In this document: piece by piece, positions 1-64,000 of the stretch
Position numbering within the stretch: the first letter of the stretch is position 1
Layout: each line of letters starts with the position of its first letter
DNA from: Antrihabitans stalagmiti
GTDB lineage: Bacteria; Actinomycetota; Actinomycetes; Mycobacteriales; Mycobacteriaceae
NCBI RefSeq assembly: GCF_016482825.1
Contig: NZ_JAEMNV010000008.1
Location: 1-64,000, forward strand
Length of the DNA stretch: 64,000 nt
Direction: 5' to 3'
Made by a program: the position numbers and the translations under genes
The notes under the pieces: model-generated
The model's database searches: none
What the model was told of the DNA's origin: nothing
The model's input: the letters and a program-made list of their open reading frames with translations, nothing else

Positions 1-35
1 ACCAAAACAAAATATTTGGCACTGACATTCATCGA

Positions 36-60
36 CACACTGTTGAGTTCTCAAAGAACA
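36..60 (-). promoter_or_regulatory. rRNA leader antitermination (boxA-like) element
   Basis: The minus strand reads TGTTCTTTGAGAACTCAACA, the block found in rRNA leaders of Mycobacterium, Rhodococcus and Nocardia, where it includes the boxA-type Nus-factor site. It supports assigning this edge to an rRNA operon. Confidence 0.75.
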
Positions 61-110
61 CGCACACACCATCCAACCCACCAAAGCAGGTCATCCGGGG
101 CAACCGTTCC

Positions 111-139
111 AGCCTAGCTGATCATCCAGACCGAGTCAA
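111..139 (-). promoter_or_regulatory. rRNA promoter P2 (proximal)
   Basis: On the minus strand there is a -35 TTGACT (134-139), a 17-bp spacer, and a -10 TAGGCT (111-116). Its geometry is identical to P1, about 166 bp closer to the rRNA gene. Tandem promoters are usual for rRNA operons in this group. Confidence 0.7.
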
Positions 140-276
140 AGCTCGGCTGATCTGATCTTTCGAAGACACAAGCTAACCTTCTAGCTTGAACTTCTGGAGT
201 TCAGGCGCTCCTCGTCCGGCCTCGTTTCCCTGACCTCTCGGTCCTGGTTGGCGTCCGTGTCGCTCTGACTTGAAGA

Positions 277-305
277 AAGTTACGCGAACAAGAACACCAC
301 GTCAA
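277..305 (-). promoter_or_regulatory. rRNA promoter P1 (distal)
   Basis: On the minus strand there is a -35 TTGACG (300-305), a 17-bp spacer, and a -10 TAACTT (277-282), which fits the actinobacterial TANNNT consensus. Transcription would start near position 270 and run toward the left edge. Confidence 0.7.
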
Positions 306-414
306 ATCGCCTGGTCGGAGGCTTTTCGGATCGCATCGGCGCAGCTCAGCGCTACGGATTTCCCGCAGAACCCGAGTAAATCACAACGATGTGATCCAGC
401 CCACCGAAAAGACG

Positions 415-1689
415 TTAAATCCCGGCTAACTCCACGCCCGCAAAGTTGCGCTTCCCGCGCCGGACAACCAGCCACTTGCCGTGTAGGTAGTCCCCTGCTG
501 TCGGCGTCCAGGTCTCGTCGGAAATCCGGACGTTGTTCACTGCCGCGCCGCCCTCTTTGATTGCTCGCCTAGCAGCACCCTTGCTCTCGCTGAGGCCGGT
601 TGCCACAAGCAGATCGACGATCGAGTTCGGTTCGCCGTCGCCAAGTTGCGCGACAGACGCCTCGCGCAGTGCCGCAGCCAGCGTGGGCTCGTCGAGTTCG
701 GTCAGTTCTCCCCTGCCGAACAAAGCTTGACTCGCCAACTCGACGGCACGGGTGTTCGCCTCACCGTGGACGAGGGTGGTCATCTCCGCTGCGAGCCGGC
801 GTTGCGCCTCGCGAGCGTGCGGGCGTTGCTCGGTTGCCTCCGCCAACTCCGCGAGCTCGGCCTCGGACAGAAAGGTGAACCAGCGCAGGTAGCGGACGAC
901 ATCGGCATCGCCGGTGTTCACGAAGTACTGGTACCAGGCATAGGGGCTGGTCATCTCGGGATCGAGCCACAGGCTGCCGCCACCCGTCGACTTGCCGAAC
1001 TTCTTGCCGTCGGCCGACGTCACCAACGGCACCGTGAGCGCGTGCACCGCTGCACCGTCGACCCGTCGGTTCAGCTCGACGCCGGCAATGATGTTGCCCC
1101 ACTGGTCGGACCCGCCGACCTGCAGAACGCAGTCGTACTCGCGTCGCAGATGGACGTAGTCGTTGGCCTGCAAAAGCATGTAGCTGAACTCGGTGTAGGA
1201 GATCCCCTCCCCCTCCAACCTGCGCTTCACCGTGTCCCGCGCAAGCATCACGTTCACCGAGAAGTGCTTGCCGATGTCGCGAAGAAAGTCGACCGCAGTC
1301 AACTGCGAGGTCCAGTCCAGGTTGTTCACTACAACGGCACCGGTCGGCGAATCGTCGATATCGACGAACCGTTCCAACTGCGACCGAATACGCTGCGCCC
1401 ACGTGGAGACGGTGTCCGCCGAGTTCATCGTGCGCTCACCGACATCACGCGGATCGCCGATCATTCCCGTCGCACCACCGGCAAGGACGATCGGGCGATG
1501 GCCCGCACGCTGAAATCGCCTGAGGGCCAACAGCGGAACCAGGTGTCCAGCATGCAAGCTCGGACCGGTCGGATCGAACCCCGCATACAGGCTGACCGTT
1601 CCCGCGGCCAGTGCGCTGCGCAGCGCATCGAGGTCGGTGGACTGCGCGATGAGCCCGCGCCAGGTCAGTTCGTCGACAATGTCAGTCAC
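415..1689 (-). CDS. tyrS: tyrosyl-tRNA synthetase
   Basis: Cytoplasmic class I enzyme charging tRNA-Tyr with tyrosine. The Rossmann catalytic domain has the HIGH-type motif HAGHL at about residues 46-50 and the KMSKS-type loop KFGKS near residue 230. The C-terminus ([17 protein letters not shown]) is an S4-like RNA-binding domain. I chose the GTG at 1689, which overlaps the stop of mpg: it gives 424 residues beginning [12 protein letters not shown], matching the mycobacterial enzyme in length and N-terminus. An ATG at 1710 is possible but adds seven unaligned residues. The gene is translationally coupled to mpg, and the rRNA promoters follow it. Confidence 0.97.
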
Positions 1690-2341
1690 CCGACGATCTT
1701 CCCGCATCACCCGATCCGGGCGCTCGGGGACTCCGCCGGTATGCCGAGACCGCAGGTGAATCGGGAAGCCACAGACGCCACGGCCGATCGGCAGCGGAGC
1801 TCACTCCCACCCGCGGACCGCTCGACCACGTCGTCGGTTCGCCGAGCTCGAGCCGGATGGGTGCCGCAGGATCGAACAGTCGAACTCCGTAGTCCGACAA
1901 CGTGATACCCAGCGCACTCCCGAGGTTGCCCGGTCCCCGGGCGAGGTCTGCCGCACGCTTCGCCGATGGCCGCCTCCTCGCAGCCAGGTCGTAGCCTTCC
2001 ACAACTTCGCCCGCACGAAGCAGCACCGCTGCAGCACTTCCCTCCGCACCGCACGTCACGTTCAGGCAGTAGTGCATGCCGTAGCTCAGGTAGACGTACA
2101 GCCGTCCCGGTTCGCCGAACATGATCGAGTTCCGCGGTGTGGGCCCGCGATAGGAATGCGCGGCCGGGTCCGGCCACGGCCCCTCCCTTTCGGACCCATA
2201 GGCCTCGACCTCGACGATCCGCACAACGACGCCGTTCGCACTCAGCCGCGCATCGAGCATCCGACTTGCCGCAAAAACAGGGGCAGGTACCTCCGCTGCT
2301 CGTGAGTCTTTTCGGCGGTCGGGCCCTCCGAAAGGACTCAC
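1682..2341 (-). CDS. mpg: 3-methyladenine DNA glycosylase
   Basis: Base-excision repair glycosylase of the AAG/MPG family that removes alkylated purines. The family core is clear: [20 protein letters not shown], then [19 protein letters not shown], the ARGPGNL segment, and a C-terminal GPRVGVS/WRLWLP block. Its stop overlaps the tyrS start. The 5' end is uncertain. No good start codon exists where homologues begin, because a 17-bp-stem inverted repeat (2299-2344) forms the first coding residues. Candidates are GTG at 2341 (used here, 219 residues) or TTG at 2371 (229 residues). Neither has a strong ribosome-binding site. Confidence 0.9.
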
Positions 2342-2344
2342 GAG
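2299..2344. repeat. 17-bp-stem inverted repeat at the 5' end of mpg
   Basis: The arms CTCGTGAGTCTTTTCGG (2299-2315) and CCGAAAGGACTCACGAG (2328-2344) pair along 17 bp with one G-U, around a 12-nt loop. It looks like a terminator or dispersed palindrome, yet it lies inside the mpg reading frame and encodes about fifteen N-terminal residues that homologues lack. Confidence 0.75.
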
Positions 2345-2389
2345 GTCAGCGCCCTCTTGCTCGTCACACAACCGATTCTGCCCTGCCTC

Positions 2390-2418
2390 TTGACCTGCGC
2401 GTTTGGCCGGTCTATAAA
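2390..2418 (+). promoter_or_regulatory. promoter of the ABC exporter operon
   Basis: A -35 TTGACC (2390-2395) is followed by a 17-bp spacer and a -10 TATAAA (2413-2418), near consensus. It would start transcription about 40 nt before the ATP-binding gene. Confidence 0.75.
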
Positions 2419-2436
2419 TTCATTACGTGATGATTT
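2417..2436. promoter_or_regulatory. candidate operator for the downstream TetR regulator
   Basis: A 20-bp imperfect palindrome centred on ACGT (core TCATTACGTGATGA, eight of ten positions symmetric) overlaps the end of the -10 box and the predicted transcription start. The operon it controls ends in a TetR gene, so autoregulation through this site is likely. The assignment is inferred from position and symmetry only. Confidence 0.5.
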
Positions 2437-2463
2437 CACCGCCTGATGAATTGGAGCTACACC

Positions 2464-3198
2464 ATGACCGTCCCCGACGACGCGGACGCGATCGCGATCC
2501 GCAACCTCACCGTCCGACGCGGCGGCAAGCCCGTATTGCATGACGTGAGCCTGACCGTTCAGCGCGGTTCGATCACGGGTCTGCTCGGTCCTTCCGGGTG
2601 CGGGAAGACCACGCTGATGCGGAGCATCGTCGGCACCCAGATCGTCGAATCGGGCGATGTCACCGTGCTTGGTGAGCCTGCGGGATCGGCACGATTGCGC
2701 ACACGCGTCGGCTACGTCACGCAATCCCCGAGCATCTATTCCGACCTGACCGTGCGCGACAACGTCGCCTACTTCGGCGCGTTCTACCGCAAGGGACCAG
2801 CCGAGGTCGCGGCGGCGATCGAGTCTGTCGGCCTCAGTGATCGGGCCGGACATCGAGGTGACGAACTGTCCGGCGGTCAGCGCACTCGTGTGTCGCTCGC
2901 CTGCGCACTCGTCGCCGAACCGGACCTTCTCGTCCTCGACGAACCGACGGTCGGGCTCGATCCTGTGCTTCGCGTCGAGCTGTGGGAACGCTTCATCGCT
3001 CTCGCGAAAGCCGGAGCGACCCTGCTCGTATCGAGCCACGTCATGGACGAGGCCGAACATTGCGACGAGCTCCTGCTGATGCGCGACGGCAAACTGCTCG
3101 CGCAACTGGCACCCGACGAACTTCGCAAGAAGACAGGCGAAACCAGCCTCGAAAACGCTTTCCTGACCTTGATCCGAAACGAAGGTGTACCAGCATGA
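2464..3198 (+). CDS. ABC-2 type exporter, ATP-binding protein
   Basis: Cytoplasmic ATPase of a two-gene ABC exporter. It shows Walker A (GPSGCGKTT), the signature LSGGQ, and Walker B with catalytic Glu (LLVLDEP), all in the expected order over 244 residues. ATG 2464 was chosen because GGAG sits eight bases upstream; an ATG at 2446 lacks a site. The permease start overlaps its stop. The gene corresponds in position to M. tuberculosis Rv1687c. The substrate is unknown; families of this kind often export drugs or lipids. Confidence 0.93.
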   Translation: MTVPDDADAIAIRNLTVRRGGKPVLHDVSLTVQRGSITGLLGPSGCGKTTLMRSIVGTQIVESGDVTVLGEPAGSARLRTRVGYVTQSPSIYSDLTVRDNVAYFGAFYRKGPAEVAAAIESVGLSDRAGHRGDELSGGQRTRVSLACALVAEPDLLVLDEPTVGLDPVLRVELWERFIALAKAGATLLVSSHVMDEAEHCDELLLMRDGKLLAQLAPDELRKKTGETSLENAFLTLIRNEGVPA

Positions 3199-3950
3199 AC
3201 GCCAACGCCTACGCTGCGACGTCGGTCCGAATCCTCAAGCAGCTCAAAGCCGATCACCGAACCGTTGCGATGATCGTCGCAGTACCCGCACTGCTCATGA
3301 CGCTGCTGTACTTCATCTATCAGAACGCCCCCACAATGCCGGGGCAGCAGAGCCTGTTCGACCGCGTCGGCATCAGTATGCTCGGCATCCTGCCGTTCAT
3401 CGTGATGTTCTTGATCACGGCGATCGCGATGCAACGCGAACGCACCTCCGGAACGCTCGAGCGTCTGATGACCACACCGGTGTCCAAACTCGACCTGCTC
3501 GGCGGCTACGGCACCGCATTCTCGATCGCAGCGGGGATCCAGGCGCTGTTCGCCTGCGCGGTCAGCTTCGGCCTACTCGGCCTCGAATCGGCAGGTGGCG
3601 TCGCACTGGTCATCCTGGTGGCCATGGTCGACGCTGTGCTCGGCGTCGCGCTCGGTCTGCTCGCAAGCGCATTCGCGCGCACCGAGTTTCAAGCAGTGCA
3701 ATTCATGCCGCTGATCGTCGCGCCGCAAATCTTTCTTTGCGGTCTGCTCGTACCACGCGGACAGCTGCCAGACTGGCTCGAATGGATAAGCAATCTGATG
3801 CCGCTGAGCTACGCGGTGGATGCCTTGAACGAGGTATCGACGCAGACGGGAGCGACCGGGCTTATGTGGCGTGACCTGGCAGTAGTTGCCGGATTCGCGG
3901 TCGTCGCACTCTGCCTCGCCGCCGCGACGCTACGCCGACGGACCCCGTAG
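3195..3950 (+). CDS. ABC-2 type exporter, permease
   Basis: Integral membrane partner of the preceding ATPase, 251 residues. A first membrane span lies at about residues 25-45 (VAMIVAVPALLMTLLYFIY). Further hydrophobic segments include LGILPFIVMFLITAIAM and VALVILVAMVDAVLGVALGLLA, and the ERTSGTLERLMTTPVS loop is typical of the ABC-2/DrrB-like family. ATG 3195 overlaps the upstream stop by 4 bp, so the two proteins are probably made together. A TetR gene follows by 2 bp. Confidence 0.92.
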   Translation: MNANAYAATSVRILKQLKADHRTVAMIVAVPALLMTLLYFIYQNAPTMPGQQSLFDRVGISMLGILPFIVMFLITAIAMQRERTSGTLERLMTTPVSKLDLLGGYGTAFSIAAGIQALFACAVSFGLLGLESAGGVALVILVAMVDAVLGVALGLLASAFARTEFQAVQFMPLIVAPQIFLCGLLVPRGQLPDWLEWISNLMPLSYAVDALNEVSTQTGATGLMWRDLAVVAGFAVVALCLAAATLRRRTP

Positions 3951-3952
3951 CG

Positions 3953-4573
3953 ATGTCCGTAGGTTCGAACGAGGACAAGCCGGACGGCGGCCGCACAGGC
4001 CGCCGGCCCGGCCAATCGGGCACCCGCGAGGCGATACTCGACTCGGCACGAGAACGATTCGCGCAAGTCGGCTTCGATAAAGCGTCGATCAGGTCCATAG
4101 CCGCAGGCGCAGGCGTCGATTCGGCACTCGTCCACCACTACTTCGGAACGAAACAGGAACTGTTCGTCAGCGTCGCGCAACTACCCGTCGATCCTCAGGT
4201 TGTGCTGGCAGCGGTGAACGCCGCTTCGGTCGACGAACTCGGCGAGCAACTGCTGCGTGCTGTCGTCGGCGCGTGGGACGGACCAGCAGGCGTGGGGATA
4301 CTCGCTGCATTCCGCGGCGTCATGGCCGGCGCGGACCCGAGTCTGATCCGGACGTTTCTACTCGAGATTGCGCTGAAGGGTGTGCGTGATCGGGTCGACT
4401 TCCCGGCAGGCACAGGCCAACACCGGGTTGCGTTGGCCGCGTCCCAGGTCCTCGGAATCCTTGTGGCCCGCAAGATGATCCTTCTCGAACCGATAGCGTC
4501 GATGCCCATCGACGAACTGGTCGAGCTGGCGGCCCCGACGCTGCAGCGCTACTTCACCGGCGACATCTTCTGA
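3953..4573 (+). CDS. TetR family regulator
   Basis: DNA-binding repressor, probably of its own exporter operon. The N-terminal helix-turn-helix spans about residues 22-70 (TREAILDSARERFAQVGFDK, then IRSIAAGAGVDSALVHHYFG), the standard TetR layout. The C-terminal half is an all-helical ligand-binding domain. It is the third gene of the operon, 2 bp after the permease, and corresponds in position to Rv1685c. A palindrome at the operon promoter (2417-2436) is the likely target. Confidence 0.92.
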   Translation: MSVGSNEDKPDGGRTGRRPGQSGTREAILDSARERFAQVGFDKASIRSIAAGAGVDSALVHHYFGTKQELFVSVAQLPVDPQVVLAAVNAASVDELGEQLLRAVVGAWDGPAGVGILAAFRGVMAGADPSLIRTFLLEIALKGVRDRVDFPAGTGQHRVALAASQVLGILVARKMILLEPIASMPIDELVELAAPTLQRYFTGDIF

Positions 4574-4592
4574 CGCCGACCGCCGAGCGCAA

Positions 4593-4838
4593 TCAGACTG
4601 CGGGTGCAGCCTCGCCGCGTGCCACGAGGTCGTCGTGTTCGGCCTCGTCGGTCACGTCACGCGCCTCGTCGATCAGCAGTACGGGAATCCCCTGCTCGAT
4701 CGGGTATGCCCGCCGAAGCCGCGGGTTGTAGAAGGCTTCGATGCCCGCATCGCCGCTGACCAGCAGCAACGGACCCTTGTCCTGCGGGCACGCCAGGATG
4801 GAGAGCAGAAACGGATCGAATGCGAAGTCTGATGCCAC
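4593..4838 (-). CDS. Trm112-like (UPF0434) small protein
   Basis: An 81-residue protein of the Trm112/YcaR family, small proteins that in other organisms stabilise methyltransferases. Visible family features are the N-terminal FLLSILACPQDKGPL segment and the YPIEQGIPVLLIDEAR segment. Only one of the usual zinc-ligand cysteines (ACPQ) is present, so metal binding is doubtful. It starts 15 bp after the lipase/acyl-CoA synthetase gene on the same strand, and the same pair occurs in mycobacteria (Rv1683-Rv1684). The partner enzyme is unknown. Confidence 0.85.
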   Translation of the reverse strand: MASDFAFDPFLLSILACPQDKGPLLLVSGDAGIEAFYNPRLRRAYPIEQGIPVLLIDEARDVTDEAEHDDLVARGEAAPAV

Positions 4839-4853
4839 GACAGCGACCGTACG

Positions 4854-7826
4854 CTAGCCCGCGCTCTCGGCTGGGAACAGCCTCGACGCAACCTCTTCGG
4901 TCAGTTCCTTGTAGGCGCCGTCGTGGCCGTCGTAACACCACGTCGTCGGACCCGGTTTCGGTAGACCCGCAGTTCGAAGCTCACGCGCGCTCGGCCGGAA
5001 AGTCGAGCTGACCGGGATCTCGTCCACGATGTGCACGAGATCGGGGCGGTCGTTCGACGGCAGTCCGCGCAAAGCCTCACTGACGACCTCGATCGGCAGA
5101 TCGGCTCCCGCGCGCACCGTCACCGCCGCGACGGCGTACTGCGTGTTGCCGGATTCGACCCCGTACGCGACCGCAAGATCGACCTCACCGATCTCGTCGA
5201 GCTGATCGACGATCGGCTGCGTGTAGACCGGACCGCGCGGCGCCTTCACCACCGTGTGTTTGTTGTCCACCAACCAGTAGTCACCGTCCGCATCACGCCG
5301 GAACAGGTTTTCGGTCGGGACCCACGAGTCGCCCTGCATGAACACACCACGCATACCACCGTGCGGGATCTCGACACCTGACGTCGCCCGCCCTAGCAGC
5401 AACCCGACCTCGTCGTCGACGCACTTGCGAACGAAACCTTCGTCGTCCTCGAGGAATCGACCGGCGACAGCGTCGTAGGCCGCAAGCTCGACATGTGCTG
5501 TGCCAGGCACGGATCGGCCCTTGCAACCCATCTTGTTGCCGCTGACGTTGGCGAGCACGACATCACCCTCGATGGACGCGTAGAACTCGAGCACGCGAGC
5601 CGGCTTGAAACGGTCGGTGGTGCGCTGCCACAGCCCGACCGGCATACCCGACCCGATGAACAACCGAACAGGGTGATCGCGACCGAGCGGAAACTCTTCC
5701 GCGTCGAGAATTTCGCGCATCATGGTCCACGTGTAGGTGACGACGGTGACGCCGTAGCGGTGCACCTCGTCGGCGAACTGTGACGGATCGAGACTGCGCG
5801 ACAACGCAATACGAGATCCACCGGCGACGGCACCGCCGAGACTCACCAACAGCCCGGACGAATGATGCAGTGGCGCAAGGCAGTACACGGTGTCGTTGCG
5901 ATCGAGGTCGGCCGACGTCGCGGTACCGAATGCGGAAAGCGCCCACCGATGGTTGGTGACGGGCTTGGCCTCCATCGCGGCGCCCGAACCACTCAACAAC
6001 ACGAACCCGAGTTCACGAGCCAAGCCCGGATTCGGCTTGTACCAGGCAGGAATGCGGACCGCACCCGGGTCGATCTGCTCGAGGTCGACGACGTTGCCAC
6101 CGACCTCGACGTCGAGACCCCGGTTCTCGCCACCACCGAGGACCAGCACCTTCAACCCTGTCGCAGCGGCACTCTTGACGTTGTCCGGGTCGGCGACGAC
6201 AGTGTCGATTCCGGTCAACTCCGCAGCGCGAGCAAGGTCGGAGCCGGGTGGCAGCAGAATCGCGACGGCACCGAGTCGTGAAAGGGCAGCGATGGTGACC
6301 AGCGCGCTCGGGCGGGTCTCCATCAGTACACCGACGTGCGCGGCCGGGCGAAGGCCGACCTGAATCAAGCCACGGACGACGTTGTCGATACGGGTGTTGA
6401 CAGCCGCGTTGGTGTGCACCCGATCGTCGAAGAGGAAGCACTCGCCGAGCGGCGCACGACGACCCTGTTCGGCAAGTAGACCGCCGAGCGAAATTCGAGT
6501 GTGCGGCTGGATCTGACCCAGTCGCGACAACCGCGGCAATGCACGTGCTGCCTCGCTGGACAGTTCGAGTGTGCCGCGGAAGGCGTTGCTCGCGAAGCCG
6601 ACGATCTCTCGACCGACGCCGGCACCGACCTCGGCGACGGTCGCGGCGGTGTGGGCGAACCGAGATCCGACCGATCCGACCGAGGCGGGCGCTTCGGGGT
6701 CGATGTCGGCGGACATCTCGTGCACGATGTCCGGCTTGGGTCCGAGACCTTCGCGCCACAGCGCCCACGCCGCGACACCCGGCCAGGTCTGCCGTTCCGC
6801 CGTGCCACCGACGACGAGGCCGAAATGTCCTGCGCGCAAGGTCGCTTCGAAGACTTCGGCGCGTGCCGCTGCCCGGCGGATGCCGCGCACGGACGCGGGC
6901 TGACCGATGTCGTCGACCTCACCGACGAAAGCGAGGATCGGGCAGGTGAGATCGGCGAGAGTGATGAGTTGATCGCGGACGACGAAACCACCCGACATCA
7001 TCCGGTTGTGCACGACGAACTGCTTGAGCAGTTCCGCAACGGCCGGGCCCGACCACGGCACCCAGCCATCGGTCATCAGGAACCGGCGCTGCTGCTCGCG
7101 TGGGAGTAGCGCTTCGCGGTCGTGCAACTGCCTGACGAAATCCCAGCGCGCCTTGACAGTCTTGATCGGATCCAAGAGCTGGAACCCGGTGCGGGCCATC
7201 TGATCGGTGACCGCGAGACGGTTGAAGACGTGGTCCGCAAGAAATTCCGCGCCCTTGGCAGCAATGTTCGCCGGCAGGCCGAGCGGCATACCTGCGACAG
7301 CGTCGACCGGGCTGCCGAAAGCGATGATGCTCGCCAGATTCTTCGAGTGCCGGTACGCGCCTGCCTGGTAGCAGAACATGCCGCCCTGCGAGTAGCCGCC
7401 GAGGTGAACGTCGCGGCCGGTGTGCCGACGCACGTCGTCGACGACGTCACTGACCGCAACAACGTGGTCGGCGAGGGTGCGCTCCCAGCCGCCCTCTTCG
7501 GTTGCGGGCGAGCCGAAGTCGACGACCCACGGATCGATGCCCGCCTTGTGCAGGATGCCGACGGCGCCCGCGTCGGTGGTCACGTCGTAGACCTCTGCGC
7601 TGATCATCATCGGCGGCACCAGCACGACAGGTGGGCGCGATCCCAGCTCTTCGGTCGGGAAGTAACGCCGCAGCCGGTACATCGGTTTGCGCTCGACGAC
7701 GTCGAACGGCGTACCGGTCGCACCGGTTTCGAGGCCACCGAACCGGATGACCTCCAGCCCGTTCTGCGCGGTCGCAACCAGCCTTTGGATCGGACCGATA
7801 ACGGACTCCGCACTAATTTCAACCAC
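4854..7826 (-). CDS. bifunctional lipase-like / acyl-CoA synthetase-like protein (Rv1683 type)
   Basis: A 990-residue two-domain protein. Residues about 1-380 form an alpha/beta hydrolase related to PHA synthase/depolymerase, with GYSQGG placing the nucleophile Ser at about 146; PHA synthases have Cys there, so hydrolysis is more likely than polymerisation. Residues about 440-990 resemble fatty-acid-transport-type acyl-CoA synthetases: EFYASIEG fits the A5 motif and STFRPSARELR sits at A10. The ATP-binding loop reads LLSGSGAAMEAKPVTN instead of the usual TSGTTGxPK, so adenylation may be weak or lost. M. tuberculosis Rv1683 has the same fusion and has been linked to triacylglycerol metabolism. 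The gene begins 98 bp after argH. Confidence 0.9.
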   Translation of the reverse strand: MVEISAESVIGPIQRLVATAQNGLEVIRFGGLETGATGTPFDVVERKPMYRLRRYFPTEELGSRPPVVLVPPMMISAEVYDVTTDAGAVGILHKAGIDPWVVDFGSPATEEGGWERTLADHVVAVSDVVDDVRRHTGRDVHLGGYSQGGMFCYQAGAYRHSKNLASIIAFGSPVDAVAGMPLGLPANIAAKGAEFLADHVFNRLAVTDQMARTGFQLLDPIKTVKARWDFVRQLHDREALLPREQQRRFLMTDGWVPWSGPAVAELLKQFVVHNRMMSGGFVVRDQLITLADLTCPILAFVGEVDDIGQPASVRGIRRAAARAEVFEATLRAGHFGLVVGGTAERQTWPGVAAWALWREGLGPKPDIVHEMSADIDPEAPASVGSVGSRFAHTAATVAEVGAGVGREIVGFASNAFRGTLELSSEAARALPRLSRLGQIQPHTRISLGGLLAEQGRRAPLGECFLFDDRVHTNAAVNTRIDNVVRGLIQVGLRPAAHVGVLMETRPSALVTIAALSRLGAVAILLPPGSDLARAAELTGIDTVVADPDNVKSAAATGLKVLVLGGGENRGLDVEVGGNVVDLEQIDPGAVRIPAWYKPNPGLARELGFVLLSGSGAAMEAKPVTNHRWALSAFGTATSADLDRNDTVYCLAPLHHSSGLLVSLGGAVAGGSRIALSRSLDPSQFADEVHRYGVTVVTYTWTMMREILDAEEFPLGRDHPVRLFIGSGMPVGLWQRTTDRFKPARVLEFYASIEGDVVLANVSGNKMGCKGRSVPGTAHVELAAYDAVAGRFLEDDEGFVRKCVDDEVGLLLGRATSGVEIPHGGMRGVFMQGDSWVPTENLFRRDADGDYWLVDNKHTVVKAPRGPVYTQPIVDQLDEIGEVDLAVAYGVESGNTQYAVAAVTVRAGADLPIEVVSEALRGLPSNDRPDLVHIVDEIPVSSTFRPSARELRTAGLPKPGPTTWCYDGHDGAYKELTEEVASRLFPAESAG

Positions 7827-7924
7827 GACAACACTCCCAAGACAAGGACGAATTCAGACCTACACGACGTCGTTGTGACGAGCTTTCCATACCGCCGACA
7901 ACAGTGCGGGCACCTGGGAAATGT

Positions 7925-10569
<2,645 letters not shown>

Positions 10570-10627
10570 TGTTGTTGTGCTCCTCTGTTTCAACGTTTGC
10601 GGTGATACTTACTGCTGTTTTGCCTGT

Positions 10628-13234
<2,607 letters not shown>

Positions 13235-13238
<4 letters not shown>

Positions 13239-14145
13239 GACTGGCCGTCCTTCTCGGTCGGATCTGGTGTCACCATGGTTCCGATGCCCTCGCCGGTGAA
13301 CATTTCCAAGAGCACCGAATGTGCAAGCCTGCCATCGATGACGTGTGCACTCGACACACCGCCGCGTACCGCTCGCAGGCACGCTTCCATCTTCGGCACC
13401 ATGCCCGCGTCCAGCGTCGGTAGCAGCTGTTCCAATGCGGCGGCATCGATTTCGGTGAGCAGCGAGCCGCGGTCAGGCCAATTGGCGTACACACCTTCGA
13501 CATCGGTGAGCACTATCAACTTCTCGGCACCGATCCCCTCGGCGAGCGCGGCCGCCGCGGTGTCGGCGTTGATGTTGTGCACGACGCCGTCGACATCGGG
13601 CGCGATCGTCGAGACGACCGGAATACGTCCTGCCGCAATCAGATCCAGCACAGCATCCGGATTGACCGTCGTCACGTCGCCGACGAGACCGATATCGGTC
13701 TGCTCGCCGTCGACCTTGACGGTCCGTCTCGTTGCCGTGAAGAGGTGAGCGTCCTCGCCGGAAATACCAACGGCCAACGGACCGTGCGCGTTGATCAGAC
13801 CGACCAACTCACGGCCGACCTGGCCGAAAAGCACCATCCGAACTACGTCCATCACCTCTGGCGTCGTCACCCGGAATCCGCCCCGGAATTCACCCTGCAG
13901 CCCAAGCCTTTTCAACATGGCACTGATCTGCGGTCCCCCGCCGTGCACCACGACGGGATGCACGCCGATCGTGCGAAGGAAGGCCATGTCCGCAGCGAAG
14001 GCCCGCTTGAGGTCGTCGTCGATCATCGCGTTTCCGCCGTATTTGACGACGACGATCTTGTCGGTGAATTTCTGCAGCCACGGCAATGCGTCTGCGAGCA
14101 CGTGCGCCTTCTGACCGGCGGTCAGACCGTCGATGGTCACATCCG

Positions 14146-14149
<4 letters not shown>
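13235..14149 (-). CDS. argB: acetylglutamate kinase
   Basis: Phosphorylates N-acetylglutamate and is the usual arginine-feedback point of the pathway. Amino-acid kinase fold motifs are VVKYGGNAM near residue 33, HGGGPQI near 70, and the C-terminal [13 protein letters not shown] and [11 protein letters not shown] segments. It has 304 residues. ATG 14149 overlaps the argJ stop by 4 bp. Confidence 0.97.
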
Positions 14150-16462
<2,313 letters not shown>

Positions 16463-16558
16463 GTTCATTCATAGAGTGGGTCTGTCCCGAGGAAAATCGC
16501 TGGTCGAAGCCGGACAAACCGCAACCAATCGGCCGAGGCGGTGGCAGAGTTACCTCCT

Positions 16559-18046
16559 ATGACCACGCCTGCCGACGACGACGTTTCGCTGACCAAAGCC
16601 CCTGTCGAAGAAAACGATCGCGGCTTCTTCGGCCAACCGTTCGCGCTGGCGAATCTGTTCGGCGTCGAGATGTGGGAACGCTTCTCGTTCTACGGCATGC
16701 AGGGCATCCTGCTCTATTACCTGTACTACTCGGTGACCGAGGGCGGCCTCGACATCGATCGTGCGACTGCGACGAGCATCGTCGGCGCCTACGGCGGCAC
16801 CGTGTACCTGTCGACGATCATCGGTGGCTGGATCGCCGACCGCGTTCTCGGCTCCGAGCGGACGCTGTTCTACAGCGCAGTGCTGATCATGTTCGGCCAC
16901 ATAGCCCTTGCGGTTCTGCCCGGTGTCGTCGGCGTCGGCGTCGGCTTGGTCCTCGTCGCGGTCGGCAGCGGTGGCTTGAAGGCGAACGCAACGTCGATGG
17001 TCGGCGAGTTGTACTCCGAACACGACGAGCGCCGCGACGCCGGTTTCTCGATCTTCTACATGGGTATCAACATCGGCGGTTTCGTCGGGCCGCTGCTGAC
17101 TGGCGTCGCTCAGGACAAGATCGGCTTCCACGCCGGATTCGGTTTGGCCGCAATCGGTATGGCCCTCGGTCTCACGCAGTACACCGTGTTCCGCAGGCAC
17201 TTGCACGGTGTCGGCGCAACCGCGCCGAACCCGTTGCCCCCAGCCGAACGCCCGCGGTGGATCGCCGTCGCGGTCGGCGGACTCATTCTGATCGCCGTAC
17301 TCTCCATCACCGGCGTCATCACCGCCGCAAGCCTGTCCGACATCGTCGTCGGCGTCACGATCGTCGCTGCCGTCGTCTACTTCGCAGTCATGCTGTCCAG
17401 CAAGCGAATCACGGCCGTCGAACGGAGCCGGGTGATCTCGTTCATTCCGATGTTCATCGCGAGCGCGGCATTCTGGTCCTTGTTCCAGCAGCAGTTCACC
17501 ATGATCGCCGAGTACGCAGACAAACGCTTGAACCGCGACGTGTTCGGCTGGGAATTCCCGGCGGCATGGGTCCAATCGATCAACCCCGTCTTCATCATCA
17601 TCTTCGCAGGCATCTTCGCCGCGATGTGGACCAAACTCGGTTCGCGACAACCGACTACACCGCTCAAATTCGCCGCCGCGAACGCCGTCATGGGAGTCGC
17701 ATTCCTCTGCTTCATCCCGATCTCCGGCGGCGGCCCCAACAGTGCGCCGGTGATCGCACTCGCAGGCATACTGCTGCTGTTCACCTTCGCCGAACTGTTG
17801 CTCTCCCCCGTCGGCCTTTCGTTGGCGACGAAGTTGGCGCCGAAGGTGTTCCACACGCAGATGGTCGCGCTGTTCTTCCTTTCGGTTGCGCTCGGCTCGG
17901 CGATGGCCGGAACTCTGGCGGGCTACTACGACGAGGCCAACGAGAAGCCGTACTTCATCGCCATCGGTGGTGCGTCGATCGCGGTCGGCGTGGTCGTCGC
18001 AGTCTTGTCACCGTGGATCAAGAAGATGATGGCCGGGGTCCGCTGA
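16559..18046 (+). CDS. POT/PTR2 family proton-coupled peptide transporter
   Basis: Inner-membrane di-/tripeptide-proton symporter of the major facilitator superfamily, 495 residues with about 12-14 hydrophobic spans. The family motifs are intact: ExxER(F) in GVEMWERFSFYGMQG on helix 1, GGWIADRVLG between helices 2 and 3, and FYMGINIGGFVGPLL in helix 5. ATG 16559 is used; a GTG at 16541 has a ribosome-binding site too close to be usable. It is divergent from argC with 122 bp between starts, so the ArgR box could also influence it. Confidence 0.92.
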   Translation: MTTPADDDVSLTKAPVEENDRGFFGQPFALANLFGVEMWERFSFYGMQGILLYYLYYSVTEGGLDIDRATATSIVGAYGGTVYLSTIIGGWIADRVLGSERTLFYSAVLIMFGHIALAVLPGVVGVGVGLVLVAVGSGGLKANATSMVGELYSEHDERRDAGFSIFYMGINIGGFVGPLLTGVAQDKIGFHAGFGLAAIGMALGLTQYTVFRRHLHGVGATAPNPLPPAERPRWIAVAVGGLILIAVLSITGVITAASLSDIVVGVTIVAAVVYFAVMLSSKRITAVERSRVISFIPMFIASAAFWSLFQQQFTMIAEYADKRLNRDVFGWEFPAAWVQSINPVFIIIFAGIFAAMWTKLGSRQPTTPLKFAAANAVMGVAFLCFIPISGGGPNSAPVIALAGILLLFTFAELLLSPVGLSLATKLAPKVFHTQMVALFFLSVALGSAMAGTLAGYYDEANEKPYFIAIGGASIAVGVVVAVLSPWIKKMMAGVR

Positions 18047-18069
18047 GCGAGAGTCAGCCGACGCCGATT

Positions 18070-18867
18070 TCACCCGACGAACGTGACGATCGAGGCGGCG
18101 ATCGCATCGGCATAACGTTGCCGACCGGTAGCCGACGACAACGTCTCCGCCTCGACGGGATCGCGCATGTTGCCACATTCGACCAGAACGGTCGGCTGCT
18201 GAGACAGGTTGAGCCCTGCCAGATCTGCACGCGGGTTCAAGCCGTCGGCTCCCACATAGGTCGACGGCACGAATCCCGCACCTGCCAAGCCATCGCGCAA
18301 CGTCTGCGCCAGCCGAACCGACGGACCCTCCTGCGCGGGATTCAGCGGCGGCGACGAATAGGCGACGTGAAAACCATGGGCCCCCGGCGAGGTGGCACCG
18401 TCGGCATGGATGGACACGACAGCCGCGGCAGCAGCCCGGTTACCGATCGCAGCACGTTCGTCGACACACGGCCCGACACCGTCGTCACTCGGCCTGGTGA
18501 GCACGACCTCGATGCCGCGTGCTAGCAAGGCATCCCGCACTCGGACCGTGACGTCCCAGGTGAAGGCGTGCTCCGGGTAGCCGGCGTCGGTGGACGTGCC
18601 GGTCGTGTTGCACGGCTTCGTCCGCCCTCGACCATCTGGGACGAGCGCACCGATCTCTGCCGGGTGCGACCCGTTGGCGCCGTTGTGTCCGGGATCGAGA
18701 ACGACAACTCGCTTGGCGGCCAGCGTGACCGGCAACGCAGGTTGTGTCGAGGTCTGCGTCGGTGCCGCAGCGGTCTCGACCGCAGCGGGCGGTACCGGCG
18801 TAGCGCAGCCTGCGAGCACCATCGACGTGACGCCGACGATCAGGCCGAACGGGAAAAGTCGTCGCAC
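18070..18867 (-). CDS. N-acetylmuramoyl-L-alanine amidase, lipoprotein (Rv3717-like)
   Basis: Zinc amidase that cuts the stem peptide from peptidoglycan. The N-terminus is a lipoprotein signal (FPFGLIVGVTSMVLAGC), so the enzyme should be membrane-anchored outside the cell. Amidase_3 features: VVLDPGHNG (first zinc His), VVSIHADG (third ligand) and VLVECGNM with a C-terminal Glu. An insertion containing two cysteines (KPCNTT and GPCVDE) resembles the disulfide-bearing loop of M. tuberculosis Rv3717. GTG 18867 is chosen as it begins the signal peptide (265 residues). Confidence 0.88.
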   Translation of the reverse strand: MRRLFPFGLIVGVTSMVLAGCATPVPPAAVETAAAPTQTSTQPALPVTLAAKRVVVLDPGHNGANGSHPAEIGALVPDGRGRTKPCNTTGTSTDAGYPEHAFTWDVTVRVRDALLARGIEVVLTRPSDDGVGPCVDERAAIGNRAAAAAVVSIHADGATSPGAHGFHVAYSSPPLNPAQEGPSVRLAQTLRDGLAGAGFVPSTYVGADGLNPRADLAGLNLSQQPTVLVECGNMRDPVEAETLSSATGRQRYADAIAASIVTFVG

Positions 18868-18893
18868 ACCTGAAGACGATAGTTCCCGACCAA

Positions 18894-19934
18894 CTAGTCG
18901 GCCTGCGCGGCGGCAAGCAATTCGAGGGTCTGCTCGGAGCTGAAGAACGGCGCCAGACGCGCACGGATCTGCGAGGCAAGCACGCCGTTCTCTTTGGCCG
19001 CTTCGATGACGGGTGGCGCGAACGTGATGAGCTCGGTGACGATGTCGTCGGCGGTCAAACCGAGTTCGGGCAGCAGCGCCGCGACGGTGAATTCGCCGTA
19101 CCTGTCGAAGAACACATCGATGCAGGCTTCGACGACGTGCCCGAAGTACTCCTTGTTGCGTCCTGACTCGACGATGTCGAGCACGATCATCACGACCTCG
19201 CGCAGTTCCTGCTTGCTGAGATATTCGCGGAGCACGCTGACCGGTTCGTCCGCATGCAGATCCCACAACTCCATCGCGGCATCGTGCAACGGTGCATCGT
19301 GAATCAGCTCTTTGATCGCGTTGTTGGTTCGCCGCAGCGCGAACTGCGCACCCCTGCCAGCAACATCTCCGATGAATCCCTCCAGGTGCCGGTCGCCTGC
19401 GCTACGAACCTTGCTCGCGGCCGTGCTACCTGCTTTCAGGACCCGCGACATGCCCGGAACCTTCTCTGCGCGTGCACGATTGGCCGCCATGAAGTCCGCG
19501 ACGATCTTGTTGACGAAGCTCGATGCGACCGTGGCGACCAACGGGCTCTCGGTCAATCGCTCCAACGCCCGGTTGTGCAGCGTGTGCATGGCGAGGAACT
19601 GCTCGATCAACGCCGCGACGGGTTCCCGATCGACGACGTCGCCGAGGGTGTACTCGTCACTCTCGGCGAGGTCGTAGATGGCTTCGGCGATCGCTTCGAC
19701 CATCTCGGTGACAATGTCACTGCCACCGATTTTGTCGACGACACGATGCGCGGTTTCTTTCACGCGCGCGCGATCGACAACTTCCCCCACGATCAACGTG
19801 TCAGCAACACCGAGCACATCCGCGACATCGCGGCGAATCACGTCCTCGAACCGGTCGCCGGTCAGTTCCGCAATCACGAACTCGACCTGAGCATCGAGCA
19901 ACTTCTCCGCAAGCGCGTTCGGATCCGAACTCAC
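18894..19934 (-). CDS. uncharacterised helical protein
   Basis: A 346-residue protein I do not recognise. It is rich in Asp, Glu, Ala and Val, without a signal peptide or convincing membrane span, and is predicted largely helical. Its start overlaps the stop of the 151-residue gene upstream by 4 bp, so the two are likely co-translated. It may be an actinobacterium-specific cytoplasmic protein; no catalytic motif is visible. Confidence 0.75.
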   Translation of the reverse strand: MSSDPNALAEKLLDAQVEFVIAELTGDRFEDVIRRDVADVLGVADTLIVGEVVDRARVKETAHRVVDKIGGSDIVTEMVEAIAEAIYDLAESDEYTLGDVVDREPVAALIEQFLAMHTLHNRALERLTESPLVATVASSFVNKIVADFMAANRARAEKVPGMSRVLKAGSTAASKVRSAGDRHLEGFIGDVAGRGAQFALRRTNNAIKELIHDAPLHDAAMELWDLHADEPVSVLREYLSKQELREVVMIVLDIVESGRNKEYFGHVVEACIDVFFDRYGEFTVAALLPELGLTADDIVTELITFAPPVIEAAKENGVLASQIRARLAPFFSSEQTLELLAAAQAD

Positions 19935-20386
19935 TCGTTCCCCTTCGGTTGGTCTTCAGGTTTCTTCATCGAACGGCGAATCTGCTCCAGCCGGTCGTGC
20001 CCCGCCTTTTCCCGAGCATCCCACTGCTCCTGCAGCGACTTACCCGCAGCTGTGTCCTGATCCAACTCCCCCGCACCGACCGACGTCCCGAAGCGCTGCT
20101 CGATCTTCTCCCGCACCCGACCGAAGGTCGGCACCCCACCGGTCGTGTAGTCCGCATCCGGTAATTGCGTAGCCGGCAGCACGCCTGGCGATGCGGGAGC
20201 CGGCTGTGCCCGTGCAGGAACAGGCTCTGCGGCAACCGGTTCCGCTGGATGCACCACGGCAGCGTCGTGTACTGCGGCAGCGTCGTGCACTGCGGCAAGC
20301 GCGGGCCGTCCCTCGGTCGCGGATCGAACGACCTCGAGCAGTTCGTCGTCGGTCAAAGCCTGTAGCTGAACAACAAGATCGGACAT
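19931..20386 (-). CDS. uncharacterised small protein with Ala/Pro linker
   Basis: A 151-residue unknown protein. Residues about 1-30 (SDLVVQLQALTDDELLEVVR) look like a short helical domain. Residues about 30-75 are a low-complexity Ala/Pro/Val linker with HDAAVVHPAEP-like repeats. The C-terminal 70 residues are charged and helical (VREKIEQRFG, EQWDAREKAGHDRLEQIRR). The stop overlaps the start of the 346-residue gene, suggesting a functional pair. It begins 51 bp after pheT ends. Confidence 0.75.
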   Translation of the reverse strand: MSDLVVQLQALTDDELLEVVRSATEGRPALAAVHDAAAVHDAAVVHPAEPVAAEPVPARAQPAPASPGVLPATQLPDADYTTGGVPTFGRVREKIEQRFGTSVGAGELDQDTAAGKSLQEQWDAREKAGHDRLEQIRRSMKKPEDQPKGNE

Positions 20387-20437
20387 GACAGCCTCCTCGG
20401 TAGCCGTTCCCAGGCTAGTCGTCCTTTCCGTCGCGGA

Positions 20438-22909
20438 TCAGGCCCGCATCTGCGCACCGACCGCTTCCGCCGCCGCCGCGACCGCCGCGTCACGTGCCGC
20501 GCTTGCCTCGTCCTCGGTCAGGGTGCGATCGGCGGCGCGGAAGCGCAGCGCGAACGTCAGCGACTTGCTGCCACCGAGTTGCTCACCCTCGTACACGTCG
20601 AACAGCCTGATGTCTTCCAGCAACTCGCCACCGCCCGAACGCAGCGCCACTTCGACGGCAGCGGCCGGTACGGCCTTGTCGACCTTGACCGAAACATCCT
20701 GCAGCACAGCAGGAAAAGGTGACACCGCGGGCGCTGGGAGCCCGGTGTCGATGGGAAGGCCATCGAGGTCGATTTCGAGTGCGCAAGTGCGCTTCGGCAG
20801 TCCCGCACGTTCGAGGACGGCCGGATGCAACTCACCTGCGTGGCCGACGACGACGCCGTCGACAACCAGTGCCGCGCAACGGCCGGGATGCCACGGCAGA
20901 TGTTGGGCCGCGCGGCGTTCAACGGTAACTCCCGCTGCGGACGCAATCGTGTCGACGGCGGCGAACGCGTCTGCCGCGTCGGCCTGACGCCCGGGTCCCC
21001 ATGGACCACGCGGCTCGCGCATGCCAGTGAGAACGGCTGCGATATGTACCGGCTGCGCAGGCAACGACCCGTCGAGCATTGCGATCTCGTCGTCGGTCGG
21101 GCGGCGATCGACGGGCAACGGATCGACCGGACGCGTGTTCGGACCCGGCAGCACCACCTGAGCGATTCCGAAGATCGCCAGATCACGCTGGCCGCGGGCA
21201 ATATTGCGGCCGGCAACCTCGAGGAGACCGGGCAGCAGCGTTGTCGCCAACTCGGGCCGATCCGCCTCCAGCGGATTCAGCACGCGGGAAGTGGAACGCC
21301 GCGGATCGTCGGCGTCGAGGCCCCACACATCGAACACGTCGGTCGGCAGGAACACCGGCGGGGGCACCTCGACGAAACCGGACAGCGCCAATGCCCGGCC
21401 GAGCGCACGCCGACGCTTCTGCGTCGCGGTGAGGCCACGTCCGGGAGGTGCCGCGGGAAGGATCGACGGAATCAGCTCCAGCCCTTCGAGTCGGAGCACT
21501 TCCTCGACGAGGTCGGCGGGCTGGACGAGATCGGGGCGCCAACTCGGCGGTGTCACAACGAGTTCAGCGCCGTCTTCGACCACCGCACAACCGATTTGGG
21601 TCAGTCTGCGCACCGAGGTGCCCGCGGGATAGGCGACACCCGCAACCTGATCGGGTAGACCGGCCTGCATGCGAACAGCCGCTCGGTCGGCGGGTGCACC
21701 ACCGACGTCGGTCAGCAGAGGTTCCACAGTGCCGCCGGTGATCTCGGCAAGCAGCGTCGCCGCTCGATCGAGCGCCTTGACGTTCAGCGCGGGGTCGACC
21801 ACTCGCTCGTAGCGCTTGCTCGCCTCCGACGACAACTTGTGCCGACGCGCAGTCCGAAAGACTGCCAACGGATTCCAGGTGGCTGCTTCGAGCAGGACGT
21901 CGACTGTATCGGCGCCGACCTCGGTCGAGGCCCCACCCATGACGCCTGCAAGCGAGACGACACCGGTGTCGTCGGCGATGACGACGTCCTCGGGGTCGAG
22001 TGTCCGCACGACGTCGTCGAGGGTCCGCAGCTTCTCACCTGCAACCGCTCGACGAACGACCAAACCACCCTTGACCTTTGCCGCATCGAACGCGTGCAGC
22101 GGATGCCCGACCTCGAGCATCACGTAGTTGGTCACGTCCACAGCCGGGGAAATCGGCCGAACACCCGACAGCAGGAGGCGGCGCTGCAACCACCACGGAC
22201 TCGTTGCCGTCGGATCGATACCGGTGACTTTGCGCGCCGCGAACCGAGTAGCGCCCGACTCGGGCTCCAACGTCACAGGCCACGCATCACCCTGCGCCGG
22301 AGGCGATTCCACATCGGCGGGATCGGCGAATGCCAGGTCGAAACCACACGCGAGTTCGCGTGTGAGGCCGCGGACCGAGAAGCAGTACCCACGGTCGGGT
22401 GTGATGTTCAGCTCGATGATCGTGTCACCAAGGCCGAGCAGGGCGTTGCCGTCGAAACCTGGCTCGGCAGTGCCTGGTTCGAGGACAAGGATGCCGGAAT
22501 GATCCTTGCCGATGCCGAGCTCGGACACCGAGCAGATCATGCCGTCGGACACCTGGCCGTAGGTCTTGCGCGACGCGATCTCGAAACCGCCGGGCAGCAC
22601 AGCACCCGGCAGCGCCACCACAACCAGGTCGCCGACCGCGAAGTTGCGCGCACCGCACACGATGCCGCGTGGCGCCGTTTCCCCGACCTCGACCTGGCAG
22701 AACCGGATCGGCTTCTTGAATTCGGTCAGCTCGGTGATCTCGACGACCCTGCCGACGACCAAAGGCCCGTCGACAGGCTCGAGCGTGTCGACCTCTTCGA
22801 CTTCGAGACCGACCCGCACGAAACCGGCGTCAAGCTCCTGCGCGGTCACCGACCAGTCGGGATTGGCCCGCTGGATAATCTCGGTCAGCCACGATTGCGC
22901 TACTCGCAC
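20438..22909 (-). CDS. pheT: phenylalanyl-tRNA synthetase beta subunit
   Basis: Beta chain of the alpha2-beta2 enzyme charging tRNA-Phe. Domain order is normal for 823 residues: an N-terminal tRNA-binding OB fold (about 40-150, with [20 protein letters not shown]), the B3/B4 editing region, B5, the catalytic-like core ([13 protein letters not shown]), and a C-terminal ferredoxin-fold anticodon-binding domain ([17 protein letters not shown]). It follows pheS by 30 bp on the same strand. Confidence 0.97.
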
Positions 22910-22939
22910 GTCTGTTTCGCTCTCTTGTCTCGGTGAAAA

Positions 22940-24001
<1,062 letters not shown>

Positions 24002-24047
24002 TTATGTACTGCTGATCTTATTGGATCGGTTGCTACGCTCGACGCCG

Positions 24048-24848
24048 CTAGGCACCCGCGCGGTGCACCCGTGCACTGCTGTATAGGCAAATCGCGGCTG
24101 CCGCGGCCAGATTGAGACTTTCCGCACGGCCGTGGATCGGGATCCGGACTCTGTGATCTGCCCGTGCCAGCACATCGGCAGGCAATCCGTGGGCCTCGTT
24201 TCCGAACAACCACGCGGTAGGTCGAGCAAGCACGTCGTCGGCCCGGTCGAGGTCAACTTCGCCGTCGGCTGCGGTCGCGAGCAATTGCATGCCGGCCGCC
24301 TTCGCCGCATCGAGAGCGGCATGCACATCGCGTTCACGGGCGATCGGCAGATGGAACAGACTGCCCGCCGACGACCGGACGCACTTGCCGTTGTGTGGAT
24401 CGACCGTGTCGCCGGCAAGCACAACGGCATCGGCACCGACAGCATCGGCGACCCGGATGAGGGTGCCTGCATTGCCTGGCTCAGCGATCTCGACCGGAAG
24501 CGCAACAAGCCGCGGATCCCCCGCCAATGCCGCCCCGATCGGTACATCGATCAGCCTGCAGACCGCAACCAGGCCGGGCGGCGTGACGGTGTCACCGAGC
24601 GCGCGAGCAGCGCGGTCGTCGACAAGGGACACCCGAACCGACGACACAGCCGCACGCTCGATGAGTGCCGCTGCACGATCGCTGGTGTCGGCTGTGTAGA
24701 ACAACTCGCGGACGTGACCCCCGTCGAGTGCAGCTTCTATCGAATTTGCACCTTCGACGAGGAACTCACCCGCCTTACGCCGGCCGGCGCTGCGAAGGAG
24801 CTTGACAGCCGAAACGACCCGTGGGGTCCGCTCGGTGAGCGCGTCCAC
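24048..24848 (-). CDS. tsnR: SpoU-family RNA 2'-O-methyltransferase
   Basis: SAM-dependent ribose methyltransferase of the SPOUT superfamily, 266 residues. An N-terminal substrate-binding domain (RKAGEFLVEGANSIEAAL) precedes the knot domain with motifs IAEPGNAGTLIRVADAVGA, LFGNEAHGLP and IPIHGRAESLNLAAAAAI. The gene sits 20 bp after rplT, as in mycobacteria, where it is named tsnR. The rRNA or tRNA target cannot be told from sequence, and thiostrepton resistance should not be assumed. Confidence 0.92.
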   Translation of the reverse strand: MDALTERTPRVVSAVKLLRSAGRRKAGEFLVEGANSIEAALDGGHVRELFYTADTSDRAAALIERAAVSSVRVSLVDDRAARALGDTVTPPGLVAVCRLIDVPIGAALAGDPRLVALPVEIAEPGNAGTLIRVADAVGADAVVLAGDTVDPHNGKCVRSSAGSLFHLPIARERDVHAALDAAKAAGMQLLATAADGEVDLDRADDVLARPTAWLFGNEAHGLPADVLARADHRVRIPIHGRAESLNLAAAAAICLYSSARVHRAGA

Positions 24849-24868
24849 GGGTCGTCTCTGGGGTTGGA

Positions 24869-25258
24869 TCAGGCAGCCTCACCGGCAGGCGCGTTCACGT
24901 CGGCGGGCAGTGCCGCCTTCGCGATCGCAACCAAGCCGGCGAATGCCTCGGCGTCGGAGACAGCAAGCTCAGCGAGGATCTTGCGGTCGACCTCGACGCC
25001 AGCGGCCTTCAGGCCCTGCACGAAGCGGTTGTAGGTGATGTCGTTGAGACGCGCCGCAGCGTTGATGCGGGTGATCCACAGCTTGCGGAAGTCACCCTTG
25101 CGCGCACGGCGGTCACGGTAGGCGTAGGCGAGCGAGTGGAGCTGCTGCTCCTTCGCCTTGCGGTACAGCCGCGACCGCTGTCCGCGGTAGCCGCTGGATG
25201 CCTCGAGAATCGAACGACGCTTCTTCTGGGCGTTGACCGCCCTTTTTACGCGTGCCAC
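24869..25258 (-). CDS. rplT: 50S ribosomal protein L20
   Basis: Early-assembly 23S rRNA-binding protein, 129 residues. It shows the typical N-terminus [20 protein letters not shown], then [15 protein letters not shown] and [14 protein letters not shown]. It follows rpmI by 52 bp in the infC-rpmI-rplT order. L20 represses this operon in other bacteria by binding the leader. Confidence 0.98.
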
Positions 25259-25310
25259 TTGCTAAATCCTGTCTGTGTTGGACCCCGCGGCCCGAATTGA
25301 TCGAAAAGGG

Positions 25311-25505
25311 TCAGATACCGAGAAGGCGCTTGATACGCGGGGCATCGACAGCGGCCACGTCGGTCTGGCCATCGAGACGACGGGTACGACGGCTGGACTT
25401 GTGCTCGAGCAGGTGGCGACGGTTCGCCTGCTCGCGCAGCAGCTTGCCGCGTCCGGACACCTTGAATCGCTTCGAGGCGCCGCTGTGGCTCTTCATCTTG
25501 GGCAT
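25311..25505 (-). CDS. rpmI: 50S ribosomal protein L35
   Basis: A 64-residue basic ribosomal protein beginning [18 protein letters not shown] and ending RIKRLLGI, a full-length L35. ATG is at 25505, 46 bp after infC. Confidence 0.97.
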
Positions 25506-25551
25506 GTGATCCTCAGTTCTGTTCGTACTGCTTACGGTGTGGTCGGTGTGA

Positions 25552-26214
<663 letters not shown>

Positions 26215-26603
26215 GGGGCCTCCTAGGTAGAGCGGTGTCTTTGTGACAACCGCCGGCAGGGAGGAACTCTTCCCACTATCAACGCCAGAAGCCCCGCTCG
26301 GTGGTTACCGATGCGGGGCCCGATGTCGACCGGCCAGCTTCATCCCAATGCCGAAAGGCATCGCGACGAAACCCCTCGTGAATCAGAGGGAGCCCATTCG
26401 ATTGCTCGAACGGGCGACCGGACCGTGACGCATACGTAAGTCGCGTAACGGTGGGAGTCGGGCTCCACTTGCTGCCCCGGAACAGTGTCCAGGGAGGTCG
26501 TCACCGAAAACCTTATCATTTGCCCACGTCGTAACCGAATCGCAGCGGAAAGAGGAGTCCCCCGCGGGTAGGAGACCGAGCCGAGGATGGAATCCTTTCA
26601 ACC
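26215..26603 (-). promoter_or_regulatory. infC operon leader
   Basis: A 389-bp gene-free stretch between infC and the divergent DUF1844 gene. Read on the minus strand, it holds a small stem (GATGCC-tttc-GGCATT), a GC-rich hairpin at 26291-26318, and the AGGAGG of infC at its end. A weak -10 candidate TAAGGT occurs at 26510-26515 without a good -35, which would give a leader of about 290 nt. Long structured leaders are usual for this operon, which L20 or IF-3 regulates in other bacteria. No small ORF is convincing. Confidence 0.5.
26291..26318 (-). terminator. attenuator-like hairpin in the infC leader
   Basis: The minus strand can fold GCCCCG-CA-TCGGT / ACCGA-G-CGGGGC with an AACC loop, a stable GC-rich stem with a small bulge, followed by TTCTGG rather than a long U tract. 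It lies about 80 nt before the infC start and may act as an attenuator or a ribosomal-protein binding site. Confidence 0.4.
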
Positions 26604-26936
26604 ATGACCGACCAGCCTGTACGTGAACTCGCCGACATCCCCGCAGTGGAGGTGATCAGCCGTGCCGCGGTGATGCTGATGAGTTCTGCGGCAGAAAAGC
26701 TCGGACTTTCCGACCCCAACCCGGACGAAAGCCCAAGTCGCGACCTCGACGAAGCTCGCAGAGTCATCACGGCCCTCGCCGGTCTCGTCACCGCGTCGCT
26801 CGAATACCTGGGTCCGCACGCAGGTCCGATCCGTGACGGCTTGCAGTCGCTGCAACGCGCATTCCGCGAAGCTTCCGCACATCCCGACGAGCCGGGCAAA
26901 GGTCCCGGCGAGAAGCTGACCGGCCCCGTCTACTGA
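26604..26936 (+). CDS. DUF1844 family protein
   Basis: A 110-residue protein of the actinobacterial DUF1844 family, function unknown. Visible features are the helical segment VEVISRAAVMLMSSAAEKLGL, the ARRVITALAGLVTASLEYLG segment, and a charged tail. It is divergent from infC, a placement conserved in related genomes. Its 3' end overlaps the 3' end of the converging hydrolase gene by 7 bp. Confidence 0.85.
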   Translation: MTDQPVRELADIPAVEVISRAAVMLMSSAAEKLGLSDPNPDESPSRDLDEARRVITALAGLVTASLEYLGPHAGPIRDGLQSLQRAFREASAHPDEPGKGPGEKLTGPVY

Positions 26937-28555
26937 GTCGGTCCACGCCGCGGAGGCGTTGCGTCATCATCGGCGTCGTCACCACCGAGCGCTTTGTGCA
27001 GCAGATGAAGCCCCGACCGCACCGGACCCTCCGGCGCCATATGTTCGACGGTGTCGACCAAGCCTGTCAGTGCTTCCTTGATGGTTGCCGACCCGGTCTG
27101 AGCGGAATGTGCTGCCGAATGGGTAGCCGACCGCGCAGTGGACCGCGCTGTGTCTGCCGCGGTACGCGCACCGACCGATACCGGCGCGAACACCGCCGCC
27201 GGCGCAGCACCCAAGGCGGACAGCTGCGCCTTCGCTGCGGAGCTCAGTCTTTCCGGGCTGAGCCGCTCGGCGCTCAGCGTCGCGATGCCCGCCCGCGTTT
27301 CCGGTTCCGGCTCGGCTGCATCGGCAAGTAGCCGTTCGGCATCGGCGGTCACCAGATCGATGATCCGACGCAGTTCGGCGTTTACGACCTCTGGATTCTC
27401 GAACACGGTCTGGTGCCCGCATTTCGGAATGACGGTCATCGTCGCACCAGGAATGGCGTCGGCAAGCTTCTGCTGTTCGGCGATCGGTACGAAATGGTCG
27501 TTGAAGCCGCCGACAACCGCGGTGTATGCGCTGCCGAGTTCGGCGAGGCCCGCCCGTTCGTCGTGGTCCTGAATAGCAACGACTATGTCGCCCGCCTGCC
27601 GAAATCCGTTGCCGTAGACGATCGCCGTCGTCAGTCGAAGCGCGGTCCGCTTGTGCACCGCGAAGAAACGCAGTCCGAGCAGATAGGGAGCAAGCCCGAG
27701 TAGCCGCAGCACAAATCGGGGCACGGCATCGGCAACGACCATAAAGCCGGCGACCTCACGCCTGATCAGCCAACTCACCGGTGCAAGCACCCGCCACAAA
27801 CCGAACGACATCGTCTTGCTCAACGGCCCAGCGGAGGTCGAGCAGAGCACGAGTCCGCCGATGCGGTCGGCGAGATCAGGTCGGGCAGCTCGGAGTGCAA
27901 GGACAGTCGCACCTCCCATGCCGTGCCCAGCGAGCACGAGATAGCCCTCCGGCGCGGTGGCGTCGATGACCCGACCGAGATCGTCGGCAAGCTGACGTAG
28001 ACCGCGAATTCCCTGGTCCAGCTTTCGCGTCCCCGACTTGCCGTGGCCGCGCGCGTCGTAACTCACGCGCCGTACCGGCGAATCTTCCAGTGCCGGACGC
28101 TGATAGCGCCACGCGCTCGCATTCATCTGAATTCCGTGGACGAATACCACCGTCACCGCGGCATCGGCCGGACCGTCGATCTCGACATGCAGCGGTACAC
28201 CGTCCGCGGTACGCACGGTCTCCGGCTGCCCTGGCCTGATCTCGTCGGCAAGTTCACGCCAGGGCCGACCACTCCAGAACTCGAGAATGCCGAGCCACGC
28301 CATCAATGCTGCTGCGCCGGCGAACAGGACGACCACAAAACCCCACCACAGCGTCGTCGTGTCGACCAGCCAGTAGAGGGCTCCCCCGATCACCGCGAGC
28401 GTCACGAGCGCGGCGGCGCCCGCCAGGGCGAGAAATTCCAACGCACACGCGGCGCGGGTACGTCTCGGCCCGCTGTACTGGCTTGTGTCACGTACCGCTG
28501 TGTCATGAACCGCTGTGTCATGAACCGCTGTGTCCTGCAACGCCGCGTTCGTCAT
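26930..28555 (-). CDS. membrane-anchored alpha/beta hydrolase lacking the nucleophile serine
   Basis: A 541-residue protein with two membrane spans (about residues 35-85: CALEFLALAGAAALVTLAV and WWGFVVVLFAGAAALMAWLG), then an alpha/beta hydrolase domain (about 110-400). The oxyanion HGIQMNASAW region, the acid Asp in GGFNDHFVP and the His in KCGHQTVF are present. The nucleophile elbow, however, reads GHGMGG, with Gly where Ser is expected (about residue 212). A helical Ala-rich tail of about 120 residues follows. ATG 28555 is chosen for the GGAGG six bases upstream. The N-terminus contains a TAVHD repeat from 15-bp units. Confidence 0.88.
   Translation of the reverse strand: MTNAALQDTAVHDTAVHDTAVRDTSQYSGPRRTRAACALEFLALAGAAALVTLAVIGGALYWLVDTTTLWWGFVVVLFAGAAALMAWLGILEFWSGRPWRELADEIRPGQPETVRTADGVPLHVEIDGPADAAVTVVFVHGIQMNASAWRYQRPALEDSPVRRVSYDARGHGKSGTRKLDQGIRGLRQLADDLGRVIDATAPEGYLVLAGHGMGGATVLALRAARPDLADRIGGLVLCSTSAGPLSKTMSFGLWRVLAPVSWLIRREVAGFMVVADAVPRFVLRLLGLAPYLLGLRFFAVHKRTALRLTTAIVYGNGFRQAGDIVVAIQDHDERAGLAELGSAYTAVVGGFNDHFVPIAEQQKLADAIPGATMTVIPKCGHQTVFENPEVVNAELRRIIDLVTADAERLLADAAEPEPETRAGIATLSAERLSPERLSSAAKAQLSALGAAPAAVFAPVSVGARTAADTARSTARSATHSAAHSAQTGSATIKEALTGLVDTVEHMAPEGPVRSGLHLLHKALGGDDADDDATPPRRGPTQ
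28486..28545. repeat. four tandem 15-bp units in the hydrolase N-terminus
   Basis: Units TGTCATGAACCGCTG at 28501-28515 and 28516-28530 are identical. Flanking units at 28486-28500 and 28531-28545 are diverged. They encode the repeated TAVHD peptide near the N-terminus of the hydrolase. Units of this sort change copy number easily by slippage. Confidence 0.85.
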
Positions 28556-28667
28556 CGAACACCTCCGCATCGAGATCGTGCCCGAAGCCTAAACCGGTGA
28601 GGTCGGTGCTGGACCGCGAACGCGTCACGTGGACGGCTCACCGATTCCGGGTCGGAAAGCGAGTGCA

Positions 28668-29387
28668 ATGCTGTCGGACATGACGACGAACATTCTTCTT
28701 GTTCCCGGTTTCTGGCTCGGCGGATGGGCATGGGACGCGGTCGCCGACGACCTGCAACGACGCGGCGACGTGGTGACTGCCGTGACGCTCCCCGGCATGG
28801 ACGCAGCCGACGACCGAAGCGCCGTCAGCCTCGACGACCAGGCGCGCGCACTCCTTGCTGCAGCGGACGGTGCCGGTGCTGGCAGAACCGTTCTCGTCGC
28901 GCACAGCGGAGCCGCAGCACCCGCCACCCTCGCAACCGATCTCGATCCGAATGCATTCGCCCGTGTCATCTACGTCGACACAGCGCCGCTGCCGGACGGC
29001 TTCACCATCTTCGAGGATCTGGATCCAACTGCGACCGAGGTCCCGCTACCGGACTGGGAAGAACTCACGGCCGCCGGCAATAGTCTCGACGGCTTGGACG
29101 AAGCCGCTCTGACGATGTTCCGCGAACGGTCGGTTCCAGTGCCCGCGCAGGTAGCCGGCGGCAAGCTCGAGTTGAAAAATGTTGCACGCAACGGTGTTCC
29201 GACCACGATCGTGTGCAGCAGCTTTCCCTCGTTCGCTGTGCAGCAGATGCGCGACGAAGGCCATCCCCTCGGCCTCGCTCTGCGCGACATCGACGCCGAC
29301 TACGTCGATCTGCCGACCGGTCACTGGCCGATGTGGTCGAAGCCTGCCGAATTGGCCGAGATCATCCACACTGCGGCGAACAAGTAG
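28668..29387 (+). CDS. alpha/beta hydrolase
   Basis: A small cytoplasmic alpha/beta hydrolase of 239 residues, related to the salicylate-esterase/EstA-like group. It shows the oxyanion region LVPGFWLGGWAWDAV, the nucleophile in AHSGAA, and a C-terminal catalytic His in PTGHWPMWSKP. Substrate unknown. ATG 28668 is used; 28680 (MTTNILLVPG) is an equally possible start. It is divergent from the preceding membrane hydrolase and converges on the secreted lipase. Confidence 0.85.
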   Translation: MLSDMTTNILLVPGFWLGGWAWDAVADDLQRRGDVVTAVTLPGMDAADDRSAVSLDDQARALLAAADGAGAGRTVLVAHSGAAAPATLATDLDPNAFARVIYVDTAPLPDGFTIFEDLDPTATEVPLPDWEELTAAGNSLDGLDEAALTMFRERSVPVPAQVAGGKLELKNVARNGVPTTIVCSSFPSFAVQQMRDEGHPLGLALRDIDADYVDLPTGHWPMWSKPAELAEIIHTAANK

Positions 29388-29391
29388 GCGA

Positions 29392-30525
29392 CTATCCGAG
29401 CAGTCGAGCGACGAACGGCACCGAGTCGGCGAGCGAGAGAGCCATCGTTCCGTCGTGGTCCGAGGGATACGGTCGGAACGTGACGGGTTGACCGTTCGCT
29501 GTGAGTCGGGCGGCGAAGGCGATCGTCGCGGGCGTCACGACGTCGGTGTCGAGTAGCCCCTGGCCGATGAAAAATGGTCTGTCGTAACCGTTCTCCGGTA
29601 TCCCCATAAAGTTGCGCAAGATGTCGGAAACACCAGGAATCGAGGAAAGCGGCTTCGTGAACAACGATCCGACGGCAACTCCGTCGACCGACGGACCGAA
29701 TTCGTCGTAACAGACGGCCTCGGCTCGGTCCACGAGGTCGACACCCCGCTGGGTCAGGAACGAATCGATCTTCAATGCCGGAAAGGTCGCTCGCAAACCG
29801 GACAGGATGTAGACGAGATAGGTATTCAAGTTCTCCCCGACCGCGATCGGTGGGACACCCGGCCCGAGCAGAGCGACGACATCCTCGATGTCGGCAGGCA
29901 CACCCGTCGCGACGGCGCCACGGTAGTCGAGGCCCGAACCACCGAACTCCGTGGCGTAGCGGGCGGTAGTCAATGCCGCTCCCGCACCTTGCGACTGACC
30001 GATGACAACCCACCGATCGGACAGGCTCGCGTACGTCGCGGTACTCGCCTTGACCATGTCGACGACGCTGTGCGCTTCGACGATGCCGTTGAGGTAATGC
30101 GTCGGACCTGCGACGCCGTGCCCTGCGTAGTCGGAGGCGACGATCGCGTAGCCCTTCGACAGCCAGGTCGACAGGTATGCGAAGTCACGTTCGGGCCGAA
30201 GCGGACCGCGCACGCTGTACGCGCACTGGTCGCCGAGTCCGAGTGTGCCGTGCGCCCAAGCGACTACCGGCCAGCCACCCGCGGGTGCGGGGCCGGGCGG
30301 CAGGTAGACAGCTCCACTGCTGAGTGCCGGACCGTCTGGACCTGTGGTCCAGTAGGTCAACCGATAGGCGTCGGCCGAGCCTGGTATTCGGATCTCGACC
30401 GGTAGCGGATCGGCACTCACCACGGTCCCCGGGAAGCGGTCGTCCGCCACCGCGGGTGCCGCAAGGACGAACGAGGACAGCATCGAGATCACGGCGGCCG
30501 CCACGACCGCGGCGAGCCGAGTCAC
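29392..30525 (-). CDS. secreted lipase (secretory lipase family)
   Basis: A 377-residue exported lipase/esterase. The N-terminus is a cleavable signal ([20 protein letters not shown], cleavage near AVA-DD). Catalytic elements: the [12 protein letters not shown] oxyanion region, GQSQG nucleophile, Asp in GLLDTDVV and His in SDHDG. Two conserved cysteines (DQCAY and AVCYD) probably form a disulfide. GTG 30525 overlaps the uvrA stop by 4 bp, so it may be co-transcribed with uvrA, an unusual partnership. Confidence 0.88.
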
Positions 30526-33455
30526 GACTTCGCGCCTGCCCCGACCGCGGCCCGCTTGCGCGGTGCCCGCTTCTTGGGAGCCGTCTTGATCGCTGTCGAA
30601 GCCTGCTTCAGCACTGGCTTGAGGAACTGACCTGTATAGCTTTCCTCGACGTCCGCGATCTCTTCCGGAGTGCCTTCGGCAACGACGACGCCGCCACCCG
30701 AACCACCCTCCGGCCCCATGTCGACCACCCAGTCCGATGTCTTGATCACATCGAGATTGTGCTCGATCACGATGACGGTGTTGCCCTTGTCGACCAATCC
30801 GTTGACGACGATCAGAAGTTTGCGGATGTCCTCGAAGTGCAGGCCGGTCGTCGGCTCGTCGAGAATGTAGGCGGTCCGTCCTGTCGAACGCTTCTGCAGT
30901 TCGGCGGCAAGCTTCACGCGCTGCGCTTCGCCTCCCGACAGCGTGGGTGCAGGCTGGCCGAGCCTGACGTAGCCGAGACCGACATCGTTGAGTGTCTTCA
31001 GATACCGATGGATGGATGTGATGGGTTCGAAGAAATCAGCGGCTTCCTCGATCGACATGTCGAGGACTTCGGCGATCGTCTTGCCCTTGTAGTGCACTTC
31101 CAGGGTCTCGCGGTTGTACCGCGCACCGTGGCAGACCTCGCAGGGGACGTATACATCCGGAAGGAAGTTCATCTCGATCTTCAGGGTGCCGTCGCCTGAA
31201 CATGCCTCGCACCGGCCGCCCTTGACGTTGAACGAGAAGCGGCCCGGCTGGTAGCCGCGGACCTTGGCTTCGGTGGTCGCCGCGAACAACGTCCTGATCT
31301 TGTCGAAGACGCCTGTGTAGGTCGCCGCATTGGATCGCGGGGTACGTCCGATAGGTGACTGGTCGACCTGGACGAGTTTGTCGAGTTGATCCAATCCGTT
31401 GATTCGGGTGTGGCGCCCAGGTACTTGCCGGGCGCCGTTGAGCTTGTTGGCCATGACCGTCGCGAGGATGTCGTTGACAAGCGTCGATTTGCCCGAGCCG
31501 CTGACGCCCGTGACCGCGGTGAGCACCCCGAGCGGGAAACTCACGTCGATGCCTCGGAGGTTGTGCTCGCGCGCGCCGACAACCGTCACCTGACGTTTCC
31601 GGTTCGCGATCCGTCGAACGAGCGGGATCGCGATCTCCGATCGGCCGGAAAGATAAGCGCCGGTGAGCGATTCGGGATCGGTGAGCAGTTCCTCGTACGG
31701 TCCGCTGTGTACGACGCGACCGCCGTGCTCGCCCGCGAGCGGGCCGATGTCGACGACCCAGTCCGACGCCCGAATGGTGTCTTCGTCGTGCTCGACGACG
31801 ATGAGCGTGTTGCCGAGATCCCGCAGCCGCGTCAGTGTTTCGATGAGCCGCCGGTTGTCACGCTGATGCAGCCCGATCGACGGTTCGTCGAGCACGTACA
31901 ACACACCGACCAGTCCCGACCCGATCTGGGTCGCCAGCCGAATGCGCTGCGCCTCACCACCGGAGAGCGTTCCTGCCGCGCGTGAGAGCGAGAGGTACTG
32001 CAAACCGACATCGAGTAGGAACCCGAGCCTGGCCTGCACTTCCTTGAGCACCTGACCCGCGATCGCCTTCTGTCGTGGGCCGAGGGTCAGGTTGCCGAGG
32101 AACTCCGAGCACTCCGCTATCGACAGCTCACTGACTTCGGCGATCGACTTCTTGTCCTCGCCCGCCGAGATGGTCACCGACAGAATCTCGGGCTTGAGCC
32201 GAGCGCCGTTGCAGGCAGGACACGGCACGTCGCGCATGTAGCCGTCGTACCGCTCCTTCATCTGCTCCGATTCCGTGTTCTCCATCCTGCGATGCAAGAA
32301 GGGCATGACGCCCTCGAAGTCGGCGTAATACGAGCGGGTGCGGCCGTACCGGTTCTTGTAGCGAATGTGCACCTGGTCGGAACTGCCCTCCAACACCGCT
32401 TTGCGAGCTTTCGCCGGTAGGTCCTTCCACGGCGTCCGCATCGAGAAGCCGATGATCTCCGACAACCCCGACAGCAGTCGACCGAAGTACTCCGCCTGCT
32501 GCCCGACCGACCACGGCGCGATCGCACCGTCCTCGAGACTCAGCTCCGGGTCCGGAACGACCAGCTCGGGATCGACCTCTTTACGAATGCCGAGACCTGC
32601 GCACTCCTGGCACGCGCCGTAGGGCGAGTTGAACGAGAACGAACGCGGCTCGAGATCGTCGATGTCGAGCGGATGATTGTTCGGGCACGCGAGCCGCTCG
32701 GAATACCGACGCTCGCGATCGGGCGCCTGCTCGTCGCGATCGACGAAATCGAGCACGACGATGCCGTCCGCGAGGCGCAGCGCGGTCTCGACCGAGTCGG
32801 TCAGCCGCTGCTTGGAGCTGGCCTTGACCGTCAACCGGTCGACGATGACCTCGATGTCGTGCTTTTCCTGCTTCTTCAGCGTCGGCGGCTCGGTCAACGG
32901 GTGGACGACACCGTCGACCCGGACACGCGCATAACCCTGCGACTGCAGCTGTTCGAACAGGTCGACGAACTCGCCCTTGCGGGTCCGGACCACAGGTGCG
33001 AGCACCTGGAACTTGGTGCCGTCCTCCATGGCCAGTACCTGATCCACGATCTGCTGCGGCGTCTGTTTTGCGATCGGTTCACCACAGACCGGGCAGTGTG
33101 CGTCGCCGGCTCGCGCATAGAGCAGGCGCAGGTAGTCGTACACCTCGGTGATGGTGCCTACCGTCGAGCGAGGGTTGCGGTTGGTCGACTTCTGATCGAT
33201 CGACACCGCAGGCGAGAGCCCCTCGATGAAATCGACGTCGGGCTTGTCCATCTGCCCGAGGAACTGACGCGCGTAGGCCGACAACGACTCGACGTAACGA
33301 CGTTGACCTTCGGCGAAGATCGTGTCGAACGCCAGGCTCGACTTACCGGATCCGGAGAGTCCGGTGAAAACGATCAGGCTGTCACGAGGGAGGTCGAGAT
33401 CGATCCCGCGCAGATTGTGCTCGCGAGCACCCCGCACGATCAGGCGGTCCGCCAC
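30522..33455 (-). CDS. uvrA: excinuclease ABC subunit A
   Basis: Damage-recognition ATPase of nucleotide excision repair, 977 residues. It contains two ABC modules: Walker [10 protein letters not shown] near residue 33 and GVSGSGKST in the second half, two LSGGEAQR signatures, and Walker B sites. Both zinc-binding segments are present (CPVCGEP with its partner, and CEACSGDG...CEVCHG). A RecA-NDp/PafBC-type promoter lies about 83-105 bp before the start. Confidence 0.98.
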
Positions 33456-33474
33456 TGGCAGTCCCTTCTTGTCA

Positions 33475-33484
33475 GAACTAGTTC
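33475..33484. promoter_or_regulatory. 10-bp palindrome in the uvrA leader
   Basis: GAACTAGTTC is a perfect 10-bp palindrome 20 bp before the uvrA start. It is not a standard actinobacterial LexA box, which needs four bases between GAAC and GTTC. Its function is unknown. Confidence 0.3.
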
Positions 33485-33537
33485 AAAAAACAGGTGCAAT
33501 TCACGAGGTCCGTGCGACGACAGCGCACGCGGTCCAC

Positions 33538-33560
33538 ATGCTATGTCTGCCCACCGACAA
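33538..33560 (-). promoter_or_regulatory. DNA-damage promoter of uvrA (RecA-NDp/PafBC type)
   Basis: The minus strand reads TTGTCGGTG, eight bases, then TAGCAT. This is a full match to the TTGTCRGTG-N8-TANNNT motif known from mycobacterial LexA-independent DNA-damage promoters controlled by PafBC. Transcription would start near 33531, giving a leader of about 76 nt before uvrA. Confidence 0.8.
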
Positions 33561-33618
33561 GTTCCTTGGACGAATGGGCGAGCACCCGCGGCATACCCAC
33601 GACGGTAGCCTGCGGAAC

Positions 33619-34305
33619 ATGGAGCAACCCGTCGCAATCGACAGCAACTACACCGGCCACATCGCCCCCGGTTCGTCCGCGCAACGACGCACAGTCGATG
33701 GCGCGAGCATTATCAAGATCTCGGTCGGTCCTATGGATAACAACGCCTACCTGGTCCAATGTTCCTCGACGGGCCTGACGCTGCTCATCGATGCCGCGAA
33801 CGAAGCGGACCGGCTGATCCAACTCGTCCGCGAGCAAGCCGGAGGCACACTCGAGCTTATCGTCACAACTCACCAGCACCCCGACCACTGGTTGGCGCTG
33901 CAGGACGTCGTCTCCGCGATCGGCGCCTCGACGGCTGCGCATCCTCTCGACGCCGAGCCGCTTCCGGTTCCGCCCGACTTCGATCTCGACGACGGCGAAA
34001 GTATCCAGATCGGTGAACTCGAGCTCGAGATCATCCACCTGAGCGGCCACACGCCAGGATCGGTCGCGCTGGCCCTCACCGAATCGGGTGGGCGAGTACA
34101 CCTGTTCACCGGCGACTCGCTGTTCCCCGGCGGCGTCGGAAAAACGGCGGACGCGGAGAAGTTCGCCAGCCTGCTCGCCGACGTCGAGACGAAGCTGTTC
34201 GGTCGCTTCGGTGACGATACGATCGTCTATCCCGGTCACGGTGACGACACCACACTCGGAAACGAACGCCCCCACCTGACGGAGTGGCGAGAGCGCGGCT
34301 GGTGA
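33619..34305 (+). CDS. metallo-beta-lactamase fold hydrolase (glyoxalase II-like)
   Basis: Zinc hydrolase of the MBL superfamily, 228 residues. The metal motif THQHPDHW is present, with further ligands in HLSGHTPGS, FTGDSLFPGG and VYPGHGDDT, the order of the glyoxalase II/GloB-like branch. It lies divergent from uvrA, the same arrangement as Rv1637c beside uvrA in M. tuberculosis. The start is chosen for homology; the ribosome-binding site is weak and an ATG at 33574 is also in frame. Confidence 0.88.
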   Translation: MEQPVAIDSNYTGHIAPGSSAQRRTVDGASIIKISVGPMDNNAYLVQCSSTGLTLLIDAANEADRLIQLVREQAGGTLELIVTTHQHPDHWLALQDVVSAIGASTAAHPLDAEPLPVPPDFDLDDGESIQIGELELEIIHLSGHTPGSVALALTESGGRVHLFTGDSLFPGGVGKTADAEKFASLLADVETKLFGRFGDDTIVYPGHGDDTTLGNERPHLTEWRERGW

Positions 34306-34315
34306 GCCACGCTAG

Positions 34316-35179
34316 CTACTCGGTCTCCGCCTTGTGCTTCTGAAAGGCCACAGACAAATACTCGCCGAGCTGGGTCGCGACCGTGTTCTCCATCGCCGAG
34401 GCCAGCGTGTCGTGGACAGCCGCGATGCCGATCTCGCGCATGTGGCTGATCATGTTGGTCGTCGCGGCGATGTCCTCGTCGGTATCGGGTAGCCAACCAG
34501 GGCCGTGCTGGGCGGTGATGTGCGAGCGGGCAGTGTCGACCATCAGCCTGGCTATGTCGTCGACGCGTTGCGCGATGTCGCTGTACAGGTCGATGACGTC
34601 GCGCAATTGCAGGCCGAAGGTGTGCAGCTCGCCGAATGCTTCCAGCATGCTCGGGCGGGTGAACGTGATCGTGTCGTCGTCCTTGGCGCGGGCAAGACCG
34701 AGTTCGATGAGTCGATCGACCAGGTCCCCTGCGTCCGACCCGAGAAACGTATCCACCAACTCGCGAGGCACATCGATGGAACTGTTGTCGCCCCAGGTTG
34801 CAGTGACGGCATGCTGCAGTCCCAGCACCTCGGACATGTCTTTGCCCGTTTCCCAGCTGGTGATGAAATCAGCAATATGGGCTGTGGTGAAACCTCGTTG
34901 CAGCAACGCATCGATGATCTTCAGACGTTCCAGATGCGTCTCGTCGTAGATCGCCGCTCGGCCCGACCACCTGACAGCAGGTGGCAACAAGCCGCGCTCC
35001 TGATAGGCGCGGACGTTGCGCGACGTCGTTCCGGCCTCTCTAGCGAGATCATCGATCCGGTAGTCCACTTGCCGCAGTCCCCTGTCGATCGCCGGTTGGT
35101 CGGCCAAGCCTAGCGAACCGGACGTTGCCAGATACGCAGCCAACCACCGCTCGTCCGGACCCGAAGTTGTCGATGTCAC
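34316..35179 (-). CDS. MerR family regulator
   Basis: A 287-residue regulator. The MerR winged helix-turn-helix is at about residues 38-110 (YRIDDLAREAGTTSRNVRAY, then QERGLLPPAVRWSGRAAIYD). The long C-terminal part is helical with no visible cysteine metal site. The GTG start at 35179 has only a weak ribosome-binding site. It is divergent from the DoxX-like gene with 35 bp between starts, so it probably controls that gene and itself. Confidence 0.85.
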   Translation of the reverse strand: MTSTTSGPDERWLAAYLATSGSLGLADQPAIDRGLRQVDYRIDDLAREAGTTSRNVRAYQERGLLPPAVRWSGRAAIYDETHLERLKIIDALLQRGFTTAHIADFITSWETGKDMSEVLGLQHAVTATWGDNSSIDVPRELVDTFLGSDAGDLVDRLIELGLARAKDDDTITFTRPSMLEAFGELHTFGLQLRDVIDLYSDIAQRVDDIARLMVDTARSHITAQHGPGWLPDTDEDIAATTNMISHMREIGIAAVHDTLASAMENTVATQLGEYLSVAFQKHKAETE

Positions 35180-35214
35180 GTTTCGCGCAACGGCGCTGTG
35201 GGAACCCTCGCGTC

Positions 35215-36135
35215 ATGTTGATTCGCAGAATTGCCCGACCGCTTATGTCGACGATCTTCATCGCGCAGGGCATCGAGTCCCTGAGGAATACGAAGCTCTC
35301 AGCCGACGCCACCAGGCCGCTCCTCGACAAGAGTCAAGAGGTGCTGCCCGACAAGTACTCGTCCAAGGTGCCGACCGATGCCGAGCAGGTTGTCCGGATC
35401 AATGCCGCCATCCAGATCGCCGGTGGCGCACTGCTGGCGACGAACAAGGCGCCACGTCTCGCCTCCATCGCGCTCGCCGGCACGCTCGTCCCTGGCAACC
35501 TCGGCCGCAACGCGTTCTGGAACGAGACCGACCCGCAGCTCAAGGCACAGGAGCGCACCGAATTCCTCACGGGCCTCAGCCTGCTCGGTGGTCTGATGAT
35601 CGCAGCTGTGGATACCGAAGGTAAGCCGTCGCTCGGTTGGCGAGGCCGCCGCGCGGCACGTCGCGCAACCGCGGCTGTGTCGTCCGCACTCCCGATCGGT
35701 GCTGCCGCCGAGACCGGAGCGTTCGGCGAGACTGTAAGCCACGGCTTGCACGCCGCAGCAGAGAGGAGTCGCGCGCTTGCCGAGGTCGCGCGCGAACGCG
35801 GACCGGTGATCGCAGCCGCTGCAAAAGAGCGCGGCAGTGAGCTCGCCGAGGTCGCCCGCGAACGCGGACCCGGCATCGCAGCCGCAGCAAAAGAACGCGG
35901 CAGTGAGCTCGCAGAGGCGGCCGCCGAGCGTGGCCGCGAGCTGGGTGACTACGCACGCGAGCACGGACCTGAGCTTGCCGAAGCGGCGCGCAACCGCAGC
36001 AGCGAACTTGCTGCCCGAGCAGCAGAACGCGGCGAAGTGCTCGCCAAGGTGACCAGGAAAGAGGCCGCAAAGGCCAAGAAGGAAGCTGCCAAGGCCTCGC
36101 GCACGGTGAAGTCCAAGGCCGCCGAGTACAGCTAA
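35215..36135 (+). CDS. DoxX-like membrane protein with 11-residue-repeat tail
   Basis: A 306-residue protein. Residues about 1-150 resemble DoxX-family membrane proteins, with hydrophobic segments IARPLMSTIFIAQGIESL, INAAIQIAGGALLAT, LASIALAGTLVPG and FLTGLSLLGGLMIAAV. Residues about 190-277 are eight consecutive 11-residue units around ERGxELAE and ERGPxIAA, forming a long amphipathic charged helix. The protein ends in a Lys/Ala-rich stretch. ATG 35215 is used. It is divergent from the MerR gene, and a hairpin terminator follows. Confidence 0.8.
   Translation: MLIRRIARPLMSTIFIAQGIESLRNTKLSADATRPLLDKSQEVLPDKYSSKVPTDAEQVVRINAAIQIAGGALLATNKAPRLASIALAGTLVPGNLGRNAFWNETDPQLKAQERTEFLTGLSLLGGLMIAAVDTEGKPSLGWRGRRAARRATAAVSSALPIGAAAETGAFGETVSHGLHAAAERSRALAEVARERGPVIAAAAKERGSELAEVARERGPGIAAAAKERGSELAEAAAERGRELGDYAREHGPELAEAARNRSSELAARAAERGEVLAKVTRKEAAKAKKEAAKASRTVKSKAAEYS
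35782..36045 (+). repeat. 33-bp coding repeats, including a 66-bp tandem duplication
   Basis: Eight 33-bp units encode the 11-residue repeats of the DoxX-like tail. Units at 35782-35847 and 35848-35913 form a 66-bp tandem pair that is nearly identical at the DNA level, while later units have diverged. This implies a recent duplication within an older repeat array. Confidence 0.8.
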
Positions 36136-36147
36136 TCTTCGAGGTCG

Positions 36148-36173
36148 ACGGACCGCCACTCACGGCGGTCCGT
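36148..36173 (+). terminator. hairpin terminator after the DoxX-like gene
   Basis: The perfect 10-bp stem ACGGACCGCC / GGCGGTCCGT encloses a 6-nt loop, 13 bp after the stop codon. There is no U tract, which is common for actinobacterial terminators. Confidence 0.65.
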
Positions 36174-36193
36174 AGGCCTAGGAGTTCGCCCCA

Positions 36194-36532
36194 ATGATTC
36201 TCGAACATGCACTGCTGCCCGTTCGACCAGGCGAAGAGACCCGGTTCGAGGCTGCTTTCGAGCACGCCCGGTCGATCATCGCGGTCATGCCCGGCTTCAG
36301 ATCGCTCACTCTGTCCAGGTCGATCGAAACGCCGACCTCCTACCTCCTGCTCGTCGAGTGGGAGACGCTCGAAGACCACACCGAAGGCTTCCGCGGATCA
36401 GCCGAGTACGAACGCTGGCGCGAACTGCTGCACAGCTTCTACGAGCCGTTCCCGACGGTCGAACATTTTGTCAGAGTGACCCACGCGGACCCTCGACCGG
36501 GCACTTCGGCGCACCCTTCGATCTCCAACTAG
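36194..36532 (+). CDS. antibiotic biosynthesis monooxygenase (ABM) domain protein
   Basis: A 112-residue dimeric alpha/beta-barrel protein of the ABM superfamily, comprising small oxygenases and heme or quinone-modifying enzymes. Typical elements: ILEHALLPVRPGEETRFEAA, the LLLVEWETLEDHTEGFRGS strand-helix, and EPFPTVEHFV at the end. Substrate unknown. It lies 61 bp before the helicase gene on the same strand. Confidence 0.82.
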   Translation: MILEHALLPVRPGEETRFEAAFEHARSIIAVMPGFRSLTLSRSIETPTSYLLLVEWETLEDHTEGFRGSAEYERWRELLHSFYEPFPTVEHFVRVTHADPRPGTSAHPSISN

Positions 36533-36558
36533 ACTTCTCAGGGCGATTTTTGCGATCC

Positions 36559-36572
36559 CGCGACAAGTCGCG
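36559..36572. promoter_or_regulatory. inverted repeat before the HelD-like gene
   Basis: The dyad CGCGACAAGTCGCG (6-bp arms, 2-bp centre) is 21 bp before the TTG start of the HelD-like gene. It is not the rifamycin-associated element known upstream of helR genes. It could be an operator or an RNA hairpin near the ribosome-binding site. Confidence 0.35.
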
Positions 36573-36593
36573 CCCTACACCGAGGAGTACCTA

Positions 36594-38900
36594 TTGCCTG
36601 ACGACGGCCAGAGTGCCCTGGACCGTGAGCAGGAGTACGTGTCGACGCTGTACCACCAGCTCGACAGCATGCGGAAGTACGCGGCGACGCGACTGAGCAA
36701 AGTTCTGCTGGAGACGGGTGGGACGCCGCAGGCGCGCAGCGAGCGCGAATCGTTCAGCCAGCTGTACACCGACGACCTCGCGAAGTACGACGCGGCCGAA
36801 AACGGTTTGTGCTTCGGCAGAATCGATATGAGCGACGACGAGTTGCGCTATGTCGGACGACTGGGAATCCTCGACGAAGCCAACGACTACGAGACGCTGC
36901 TCCTCGACTGGCGTGCGCCGATGGCACGTCCCTTCTACCTCGCGACGACTGCGATGCCGGACGGCGTGATTCGACGTCGTCACATCCGGTCTCGCAGCCG
37001 CCGAGTGACCGCCGTCAACGACGAATACCTCGACCTCGACGCCGCGCAGGAGGCAGGTCGTACGGAGGATTCAGGCGGGGTCGGCACCGAAAGCGCGTTG
37101 CTCGCTGCCCTCAACGCCGCCAGAACCGGCCACATGAACGACATCGTCGAAACCATTCAGAGCGAGCAGGACGCCATCATCCGGTCCGATCACAAGAGTG
37201 TGCTCGTTGTGCAGGGCGGACCGGGGACCGGCAAGACGGCTGTCGCACTGCATCGGGCGGCGTATCTGCTGTACACCTATCGCCAGCAGCTGGCGAAGAG
37301 CGGCGTCCTCATCATCGGACCGAACGCGACGTTCCTCGATTACATCGGGCAGGTGCTGCCGTCGCTCGGCGAGACCGGTGTCCTGCTGTCGACGATCGGC
37401 GATCTCTACCCGGGTGTTCGCGCGACTCGAGAAGATTCGCTTCGGGCCGCGGAACTCAAGGGCTCCCTGACCATGGTCGACGTGCTCAAGAACGCGGTCA
37501 GAGATCGGCAGTTGGTTCCCGACGAGACGATTACGCTGCGCTTCGAGTCCTACGAGGTGTCGCTCGACCGCAAGACCGTCACGCGGGCCCGTGGCAGAGC
37601 ACGTTCCTCGCGTAGGCCGCACAACCTGGCTCGCCCGATCTTCGTCTCCAGCGTCATCGATTCGTTGACCGACCAGATCGCGACCACGATCGGCAGCAAC
37701 GTCGTCGGCGGCTCGAATCTGCTCAGCCGCGACGACATCGCCGATATCCGCGACGAGATGCGGTCGGACGCTGAGGTCATGGCGACCATCGGCGGTCTGT
37801 GGCCGGAGCTGTCTCCGCAGGAGGTATTGGTCGACCTGCTCGCATCGGACGTGCGACTGTCGACTGCCGCCCAGCAGTTCGCTGCCGACGACCGTGCAGC
37901 GCTGCTGACCTCGGAACGTCGCGGCTTCACCCCTGCCGACGCTCCCCTGCTCGACGAACTAGCCGAGCTGCTCGGCGTCGACGACGCGGAAGAGCGCGAA
38001 CGCAACCAGCGGCAATGGCGAGCCCAGATCGCCGACGCGCAGGGCGCACTCGACATCCTGACCGGTTCTGCACCGCAAGATCTCGAAGACGAACTGGATC
38101 CCGAGATCCTGATGGCCTACGACCTGATCGACGCCAGTCAACTCGCGCAGCGGCAGAACTCCGGTGTGCGACTCACCACCGCGGAACGTGCTGCGGGCGA
38201 CCGCACCTGGACCTACGGTCACGTCATCATCGACGAGGCGCAGGAACTGTCCGAGATGGCGTGGCGCATGGTTATGCGCCGGATACCGAATCGTTGGATC
38301 ACAGTCGTCGGCGACGTCGCACAGACCGGCGACCCCGCAGGCACCACCTCGTGGCAACGCATCCTCGAGCCGTATGTCGCACGGCGCTGGAAGCTGGCCG
38401 AGCTGACGGTGAACTACCGAACACCCGCCGAGATCATGGGCATCGCACAGGACGTGCTCAGCGCCATCGATCCAGCGGCAACAGTGCCGCGGTCGGTGCG
38501 CGACTCGGGCGTCCCGCCCTGGGCGCACTCGGTAGATGCCGCCGCCCTCGAGCCGATCGTCCGCGACTACGTAGCCGCCGAAACGGGCCCAGGCCAGACC
38601 GCCGTGATCGTGCCGAAAGAGTTGTCTGCAACTTTCGCGGACCTTGCAAGCGACTCGGTGAGCGTCCTCACCGTGCGGGAGGCCAAAGGTCTCGAGTTCG
38701 ACGTCGTTTTCATCGTCGAGCCCGCTCAGGTACTCGATGAGTCTCCACGCGGGCGAAACGACCTGTACGTTGCTCTTACGCGAGCTACGCAACGCCTCGG
38801 CGTCGTACATTCCCGGCCACTACCGACCGAACTAGCCGGTCTCGTCGATTCCGACCGCAACGACGCGGCGTCAGGGCGCTCGATCGCCGCAGGAAACTGA
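36594..38900 (+). CDS. HelD-type RNA polymerase-associated helicase
   Basis: A 768-residue superfamily 1 helicase-like protein of the HelD/HelR family, which binds core RNA polymerase and removes stalled complexes; the HelR branch in Streptomyces and Mycobacterium abscessus protects against rifampicin. It shows an N-terminal coiled coil (about 5-60), Walker A GGPGTGKTA near residue 210, Walker B VIIDEAQEL near 545, TVNYRTPAEI, and the C-terminal motif VALTRATQRLG. The start is TTG with GAGGAG eight bases upstream. Whether it belongs to the HelD or HelR branch cannot be settled by eye. Confidence 0.88.
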   Translation: MPDDGQSALDREQEYVSTLYHQLDSMRKYAATRLSKVLLETGGTPQARSERESFSQLYTDDLAKYDAAENGLCFGRIDMSDDELRYVGRLGILDEANDYETLLLDWRAPMARPFYLATTAMPDGVIRRRHIRSRSRRVTAVNDEYLDLDAAQEAGRTEDSGGVGTESALLAALNAARTGHMNDIVETIQSEQDAIIRSDHKSVLVVQGGPGTGKTAVALHRAAYLLYTYRQQLAKSGVLIIGPNATFLDYIGQVLPSLGETGVLLSTIGDLYPGVRATREDSLRAAELKGSLTMVDVLKNAVRDRQLVPDETITLRFESYEVSLDRKTVTRARGRARSSRRPHNLARPIFVSSVIDSLTDQIATTIGSNVVGGSNLLSRDDIADIRDEMRSDAEVMATIGGLWPELSPQEVLVDLLASDVRLSTAAQQFAADDRAALLTSERRGFTPADAPLLDELAELLGVDDAEERERNQRQWRAQIADAQGALDILTGSAPQDLEDELDPEILMAYDLIDASQLAQRQNSGVRLTTAERAAGDRTWTYGHVIIDEAQELSEMAWRMVMRRIPNRWITVVGDVAQTGDPAGTTSWQRILEPYVARRWKLAELTVNYRTPAEIMGIAQDVLSAIDPAATVPRSVRDSGVPPWAHSVDAAALEPIVRDYVAAETGPGQTAVIVPKELSATFADLASDSVSVLTVREAKGLEFDVVFIVEPAQVLDESPRGRNDLYVALTRATQRLGVVHSRPLPTELAGLVDSDRNDAASGRSIAAGN

Positions 38901-38935
38901 TCGCGAGCAGATTCGCAGGCAGGAAGGTGTTCGAC

Positions 38936-39343
38936 GTGGACGGCAAGACCAGCGCCATACGCGTCGCCATCGTTCTCGCCGCGGGTTCGTTGACGCTCGG
39001 CGCCTGCACGGTCGCCGACTCGGGTGACTCTGCACAGTCCTCGTCGGCTACGCCAACCGCAGCGGCCATCGCACTCGGCGGTGAGCAACCTCTCGACGAC
39101 CGGGCGCAGGCCTACAAAGACGCTCTGATCGCCGCGGGAATCCCTGCGGGGCAGTCGAATTCCACGACCCTTGTGCTCGGCGAAGGGATTTGTGCGCGAT
39201 TGGCCGATGCAACTCCTGAGCCCGAGATCCTGGCGAACCTCGCGCCTCTCGCCGAGTACACGGCGTCGACATCGCAGGGCACGCTCGACGGTGACCAGGT
39301 CGCTCGCATCTATCTGGAAACAGCAAAATCCGACTATTGCTGA
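38936..39343 (+). CDS. DUF732-like lipoprotein
   Basis: A 135-residue exported lipoprotein with signal VAIVLAAGSLTLGAC (lipid-modified Cys). After a Ser/Thr/Ala-rich linker, the C-terminal domain (ALIAAGIPAGQSNSTTLVLG, then GICARLADATPE and a final Cys) fits the actinobacterial DUF732 family, with two cysteines likely in a disulfide. GTG 38936 is chosen because AGGAAG sits nine bases before it. Function unknown. Confidence 0.78.
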   Translation: MDGKTSAIRVAIVLAAGSLTLGACTVADSGDSAQSSSATPTAAAIALGGEQPLDDRAQAYKDALIAAGIPAGQSNSTTLVLGEGICARLADATPEPEILANLAPLAEYTASTSQGTLDGDQVARIYLETAKSDYC

Positions 39344-39386
39344 CGATTTCCCGTCGGCAACAGCCGGATTTGCGGTTCCGAGCCGG

Positions 39387-39839
39387 CTAGCGGACCGTGT
39401 GCACGATCAGAACGTCGGAGCGTGACTTGCGCGCGACGTCGGAGGGCACCGATCCGAGCAGGCGACCAGTCAGCGAGTTGAGGCCGCGGTTGCCGATGAC
39501 AAGCAGATCCGCGTCGACGTCGACGACGAGTTGCAGCAGCGAGTCGACCGGAGCACCGACGATCGAACGTTCGACGATGTTGGTCGCGCCGACTGCATGA
39601 GCCTTCTCGCGGGCGGTGCGCAGGATGTCGTTCGTTGGCGCACTGCCGCGCACTTGGTACGCGTCGTCCTTGAGTACGTCCGCCGCGGCACCGACGTCAC
39701 GCTCGTCCGTCGGGTAGTACGCGCAAGCGATCACAAGCTGCGCCCCCTCGTCGCCGGCAAGCGACGCGGCCTTCTCGACGGCCTTGTACGACGAGTCGGA
39801 ACCATCAGTCCCGACGACAATGGTCCGGTACGCGCTCAT
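39387..39839 (-). CDS. universal stress protein (TB15.3/Rv1636-like)
   Basis: A 150-residue UspA-fold protein, beginning MSAYRTIVVGTDGSDSS and ending with the nucleotide-binding pattern GNRGLNSLTGRLLGSVPSDV. It closely resembles M. tuberculosis Rv1636, which occupies the same chromosomal position and binds cAMP. GGAGG precedes the ATG. Two copies of GGGTGCA lie just upstream (39851-39857 and 39865-39871). Confidence 0.93.
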   Translation of the reverse strand: MSAYRTIVVGTDGSDSSYKAVEKAASLAGDEGAQLVIACAYYPTDERDVGAAADVLKDDAYQVRGSAPTNDILRTAREKAHAVGATNIVERSIVGAPVDSLLQLVVDVDADLLVIGNRGLNSLTGRLLGSVPSDVARKSRSDVLIVHTVR

Positions 39840-40066
39840 TCATCCTCCATGGGTGCAAAAAAACGGGTGCACAGTCGCGCGGCTGAACCACTCCAACCGC
39901 TTCGCTGACCCTAGCCTCCAAAAGCGCGTGTGAGGCGAATTTGGGTCAGAACACACATTCCGGCGATTCAGTGATCAGCCGGGGGATCAGCCGAGGACCA
40001 GCCCCTGCCACCGCAAGCGAGACAGAGACGATGCATCCGGCAGCGGCACACTTCGCAAACCTCGCA

Positions 40067-40072
40067 TAGATT
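40067..40072 (+). promoter_or_regulatory. -10 box of a leaderless transcript
   Basis: TAGATT lies six bases before the ATG at 40079, with no ribosome-binding site between. The message for the hydrolase-ABC fusion is therefore probably leaderless. Confidence 0.5.
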
Positions 40073-40078
40073 GGATTT

Positions 40079-42979
40079 ATGCGTATTCCGAGGCCTGACA
40101 CGCCGGGCCGTCGGTCGTTCCTCCGCGCCGCGGCCATTGTCGCTGCAATCGTGGTCGTTCTCGGCCTTGTCATGTTCGTGTTCGACCGCGACGATCAGGT
40201 CGACATCGCGACGGAGGACGTGACGCTGACCATGCCTGCTGGCCCTGGCGAAACTACGACCGTCGCTATCGATGCGCGGCTGCATCTCCCCGAAAAGACG
40301 CCTGCCCCAGCGGTTCTCCTCGCGCACGGGTTCGGCGGCAACAAGGATTCGGTGGCGGGCCAAGCCCGCAGACTTGCCCGCGACGGCTTCGTCGTTCTCG
40401 CCTACAGCGCGCGCGGTTTCGGCGAGAGCACCGGGGCCATATCGATCAACGATCCCGACCGCGAGGTGGCCGACGCACGAGCCATGGTCAGCTGGCTCGG
40501 GGAGCGGACCGACGTGCAACTCGATGCACCCGGCGATCCGCGCGTCGGTGTCGCAGGCGGATCCTATGGCGGCGCTTTGGCTTTGATGCTCGGCGGAACC
40601 GATCCCCGCATCGACACAATTGCGGCCTCGATCACGTGGAACGACCTCGGTGTTGCGTTGTTCCCCAACTACGCTGCGCCGCTTCCGAATCCGGATCAGC
40701 CCGACCCAGCGACACCGACAGCACCCGACTACGCAGCGCCCGGCGTGCTCAAACGCGCGTGGGCCGGAGTGTTTTTCGGCGTCGGCGCCACCGCGCTCGG
40801 TCAGGATGCTTCGCCCGGGCTGTCCGGTGATATCTGCGGCAAGTTCTCCGAGGTCGTGTGTCAGGCCTACGCGCAGTCTGCGGTGACAGGAACGCCAACG
40901 CCCGAACTCCTTGCGCTGCTTCGATCGCACTCCCCCGCCGCATACAACGACAAGATCACTGCGCCGACGCTGATCGTCCAAGGCGAACGCGACACGCTCT
41001 TTCCACTCGACCAGGCCGATGCGAACGCACGGCAGATCGCGGCAACGGGAACTCCGGTCGAAGTCACGTGGTTCAACGGTGGCCACGACGGCGACGCGAA
41101 TCGGGCCGACTACCCGATGCGGAGTTTCCTACTCGCCAATCTGCGTGACAACAACGACAACGCCGACAGCAGCGACTCCGACACCCCACGATTCAGCTTC
41201 CAGCTGCCCGGAACACCCAACGAGCAGGGCGAGATCCCGAGCCGCAGGATGAGCGCCCCCGAGTACCCGGGGATCGGCAACTCCGAGCCTGCACGCCGCA
41301 CTACGCTGCGGCTGTATTCCGACCTCGACGCACCGCAGACGATCGTGCGCCCGCCCGGCGCATCGCCTGCCGCGGTGTCCAGCGTCCCCGGGGTCGGTTC
41401 GGTGCTCTCGTCGGCTCTGTCGATCGCTGGTCTCGACGCCATCGGCCGTGATCCGGCAGGTCAGGCGGCAACGTTCCGGACCGATGCGTTCGACGAACCA
41501 CTGACGATCGCGGGGTCGGCGACGATCGACCTTCGTGTACATTCCTTTGCCGCACCGGGCGATTCGGTCTTGTTCGCGAAGCTGTACGACGTGAGCGCCG
41601 ACGACCGGCGGGTGCTGCCCGGCGGCGCAGTCGGGGCGGTGCGGCTTCCGGACTCGCCCGACGGCAGTCCGGTGGATGTTCGGGTCACCCTGCCGGGCAT
41701 CGCATTTCAGGTCCCCGAGGGCCATCACATCGAAATCGTCATCGGCACAACGGATCAGGCCTACGCGGTGCCACTGGAGCCTGCGGTGTTCAGTGTGTCT
41801 CTGCTGGACGCGCAGTTGAGTGTGCCGACGATTTCGGGAATGGCCACCTCACGCTCCGTTCCGATCGAACCGCTCATCGGTATCGGGGTCATCGTCGTCG
41901 CACTCGGACTCCTCGTCGCTGCGGCCCTCGTCCGCTCGCGTAGGCGCGGCACCGCGGATGCAGACGAAGATCTCGCCGACATTCCACTCGTGGTCAGTGG
42001 GCTGCGTAAGACCTACGCCAACGGTTTCCGCGCCGTGGACGGTGTGTCGTTCAGAGTGGAACCCGGCCAGGTTCTCGGCCTCCTCGGGCCCAACGGCGCA
42101 GGCAAGACGACGACACTGCGTATGGCGATGGGACTGATCAAGCCCGACGACGGTGAGATTCGTGTGTTCGGCCACAAGGTGACCGCAGGTGCGCCGGTGC
42201 TGTCACGGATCGGGTCGTTCGTCGAGGGTCCGGGCCTGCTCCCCCACCTTTCGGGAGCAGAAAATCTCCGCCTGTTCTGGCTCTCTACCGGCCGCGCGTT
42301 GGAAGACGCGCACCTCGACGAGGTCGTCGCCATCGCCGACCTCGGCGCAGCGATCGACCGAAAGGTTCGCTCGTACTCGCAAGGTATGCGGCAGCGGCTC
42401 GCCATCGCGCAGGCCATGCTCGGCCTACCCGACCTACTGCTGCTCGACGAACCGACCAACGGCCTCGACCCGCCGCAGATCAGGACGATGCGCGACGTAC
42501 TGATCTCCTACGCGCGGCGCGGGCGAACGGTCCTCGTGTCGAGTCACCTGCTCTCCGAGGTGGAACAGACCTGTACCCATGTGGTCGTCATGAACCAGGG
42601 CAAGGTGATCAGCGCAGGTTCGGTTCGTGAGCTGGTGGCAGCGGGCGGTCCGACCGAAATTCGGGTCGACGATTCGGCCCGCGCGGCCGCAGCTTTGTCC
42701 GGCGTCGCCGGACTCGGTCGGATCATCGCAACCGATGGTGACAACCCACGGCTGCGGATCGATCTCGGCTCGGCTGCACCTGCCGACGTCGTCGCTACCT
42801 TGGTCGATGCCGGCGTCGCGGTCAGCGGTGTCGCGTCGTCTACGAAGTTGGAGGACGTGTTCCTTGCGCTGGTGCACGATCCACGAGCTGCTGGGCCCGA
42901 TCTCGACGAGGACGTGCCGGACGGCAGGAATTCACAGAACAGCGCACCACAGAGCAATGGAAAGGACCCGGCGGAATGA
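40079..42979 (+). CDS. fusion of extracellular CocE-type hydrolase with an ABC ATPase
   Basis: A 966-residue two-part protein. A membrane span at about 16-35 is followed by an alpha/beta hydrolase of the Xaa-Pro dipeptidyl-peptidase/CocE type, with Ser162 in GGSYGG, Asp305 in GERDTLF and His336 in NGGHDGD, then a jelly-roll-like region to about residue 590. A second span (about 595-620, IGIGVIVVALGLLVAAALV) leads to an ABC ATPase: Walker A GPNGAGKTTT near 670, signature YSQGMRQ near 766, and Walker B LLLLDEPTNGLD. The likely topology is hydrolase outside and ATPase inside. The permease start overlaps its stop. Substrate unknown; a peptide or lipopeptide is plausible. Confidence 0.9.
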   Translation: MRIPRPDTPGRRSFLRAAAIVAAIVVVLGLVMFVFDRDDQVDIATEDVTLTMPAGPGETTTVAIDARLHLPEKTPAPAVLLAHGFGGNKDSVAGQARRLARDGFVVLAYSARGFGESTGAISINDPDREVADARAMVSWLGERTDVQLDAPGDPRVGVAGGSYGGALALMLGGTDPRIDTIAASITWNDLGVALFPNYAAPLPNPDQPDPATPTAPDYAAPGVLKRAWAGVFFGVGATALGQDASPGLSGDICGKFSEVVCQAYAQSAVTGTPTPELLALLRSHSPAAYNDKITAPTLIVQGERDTLFPLDQADANARQIAATGTPVEVTWFNGGHDGDANRADYPMRSFLLANLRDNNDNADSSDSDTPRFSFQLPGTPNEQGEIPSRRMSAPEYPGIGNSEPARRTTLRLYSDLDAPQTIVRPPGASPAAVSSVPGVGSVLSSALSIAGLDAIGRDPAGQAATFRTDAFDEPLTIAGSATIDLRVHSFAAPGDSVLFAKLYDVSADDRRVLPGGAVGAVRLPDSPDGSPVDVRVTLPGIAFQVPEGHHIEIVIGTTDQAYAVPLEPAVFSVSLLDAQLSVPTISGMATSRSVPIEPLIGIGVIVVALGLLVAAALVRSRRRGTADADEDLADIPLVVSGLRKTYANGFRAVDGVSFRVEPGQVLGLLGPNGAGKTTTLRMAMGLIKPDDGEIRVFGHKVTAGAPVLSRIGSFVEGPGLLPHLSGAENLRLFWLSTGRALEDAHLDEVVAIADLGAAIDRKVRSYSQGMRQRLAIAQAMLGLPDLLLLDEPTNGLDPPQIRTMRDVLISYARRGRTVLVSSHLLSEVEQTCTHVVVMNQGKVISAGSVRELVAAGGPTEIRVDDSARAAAALSGVAGLGRIIATDGDNPRLRIDLGSAAPADVVATLVDAGVAVSGVASSTKLEDVFLALVHDPRAAGPDLDEDVPDGRNSQNSAPQSNGKDPAE

Positions 42980-43848
42980 CCGAATCTGCAACAACGTCCG
43001 CCGACCATCCCGATGGTCGCGCTCCGGGTTTTCGGCCGAGCGCAACGCTGTCGGTCCGTACCGAGTTCGAACGACAGCTACGCCGGCGCAGAACCCAGGT
43101 CGCGATCGGGTTTCTGGCCCTGTTGCCAGGCATCCTCGCCGCGGCGTTTGCCATCGGTGGTGCCGAAGCCGATTCGGGTGCAGGCCTGATCGAGCTCGCC
43201 ACACGTGGTGGTGTGAACTTCACGGTCTTCTGCCTGCTGATGTCGGTCGGCTTCCTGCTGATCGTGGTCGTTGCGCTGTTTTTCGGCGACTCCGTTGCGA
43301 GCGAGGCGTCGTGGTCGAGCTTGCGGTATCTGCTGACAATTCCGGTGCCGCGGTCACGATTGCTGCTGCAGAAGGCCGTCGTATCGGTGTTGCTCTCGCT
43401 CATTGCGATCGTGGTGCTCGTTGTCGTCGCGCTTGCCCTCGGCACCCTGCTCTACGGCGCGGACCCGTTGGCGAACCCGTTCGGCGATTCGTTGCCGTAC
43501 CAAACAGCAGTGTTGCGGCTGTTCGTTGCATTGGGCTACATCGCCATCAATCTGACCTGGATCGCCGGTTTGGCGCTACTGCTGTCGGTGCTGACCGACG
43601 CACCACTCGGTGCGGTCGGCGGCACGGTCATGGTGTCGATCCTCGTTCAGATTCTCGACCAGATCACCGCGCTCGGGGACCTGCGGCGGCTCCTACCCGG
43701 CCACTTCTCGTATGCCTGGACCCGTGCGTTGTCACCGACGATCGACTGGTACGACATGACGATCGGAGCATTCTCCGCGCTCGCCTACGCATCGATCTTC
43801 GGCGTCCTTGCCTGGATACGCTTCTCCGGCAAGGACATCACCAGCTAG
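42976..43848 (+). CDS. ABC-2 type permease partner of the hydrolase-ABC fusion
   Basis: A 290-residue membrane protein with about six spans, including VAIGFLALLPGILAAAFAI, FCLLMSVGFLLIVVVALFF, VSVLLSLIAIVVLVVVALAL and LTWIAGLALLLSVL. The SWSSLRYLLTIPVPRSRLLL loop is typical of ABC-2 permeases. ATG 42976 overlaps the fusion gene by 4 bp, so the two form one exporter. It converges on uvrB with 15 bp between the stops. Confidence 0.9.
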   Translation: MTESATTSADHPDGRAPGFRPSATLSVRTEFERQLRRRRTQVAIGFLALLPGILAAAFAIGGAEADSGAGLIELATRGGVNFTVFCLLMSVGFLLIVVVALFFGDSVASEASWSSLRYLLTIPVPRSRLLLQKAVVSVLLSLIAIVVLVVVALALGTLLYGADPLANPFGDSLPYQTAVLRLFVALGYIAINLTWIAGLALLLSVLTDAPLGAVGGTVMVSILVQILDQITALGDLRRLLPGHFSYAWTRALSPTIDWYDMTIGAFSALAYASIFGVLAWIRFSGKDITS

Positions 43849-43863
43849 GACCTTCGGACCCAG

Positions 43864-46023
43864 CTACTTCACTCCGGCAGCATCCATTCCGCGTAGTTCC
43901 TTCTTCAGGTCGTGAATTTCGTCGCGTAGTCGACCCGCCAACTCGAACTGCAGTTCTCGTGCGGCGTTCATCATCTGATCGGTCAGCGACTTGATCAGGT
44001 CGGCCAGTTCGGCGCGCGGCATCGACTTCACATCCTGGCCTTCGTAAACACCCGCGCTGACTGCACGCCCAGGCTCGCCTTGTGCACGCCGACCTCGGCT
44101 TGCGTTGCGTCCGGAACCACCGATCGCAACGTCGGTGTCGTCGGCCTCTTCGTAAACCTGGTCGAGGATGTCGGCGATCTTCTTTCGCAGTGGCTGCGGA
44201 TCGACTCCCATCTCGGTGTTGTAGGCGACCTGCTTCTCGCGTCGGCGTTCGGTCTCTTCGATCGCCATCGCCATCGAGTCGGTGATCTTGTCCGCGTACA
44301 TATGGACCTCACCACTCACGTTGCGGGCGGCGCGGCCGATCGTCTGGATGAGGCTGGTGCTGCTGCGAAGGAAGCCCTCTTTGTCGGCGTCCAGGATCGC
44401 AACCAAGGACACCTCGGGAAGGTCGAGACCTTCTCGAAGCAGGTTGATACCGACCAGAACGTCGTACTCGCCGAGTCGCAGTTGCCGCAGCAGTTCGACG
44501 CGTCGCAACGTGTCGATCTCCGAGTGCAGGTATCGGACTCGTATGCCGAGCTGCAGCAGGTAGTCGGTCAGATCCTCCGACATCTTTTTCGTCAGTGTGG
44601 TCACCAGAACGCGCTCGTCTTTCTCGGCGCGCTCTCGGATCGAATGAACGAGGTCGTCGATCTGACCCTTGGTCGGCTTCACCACGATCTTCGGATCGAC
44701 CAGACCTGTCGGGCGGATCACCTGCTCGACGAACTCGCCGCCGGCCTGACCGAGCTCGTACTTGCCCGGCGTCGCCGAGAGATACACAGCCTGCCCGATT
44801 CGGTCGGCGAACTCCTCCCACGTCAACGGCCGATTGTCGACCGCGGACGGCAGCCGGAACCCGAACTCGACCAGGTTCCGCTTACGCGACATGTCACCCT
44901 CGTACATGCCACCGATCTGCGGGACTGTCACGTGTGATTCGTCGATGACGAGAAGGAAGTCTTCCGGGAAGTAGTCGATCAGTGTCGCCGGTGCTGTGCC
45001 TGCAGCGCGGCCGTCGATGTGGCGCGAATAGTTCTCGATGCCGGAGCAGAATCCGACTTGGCGAATCATCTCGAGGTCGTACTGGGTACGCATCCGCAGA
45101 CGTTGCGCTTCGAGGAGCTTGCCCTGCTTTTCGAGTTCCGCGAGGCGGCCTTCCAGCTCGGATTCGATGTCGCGAACCGCGCGTTCCATCCGCTCCGGAC
45201 CTGCGACGTAGTGCGTCGCGGGAAAAATTCGCAGCATGTCGACCTGCCGGACAACATCACCGGTGAGGGGATGCAGGTAGTACAGCGCCTCGATCTCGTC
45301 GCCGAAGAATTCGATACGAACGGCCAGCTCTTCGTAGGACGGAATGATCTCGACGGTGTCGCCGCGGACTCGGAACGAGCCACGTACGAACGACAGGTCG
45401 TTTCGGGTGTATTGCACGTCGACGAGCAGGCGCAGCAGGTCGTCACGGTTCACCTCGGCACCGACTTCGAGCTGGACGGACCGGTCGAGGTAGGACTGGG
45501 GGGTGCCGAGGCCGTAGATGCAGGACACCGAGGCGACCACGACGACGTCACGACGAGAGAGCAAGCTGGACGTTGCGGAGTGCCGCAACCGCTCGACGTC
45601 GTCGTTGACGGAGCTGTCCTTCTCGATGTAAGTGTCGGTCTGGGCGATGTACGCCTCGGGCTGGTAGTAGTCGTAGTAGGACACGAAGTACTCGACAGCG
45701 TTGTGCGGCAACATCTCTCGCAACTCGTTGGCCAGCTGCGCTGCGAGCGTCTTGTTCGGAGCCATCACGAGTGTCGGCCGTTGCAACTTCTCGATCAACC
45801 ACGCCGTCGTCGCGGACTTACCGGTGCCTGTCGCACCGAGCAGGACAACGTCCTTCTCCCCCGCGTTGATCCGGCGTTCGAGGTCGGCAATGGCGGCCGG
45901 CTGATCACCGGCAGGCTTGTGTTCGCTGACAACCTCGAAGCGACCTTCGGTGCGTTCGATCAGCTCGCCGACCGGACGATGCTCCGAGTGGGCGAGGAGG
46001 TGCTTTTCTGTTGGAAACGCCAT
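43864..46023 (-). CDS. uvrB: excinuclease ABC subunit B
   Basis: Damage-verifying helicase-like subunit of nucleotide excision repair, 719 residues. It shows Walker [11 protein letters not shown] near residue 45, the beta-hairpin region [20 protein letters not shown], helicase motifs through [20 protein letters not shown], and the C-terminal UVR domain ([20 protein letters not shown]). The ATG is six bases after a TAGGCT -10 box, so the transcript is probably leaderless. Confidence 0.98.
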
Positions 46024-46029
46024 TGCACA

Positions 46030-46052
46030 AGCCTATGCCGACCCACCGACAC
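46030..46052 (-). promoter_or_regulatory. DNA-damage promoter of uvrB (RecA-NDp/PafBC type)
   Basis: The minus strand reads GTGTCGGTG, eight bases, then TAGGCT. This matches TTGTCRGTG-N8-TANNNT at all but the first base. TAGGCT is six bases from the uvrB ATG, implying a leaderless, damage-inducible transcript. Confidence 0.8.
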
Positions 46053-46168
46053 GTACCGCTCGGCTGCCGCAGCGACCGTGCTGACCTGCAAGTAAATCGA
46101 TTGCACCATCGCGCCGCCCGGTGTTAGCGTTTCGGCGATCGTCGACCCGTCCCCAGGAGGTGACACCC

Positions 46169-46228
46169 ATGAACGTTGTATCCACAGTGGGCGCTCCCCT
46201 ACCGATCACGATCGCGCGACCGACGTAG
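46169..46228 (+). CDS. leader peptide upstream of the patatin gene
   Basis: A 19-residue ORF (MNVVSTVGAPLPITIARPT) with a perfect AGGAGG eight bases upstream, better than that of the gene it precedes. It ends 47 bp before the patatin start. It contains no run of a single amino acid, but prolines at positions 10, 12 and 18, including PLP and a PT end, could slow ribosomes. The RNA following it can form alternative stems (46190-46272). Regulation of the downstream gene is inferred. Confidence 0.6.
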   Translation: MNVVSTVGAPLPITIARPT

Positions 46229-46272
46229 TCGCCGCTGGGAGCGCCTGAGAACGCAATTCGTGAAAGGCGACT
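46190..46272 (+). promoter_or_regulatory. mutually exclusive RNA stems before the patatin gene
   Basis: Stem 1 pairs GGCGCTCCC (46190-46198, inside the leader peptide) with GGGAGCGCC (46237-46245). Stem 2 pairs AGTCGCC (46227-46233, at the leader stop) with GGCGACT (46266-46272), which covers part of the patatin ribosome-binding site. The stems interlock, so without a pseudoknot only one can form, and ribosome position on the leader peptide would choose between them. Confidence 0.5.
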
Positions 46273-46275
46273 CCC

Positions 46276-47190
46276 ATGAACTCAACACCCTCTGCACAGC
46301 CCGAAGCCCGCGAGCGAGCACTTGTCCTCGGTGGCGGCGGATCGACAGGCAATGCGTGGCTGATCGGCGTTGTCGCCGGCCTGTTCGATGCCGGACTCGA
46401 CGTAACCACAGCCGACCTCACCATCGGGACATCAGCAGGCTCGACCGCCGCAGCCCAGTTTGCCGGCGCCTCCCCGACCGAACTGTTCGCCGCCATCCTT
46501 GCCGCCGCGCCTGAACAGAAGGCAGGTTCGGCGGCGTCCGACCGAAGCCGCGTTGCCAGCAGGCCGGTGGCCGACCACCTGGCACGAATCAGCGCCATCA
46601 TCGCCTCCTCCGACGACATGGCCGACCTGCGCCGCAGAATGGGCGCGGCAGCACTCGACCTGGCTGCGGCGTCGGACGGCTCCTGGCAAAAACAATGGCG
46701 AGCCACTGTCGCCGCGCGACTACCAAGTCGACAGTGGCCGCAGCGAACGGTTCTCATCACGGCGGTCGATGCCCGGACCGGTGCACCGGCCGTGTTCGAC
46801 CGCCACAGCGGAGTCGATCTGGCCGATGCGGTCGCCGCAAGCTGCGCAAGCAGGCTTCCCTACCGAGTCGGCGACATCCCGTACCTCGACGGCGGTTACC
46901 GTTCCAACGCCGAAAACGCTGACCTGGCAGCGGGTTACGCGCGGGTGCTAGTGCTGGCACCCTTCGGCGGACGTGCACTCACGCCGGTGGAATGGGGCAA
47001 TCATCTCGCAACGCAGATCGACGAACTCCGTGCACACGGCAGCAGGGTCGAGACGATCAGCCCGGACGGCAGCGCCGAGCATATGTTCGGACCCAATGCG
47101 ATGGACCTGACGCTGCGACCGCCCGCTGCCCGAACGGGATACGAGCAAGGCACGGCCCTCGCCGAGCCCCTCGCCGCATTCTGGCGCTGA
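46276..47190 (+). CDS. patatin-like phospholipase
   Basis: A 304-residue acyl hydrolase with a Ser-Asp dyad. The oxyanion loop GGGGSTGNAWLIGV near residue 19, nucleophile elbow IGTSAGS near 50, and catalytic Asp in YLDGGYRSN are all present. No signal peptide or membrane span is seen, so it is cytoplasmic and probably acts on phospholipid or other acyl esters. A leader peptide and alternative RNA stems precede it. A DUF402 gene follows by 62 bp. Confidence 0.88.
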   Translation: MNSTPSAQPEARERALVLGGGGSTGNAWLIGVVAGLFDAGLDVTTADLTIGTSAGSTAAAQFAGASPTELFAAILAAAPEQKAGSAASDRSRVASRPVADHLARISAIIASSDDMADLRRRMGAAALDLAAASDGSWQKQWRATVAARLPSRQWPQRTVLITAVDARTGAPAVFDRHSGVDLADAVAASCASRLPYRVGDIPYLDGGYRSNAENADLAAGYARVLVLAPFGGRALTPVEWGNHLATQIDELRAHGSRVETISPDGSAEHMFGPNAMDLTLRPPAARTGYEQGTALAEPLAAFWR

Positions 47191-47252
47191 CGCCAGCTCA
47201 CCAATCTCAGCCGGATTCCAGAGAAGCAGGTAACTTCCTATGGGTGGTCCAC

Positions 47253-47792
47253 GTGCACAAACCGAAGGTCGAGTACTTCGATATCGAAGCGCGCACGAAC
47301 ACGGACCCGAAAGGTTTCGTCCGCGAGGTCGAGCAGTACCGCGTCGAACCGTGGGGCCTGTACATGGCCCGCACTGCAGACCACCATGCCTTCCACTACC
47401 TGGAATCGTGGCTGATCCCGACGCTCGGGTTGCGGGCGACGATCTTCCACTACTACCCGGAGCATCGCCGCGACCAGAACTTCTACGTCGACCTCGGCGA
47501 ATTCACTATCGGGCCAACCGTCTGGAAGTCGGTCGACCACTATCTCGACCTCGTTGTCAGGTCCGGCCGCGACGTCGAACTACTCGACCTCGACGAACTT
47601 CTCGAAGCACGGACCGCAGGATTGATCACGACAGAGGAAGCACACAAAGCCATCGAGCAGGCCTTCGTCGCAGTCGACGGTATGGCCAGCCACGATCATC
47701 GACTCGAGCCGTGGTTGGAATCGCGTGGCATCGCACTCACCTGGTCGACCGAGGTGCCCGCCCCGCCACGCTCACCCGCAACGAAAGGCTAG
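47253..47792 (+). CDS. DUF402 domain protein
   Basis: A 179-residue protein with the DUF402/FomD-like core: EYFDIEARTNTDPKGFVR, FYVDLGEFTIGPTVWKSVDHY, LDLVVRSGRDVELLDLDEL and the closing helix region. Family members include nucleotide phosphohydrolases and RNA-linked proteins, so a phosphohydrolase role is only a guess. GTG 47253 matches the usual VHxPKxEYFD start; a GTG at 47244 is possible. Confidence 0.82.
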   Translation: MHKPKVEYFDIEARTNTDPKGFVREVEQYRVEPWGLYMARTADHHAFHYLESWLIPTLGLRATIFHYYPEHRRDQNFYVDLGEFTIGPTVWKSVDHYLDLVVRSGRDVELLDLDELLEARTAGLITTEEAHKAIEQAFVAVDGMASHDHRLEPWLESRGIALTWSTEVPAPPRSPATKG

Positions 47793-47801
47793 ACCGAAGT
47801 C

Positions 47802-48599
47802 CTAGACCGACCTGGCGATCCACTTCGGGATCTCTTTGGCCTTGCCTGCAGCGCGCGCGATTTTGTGGTTCTTGCCGAGAATCAGCCGCAATTGCAGCTG
47901 ACTTTCGGTCCAGAATGCCGACCGCGGCGACGAGGTCCACGTGTCGTGGAACAGCCGCTTGGTGTACGCGACGGAATCCGGCGAGCGTGTGGCAATCTGG
48001 TCGGCGAGCGCTTTCGCGGCCGCGAGCGGATCGGCGCTGACCTCGGTGACCAGTCCGAGTTCCTTCGCCTTGACGCCGTCGAACACCTCGGCGGTCATGG
48101 TGAGCCGTTTCGCAACGTCGATCGGAACGAGTTCGCGCAGTGTCACCGACCCGGTCATGTCGGGGATCAGTCCCCACTTTGCTTCCATCACCGACAACTC
48201 GCAGTCGGGTGTCGTGAAACGGAAGTCTGCCGCGAGCGCCAACTGCAGTCCGCCGCCGAAGCAGTAGCCGTGCAGCACTGCCAGGACGGGCACGGGGAGC
48301 TCACGCCACGCCCAGCACGCCTTCTGGAACAGGTTGGTCGTCTGCACGGGCAGCTTCGCGAAACCGCGGACCTGAGCGATCTGGTCCTTGCCGACAGCCG
48401 CGAAATCGAGTCCGCTGCAGAAGGCCTTTCCATCACCCTGCAGGATGACCGCGCGGATAGAGCGATCCTTCGCGATCTGCTCGGGAACAGAGGTGAGGGC
48501 CTCGAACATCGGAAAGTCGAGGGAGTTCAGCTTGTCGGCGCGGTTCAGGGTGGCGTAGGCGATGCCGTCGACGACGTCGAGGCTGATGCGTTCTGACAT
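47802..48599 (-). CDS. enoyl-CoA hydratase/isomerase family protein (crotonase)
   Basis: A 265-residue crotonase-fold enzyme acting on acyl-CoA thioesters. The oxyanion-hole segments GKAFCSGLDF near residue 62 and HGYCFGGGLQLALAADFRF near 108 are intact. At the catalytic positions MEAKWGLIPDMTGSVTLREL has one acidic residue in the usual Glu region and Asp in IPDMTG, so isomerase rather than hydratase activity is possible. A GATAAT -10-like hexamer lies just upstream of ATG 48599. Confidence 0.88.
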   Translation of the reverse strand: MSERISLDVVDGIAYATLNRADKLNSLDFPMFEALTSVPEQIAKDRSIRAVILQGDGKAFCSGLDFAAVGKDQIAQVRGFAKLPVQTTNLFQKACWAWRELPVPVLAVLHGYCFGGGLQLALAADFRFTTPDCELSVMEAKWGLIPDMTGSVTLRELVPIDVAKRLTMTAEVFDGVKAKELGLVTEVSADPLAAAKALADQIATRSPDSVAYTKRLFHDTWTSSPRSAFWTESQLQLRLILGKNHKIARAAGKAKEIPKWIARSV

Positions 48600-48633
48600 G
48601 CGGGCAACATTATCCGAGCCCTGGATGCGCGAC

Positions 48634-49851
48634 CTATCGGCGACCTTCCTGCGAGGCTGCCCACTCCATGGCGCGGTGGTAGGCCGTGTCGAACCACGGC
48701 TCTTTGACGGAAAGGTAGGCGTCGATTGCATCCGAGCGCTCGGTAAACGCGCTCGCCTTCGCTTCGGCATGTCGCTTGATCGCCGAATACTCGTCGCGAA
48801 TGTCGGCATTTTCTCGTAGCCAATCACGGAATGCCAGAGCAAATTGCTGCCCGGGCCAGTTCGCGACTCGGATATGCAGACTCGCTGGGCGCTTCGGGTC
48901 GGCATTCCCGTGCAACCGCTTCTGCCAGATTCCCGGGTCTGCTTCACCGCCGACCCCGTAGGTCGGTTTCGGATTATCGGCAGTGATCCGAGAGTTTCGC
49001 GGGAAGCCCGCCTTTTCGAGCGGCTCGGCCAATTTGTCTGCTGTCGCGAGATCGGCAACGGTGATCTGCAGATCTATGACGTCTTTCGCGGCGAGTCCAG
49101 CGACCGCCGTCGAACCGATGTGATCGATGCGCATCGCGGATGCGCCACATGCCACGTGCAGGCGTCCGATCAACCGTTGCGCTTGCGCAGGCCATTCCGG
49201 ATCAGCGGGGACCAACTTTACGACCGAGGTGGCCGACTGCCCATTCCGGATATTGCGCTCGAACGGAACGAGACGCTCGTCCCACAGCGCGTGAACCTGC
49301 GCGTCGATCGTTCCCGGCGGACCGCTGTTGTCGAGCCAGACATCGGCCGCCGCACGTCGCTGTTCGTCGGTGGCCTGCGCCGAAATCCGTGCGCGAGCGT
49401 CCTTCTCGGGAACACCGCGGTGTTCGACCAATCGGTGTACGCGTTCTTCTGCGTCGACGAATACCACGATGACCAGACTGAACAGCGGTCCAAGTCCGTT
49501 TTCGACGAGTAGCGGAATGTCTTGCACCAGAACAGCATCGGCGGGCGCGGCGGCTATCAGTTCGGCAGTTCGCTTGCCGACCAGTGGGTGCACGATCGAG
49601 TTGAGTTTGCCGCGCGCCTCGTCGCTGACGAATGCTTTGGCCGCCAACGCCGCTCGATCGAGGTTGCCGTCTGTTGCGAGGATGTCGTCGCCGAATGCAG
49701 CAACGAGTGCGGTTAGGCCTTCGGTTCCCGGTTCGACAACCTCCCGCGCAATCTTGTCGGAATCGACAATTACCGCTCCTCGACTCTCGAGTATTTTCGA
49801 TACGGTCGATTTACCTGCTCCCATGCCTCCTGTGAGGCCAATTCTCAGCAC
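48634..49851 (-). CDS. coaE: dephospho-CoA kinase fused to a GrpB/UPF0157 domain
   Basis: Last step of CoA synthesis. Residues about 1-200 are the kinase with P-loop GLTGGMGAGKST near residue 6, VDSDKIAREVVEPG and the VHRLVEHRGVPEKDARARI lid. Residues about 210-405 are a GrpB-like nucleotidyltransferase-fold domain (KLVPADPEWPAQAQRLIGRL, IDHIGSTAVAGLAAKDVIDL). The same fusion is typical of mycobacteria and relatives, where the extra domain is thought to assist folding. The length of 405 residues is normal for this group. Confidence 0.95.
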   Translation of the reverse strand: MLRIGLTGGMGAGKSTVSKILESRGAVIVDSDKIAREVVEPGTEGLTALVAAFGDDILATDGNLDRAALAAKAFVSDEARGKLNSIVHPLVGKRTAELIAAAPADAVLVQDIPLLVENGLGPLFSLVIVVFVDAEERVHRLVEHRGVPEKDARARISAQATDEQRRAAADVWLDNSGPPGTIDAQVHALWDERLVPFERNIRNGQSATSVVKLVPADPEWPAQAQRLIGRLHVACGASAMRIDHIGSTAVAGLAAKDVIDLQITVADLATADKLAEPLEKAGFPRNSRITADNPKPTYGVGGEADPGIWQKRLHGNADPKRPASLHIRVANWPGQQFALAFRDWLRENADIRDEYSAIKRHAEAKASAFTERSDAIDAYLSVKEPWFDTAYHRAMEWAASQEGRR

Positions 49852-49971
49852 GTTTCCAGTCTCTCATCCGACACGCTGTTGTTCACACGTCTCAAATGCC
49901 ACAAGTTCAACAATTTGTCGGTTATGTTTCGTCGTGGCGTGCCAGGCCAACCTCTCTAACAAAGGAACATC

Positions 49972-50184
49972 ATGGGAAGCAATCGACACCAGGCCGGTCG
50001 GCACCGCCTGGGCATGGCGAATGGGGTGCACTGCACTCTGATTCCCGCTGTTGCGACTGCACTCGAAGAGCACCGTCGCAATTGGTTCACCGCGCTTGTC
50101 AGCCCTGCCCGACACAGTTTCGCGGCGATGCGCAAGCGCACCGCAACTGCGTCGACCCATTGGGTGCCGGCAACCGCAAGCTGA
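49972..50184 (+). CDS. possible small protein between coaE and rpsA
   Basis: A 70-residue ORF beginning MGSNRHQAGRHRLGMANG, with AAAGGAACATC directly before the ATG as a fair ribosome-binding site. A strong terminator (50206-50232 plus a T run) follows its stop. The product is basic, contains one Cys, and matches no family I know. The terminator supports a plus-strand transcript, but no clear promoter is seen. It might be a small RNA rather than a protein gene. Confidence 0.4.
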   Translation: MGSNRHQAGRHRLGMANGVHCTLIPAVATALEEHRRNWFTALVSPARHSFAAMRKRTATASTHWVPATAS

Positions 50185-50205
50185 GCACGACCCCTTTTCT
50201 ACAAG

Positions 50206-50232
50206 TGGCCCAGTCCGATTCGGACTGGGCCA
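50206..50232 (+). terminator. intrinsic terminator, plus strand
   Basis: The 12-bp stem TGGCCCAGTCCG / CGGACTGGGCCA with an ATT loop is followed by TTGACTTTTTCC. It has the stem-plus-U-tract form of an intrinsic terminator and lies 22 bp after the small ORF. Confidence 0.8.
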
Positions 50233-50318
50233 TTGACTTTTTCCGGGCTGATTTCGGGCGGCGTCAGGGGTTCACCGACCCGTCCGACGGCGCTAGGGGA
50301 CCCCTCACTCCACTGACA

Positions 50319-50362
50319 CAAACAAAGAGGCCCGGTCCAATTGGACCGGGCCTCTTTGTTTG
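50319..50362 (-). terminator. rpsA terminator, 44-bp perfect palindrome
   Basis: Positions 50319-50362 form a perfect 44-bp palindrome centred on AATT. The 20-bp arms each end in a CAAACAAAGAGG-type segment. Read from rpsA, the hairpin closes with TTTGTTTG after a GC-rich stem, so it works in either direction. It begins four bases after the rpsA stop. Confidence 0.85.
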
Positions 50363-50366
50363 CTAA

Positions 50367-51854
50367 CTACGCGTTGCCGGAGAGCTTCTCGCGAAGCGCT
50401 GCAAGCTGCGCGTCGCTGGCAAGCGATCCACCGGTGGACTCGGCCGGAGCCGCGCCTGCGGCAGCCGCTGGGCTACCACCCTCGGCGGAACCGGTCTCCG
50501 ACGAATAGCCTGCCGCAGCGTTCGCGATCTCGTTGGCTTCGTCGGCGGCCATCTTCTCCATCTGAGCGGTGTGCATCTTGTGGCGACGCTCGGCCTCGGC
50601 GTAACGGCCTTCCCACTCTTCACGCTGCTTGTCGAAGCCTTCGATCCAGTCGTTGGTCTCGGAATCGAAGCCCTCGGGGAAGATGTAGTTGCCCGCTTCG
50701 TCGTAGCTGTCGGCCATGCCGTACTTCGACGGATCGAACTCTGCGTGGTAATCCTCGTTGGCCTGCTTGAGGCTCAGCGAGATACGACGACGCTCGAGGT
50801 CGATGTCGATGACCTTGACCATCGCGTCGTCTCCGACTGCGACGACCTGGTCCGGGACCTCCACGTGGCGCTCGGCCAGCTCGGAGATGTGGACCAAGCC
50901 CTCGATGCCCTCTTCGACCCGCACGAAGGCGCCGAACGGAACCAGCTTGGTGACCTTGCCCGGAACGATCTGGCCGATCGCGTGGGTGCGAGCGAACTGG
51001 CGCCACGGATCTTCCTGCGTTGCCTTGAGCGACAGCGAAACGCGCTCGCGGTCCAGGTCGACGTCGAGAACCTCGACGGTGACCTCGTTGCCGACCTCGA
51101 CAACCTCGGACGGGTGATCGATGTGCTTCCACGACAGCTCGGAGACGTGCACCAGGCCGTCGACGCCACCGAGGTCCACGAAGGCACCGAAGTTGACGAT
51201 CGAGGAGACGACGCCCTTGCGGACCTGTCCCTTCTGGAGCTGGTGCAGGAATTCGCTGCGAACCTCGGACTGTGTCTGCTCCAACCACGCACGGCGCGAA
51301 AGGACGACGTTGTTGCGGTTCTTGTCGAGCTCGATGATCTTGGCCTCGATCTCCTTGCCGACGTACGGCTGGAGGTCGCGGACACGACGCATCTCGACGA
51401 GCGATGCAGGCAGGAAGCCACGAAGACCGATGTCGAGGATGAGGCCGCCCTTGACGACCTCGATGACGGTGCCCTTGACGGCCTCGTCCTTTTCCTTGAG
51501 CTCTTCGATTGTGCCCCATGCGCGTTCGTACTGAGCGCGCTTCTTCGACAGGATCAGGCGGCCTTCTTTGTCCTCCTTGGTGAGGACGAGGGCTTCGATC
51601 TCATCGCCTACGGAGACGACCTCGTTGGGGTCGACGTCGTGCTTGATGGAGAGCTCGCGAGAAGGAATGACGCCTTCGGTCTTGTAACCGATATCGAGTA
51701 GAACCTCGTCACGATCGACCTTGACGATGGTGCCTTCGACGATGTCGCCATCGTTGAAGTATTTGATCGTCGCGTCGATTGCGGCGAGAAAGTCCTCAGC
51801 AGAGCCAATGTCATTGATGGCTACCTGCGGAGAGGTGACGGTGGATGAGGGCAT
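50367..51854 (-). CDS. rpsA: 30S ribosomal protein S1
   Basis: mRNA-binding ribosomal protein of 495 residues with four S1 (OB-fold) domains, visible from the repeated patterns VEGTIVKVDRDEVLLDIGYK, VKGTVIEVVKGGLILDIGLR, RKGVVSSIVNFGAFVDLGGV and VPGKVTKLVPFGAFVRVEEG. The C-terminus is a Gly/Ala/Ser-rich tail. It lies between coaE and polA in mycobacteria; here a block of about 9 kb separates it from polA. Confidence 0.98.
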   Translation of the reverse strand: MPSSTVTSPQVAINDIGSAEDFLAAIDATIKYFNDGDIVEGTIVKVDRDEVLLDIGYKTEGVIPSRELSIKHDVDPNEVVSVGDEIEALVLTKEDKEGRLILSKKRAQYERAWGTIEELKEKDEAVKGTVIEVVKGGLILDIGLRGFLPASLVEMRRVRDLQPYVGKEIEAKIIELDKNRNNVVLSRRAWLEQTQSEVRSEFLHQLQKGQVRKGVVSSIVNFGAFVDLGGVDGLVHVSELSWKHIDHPSEVVEVGNEVTVEVLDVDLDRERVSLSLKATQEDPWRQFARTHAIGQIVPGKVTKLVPFGAFVRVEEGIEGLVHISELAERHVEVPDQVVAVGDDAMVKVIDIDLERRRISLSLKQANEDYHAEFDPSKYGMADSYDEAGNYIFPEGFDSETNDWIEGFDKQREEWEGRYAEAERRHKMHTAQMEKMAADEANEIANAAAGYSSETGSAEGGSPAAAAGAAPAESTGGSLASDAQLAALREKLSGNA

Positions 51855-51964
51855 GTGTTGAGTTGCTCCGGACGGGTTGTGGTCGGTTGATGGATGTTCG
51901 GTCGGTCACTCGCGAACTCGCACCGCACCGGTTTCGGCGCAGCGCAAAGACACTCGCGCAAAAC

Positions 51965-51994
51965 AGGGTACGCGACCCGGGTAGAGCTGGGCAA
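51965..51994 (-). promoter_or_regulatory. candidate rpsA promoter
   Basis: The minus strand has TTGCCC (51989-51994), 18 bp, then TACCCT (51965-51970), a TANNNT -10. This would give a leader of about 104 nt before rpsA. The match is moderate. Confidence 0.35.
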
Positions 51995-52016
51995 ACCGGG
52001 CGGCGCGCGTCGCACC

Positions 52017-52022
52017 TAGAGT
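52017..52022 (+). promoter_or_regulatory. -10 box of the methyltransferase gene
   Basis: TAGAGT is seven bases before the ATG at 52030, the spacing of leaderless actinobacterial transcripts. Confidence 0.45.
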
Positions 52023-52029
52023 GTTGCCC

Positions 52030-52890
52030 ATGTCAGAACCAACGGTATCGGACCGACATGCCGAGGCAAATGCCCTGCTCGGAGCGGTCGGCGTGAGCCG
52101 CACCCGGATCGACTCGGCGACGAGCGAGCGCGCCAGCCGCGCCTGGTGGGACGCCGACGCCGGTGCCTATCACCAGACCCACGGCGAGTTTCTCGGCGTC
52201 GATTCCGCGGACGGTGAGTTCGTCTGGTGTCCGGAGGGGCTGCACGAAGGCGATATGCGTTTCCTCGGAGACGTCGCCGGCAAGGCGATCCTCGAAATCG
52301 GCTGCGGTTCTGCGCCGTGTTCGCGCTGGTTGGCGGCTCAGGGCGCCCGTCCGGTCGGTCTCGATCTGTCGATGGGGATGTTGAGCCGCGGGCTCGAATC
52401 GATGTCGGGGTCCGAACGGCGAGTGCCGCTCGTGCAGGCAGGTGCCGAGACACTCCCCTTCGCGGACGCGAGCTTCGACGCGGCGTGTTCGGCGTTCGGT
52501 GCCGTGCCGTTCGTCGCCGATTCCGCCCTGGTCATGAGGGAGGTCGCCCGAGTATTGCAGCCCGGCGGGCGCTGGGTGTTCTCCGTCAACCACCCGATGA
52601 GATGGATTTTCCCCGACGATCCCGGCGAGGCCGGGCTCACTGCGACCATCCCCTATTTCGATCGCAGCCCCTATGTGGAGGTCGACGAGGCCGGTAGAGC
52701 GACGTACGTCGAACATCATCGGACGGTCGGCGATCGGGTCCGCGAGATCGTCGCCGCCGGCCTGACCGTGGTCGACATCGTCGAACCCGAGTGGCCCGAG
52801 TGGCTCGACCGCGAGTGGGGGCAGTGGAGTCCATTGCGCGGTGCACTGTTTCCGGGGACCGCGATCTTCGTGTGCGACAAACCGGAATGA
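52030..52890 (+). CDS. class I SAM-dependent methyltransferase
   Basis: A 286-residue methyltransferase. The SAM-binding motif AILEIGCGSAPCSRWLAAQG is at about residues 86-105, the acidic loop PVGLDLSMGML follows, then PFADASFDAACSAFGAVPFV and the EVARVLQPGGRWVFSVNHP strand. Substrate unknown. ATG 52030 is used because of the leaderless -10 box; an upstream in-frame GTG at 52021 overlaps that box. It is divergent from rpsA. Confidence 0.88.
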   Translation: MSEPTVSDRHAEANALLGAVGVSRTRIDSATSERASRAWWDADAGAYHQTHGEFLGVDSADGEFVWCPEGLHEGDMRFLGDVAGKAILEIGCGSAPCSRWLAAQGARPVGLDLSMGMLSRGLESMSGSERRVPLVQAGAETLPFADASFDAACSAFGAVPFVADSALVMREVARVLQPGGRWVFSVNHPMRWIFPDDPGEAGLTATIPYFDRSPYVEVDEAGRATYVEHHRTVGDRVREIVAAGLTVVDIVEPEWPEWLDREWGQWSPLRGALFPGTAIFVCDKPE

Positions 52891-52931
52891 GGGGTTCCCT
52901 GCCGTCGTCCGACGGAGTCAGGAAACCCCTC
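52889..52931. terminator. bidirectional terminator between methyltransferase and Arc-type genes
   Basis: The arms GAGGGGTTCCCTG and CAGGAAACCCCTC pair 12 of 13 bases, with an inner CCGTC/GACGG stem. It lies directly between two converging genes and can serve both. Confidence 0.75.
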
Positions 52932-52934
52932 GTC

Positions 52935-53087
52935 TCACTTTGCCGATCGGCCCGCTTGCTTCAACGCCATCCGCAACGCGAATTCGATCTGTGCGTTCAC
53001 GCTGCGTAGGTCGTCGGACGCCCACTTGGCCATGGCGTCGTGGACTACAGGATCGAGCCGAAGGAGAATCTTCTTTCGCTCAGCCAT
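52935..53087 (-). CDS. Arc-type ribbon-helix-helix regulator
   Basis: A 50-residue protein: a short beta strand (KKILLRLDPVVHDAMAKWAS) followed by two helices with RSVNAQIEFALRMALKQ. The RSVNxxI helix is the hallmark of Arc-like ribbon-helix-helix DNA-binding proteins, which bind palindromes as dimers of dimers. It starts 9 bp after the stop of the SPFH gene, so the two form an operon. The operon promoter carries a 28-bp dyad (53967-53994) that is its probable target. There is no toxin gene beside it. Confidence 0.85.
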   Translation of the reverse strand: MAERKKILLRLDPVVHDAMAKWASDDLRSVNAQIEFALRMALKQAGRSAK

Positions 53088-53096
53088 GACAGCGGC

Positions 53097-53948
53097 TCAG
53101 CCATAGATCGTGCCGGTGTTGACGACCGGTTGCACGGCCCGATCACCGCACAGCACCACAAGCAGGTTGGAGACCATGGTCGCCTTGCGGTCCTCGTCGA
53201 GTTCGACGACACCCTGCTCGGCCAACCGCTCGATTGCGAGGCCGACCATCCCGACCGCACCTTCGACGATTCGGGTGCGTGCCGCGACGACCTGCGACGC
53301 CTGCTGGCGGACCAGCATCGATTGTGCGATCTCGGGCGCATAGGCGAGGTGCGTGATGCGCGCTTCGATGACTTCGACGCCTGCAAGAGCGGTGCGATCG
53401 CTCAGTTCGACGGTGAGTTCGGACGCGACCTCCGCGCCGTCCCGCAAGCTGGTGCGACCCTCCTCGTGCGAGTCGTACGGATGCGTCGTTGCAAGGTGCC
53501 TGACCGCCGCCTCGGACTGGATCGCGATGTACTCCTCGTAGTCGTCGACCGCGAATGCTGCTTTACCGCTGTCGATCACCTTGTAGACAACGACAGCCGC
53601 GATCTCGACGGGGTTGCCGTCGGCGTCGTTGACCTTGAGCTTCGCCGTCTCGAAGTTGCGGACCCGCAACGTGATTCGCTTCTTGGTCGACAGCGGGAGC
53701 ACCCAGAGGAACCCCGCATCGTTGACCGATCCGACGTATCGACCGAAGAACTGGACGACCTTCGACTCGTTCGGGTTGATGACCGTGAAGCCGGTAGCCA
53801 CGATTAGCAGCACGATTCCGAGAACGATCGCACCCGCTCCCGCTGCGGGATTCATTGTCGCCGCGGCAAGCCCACCTGCGACGGCGCCGACGACCAGAAG
53901 AACCAACAACACCAAGAACCCGTTTACTCGAAAAGCTTGTCGCTCCAT
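53097..53948 (-). CDS. SPFH/band-7 (stomatin-like) membrane protein
   Basis: A 283-residue protein. Two N-terminal spans (about 8-30, FLVLLVLLVVGAVAGGLAA, and 35-58, GAIVLGIVLLIVATGFTVI) are followed by the SPFH domain (NPNESKVVQFFGRYVGSVND to about residue 220). After it comes a helical region with APEIAQSMLVRQQASQVVAA, typical of stomatins. Such proteins oligomerise in the membrane and organise microdomains or proteases. No NfeD partner is adjacent; instead an Arc-type regulator follows. Confidence 0.9.
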   Translation of the reverse strand: MERQAFRVNGFLVLLVLLVVGAVAGGLAAATMNPAAGAGAIVLGIVLLIVATGFTVINPNESKVVQFFGRYVGSVNDAGFLWVLPLSTKKRITLRVRNFETAKLKVNDADGNPVEIAAVVVYKVIDSGKAAFAVDDYEEYIAIQSEAAVRHLATTHPYDSHEEGRTSLRDGAEVASELTVELSDRTALAGVEVIEARITHLAYAPEIAQSMLVRQQASQVVAARTRIVEGAVGMVGLAIERLAEQGVVELDEDRKATMVSNLLVVLCGDRAVQPVVNTGTIYG

Positions 53949-53966
53949 TGCTTTGCCCTTTCTCGT

Positions 53967-53994
53967 GCTACCAAAGTGATATCACTATAGTAGC
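53967..53994. promoter_or_regulatory. 28-bp dyad operator at the SPFH promoter
   Basis: The perfect core AGTGATATCACT (53975-53986) is flanked symmetrically by GCTAC/GTAGC arms three bases out on each side; 11 of 14 positions per half are symmetric. On the minus strand it contains TATAGT (53984-53989), a likely -10 with a weak GTGACG -35 upstream. A protein bound here would block the promoter. The nearby ribbon-helix-helix protein is the obvious candidate. Confidence 0.7.
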
Positions 53995-54045
53995 TCACGA
54001 ATATCCGTCACGCACCACTTCCCGACGCGGTAGCGGTACACCGCG

Positions 54046-54315
54046 ATGCGGGCAATCCTCGACGTGATCGTGGCAGTGCATCGCGATCGGCCCGCCCTGC
54101 ACGCGCTTATGCATCGGCTCGCTCCACGGTCACCAGCCGACCTCGAGGCGCTACGCGCAATGGAGGAACACATCACCGGCGAGGTCGAATACCACCTGCG
54201 ACGCACCGAGCGCGGTGGCGACGATCCGGCATTGACGGCGCAGACCGTTTGCCACGCCGTGGACGCGCACGTCCACCGGGTACTGACCCGGCACACTGTC
54301 GACGTCGACGACCGC
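54046..54315 (+). pseudogene. remnant of a TetR regulator (C-terminal domain only)
   Basis: The frame from 54046 reads MRAILDVIVAVHRDRPALHA, then APRSPADLEALRAMEEHITG and a stretch ending HAVDAHVHRVLTRH, which looks like the ligand-binding half of a TetR protein. It has GC-rich third codon positions, so it was probably once coding. The helix-turn-helix half is absent: an in-frame TAG lies just upstream and the next 50 bases belong to the SPFH promoter. The frame then runs antisense into the ABC ATPase gene. I judge it a decayed gene. Confidence 0.55.
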
Positions 54316-55077
54316 TTAGAGCAGTTTCGACAAGAAGAGCTTGGTTCGGTCGTGCTGTGGATTGGCAAGCAGTTCACGGGGTTTGCCGGATTCGACCACG
54401 ACGCCGCCGTCCATGAAGACAAGCTGATCGGCGACTTCGCGCGCGAAGCCCATCTCGTGGGTGACCACCACCATCGTCATACCTTCACGCGCAAGGTTCT
54501 TCATGACCGAAAGCACCTCGCCGACCAGCTCGGGGTCCAAGGCGGACGTCGGCTCGTCGAAGAGCATCAGCTTCGGATCCATTGCCAACGCTCGTGCGAT
54601 GGCGACGCGCTGCTGCTGCCCACCGGAAAGCTGCGCCGGATATGCATTCGCCTTCTCGGACAGCCCGACCTGATCGAGCAGGTCCTTGGCACGCGTTACC
54701 GCGTCGGCCTTCTTGATGCCCTTCACCTGTGTCGGAGCCTCGACGATGTTCTCGAGGGCAGTCCGATGTGGGAACAGGTTGAAGTGCTGGAACACCATCC
54801 CGATGTCGCGGCGCTGCTTGGCAGCGGCCTTCGGCGGCATTTCGTACAGCTTGCCGTTCTTCTCGCGGTACCCGACAAGATCGCCGTCGACGTAGAGCCG
54901 ACCCGCATTCACCTGCTCGAGGTGGTTGATGCAGCGCAGAAAGGTGGATTTCCCCGAGCCCGACGGGCCGACCAGGCACAACACCTGGCCGCGGTCTACC
55001 TCTAGCGTGATGCCTTTGAGCACCTTGAGCGCGCCGAAACTCTTGCAGACCTGTTCGGCCTTCACCATTGGAGTCAT
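54316..55077 (-). CDS. polar amino acid ABC importer, ATP-binding protein
   Basis: A 253-residue ATPase of the GlnQ/HisP family. It has Walker [10 protein letters not shown] near residue 38, the family-specific [16 protein letters not shown], signature LSGGQQQR, and Walker [21 protein letters not shown]. It drives uptake of glutamate/glutamine or a related amino acid. ATG 55077 overlaps the permease stop by 4 bp. It is the last gene of the import operon and ends against the TetR remnant. Confidence 0.93.
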
Positions 55078-56024
55078 ACCGGACCTCCGCCGCCCTTCGG
55101 CGCTCCGAGTCCCTGAGCTTTCGCCAGCGCCTCGAGCTGTTTCGTCGTGAGAGTGCGCGACGCGCCCTTCGAGTAGTACCGCTCCAGGTAGAACTGGCCG
55201 ACCATCAGGATGCTCGTAATTGCCAGGTACCAGGTCATAGCCACCATCAGTAGTGGCACCGGCTGGAAGTTGGTTCCCGAGATGTCGCGTGCGACGCCGT
55301 ACAGCTCGGTACTCAGTGGAACTGCTGTAACCAACGACGTGGTTTTGAGCATGCTGATGAGCTCGTTGCCCGTCGGCGGAATAATCACTCGCATCGCCTG
55401 CGGCAGCACGGTGCGACGGATGGTCTGCGACCACGACATACCAAGGGCTGTCGACGCTTCCGTCTGCCCCTCCCCGACCGAATTGATACCGGCCCGCACG
55501 ATCTCCGCCATGTAGGCGGCCTCGTTGAGTCCGAGCCCGATCATCGCGAAGAGAAAAGCCGCACTGAGCGATTGGATGTCGAAGTGCACGAATTGCGGGC
55601 CGAACGGGATACCTAGATCGATCGTCTTGTACAGCGACGGGAACAGCCCCCAGAACACCAACTGCACATACACGGGAGTGCCGCGGAAGAACCACAGGTA
55701 TACCCATGCCGCCGACCGCAGCACCGGGTTCGGCGACAGTCGCATCACCGCGAGTAGAACACCGAGGGCGATCGCGATGGCCATCGCGAGCACCGTCAGC
55801 TTGACGGTCACCCAGGCGGCGGCCGAAATGCGTTGGTCGAAAAGGTATTTCCCGTAGGTATCCCAGCCGTATGCGGCGTTTGTCGCCGCCCCGTAGACAA
55901 AGAGGGCGACCAGTATCAGTACGACTATCGCAGCGATCCAACGGCCGGGCCGGCGAAGCGGGATGGCCTTGATGGCCTCCGGCTCCGCCGACGCGCCGTC
56001 GACCACAGGCCGCGTTTCGGACAC
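55074..56024 (-). CDS. polar amino acid ABC importer, permease
   Basis: A 316-residue HisM/GlnP-type permease. An N-terminal span (about 30-50) precedes the transport core with [20 protein letters not shown], the EAA loop that contacts the ATPase, and [20 protein letters not shown]. There is only one permease gene, so it probably works as a homodimer. The substrate-binding lipoprotein lies 62 bp upstream. Confidence 0.93.
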
Positions 56025-56086
56025 GTGACTCTCCTGTTGTGCGCTGTGCGGTCAGTGGTCTGTAAATCCGGCTCTCACGTGGTGAA

Positions 56087-57004
56087 TCAGTTGACCGCGC
56101 CGTTGATCACCGATTTTTCGATCACACCTGCCTCGACGCCCCAGTTCTCGGCGATCTTCAGGTAGCTGCCATCGTCGATCAGGTGCTGCAGCGCCTTCTG
56201 GAGTACGCCGGCCATCGGAGAGCCCTTGGCGACCGGCCAACCGTACGGTGCCGAGTCGAAGAGTTCACCGGCCGGTTCGAGCTTGCCGTTGCTCTGCTTG
56301 ATCGCGTACGCAGTTACCGGCGAATCGGCCGACATCGCGTCCACCTTGCCCAAGGCGAGTGCGCTGGCGGCGTCGTCCTGACGATCGAACTTCTGCTTGT
56401 CGATCGGCGGCTTGCCTTCGGCGACGCACTTCTCGCTCTTGGCCGGGATTTCATCGGTGTCCTCGACCGTGGTCGACTGGACCGCGACCTTCTTGCCGCA
56501 CGCATTGTTCGGATCGATCGGCTTGCCGGTCTGCTGCGCCCACTGAATTCCTGCGCTGAAGTAGGTCGTGAAGTCGACCGTCTGCTCGCGCTCCTTGGAG
56601 TCGGTGAACGACGACATTCCCACGTCGTACGTTCCAGCCTGGATCGCGGGGATGATCTTGTCGAAGTCGGATTCGGCGTACTCCGGTGTCACGCCGAGCA
56701 CCTTGCCGATGGCGTTCATCAGGTCGACGTCGAAACCGACGAGCTTGCCGCTGCCGTCCTTGAACTCGTTCGGCGCGTACGGAACGTTCACGCCGACAAC
56801 CAACTTGCCCGAACTCTTCACCTTCTCTGGGAGTTCGGCCGCGATCGCGTCCACCTTCTCGACCTCGACGGTGGCGGTCTCGGAACCCGAACCCCCGCTG
56901 TCGCTGTTGTCCGCACAACCCGCGAGCACAAGGGCTGCGCCACTCGCCATCACACACACCGTGCGTGCGAAGCGACTACGGGCAAATACCGTCCGACCAG
57001 ACAC
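56087..57004 (-). CDS. polar amino acid ABC importer, substrate-binding lipoprotein
   Basis: A 305-residue family 3 solute-binding protein. The signal ends in VLAGC, marking a lipoprotein. The mature protein has [36 protein letters not shown] and [20 protein letters not shown], all family hallmarks. Two further cysteines (NACGKK and EKCVAEG) may form a disulfide. GTG 57004 is chosen for GGAGG five bases upstream; an ORF start at 57049 is unlikely. First gene of the three-gene import operon. Confidence 0.93.
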
Positions 57005-57147
57005 TGCTGCCTCCAGATGATTTCGACTTTCGGCACAGGTTAGACCCAACCGGGCGACTGTGCGACGTTATCGACTCGCGATCCGCGGACCGTAAAGCCG
57101 TCGGACGTTGCCGACCTGGACCGGAATAGGTCCGTCGGAAGTGGGAT

Positions 57148-58236
57148 TCAGCGCTTACGAATTCTGGCGAGCACATGCTCAGTGAATTCACTCGTCGACG
57201 CGAGTCCACCAAGATCAGCTGTCGCGGTCCCTGCCTCGAACGTTGCGGCAACACCGTGCTCGATTCGATCCCCCGCATGGGTCAGAGTGGGATCGGATCG
57301 ACGCTCCCCCAACCACCGCAACAACATCGCCGCAGACAGGAACAGGGCCGACGGATTGGCACGGTTTCGACCAGCGATGGTCGGCGCGGCACCGTGCGCA
57401 GCCTGTGCCATGGCTATGGTGTCCGAGCAATTGAGCGACGCCGCGGTGCCGAGCGACCCACCGAGTTCTGCTGCGAGATCGGACAGAATGTCGCCGAAAA
57501 GGTTTTCCGTGACCACAACGTCGAACTCCTCGCCGCGTCGAACCAGGTGCGCTGCCATTGCATCGACATGTTCGTCGTCGACGACGACGTCCGGATACTG
57601 CAGCCCGACCTCTGCGCACACGTCGCGAAACAGTCCCGTCGTCATCGGCAGAACGTTGGCCTTGTGCACGATCGTCACGTGCTTGCGCCTGGTTCGGGCG
57701 AGCCGAAAAGCCACGTGCGCGATACGTTCCGTCGCCTGACGGGTGATGACGCCGACCGAGAGTGCGACGTCGGGCGTCGGTTTGAATTCACCGGATCCAG
57801 CGAACATATTTCGGTCGGCGTAGAGACCCTCGCTGTTCTCCCTGACGATCACGACATCCATCCGCGGCGACATCGACCGCACCCCGGTGAACGCGCGAGC
57901 CGGACGGATGTTGGCGTACAGATCGAATCGCTTCCGGATCGCCCCACCCGGCGGCGGACCCACCCGATGTTCGGCCGGATAGGACGCACTGTCGTGCGGA
58001 CCCATCACCCAACCATCGAGTCCCGTCAGCGCGTCGAAAGTAGATTCCGGCAGCGGCGAGGCATGGTCGGCGATCGCGGCGTTGCCCATCGGCAACGGTG
58101 TCCACACCACCCCCGGCGCACGCGCTGCAGCAAGGGCTTCCTCGACCACTCGCATTGTCTCGGTGACGATCTCGCGTCCGATTCCGTCGCCCTCGATCGA
58201 TCCGAGGCGGAGTGCATTCGATTCCACGCTGCTCAT
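57148..58236 (-). CDS. NAD(P)-dependent beta-decarboxylating dehydrogenase (isocitrate/isopropylmalate family)
   Basis: A 362-residue enzyme oxidising and decarboxylating a 2-hydroxy acid. Family features: IEGDGIGREI at the N-terminus, substrate arginines in RKRFDLYANIRPAR, VIVRENSEGLY, the catalytic Lys in VHKANVLP and the metal Asp in TENLFGDILSDLAAELGGSLG. It differs from LeuB of mycobacteria around the substrate loop, so isocitrate, homoisocitrate or tartrate are all possible. ATG 58236 is used. It is divergent from the transglutaminase. Confidence 0.87.
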   Translation of the reverse strand: MSSVESNALRLGSIEGDGIGREIVTETMRVVEEALAAARAPGVVWTPLPMGNAAIADHASPLPESTFDALTGLDGWVMGPHDSASYPAEHRVGPPPGGAIRKRFDLYANIRPARAFTGVRSMSPRMDVVIVRENSEGLYADRNMFAGSGEFKPTPDVALSVGVITRQATERIAHVAFRLARTRRKHVTIVHKANVLPMTTGLFRDVCAEVGLQYPDVVVDDEHVDAMAAHLVRRGEEFDVVVTENLFGDILSDLAAELGGSLGTAASLNCSDTIAMAQAAHGAAPTIAGRNRANPSALFLSAAMLLRWLGERRSDPTLTHAGDRIEHGVAATFEAGTATADLGGLASTSEFTEHVLARIRKR

Positions 58237-58343
58237 CGGAACATCATCGCCTACGGTTGTGGTGTGCAGCGTCACGGTTTCGCCGAGTTCGAACTCGGGT
58301 AATTCTTCACGCACTCGCCTCCCCACTCGAACAGAGGATTTTT

Positions 58344-59150
58344 GTGCTCAAACGCGACATGTCCGCGCGCCTCGATATCTCGATCACCGCGCCGACGAGC
58401 CTGGAGTTCCAGATCGCGATCGCGCCGCATCCCGGTGCGACCGTAACCGAGAAGCTCGTCTTTCTGCTCGACGGCAAGCCCGTCGACGCAACCGAAGTCA
58501 GTGGCCCACACGGCAATCGCATCCATGTCTTCGACGCAGGGGTCGGCAGCCTCCAGGTCGAATACGACGCCACCGTGCTCGGCAACACCCATCCAGCGCC
58601 GATCACCAACTACGACAAGTCGCTGTACCTGCGCCCGAGCCGCTACGCGGAATCCGACAAGTTCTACGGTTTCGCCGCAACGGAATTCGGCGACTACGCC
58701 GATTCCGAGGAAGTGCTCGAGAAGATCTCCGCCTGGGTCGGCCGACGGCTGCAATATGTTCCGGGCAGCAGTGATCCGATCGACGGTGCCACCGACACTC
58801 TGCTCGCCGGGGCAGGCGTATGCCGCGACTACGCACACCTTGTCGTCGCGATGCTGCGGGCGGTCAACGTGCCAGCGCGGCTGGTTGCGGTATATGCGCC
58901 CGGCTGCGATCCGATGGACTTCCATGCCGTCGCCGAGGGATTCGTCGGTGGCAAGTGGCGCGTCGTCGACGCGACCTGCCTAGCACCGCGGTCGACCCTG
59001 ATCCGTATCGCGACGGGCCGCGACGCTGCCGATACCGCGTTCCTCGACAACCACAACGGCGCCATCACGCTCAACAGCTCGACGGTCACTGCCGTCGTCG
59101 ACGGTGAGCTTCCGATCGACGACATCACCGAGCTCGTGTCGCTGACCTAA
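58344..59150 (+). CDS. transglutaminase-like cysteine peptidase
   Basis: A 268-residue protein. The N-terminal beta region (about 1-120) fits the bacterial transglutaminase N domain. The catalytic triad is visible as Cys in GAGVCRDYAHL, His in MDFHAVAEG and Asp in RVVDATCL. There is no signal peptide, so it is cytoplasmic. GTG 58344 has AGAGGA six bases upstream; ATG 58359 is an alternative. Substrate unknown. Confidence 0.87.
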   Translation: MLKRDMSARLDISITAPTSLEFQIAIAPHPGATVTEKLVFLLDGKPVDATEVSGPHGNRIHVFDAGVGSLQVEYDATVLGNTHPAPITNYDKSLYLRPSRYAESDKFYGFAATEFGDYADSEEVLEKISAWVGRRLQYVPGSSDPIDGATDTLLAGAGVCRDYAHLVVAMLRAVNVPARLVAVYAPGCDPMDFHAVAEGFVGGKWRVVDATCLAPRSTLIRIATGRDAADTAFLDNHNGAITLNSSTVTAVVDGELPIDDITELVSLT

Positions 59151-59153
59151 TCT
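59148..59153 (+). promoter_or_regulatory. -10 box of the 2H phosphoesterase gene
   Basis: TAATCT is seven bases before the GTG at 59161, with no ribosome-binding site. It overlaps the stop region of the transglutaminase gene and implies a leaderless GTG-initiated message. Confidence 0.5.
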
Positions 59154-59160
59154 TGATCGC

Positions 59161-59679
59161 GTGGTTCAGTCAGTGGAGTTGCTGCTCGACGAGGATGCCG
59201 AGGCAGCGGTAATTGCGCAATGGCAACTGCTCGTCGATGCAGGACTGCCCGCTCAGGGCGGTCACCATCGGCCGCACGTCACCGCGGCCGTCGCCTCCGA
59301 ACTGTGGCCTTCCGTCGAGCAGCGACTCGAACGCGAACTCGATTTCGTTCCCATCCCGGTTCGGGTCGGCGCGATCGTGCTGTTTCGGGCACGAGTGTCG
59401 AGAGGGCCTGGTGCCGTGCTCGTCAGGCTCGTGGTTCCGTCTGCCCCGTTGCTCGCTCTGCATCGTCGGATCCACGACATCGTCGCGGAATGTCCTGGCA
59501 CACAGGCGAACTTGGCACCCGACGAGTGGACACCGCACGTCACCCTGGCGCGTCGGCTACCTCGTGACCGTCTCGGGTCCGCGGTGGCGACGGTGCTCGA
59601 CGAACCGGACATCATCGGGTACGTCGCAGGCATCCGCCGTTGGGACAGCGACAATCGCCTGAACTGGCAGATAGCGTGA
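59161..59679 (+). CDS. 2'-5' RNA ligase-like 2H phosphoesterase
   Basis: A 172-residue 2H-superfamily protein, marked by two HxT motifs about 85 residues apart (RPHVTAAV and TPHVTLAR). Family members open or form 2',3'-cyclic phosphate ends in RNA or hydrolyse cyclic nucleotides. It probably starts with a leaderless GTG. A thioredoxin gene follows by 60 bp. Confidence 0.85.
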   Translation: MVQSVELLLDEDAEAAVIAQWQLLVDAGLPAQGGHHRPHVTAAVASELWPSVEQRLERELDFVPIPVRVGAIVLFRARVSRGPGAVLVRLVVPSAPLLALHRRIHDIVAECPGTQANLAPDEWTPHVTLARRLPRDRLGSAVATVLDEPDIIGYVAGIRRWDSDNRLNWQIA

Positions 59680-59739
59680 GTTGGAAGAAACTCGGCAGCA
59701 AAAGCGTTCAAGTGATTGCAACCTAGCGAAAGGACCGCA

Positions 59740-60111
59740 GTGGCCACTCAGACCCTGACCCAAGAAAACTTCGACGAGACCGTGACCTCGAACGACATCG
59801 TCTTGGTCGACTTCTGGGCGTCGTGGTGCGGGCCGTGCCGCAGCTTCGCGCCGACCTTCGAGAAGTCTTCCGACGCACACCCCGACGTCCTGCACGGCAA
59901 GGTGGACACAGAGGCAGAGCAGGGCCTCGCCAGCGCCGCGAACATTCGGTCGATCCCGACGCTTATGGCTTTCCGCGAAGGCGTACTTGTCTTCGCTCAG
60001 CCAGGCGCACTCCCCGCACCAGCGCTCGAAGACCTCCTGACCCAGATCAAGGGCCTGGACATGGACGACGTCCGCCGCCAGATCGCCGATCAAGAAGCCG
60101 CCTCCAAGTAA
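59740..60111 (+). CDS. thioredoxin
   Basis: A 123-residue redox protein with the active site WASWCGPCR at about residues 28-36 and cis-Pro in SIPTLMAF. It resembles the M. tuberculosis TrxB1 protein in its N-terminus and in the PGALPAPALEDLL segment. GTG 59740 has AGGA five bases upstream. It is cytoplasmic, with no signal peptide. Confidence 0.93.
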   Translation: MATQTLTQENFDETVTSNDIVLVDFWASWCGPCRSFAPTFEKSSDAHPDVLHGKVDTEAEQGLASAANIRSIPTLMAFREGVLVFAQPGALPAPALEDLLTQIKGLDMDDVRRQIADQEAASK

Positions 60112-60207
60112 GTTTCGGATACGTGTCGAAAACGGCCGAGGCCGTTCGACGCTGTTTGTGAAGACAGAAACTGTCCTTCGACACGAATCCGACGATTGGG
60201 GAACGAC

Positions 60208-60573
60208 ATGCGATACATGAGCTGGGTACACAGTGCAGGTGACTTCGGTCCGCCGCCACAGGCCTTGATGGATGCGATCGCCGAAGCGGGCGCGCGCGAT
60301 GCGGCCAACGGAATTCTCCTCGACTCCGGTGGCATCGGAACCCTCGACGGCGGCGGAGCCAAGATCACGCTGACCGGCGGCTCGGTGCGGGTGCTCGACG
60401 GGCCCTACAGCGAGGCGAAAGAACTGGTCGGCGGCTACGCCATCCAGAATCTCGCGTCACGCGAAGAGGCAATCGCCAGCGCGAAATGGTTGCTCGAACT
60501 CCACAAAGAGCTGTGGCCCGAGTGGGAGGGCGAGATCGAGGTCCGCCAACTGTACGGAGCGGAAGACTTCTGA
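60208..60573 (+). CDS. YCII-related (DGPF domain) protein
   Basis: A 121-residue protein of the YCII/DGPF family with the conserved LDGPYSEAKELVGGYAI segment, which gives the family its name, and a final EVRQLYGAEDF. Such proteins are dimeric alpha/beta-barrel folds often near ECF sigma genes; none is here. ATG 60208 has GGGGA upstream. Function unknown. Confidence 0.85.
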   Translation: MRYMSWVHSAGDFGPPPQALMDAIAEAGARDAANGILLDSGGIGTLDGGGAKITLTGGSVRVLDGPYSEAKELVGGYAIQNLASREEAIASAKWLLELHKELWPEWEGEIEVRQLYGAEDF

Positions 60574-60588
60574 GCTCGAGCTGACATT

Positions 60589-60616
60589 CGGCCGGCACGC
60601 ACCAGCGTGCCGGCCG
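60589..60616. terminator. bidirectional terminator between the YCII gene and polA
   Basis: The 12-bp perfect stem CGGCCGGCACGC / GCGTGCCGGCCG with an ACCA loop is followed by TTTGTTGTG on the plus strand. It sits between converging genes. Confidence 0.85.
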
Positions 60617-60633
60617 TTTGTTGTGTGCGGCTG

Positions 60634-63378
60634 TCAGTGCGCCGCAGCGTCCCAACTGCGGCCGGTGCCGACCGACACATCGAGCGGAACATCGAGTGCG
60701 ATGGCCGACGCCATCTTCTCGCGAACGATCGTTTCGAGTTGCTCACGTTCGGCGGCGACAACCTCGAACAACAATTCGTCGTGAATCTGCAACAACATCC
60801 GCGATTTGAGACCTGCTTCTCGAATAGCGGCCTGCACGTTGATCATTGCGACCTTGATGATGTCTGCCGCGGTCCCCTGGATCGGTGCGTTCAACGCTGC
60901 CCGCTCGGCAACTTCACGACGCTGCCGGTTGCTGCTGTCGAGGTCGGGCAGATACCGCCGCCGACCGAACAGCGTCGACGTGTAGCCGACCTTGCGTGCT
61001 TCGTCGACAGCGTCGCGCAGATAGTCGCGAACGCCGCCGAACCTGGAGAAGTACGTCTCCATCTGTTCTTTGGCTTCTTCGGTACTGATCTTCAGTTGTG
61101 CCGACAGTCCGTAGGCACTCAGACCGTACGCCAAGCCGTACGACATCGCCTTGACCCTGCGACGCAGTTCGGGGGTCACCTCGTCGATCGGCACTCCGAA
61201 GGCCTTGGACGCGACGAAAGTATGGAGGTCCTCCCCCGTGTTGAAGGCTTCGATCAAACCCTCGTCGCGGGATAGGTGGGCCATGATCCGCATCTCGATC
61301 TGGCTGTAGTCGGCCGTCATCAGCATGTCGAACCCCGGCCCGACGACGAAGCCGTCCCGGATCTGGCGACCCGTGTCGGTGCGGATCGGAATGTTCTGCA
61401 GGTTCGGCTCGACCGACGACAGTCGTCCTGTCGCGGCGATCGTCTGGTTGAACGTCGTGTGGATCCGGCCGTCGTCGGACACGGCCTTGAGCAGTCCGTC
61501 GACCGTCACCTTGAGCCTGGTCGCGTCGCGATGGGCAAGCAGGTGCTCGAGGAACGGATGCTGGGTCTTCTCGAACAGGCCTTCCAGTGCGTCCGCATCC
61601 GTGGTGTAGCCGGTTTTGGTGCGCTTGGTCTTCGGCATGTCGAGCTTCTCGAAGAGCACCGTCTGCAACTGCTTCGGCGACCCCAGGTTGATCTGCTCGC
61701 CGATCACCTCGTAGGCCTCGTTCGCCGCACGGGCAACCTCGTCGGCGAAGCGGCTCTGCAGATCGTGCAGGTGATCGAGATCCATTGCGATGCCGGCCGT
61801 TTCGAGGTCGGCAAGCACGGTGAGCAGCGGCAGTTCCATCTCGGTCAGCAACGCGGTCGACTCGATCGTTTCCAACTCGGTGTCGAATGCAGCCGCGAGG
61901 TCGACGATCGCCTGAGCGCGCAGGATCTCGGCTTCGGCCGCTGCGGTCACAACCTCGTCCTCGTCGTCGAGCAACGACAGCTGGCCCTGCTCCGACTTCT
62001 CGACTCGCAATTCGCGACGCAGGTAGCGCAACGACAGGTCGTCGAGTGCGAAGGTCCGCTGGCCGGGGCGAACCAGGTAGGCGGCCAGACCCGTGTCGGT
62101 CGTGAGGCCGCCGAGCACCCAGCCGCGCCCATGTAGGGCGTGCATCGCGGCCTTCGCCTCGTGCAGCGCCTTCGGCTGCGCCGCATCCTCGAGCCAACTA
62201 CCAAGCGCCTGTTCGTCTTCCGGTGTCAGCGCAGTGACGTCGATGTAGCCACCCTCGCCGTCCGACGCTGCGATCGTGATAGAGGTGACGTCGCCGCCGT
62301 ACGGCGTCGTCTTTCCCGCCACGGTGACGCCGTGCCGCTCGCCTGCCGAGGCGTGCGTGGCAAGCCATGTTGTGAGTTCGCCCGGCGCGATCGCGCCGCC
62401 GCTGATCTCGAAACCCTCGTCGGCCTCGGGCTCCGGCGAGGCGAGCGTTTCGAACAGACGGTCACGGAGGACGCGAAACTCGAGGTCGTCGAAGAGCTGA
62501 TGAATCTTGGCGCGATCCCACGGACCGTGTTCGAGCTGGTCGGGGGTGTACGGCAACTCGACTGTCCGCAGCAACTCGGTGAGTTGGCGATTCATCAGCA
62601 CGTGCGCCAGATTTGCGCGCAACGCGTCGCCGACCTTGCCACGCACCTCGTCGACGCGATCGACGAGAGTGTTGAGATCGCCGTACTCGCGGATCCACTT
62701 GGTGGCGGTCTTCTCCCCTACGCCGGGTATGCCGGGGAGGTTGTCACTCGGATCGCCGCGCAGCGCAGCGAAATCCGGGTACTGGCTCGGTGTGAGGCCG
62801 TACTTCGCCTCCACCTCCTGCGGTGTGAACCGAGTGAGCTCCGAGACGCCCTTACGCGGGTACAACACCGTGACGTTCTCGTTCACCAACTGAATGGCGT
62901 CGCGATCACCGGTGACGATTAGCACGCGATAGCCGAGCGGTACCGCCTGCGTCGTCAGCGTCGCGATGATGTCGTCGGCTTCGACCCCGGCCTGCGCCAT
63001 GACGGGAATACCCAAGGCGCCCAATACCTCTTTGGTCAGGTCGACCTGACCCTTGAACTCGTCCGGCGGGCTGCTGCGGTTCGCCTTGTACTCCGGATAG
63101 GCCTCGGCACGGAAAGTCTGCCGCGACACGTCGAACGCTGCGGCGATATGCGTCGGTGCCTCGTCGCGCATGATGTTGATGAGCATCGCGGTGAACCCGT
63201 AGACAGCGTTGGTGGTCTGCCCGCTCTGGGTCTTGAAGTTCTCGGCAGGGAGCGCGAAGAAGGCCCGGAACGCCAACGAGTGCCCGTCGAGCAACATCAG
63301 GGTCGGCTGTTTTCCAGCCTCCGCTGCTGCCTTGTCGGTAGCGGACGGCTTGGCACGTTGATCGGTTGCGGGGCTCAC
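60634..63378 (-). CDS. polA: DNA polymerase I
   Basis: Repair and gap-filling polymerase, 914 residues. The N-terminal 5'-3' exonuclease domain (about 25-330) contains LLDGHSLAFRAFFAL and the metal region ALRGDPSDNLPGIPGVGEKT. The middle domain lacks the DxE proofreading motif, as in mycobacteria. The polymerase domain has motif A TADYSQIEMR, motif B RRRVKAMSYGLAYGLS and motif C IHDELLFEV. The GTG start at 63378 is seven bases after a TAGACT -10 box, so the transcript is probably leaderless. Confidence 0.98.
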   Translation of the reverse strand: MSPATDQRAKPSATDKAAAEAGKQPTLMLLDGHSLAFRAFFALPAENFKTQSGQTTNAVYGFTAMLINIMRDEAPTHIAAAFDVSRQTFRAEAYPEYKANRSSPPDEFKGQVDLTKEVLGALGIPVMAQAGVEADDIIATLTTQAVPLGYRVLIVTGDRDAIQLVNENVTVLYPRKGVSELTRFTPQEVEAKYGLTPSQYPDFAALRGDPSDNLPGIPGVGEKTATKWIREYGDLNTLVDRVDEVRGKVGDALRANLAHVLMNRQLTELLRTVELPYTPDQLEHGPWDRAKIHQLFDDLEFRVLRDRLFETLASPEPEADEGFEISGGAIAPGELTTWLATHASAGERHGVTVAGKTTPYGGDVTSITIAASDGEGGYIDVTALTPEDEQALGSWLEDAAQPKALHEAKAAMHALHGRGWVLGGLTTDTGLAAYLVRPGQRTFALDDLSLRYLRRELRVEKSEQGQLSLLDDEDEVVTAAAEAEILRAQAIVDLAAAFDTELETIESTALLTEMELPLLTVLADLETAGIAMDLDHLHDLQSRFADEVARAANEAYEVIGEQINLGSPKQLQTVLFEKLDMPKTKRTKTGYTTDADALEGLFEKTQHPFLEHLLAHRDATRLKVTVDGLLKAVSDDGRIHTTFNQTIAATGRLSSVEPNLQNIPIRTDTGRQIRDGFVVGPGFDMLMTADYSQIEMRIMAHLSRDEGLIEAFNTGEDLHTFVASKAFGVPIDEVTPELRRRVKAMSYGLAYGLSAYGLSAQLKISTEEAKEQMETYFSRFGGVRDYLRDAVDEARKVGYTSTLFGRRRYLPDLDSSNRQRREVAERAALNAPIQGTAADIIKVAMINVQAAIREAGLKSRMLLQIHDELLFEVVAAEREQLETIVREKMASAIALDVPLDVSVGTGRSWDAAAH

Positions 63379-63385
63379 GGCGTCG

Positions 63386-63408
63386 AGTCTAGGGAACGAC
63401 TCCGACAG
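63386..63408 (-). promoter_or_regulatory. candidate DNA-damage promoter of polA
   Basis: The minus strand reads CTGTCGGAG, eight bases, then TAGACT. It fits TTGTCRGTG-N8-TANNNT at seven of nine upstream bases, with exact spacing and a good -10. It is weaker than the uvrA and uvrB sites. Confidence 0.5.
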
Positions 63409-63432
63409 GTCTTTCGCACAGTCGACTCCGAC

Positions 63433-64000
63433 TCACTTCCCAGCCCGATAGGCCCACACGCTCGGCGCAGCCAGTTCTCCCGATTCGAGCCACCGGTAGT
63501 CCCTCGCAATGCCCGAACCCGAATAGGCGCGCACGTAATTCCGCAGCGCAGCGCGGTCCACAGCACCGGAGTCGATACCCATCAGCATGATCGTCGCGAT
63601 GTCGTAGGCCTCGACCGCCCACAGTCCTGGTTGTGTGCCGTGGGCGGCGCGATAGGCGGCAGCGAAATCGTCGGGCGCGGGCGCGCAGCCACACGTCGCG
63701 ACGGTCTGCCCGTTCGTCTCCCTGTGGCTGTCGGCAAACTCGGGTCCGTACATGCCGTCGTCTCCTACGAGTACGACCGATGCGGCAATTCGCTTGCGCA
63801 GTTCGAGTGCGGTCGATTCGTCGGCGCTCAGGTAGACGGCGGCAGGCGCAGCCATATCGATGGCCTCGGCAACCGCGTCGAGCGAATCGATCTCGCCCGA
63901 GCAGTTCGGGTCTGCTTTTGCGCCGAGTACGGCTTGCACGTCGTCGGCTCGGACCCTACTGAGCTCGGCATCGGCATTGAGGACACATACCGATTCGAAG
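63433..64000 (-). CDS. periplasmic substrate-binding protein, C-terminal part (cut by window edge)
   Basis: The reading frame is open from the stop at 63433 to the right edge, with no start inside that must be used, so this is the last 188 or so residues of a longer gene. The visible sequence (AAPAAVYLSADESTALELRK, then ASVVLVGDDGMYGPEFADSH and GLWAVEAYDIATIMLMGIDS) fits the second lobe of a branched-chain-amino-acid-type binding protein. Three cysteines (NC, TCGCA) occur. A GTG at 63939 is an internal codon, not the start. It lies 54 bp before polA. Confidence 0.75.
   Translation of the reverse strand, partial: FESVCVLNADAELSRVRADDVQAVLGAKADPNCSGEIDSLDAVAEAIDMAAPAAVYLSADESTALELRKRIAASVVLVGDDGMYGPEFADSHRETNGQTVATCGCAPAPDDFAAAYRAAHGTQPGLWAVEAYDIATIMLMGIDSGAVDRAALRNYVRAYSGSGIARDYRWLESGELAAPSVWAYRAGK

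Follow-up and report, generated by a model that had tools for sequence, protein, structure and literature searches.

What is the role of a short open reading frame and two interlocking RNA stems ahead of a patatin-like phospholipase gene in Antrihabitans stalagmiti, and is the arrangement particular to patatins? The gene lies in the 64,000-nt stretch of DNA that was analysed (the window) and encodes a protein of 304 aa (46276-47190, plus strand, ATG at 46276; PF01734, 39.1 bits, cut-off 27.7). A gene for a DUF402 protein (64.7 bits, 47256-47789) follows on the same strand, 65 bases after the patatin gene, and may share its transcript. A first-pass annotation had described a 19-codon leader with a strong Shine-Dalgarno sequence (SD) and two interlocking stems, and direct reading agreed with every one of its coordinates. 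The leader, MNVVSTVGAPLPITIARPT, comprises 19 codons from ATG at 46169 and a TAG stop at 46226-46228 (46169-46228, plus strand). It is preceded by the SD AGGAGGTGA (46155-46163, plus strand), of which AGGAGGTG was (nearly) invariant across 32 aligned copies. Stem 1:3 pairs GGCGCTCCC (46190-46198) with GGGAGCGCC (46237-46245) and is extended by a G-U pair between 46189 and 46246, giving segment 1 (46189-46198) and segment 3 (46237-46246). Stem 2:4 pairs AGTCGCC (segment 2, 46227-46233) with GGCGACT (46266-46272). The ribosome site of the patatin gene, GAAAGG (46262-46267), and segment 4 (46266-46275) fall within 46262-46276, a region that would be hidden by pairing 2:4 or by pairing 3:4.

A perfect 9-bp stem arose in 50 of 3000 dinucleotide shuffles of 46153-46278, and the interlocking 9 + 7 pair in 0 of 3000. 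The RNA 46135-46290 had a folding z of -2.37, with 1 of 200 shuffles equally stable. The lowest-energy fold predicted for the window copy used neither stem: a third pairing, 46236-46246 with 46265-46276, in which segment 3 provides the 5' arm, covered the patatin SD and start. With nested folding, the probability of stem 2:4 in this copy was 0.00. A search of window positions 46000-46400 against Rfam 15 gave no matches at E values up to 10.

The distribution of the element was determined with a covariance model (R1) that was trained on 18 hydrolase and GNAT leaders and on no patatin leader, and that recovered the window leader at 89.6 bits. R1 had matches in 116 of 298 order genomes and in 121 of 394 class genomes, two overlapping samples that both include the window genome. 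At the level of the phylum, 11 of 198 sampled genomes matched, all of them within the class. A DNA search gave matches in 4 of 4 genus genomes and 38 of 201 family genomes, the window genome being counted in each. With one Rox leader region as the query, blastn found 32 plasmid-collection records, from Streptomyces (23), Embleya (2), Streptantibioticus (2), Arthrobacter (2), Nonomuraea (1), Rhodococcus (1, R. jostii RHA1) and Tsukamurella (1). Among the 30 blastn matches listed, the informative annotations were rifampin monooxygenase or alpha/beta hydrolase; the others had no annotation, were hypothetical or lay in an unannotated record.

For comparison, 173 copies were extracted in three sets (73 + 60 + 40), which were drawn from the best-scoring order and class loci, further places chosen by hand from these lists and some of the earlier loci, and thus are a selection of the matches; several of the hydrolase leaders used to train R1 were not re-entered. 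Based on text patterns, the downstream genes encoded Rox-type proteins (54), hydrolases (53), methyltransferases (27), patatins (23) and GNAT proteins (9), and seven were unassigned, including two GNAT-like (L085, L103), one hydrolase-like (L174) and two methyltransferase-like in the wrong frame (L167, L169). The family identities rest on example proteins: Rox-type rifampin monooxygenase (L062; NF033145, 819.1 bits, cut-off 800; PDB 5vqb, E 7.9e-206), PrmC-related methyltransferase (TIGR03704, 404.7 and 365.3 bits, cut-off 248.8) and GNAT (by Pfam). The alpha/beta hydrolase class reached no Pfam family cut-off and resembled esterase 4ao6 (E 2.7e-27).

The element was present at 11 of 13 patatin loci of at least 56% identity (one of the two misses begins at a contig end) and at 0 of 17 more distant patatin loci at E below 0.001. 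When 30 Rox loci were fetched by family, the element stood ahead of the gene in only two (L250, L255), which contradicts a simple rox leader; L228 carried one on the opposite strand. With hand-matched coordinates, 10 of 46 Rox rows bore a leader, all ten at 792 to 847 bits. The Rox gene of the window genome itself (L241, C23:210781-212193, 872.5 bits) had no leader match. These comparisons indicate that the leaders form a genuine, widespread family of a regulatory type already known: likely gene switches that recur in actinobacteria before five unrelated enzyme genes. The first-pass annotation, which had described the design for the patatin gene, was right in structure and too narrow in scope, patatin being one among five downstream families. 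No recognisable description of the leader element was found in the open-licence literature.

The first-pass annotation had also expected the base pairing to be conserved. In our test, the duplex formed by the two segments of one copy was compared in energy with duplexes of segments swapped between copies. Across 166 copies, stem 1:3 gave a z of -5.3 and stem 2:4 a z of -15.3 (-8.3 within class), with 0 of 2000 permutations as good for either stem; on 32 dereplicated copies the values were -5.0 and -4.9, respectively. Kinship among the copies is incompletely removed from these values; most rival pairings share that kinship and stayed flat. The comparison of copies thus showed the element with both stems kept through compensating changes across the leader family. 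With the register held fixed, only 16 of 115 copies formed the fifth pair of stem 2:4, and only 18-20 of 52 hydrolase copies paired at three other positions of this stem. Pairing 3:4 is the predicted lock of the window copy, yet its covariation was flat (z -0.0 over 166 copies, -1.2 on the 32 dereplicated copies). It was therefore rejected as a general lock and retained for the patatin and methyltransferase copies only. Other candidates were rejected as well. RNAalifold had suggested that the leader SD pairs with segment 3, but this pairing gave z values of 1.7 on 166 copies and -0.2 after dereplication, and segment 3 with its downstream neighbour reached -4.5 on all copies but -1.2 on the dereplicated ones. 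Pairings 1:2 (z 1.6) and 2':2 (z -1.3) were scored on the 166-copy set only; the latter looked favoured within the methyltransferase copies (-14.1 own versus -11.1 swapped) and was unsupported overall.

Leaders were mostly 14 to 19 codons long, with 17 and 19 codons being the most frequent lengths. The distance from the start to segment 3 fell into the three remainders modulo 3 in 71, 55 and 5 of 131 AUG/GUG leaders and in 25, 9 and 6 of 40 others. Nevertheless, in 128 of the 131 AUG/GUG leaders and in all 40 of the others, the leader frame ran into a stop ahead of segment 3. In the other two frames, read as far as 9 nt inside that segment, a stop occurred in 57 and 33 of the 131 and in 13 and 3 of the 40 (two copies with an unparsed start were excluded). 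The leader frame thus survives indels that shift the distance to segment 3. In three hydrolase-class copies (L124, L126, L156), the stop before segment 3 was lost and the leaders ran for 68, 42 and 40 codons.

The encoded peptide was mostly free to change. In 19-codon leaders, the ratio of nonsynonymous to synonymous changes was 3.05 versus 2.33 expected for Rox (n = 30), 3.06 versus 2.38 for hydrolase (n = 11) and 2.90 versus 2.32 for methyltransferase (n = 13), i.e. no coding constraint was detected in three of the four classes in the codon test. Only the patatin leaders (n = 14) showed a mild nonsynonymous deficit (1.75 versus 2.17 expected). A comparative check had been proposed to look for a conserved leader; the frame is indeed kept under selection, while a conserved peptide was for the most part not found. 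Since frame and stop were kept and nonsynonymous changes were not depleted in three classes, the position of the leader rather than its peptide seems to be selected. Arrest by a specific peptide is unlikely in those three classes, and for them the codon test ruled out a peptide arrest motif as the common principle. A stop-codon sensor was likewise rejected: TAG ended 24 of 27 methyltransferase leaders, but a family-based sample had TAG in 12 and TGA in 8.

To follow the effect of a translating ribosome, RNAs were folded with a ribosome footprint placed on the leader, for 22 patatin, 30 Rox, 30 hydrolase, 9 GNAT and 24 methyltransferase copies and for nested structures only. The ribosome site of the gene was hidden by predicted structure in all five classes, through 2:4 in Rox, hydrolase and GNAT copies and through 3:4 in the patatin class and in many copies of the methyltransferase class. 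Averaged over copies, the unpaired fraction of SD and start was 0.34-0.44 without a ribosome and stayed at 0.31-0.44 when ribosomes at codons 1 to 13 were included. With codon 19 in the P site, it was 0.54 for Rox, 0.54 for hydrolase, 0.58 for GNAT, 0.47 for patatin and 0.45 for methyltransferase, the last class having the smallest modelled opening (0.40 to 0.45). The window copy went from 0.27 to 0.46 with a ribosome at the leader end. The modelled opening was thus modest. The proposal that the ribosome's position on the leader selects the RNA state agreed with this folding insofar as the gene SD opened only near the leader end; the closed form of the window copy, however, was predicted to be the 3:4 pairing and not the second stem. 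Stem 1:3 was near zero without a ribosome in Rox, hydrolase and GNAT copies under nested folding, so that its role is deduced from covariation.

Taken together, the element is probably a translation attenuator that reports where a ribosome is located on a short leader. In the default state, the gene's ribosome site would be hidden by a hairpin (2:4 or 3:4, depending on the class). A ribosome arriving or lingering at the last codons or the stop would cover segment 2 along with part of segment 3, and the site would open. Stem 1:3 would compete for segment 3 and would be lost while a ribosome occupies segment 1. The sensed quantity would be ribosome arrival or dwell time and not a defined arrest peptide. 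The opening by the ribosome, the direction of the effect and the signal are inferred.

Plain translational coupling is the strongest competitor, although we consider it rather unlikely: each ribosome finishing the leader would open the site, with neither regulated pausing nor a relevant alternative RNA state. Coupling fits a frame and stop position that are kept while the peptide drifts, the very strong leader SD and the opening at the last leader codons in footprint folding, but it leaves the compensating changes that keep stem 1:3 unexplained. A drug-specific attenuator of the erm/cat kind, with an inhibitor arresting the ribosome at a defined leader peptide, is improbable. It would share the layout of erm/cat, the Rox-type products are annotated as rifampin-inactivating, and the mild deficit in the patatin leaders points in the same direction; against it, leaders of 17 and of 19 codons, which lie in different frames, are each frequent, three classes lack coding constraint, and rifampin acts on RNA polymerase, not on ribosomes. 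Least probable, by a little, is a pseudoknot in which 1:3 and 2:4 form together and hide the gene's site. Covariation of both stems speaks for it, as does the lack of any gap between segments 2 and 3 (0 nt) in 52 of 54 Rox and 46 of 53 hydrolase copies. Against it, its roughly estimated energy lay above that of the nested fold in 166 of 166 copies, and one long hairpin also accounts for the abutting segments.

The favoured attenuator may stand under stress control in some classes. Upstream of the window leader, a promoter with a WhiB7-like layout was predicted (46094-46130, plus strand; AAAT 46094-46097, TTGCAC 46101-46106, 18 nt, TAGCGT 46125-46130; score 14 of 16). Such putative layouts with a score of at least 13 were found in 4 of 9 GNAT, 17 of 53 hydrolase, 2 of 23 patatin (one being the window copy) and 0 of 27 methyltransferase copies, and in 54 of 54 Rox copies, a count that is circular because the hexamers were picked by eye from Rox copies. 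In one shuffle per class, the same score was reached by one Rox, one hydrolase and no GNAT, patatin or methyltransferase sequence. For WhiB7 promoters, an AT-rich motif is described immediately ahead of the -35 hexamer (PMC3905903), and the predicted layout agrees with the motif as described there. With a WhiB7/WblC-like promoter upstream, the device would act as a second, translational check on the translation-stress response.

In one branch of the family, the leader seems to begin at an unusual start codon. The 27 methyltransferase copies started with ATC (16), ATT (8), ATA (1), GTC (1) or GTT (1). Because its training leaders began with ATG or GTG, R1 leans against this result. When selection by R1 was avoided by taking the best 30 TIGR03704 loci by family, the element was present at 20, with ATT (13), ATC (6) or ATG (1) as the start; an in-frame stop was found in 20 of these 20 leaders, versus 5 and 5 in the other frames. 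Four of the 20 duplicated earlier copies, and the hand-merged total of 43 leaders comprised ATC (21), ATT (18), ATA (1), GTC (1), GTT (1) and ATG (1), i.e. ATC or ATT in 39 of 43 and one of the five non-ATG codons in 42 of 43. The window genome carries the element a second time, in front of a TIGR03704 methyltransferase gene and with an ATA start (L114, C1:708992-709105, minus strand). ATC or ATT also started 10 of 53 hydrolase copies. A hydrolase subclass (L154, L157, L160, L165, L166, L176) had 14-codon leaders with an ATC start and a TAG 2 nt before segment 3. A GTG inside the leader SD shares the frame of the non-AUG start and is an alternative start candidate; the data thus show a kept frame, and the non-AUG start is putative.

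IF3 is described as repressing non-canonical starts, such as infC ATC and sigR GTC in Streptomyces and infC ATT in E. coli (PMC5472188). We tentatively raise the possibility, which we rate below even chances, that the AUC/AUU leader start wires the attenuator to initiation fidelity, and that unrelated enzyme genes across Actinomycetia have captured the RNA module in its AUG/GUG form. A drop in IF3 discrimination would let ribosomes enter the leader and would change translation of the PrmC-related TIGR03704 methyltransferase. No case of a leader gated by an IF3-repressed start was found in the open-licence literature; if true, such gating would be a new way of sensing initiation fidelity.

As to how the enzyme genes acquired the element, 36 of 54 Rox proteins had at least 15 residues before the flavin-binding motif, and long Rox N termini (L038-L093, e.g. 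L072 and L073) resembled the hydrolase N terminus by eye. Rox and hydrolase proteins were joined by single-linkage clustering at E 1e-8. It looks as if the leader and the 5' end had been captured together by Rox genes. If the attenuator reading is true, a class-wide family of leader switches would be added to actinobacterial biology, one regulatory RNA would serve five unrelated enzymes, and poorly understood genes (patatin, alpha/beta hydrolase, GNAT, PrmC paralogue) would share a regulatory logic.

Among known systems, erm/cat translation attenuators consist of a short translated leader and a hairpin over the gene's ribosome site that is opened by the leader ribosome. The present element resembles them in its short leader, its hairpin over the ribosome site and, by inference, its opening by the leader ribosome. 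A translated leader is indicated here by comparison (the frame kept through indels), and the structure hiding the ribosome site by prediction in five classes and by the 2:4 covariation. Unlike erm/cat, the element has no known inducer, a mostly unconstrained peptide and five unrelated downstream families. The whiB7/wblC uORF attenuator and the uORFs of ARE ABCF genes (leaders MLV, MRS and MVGDDDISG) are likewise actinobacterial leader ORFs in translation-stress circuits; as described in PMC10727445 and PMC12421871, they act by terminator/antiterminator control, whereas the present pairing would cover the gene's ribosome site. The methyltransferase leaders share the codons ATT, ATC and GTC with the infC and sigR starts, but by the account in PMC5472188 that codon starts the protein itself, whereas here it would start a regulatory leader.
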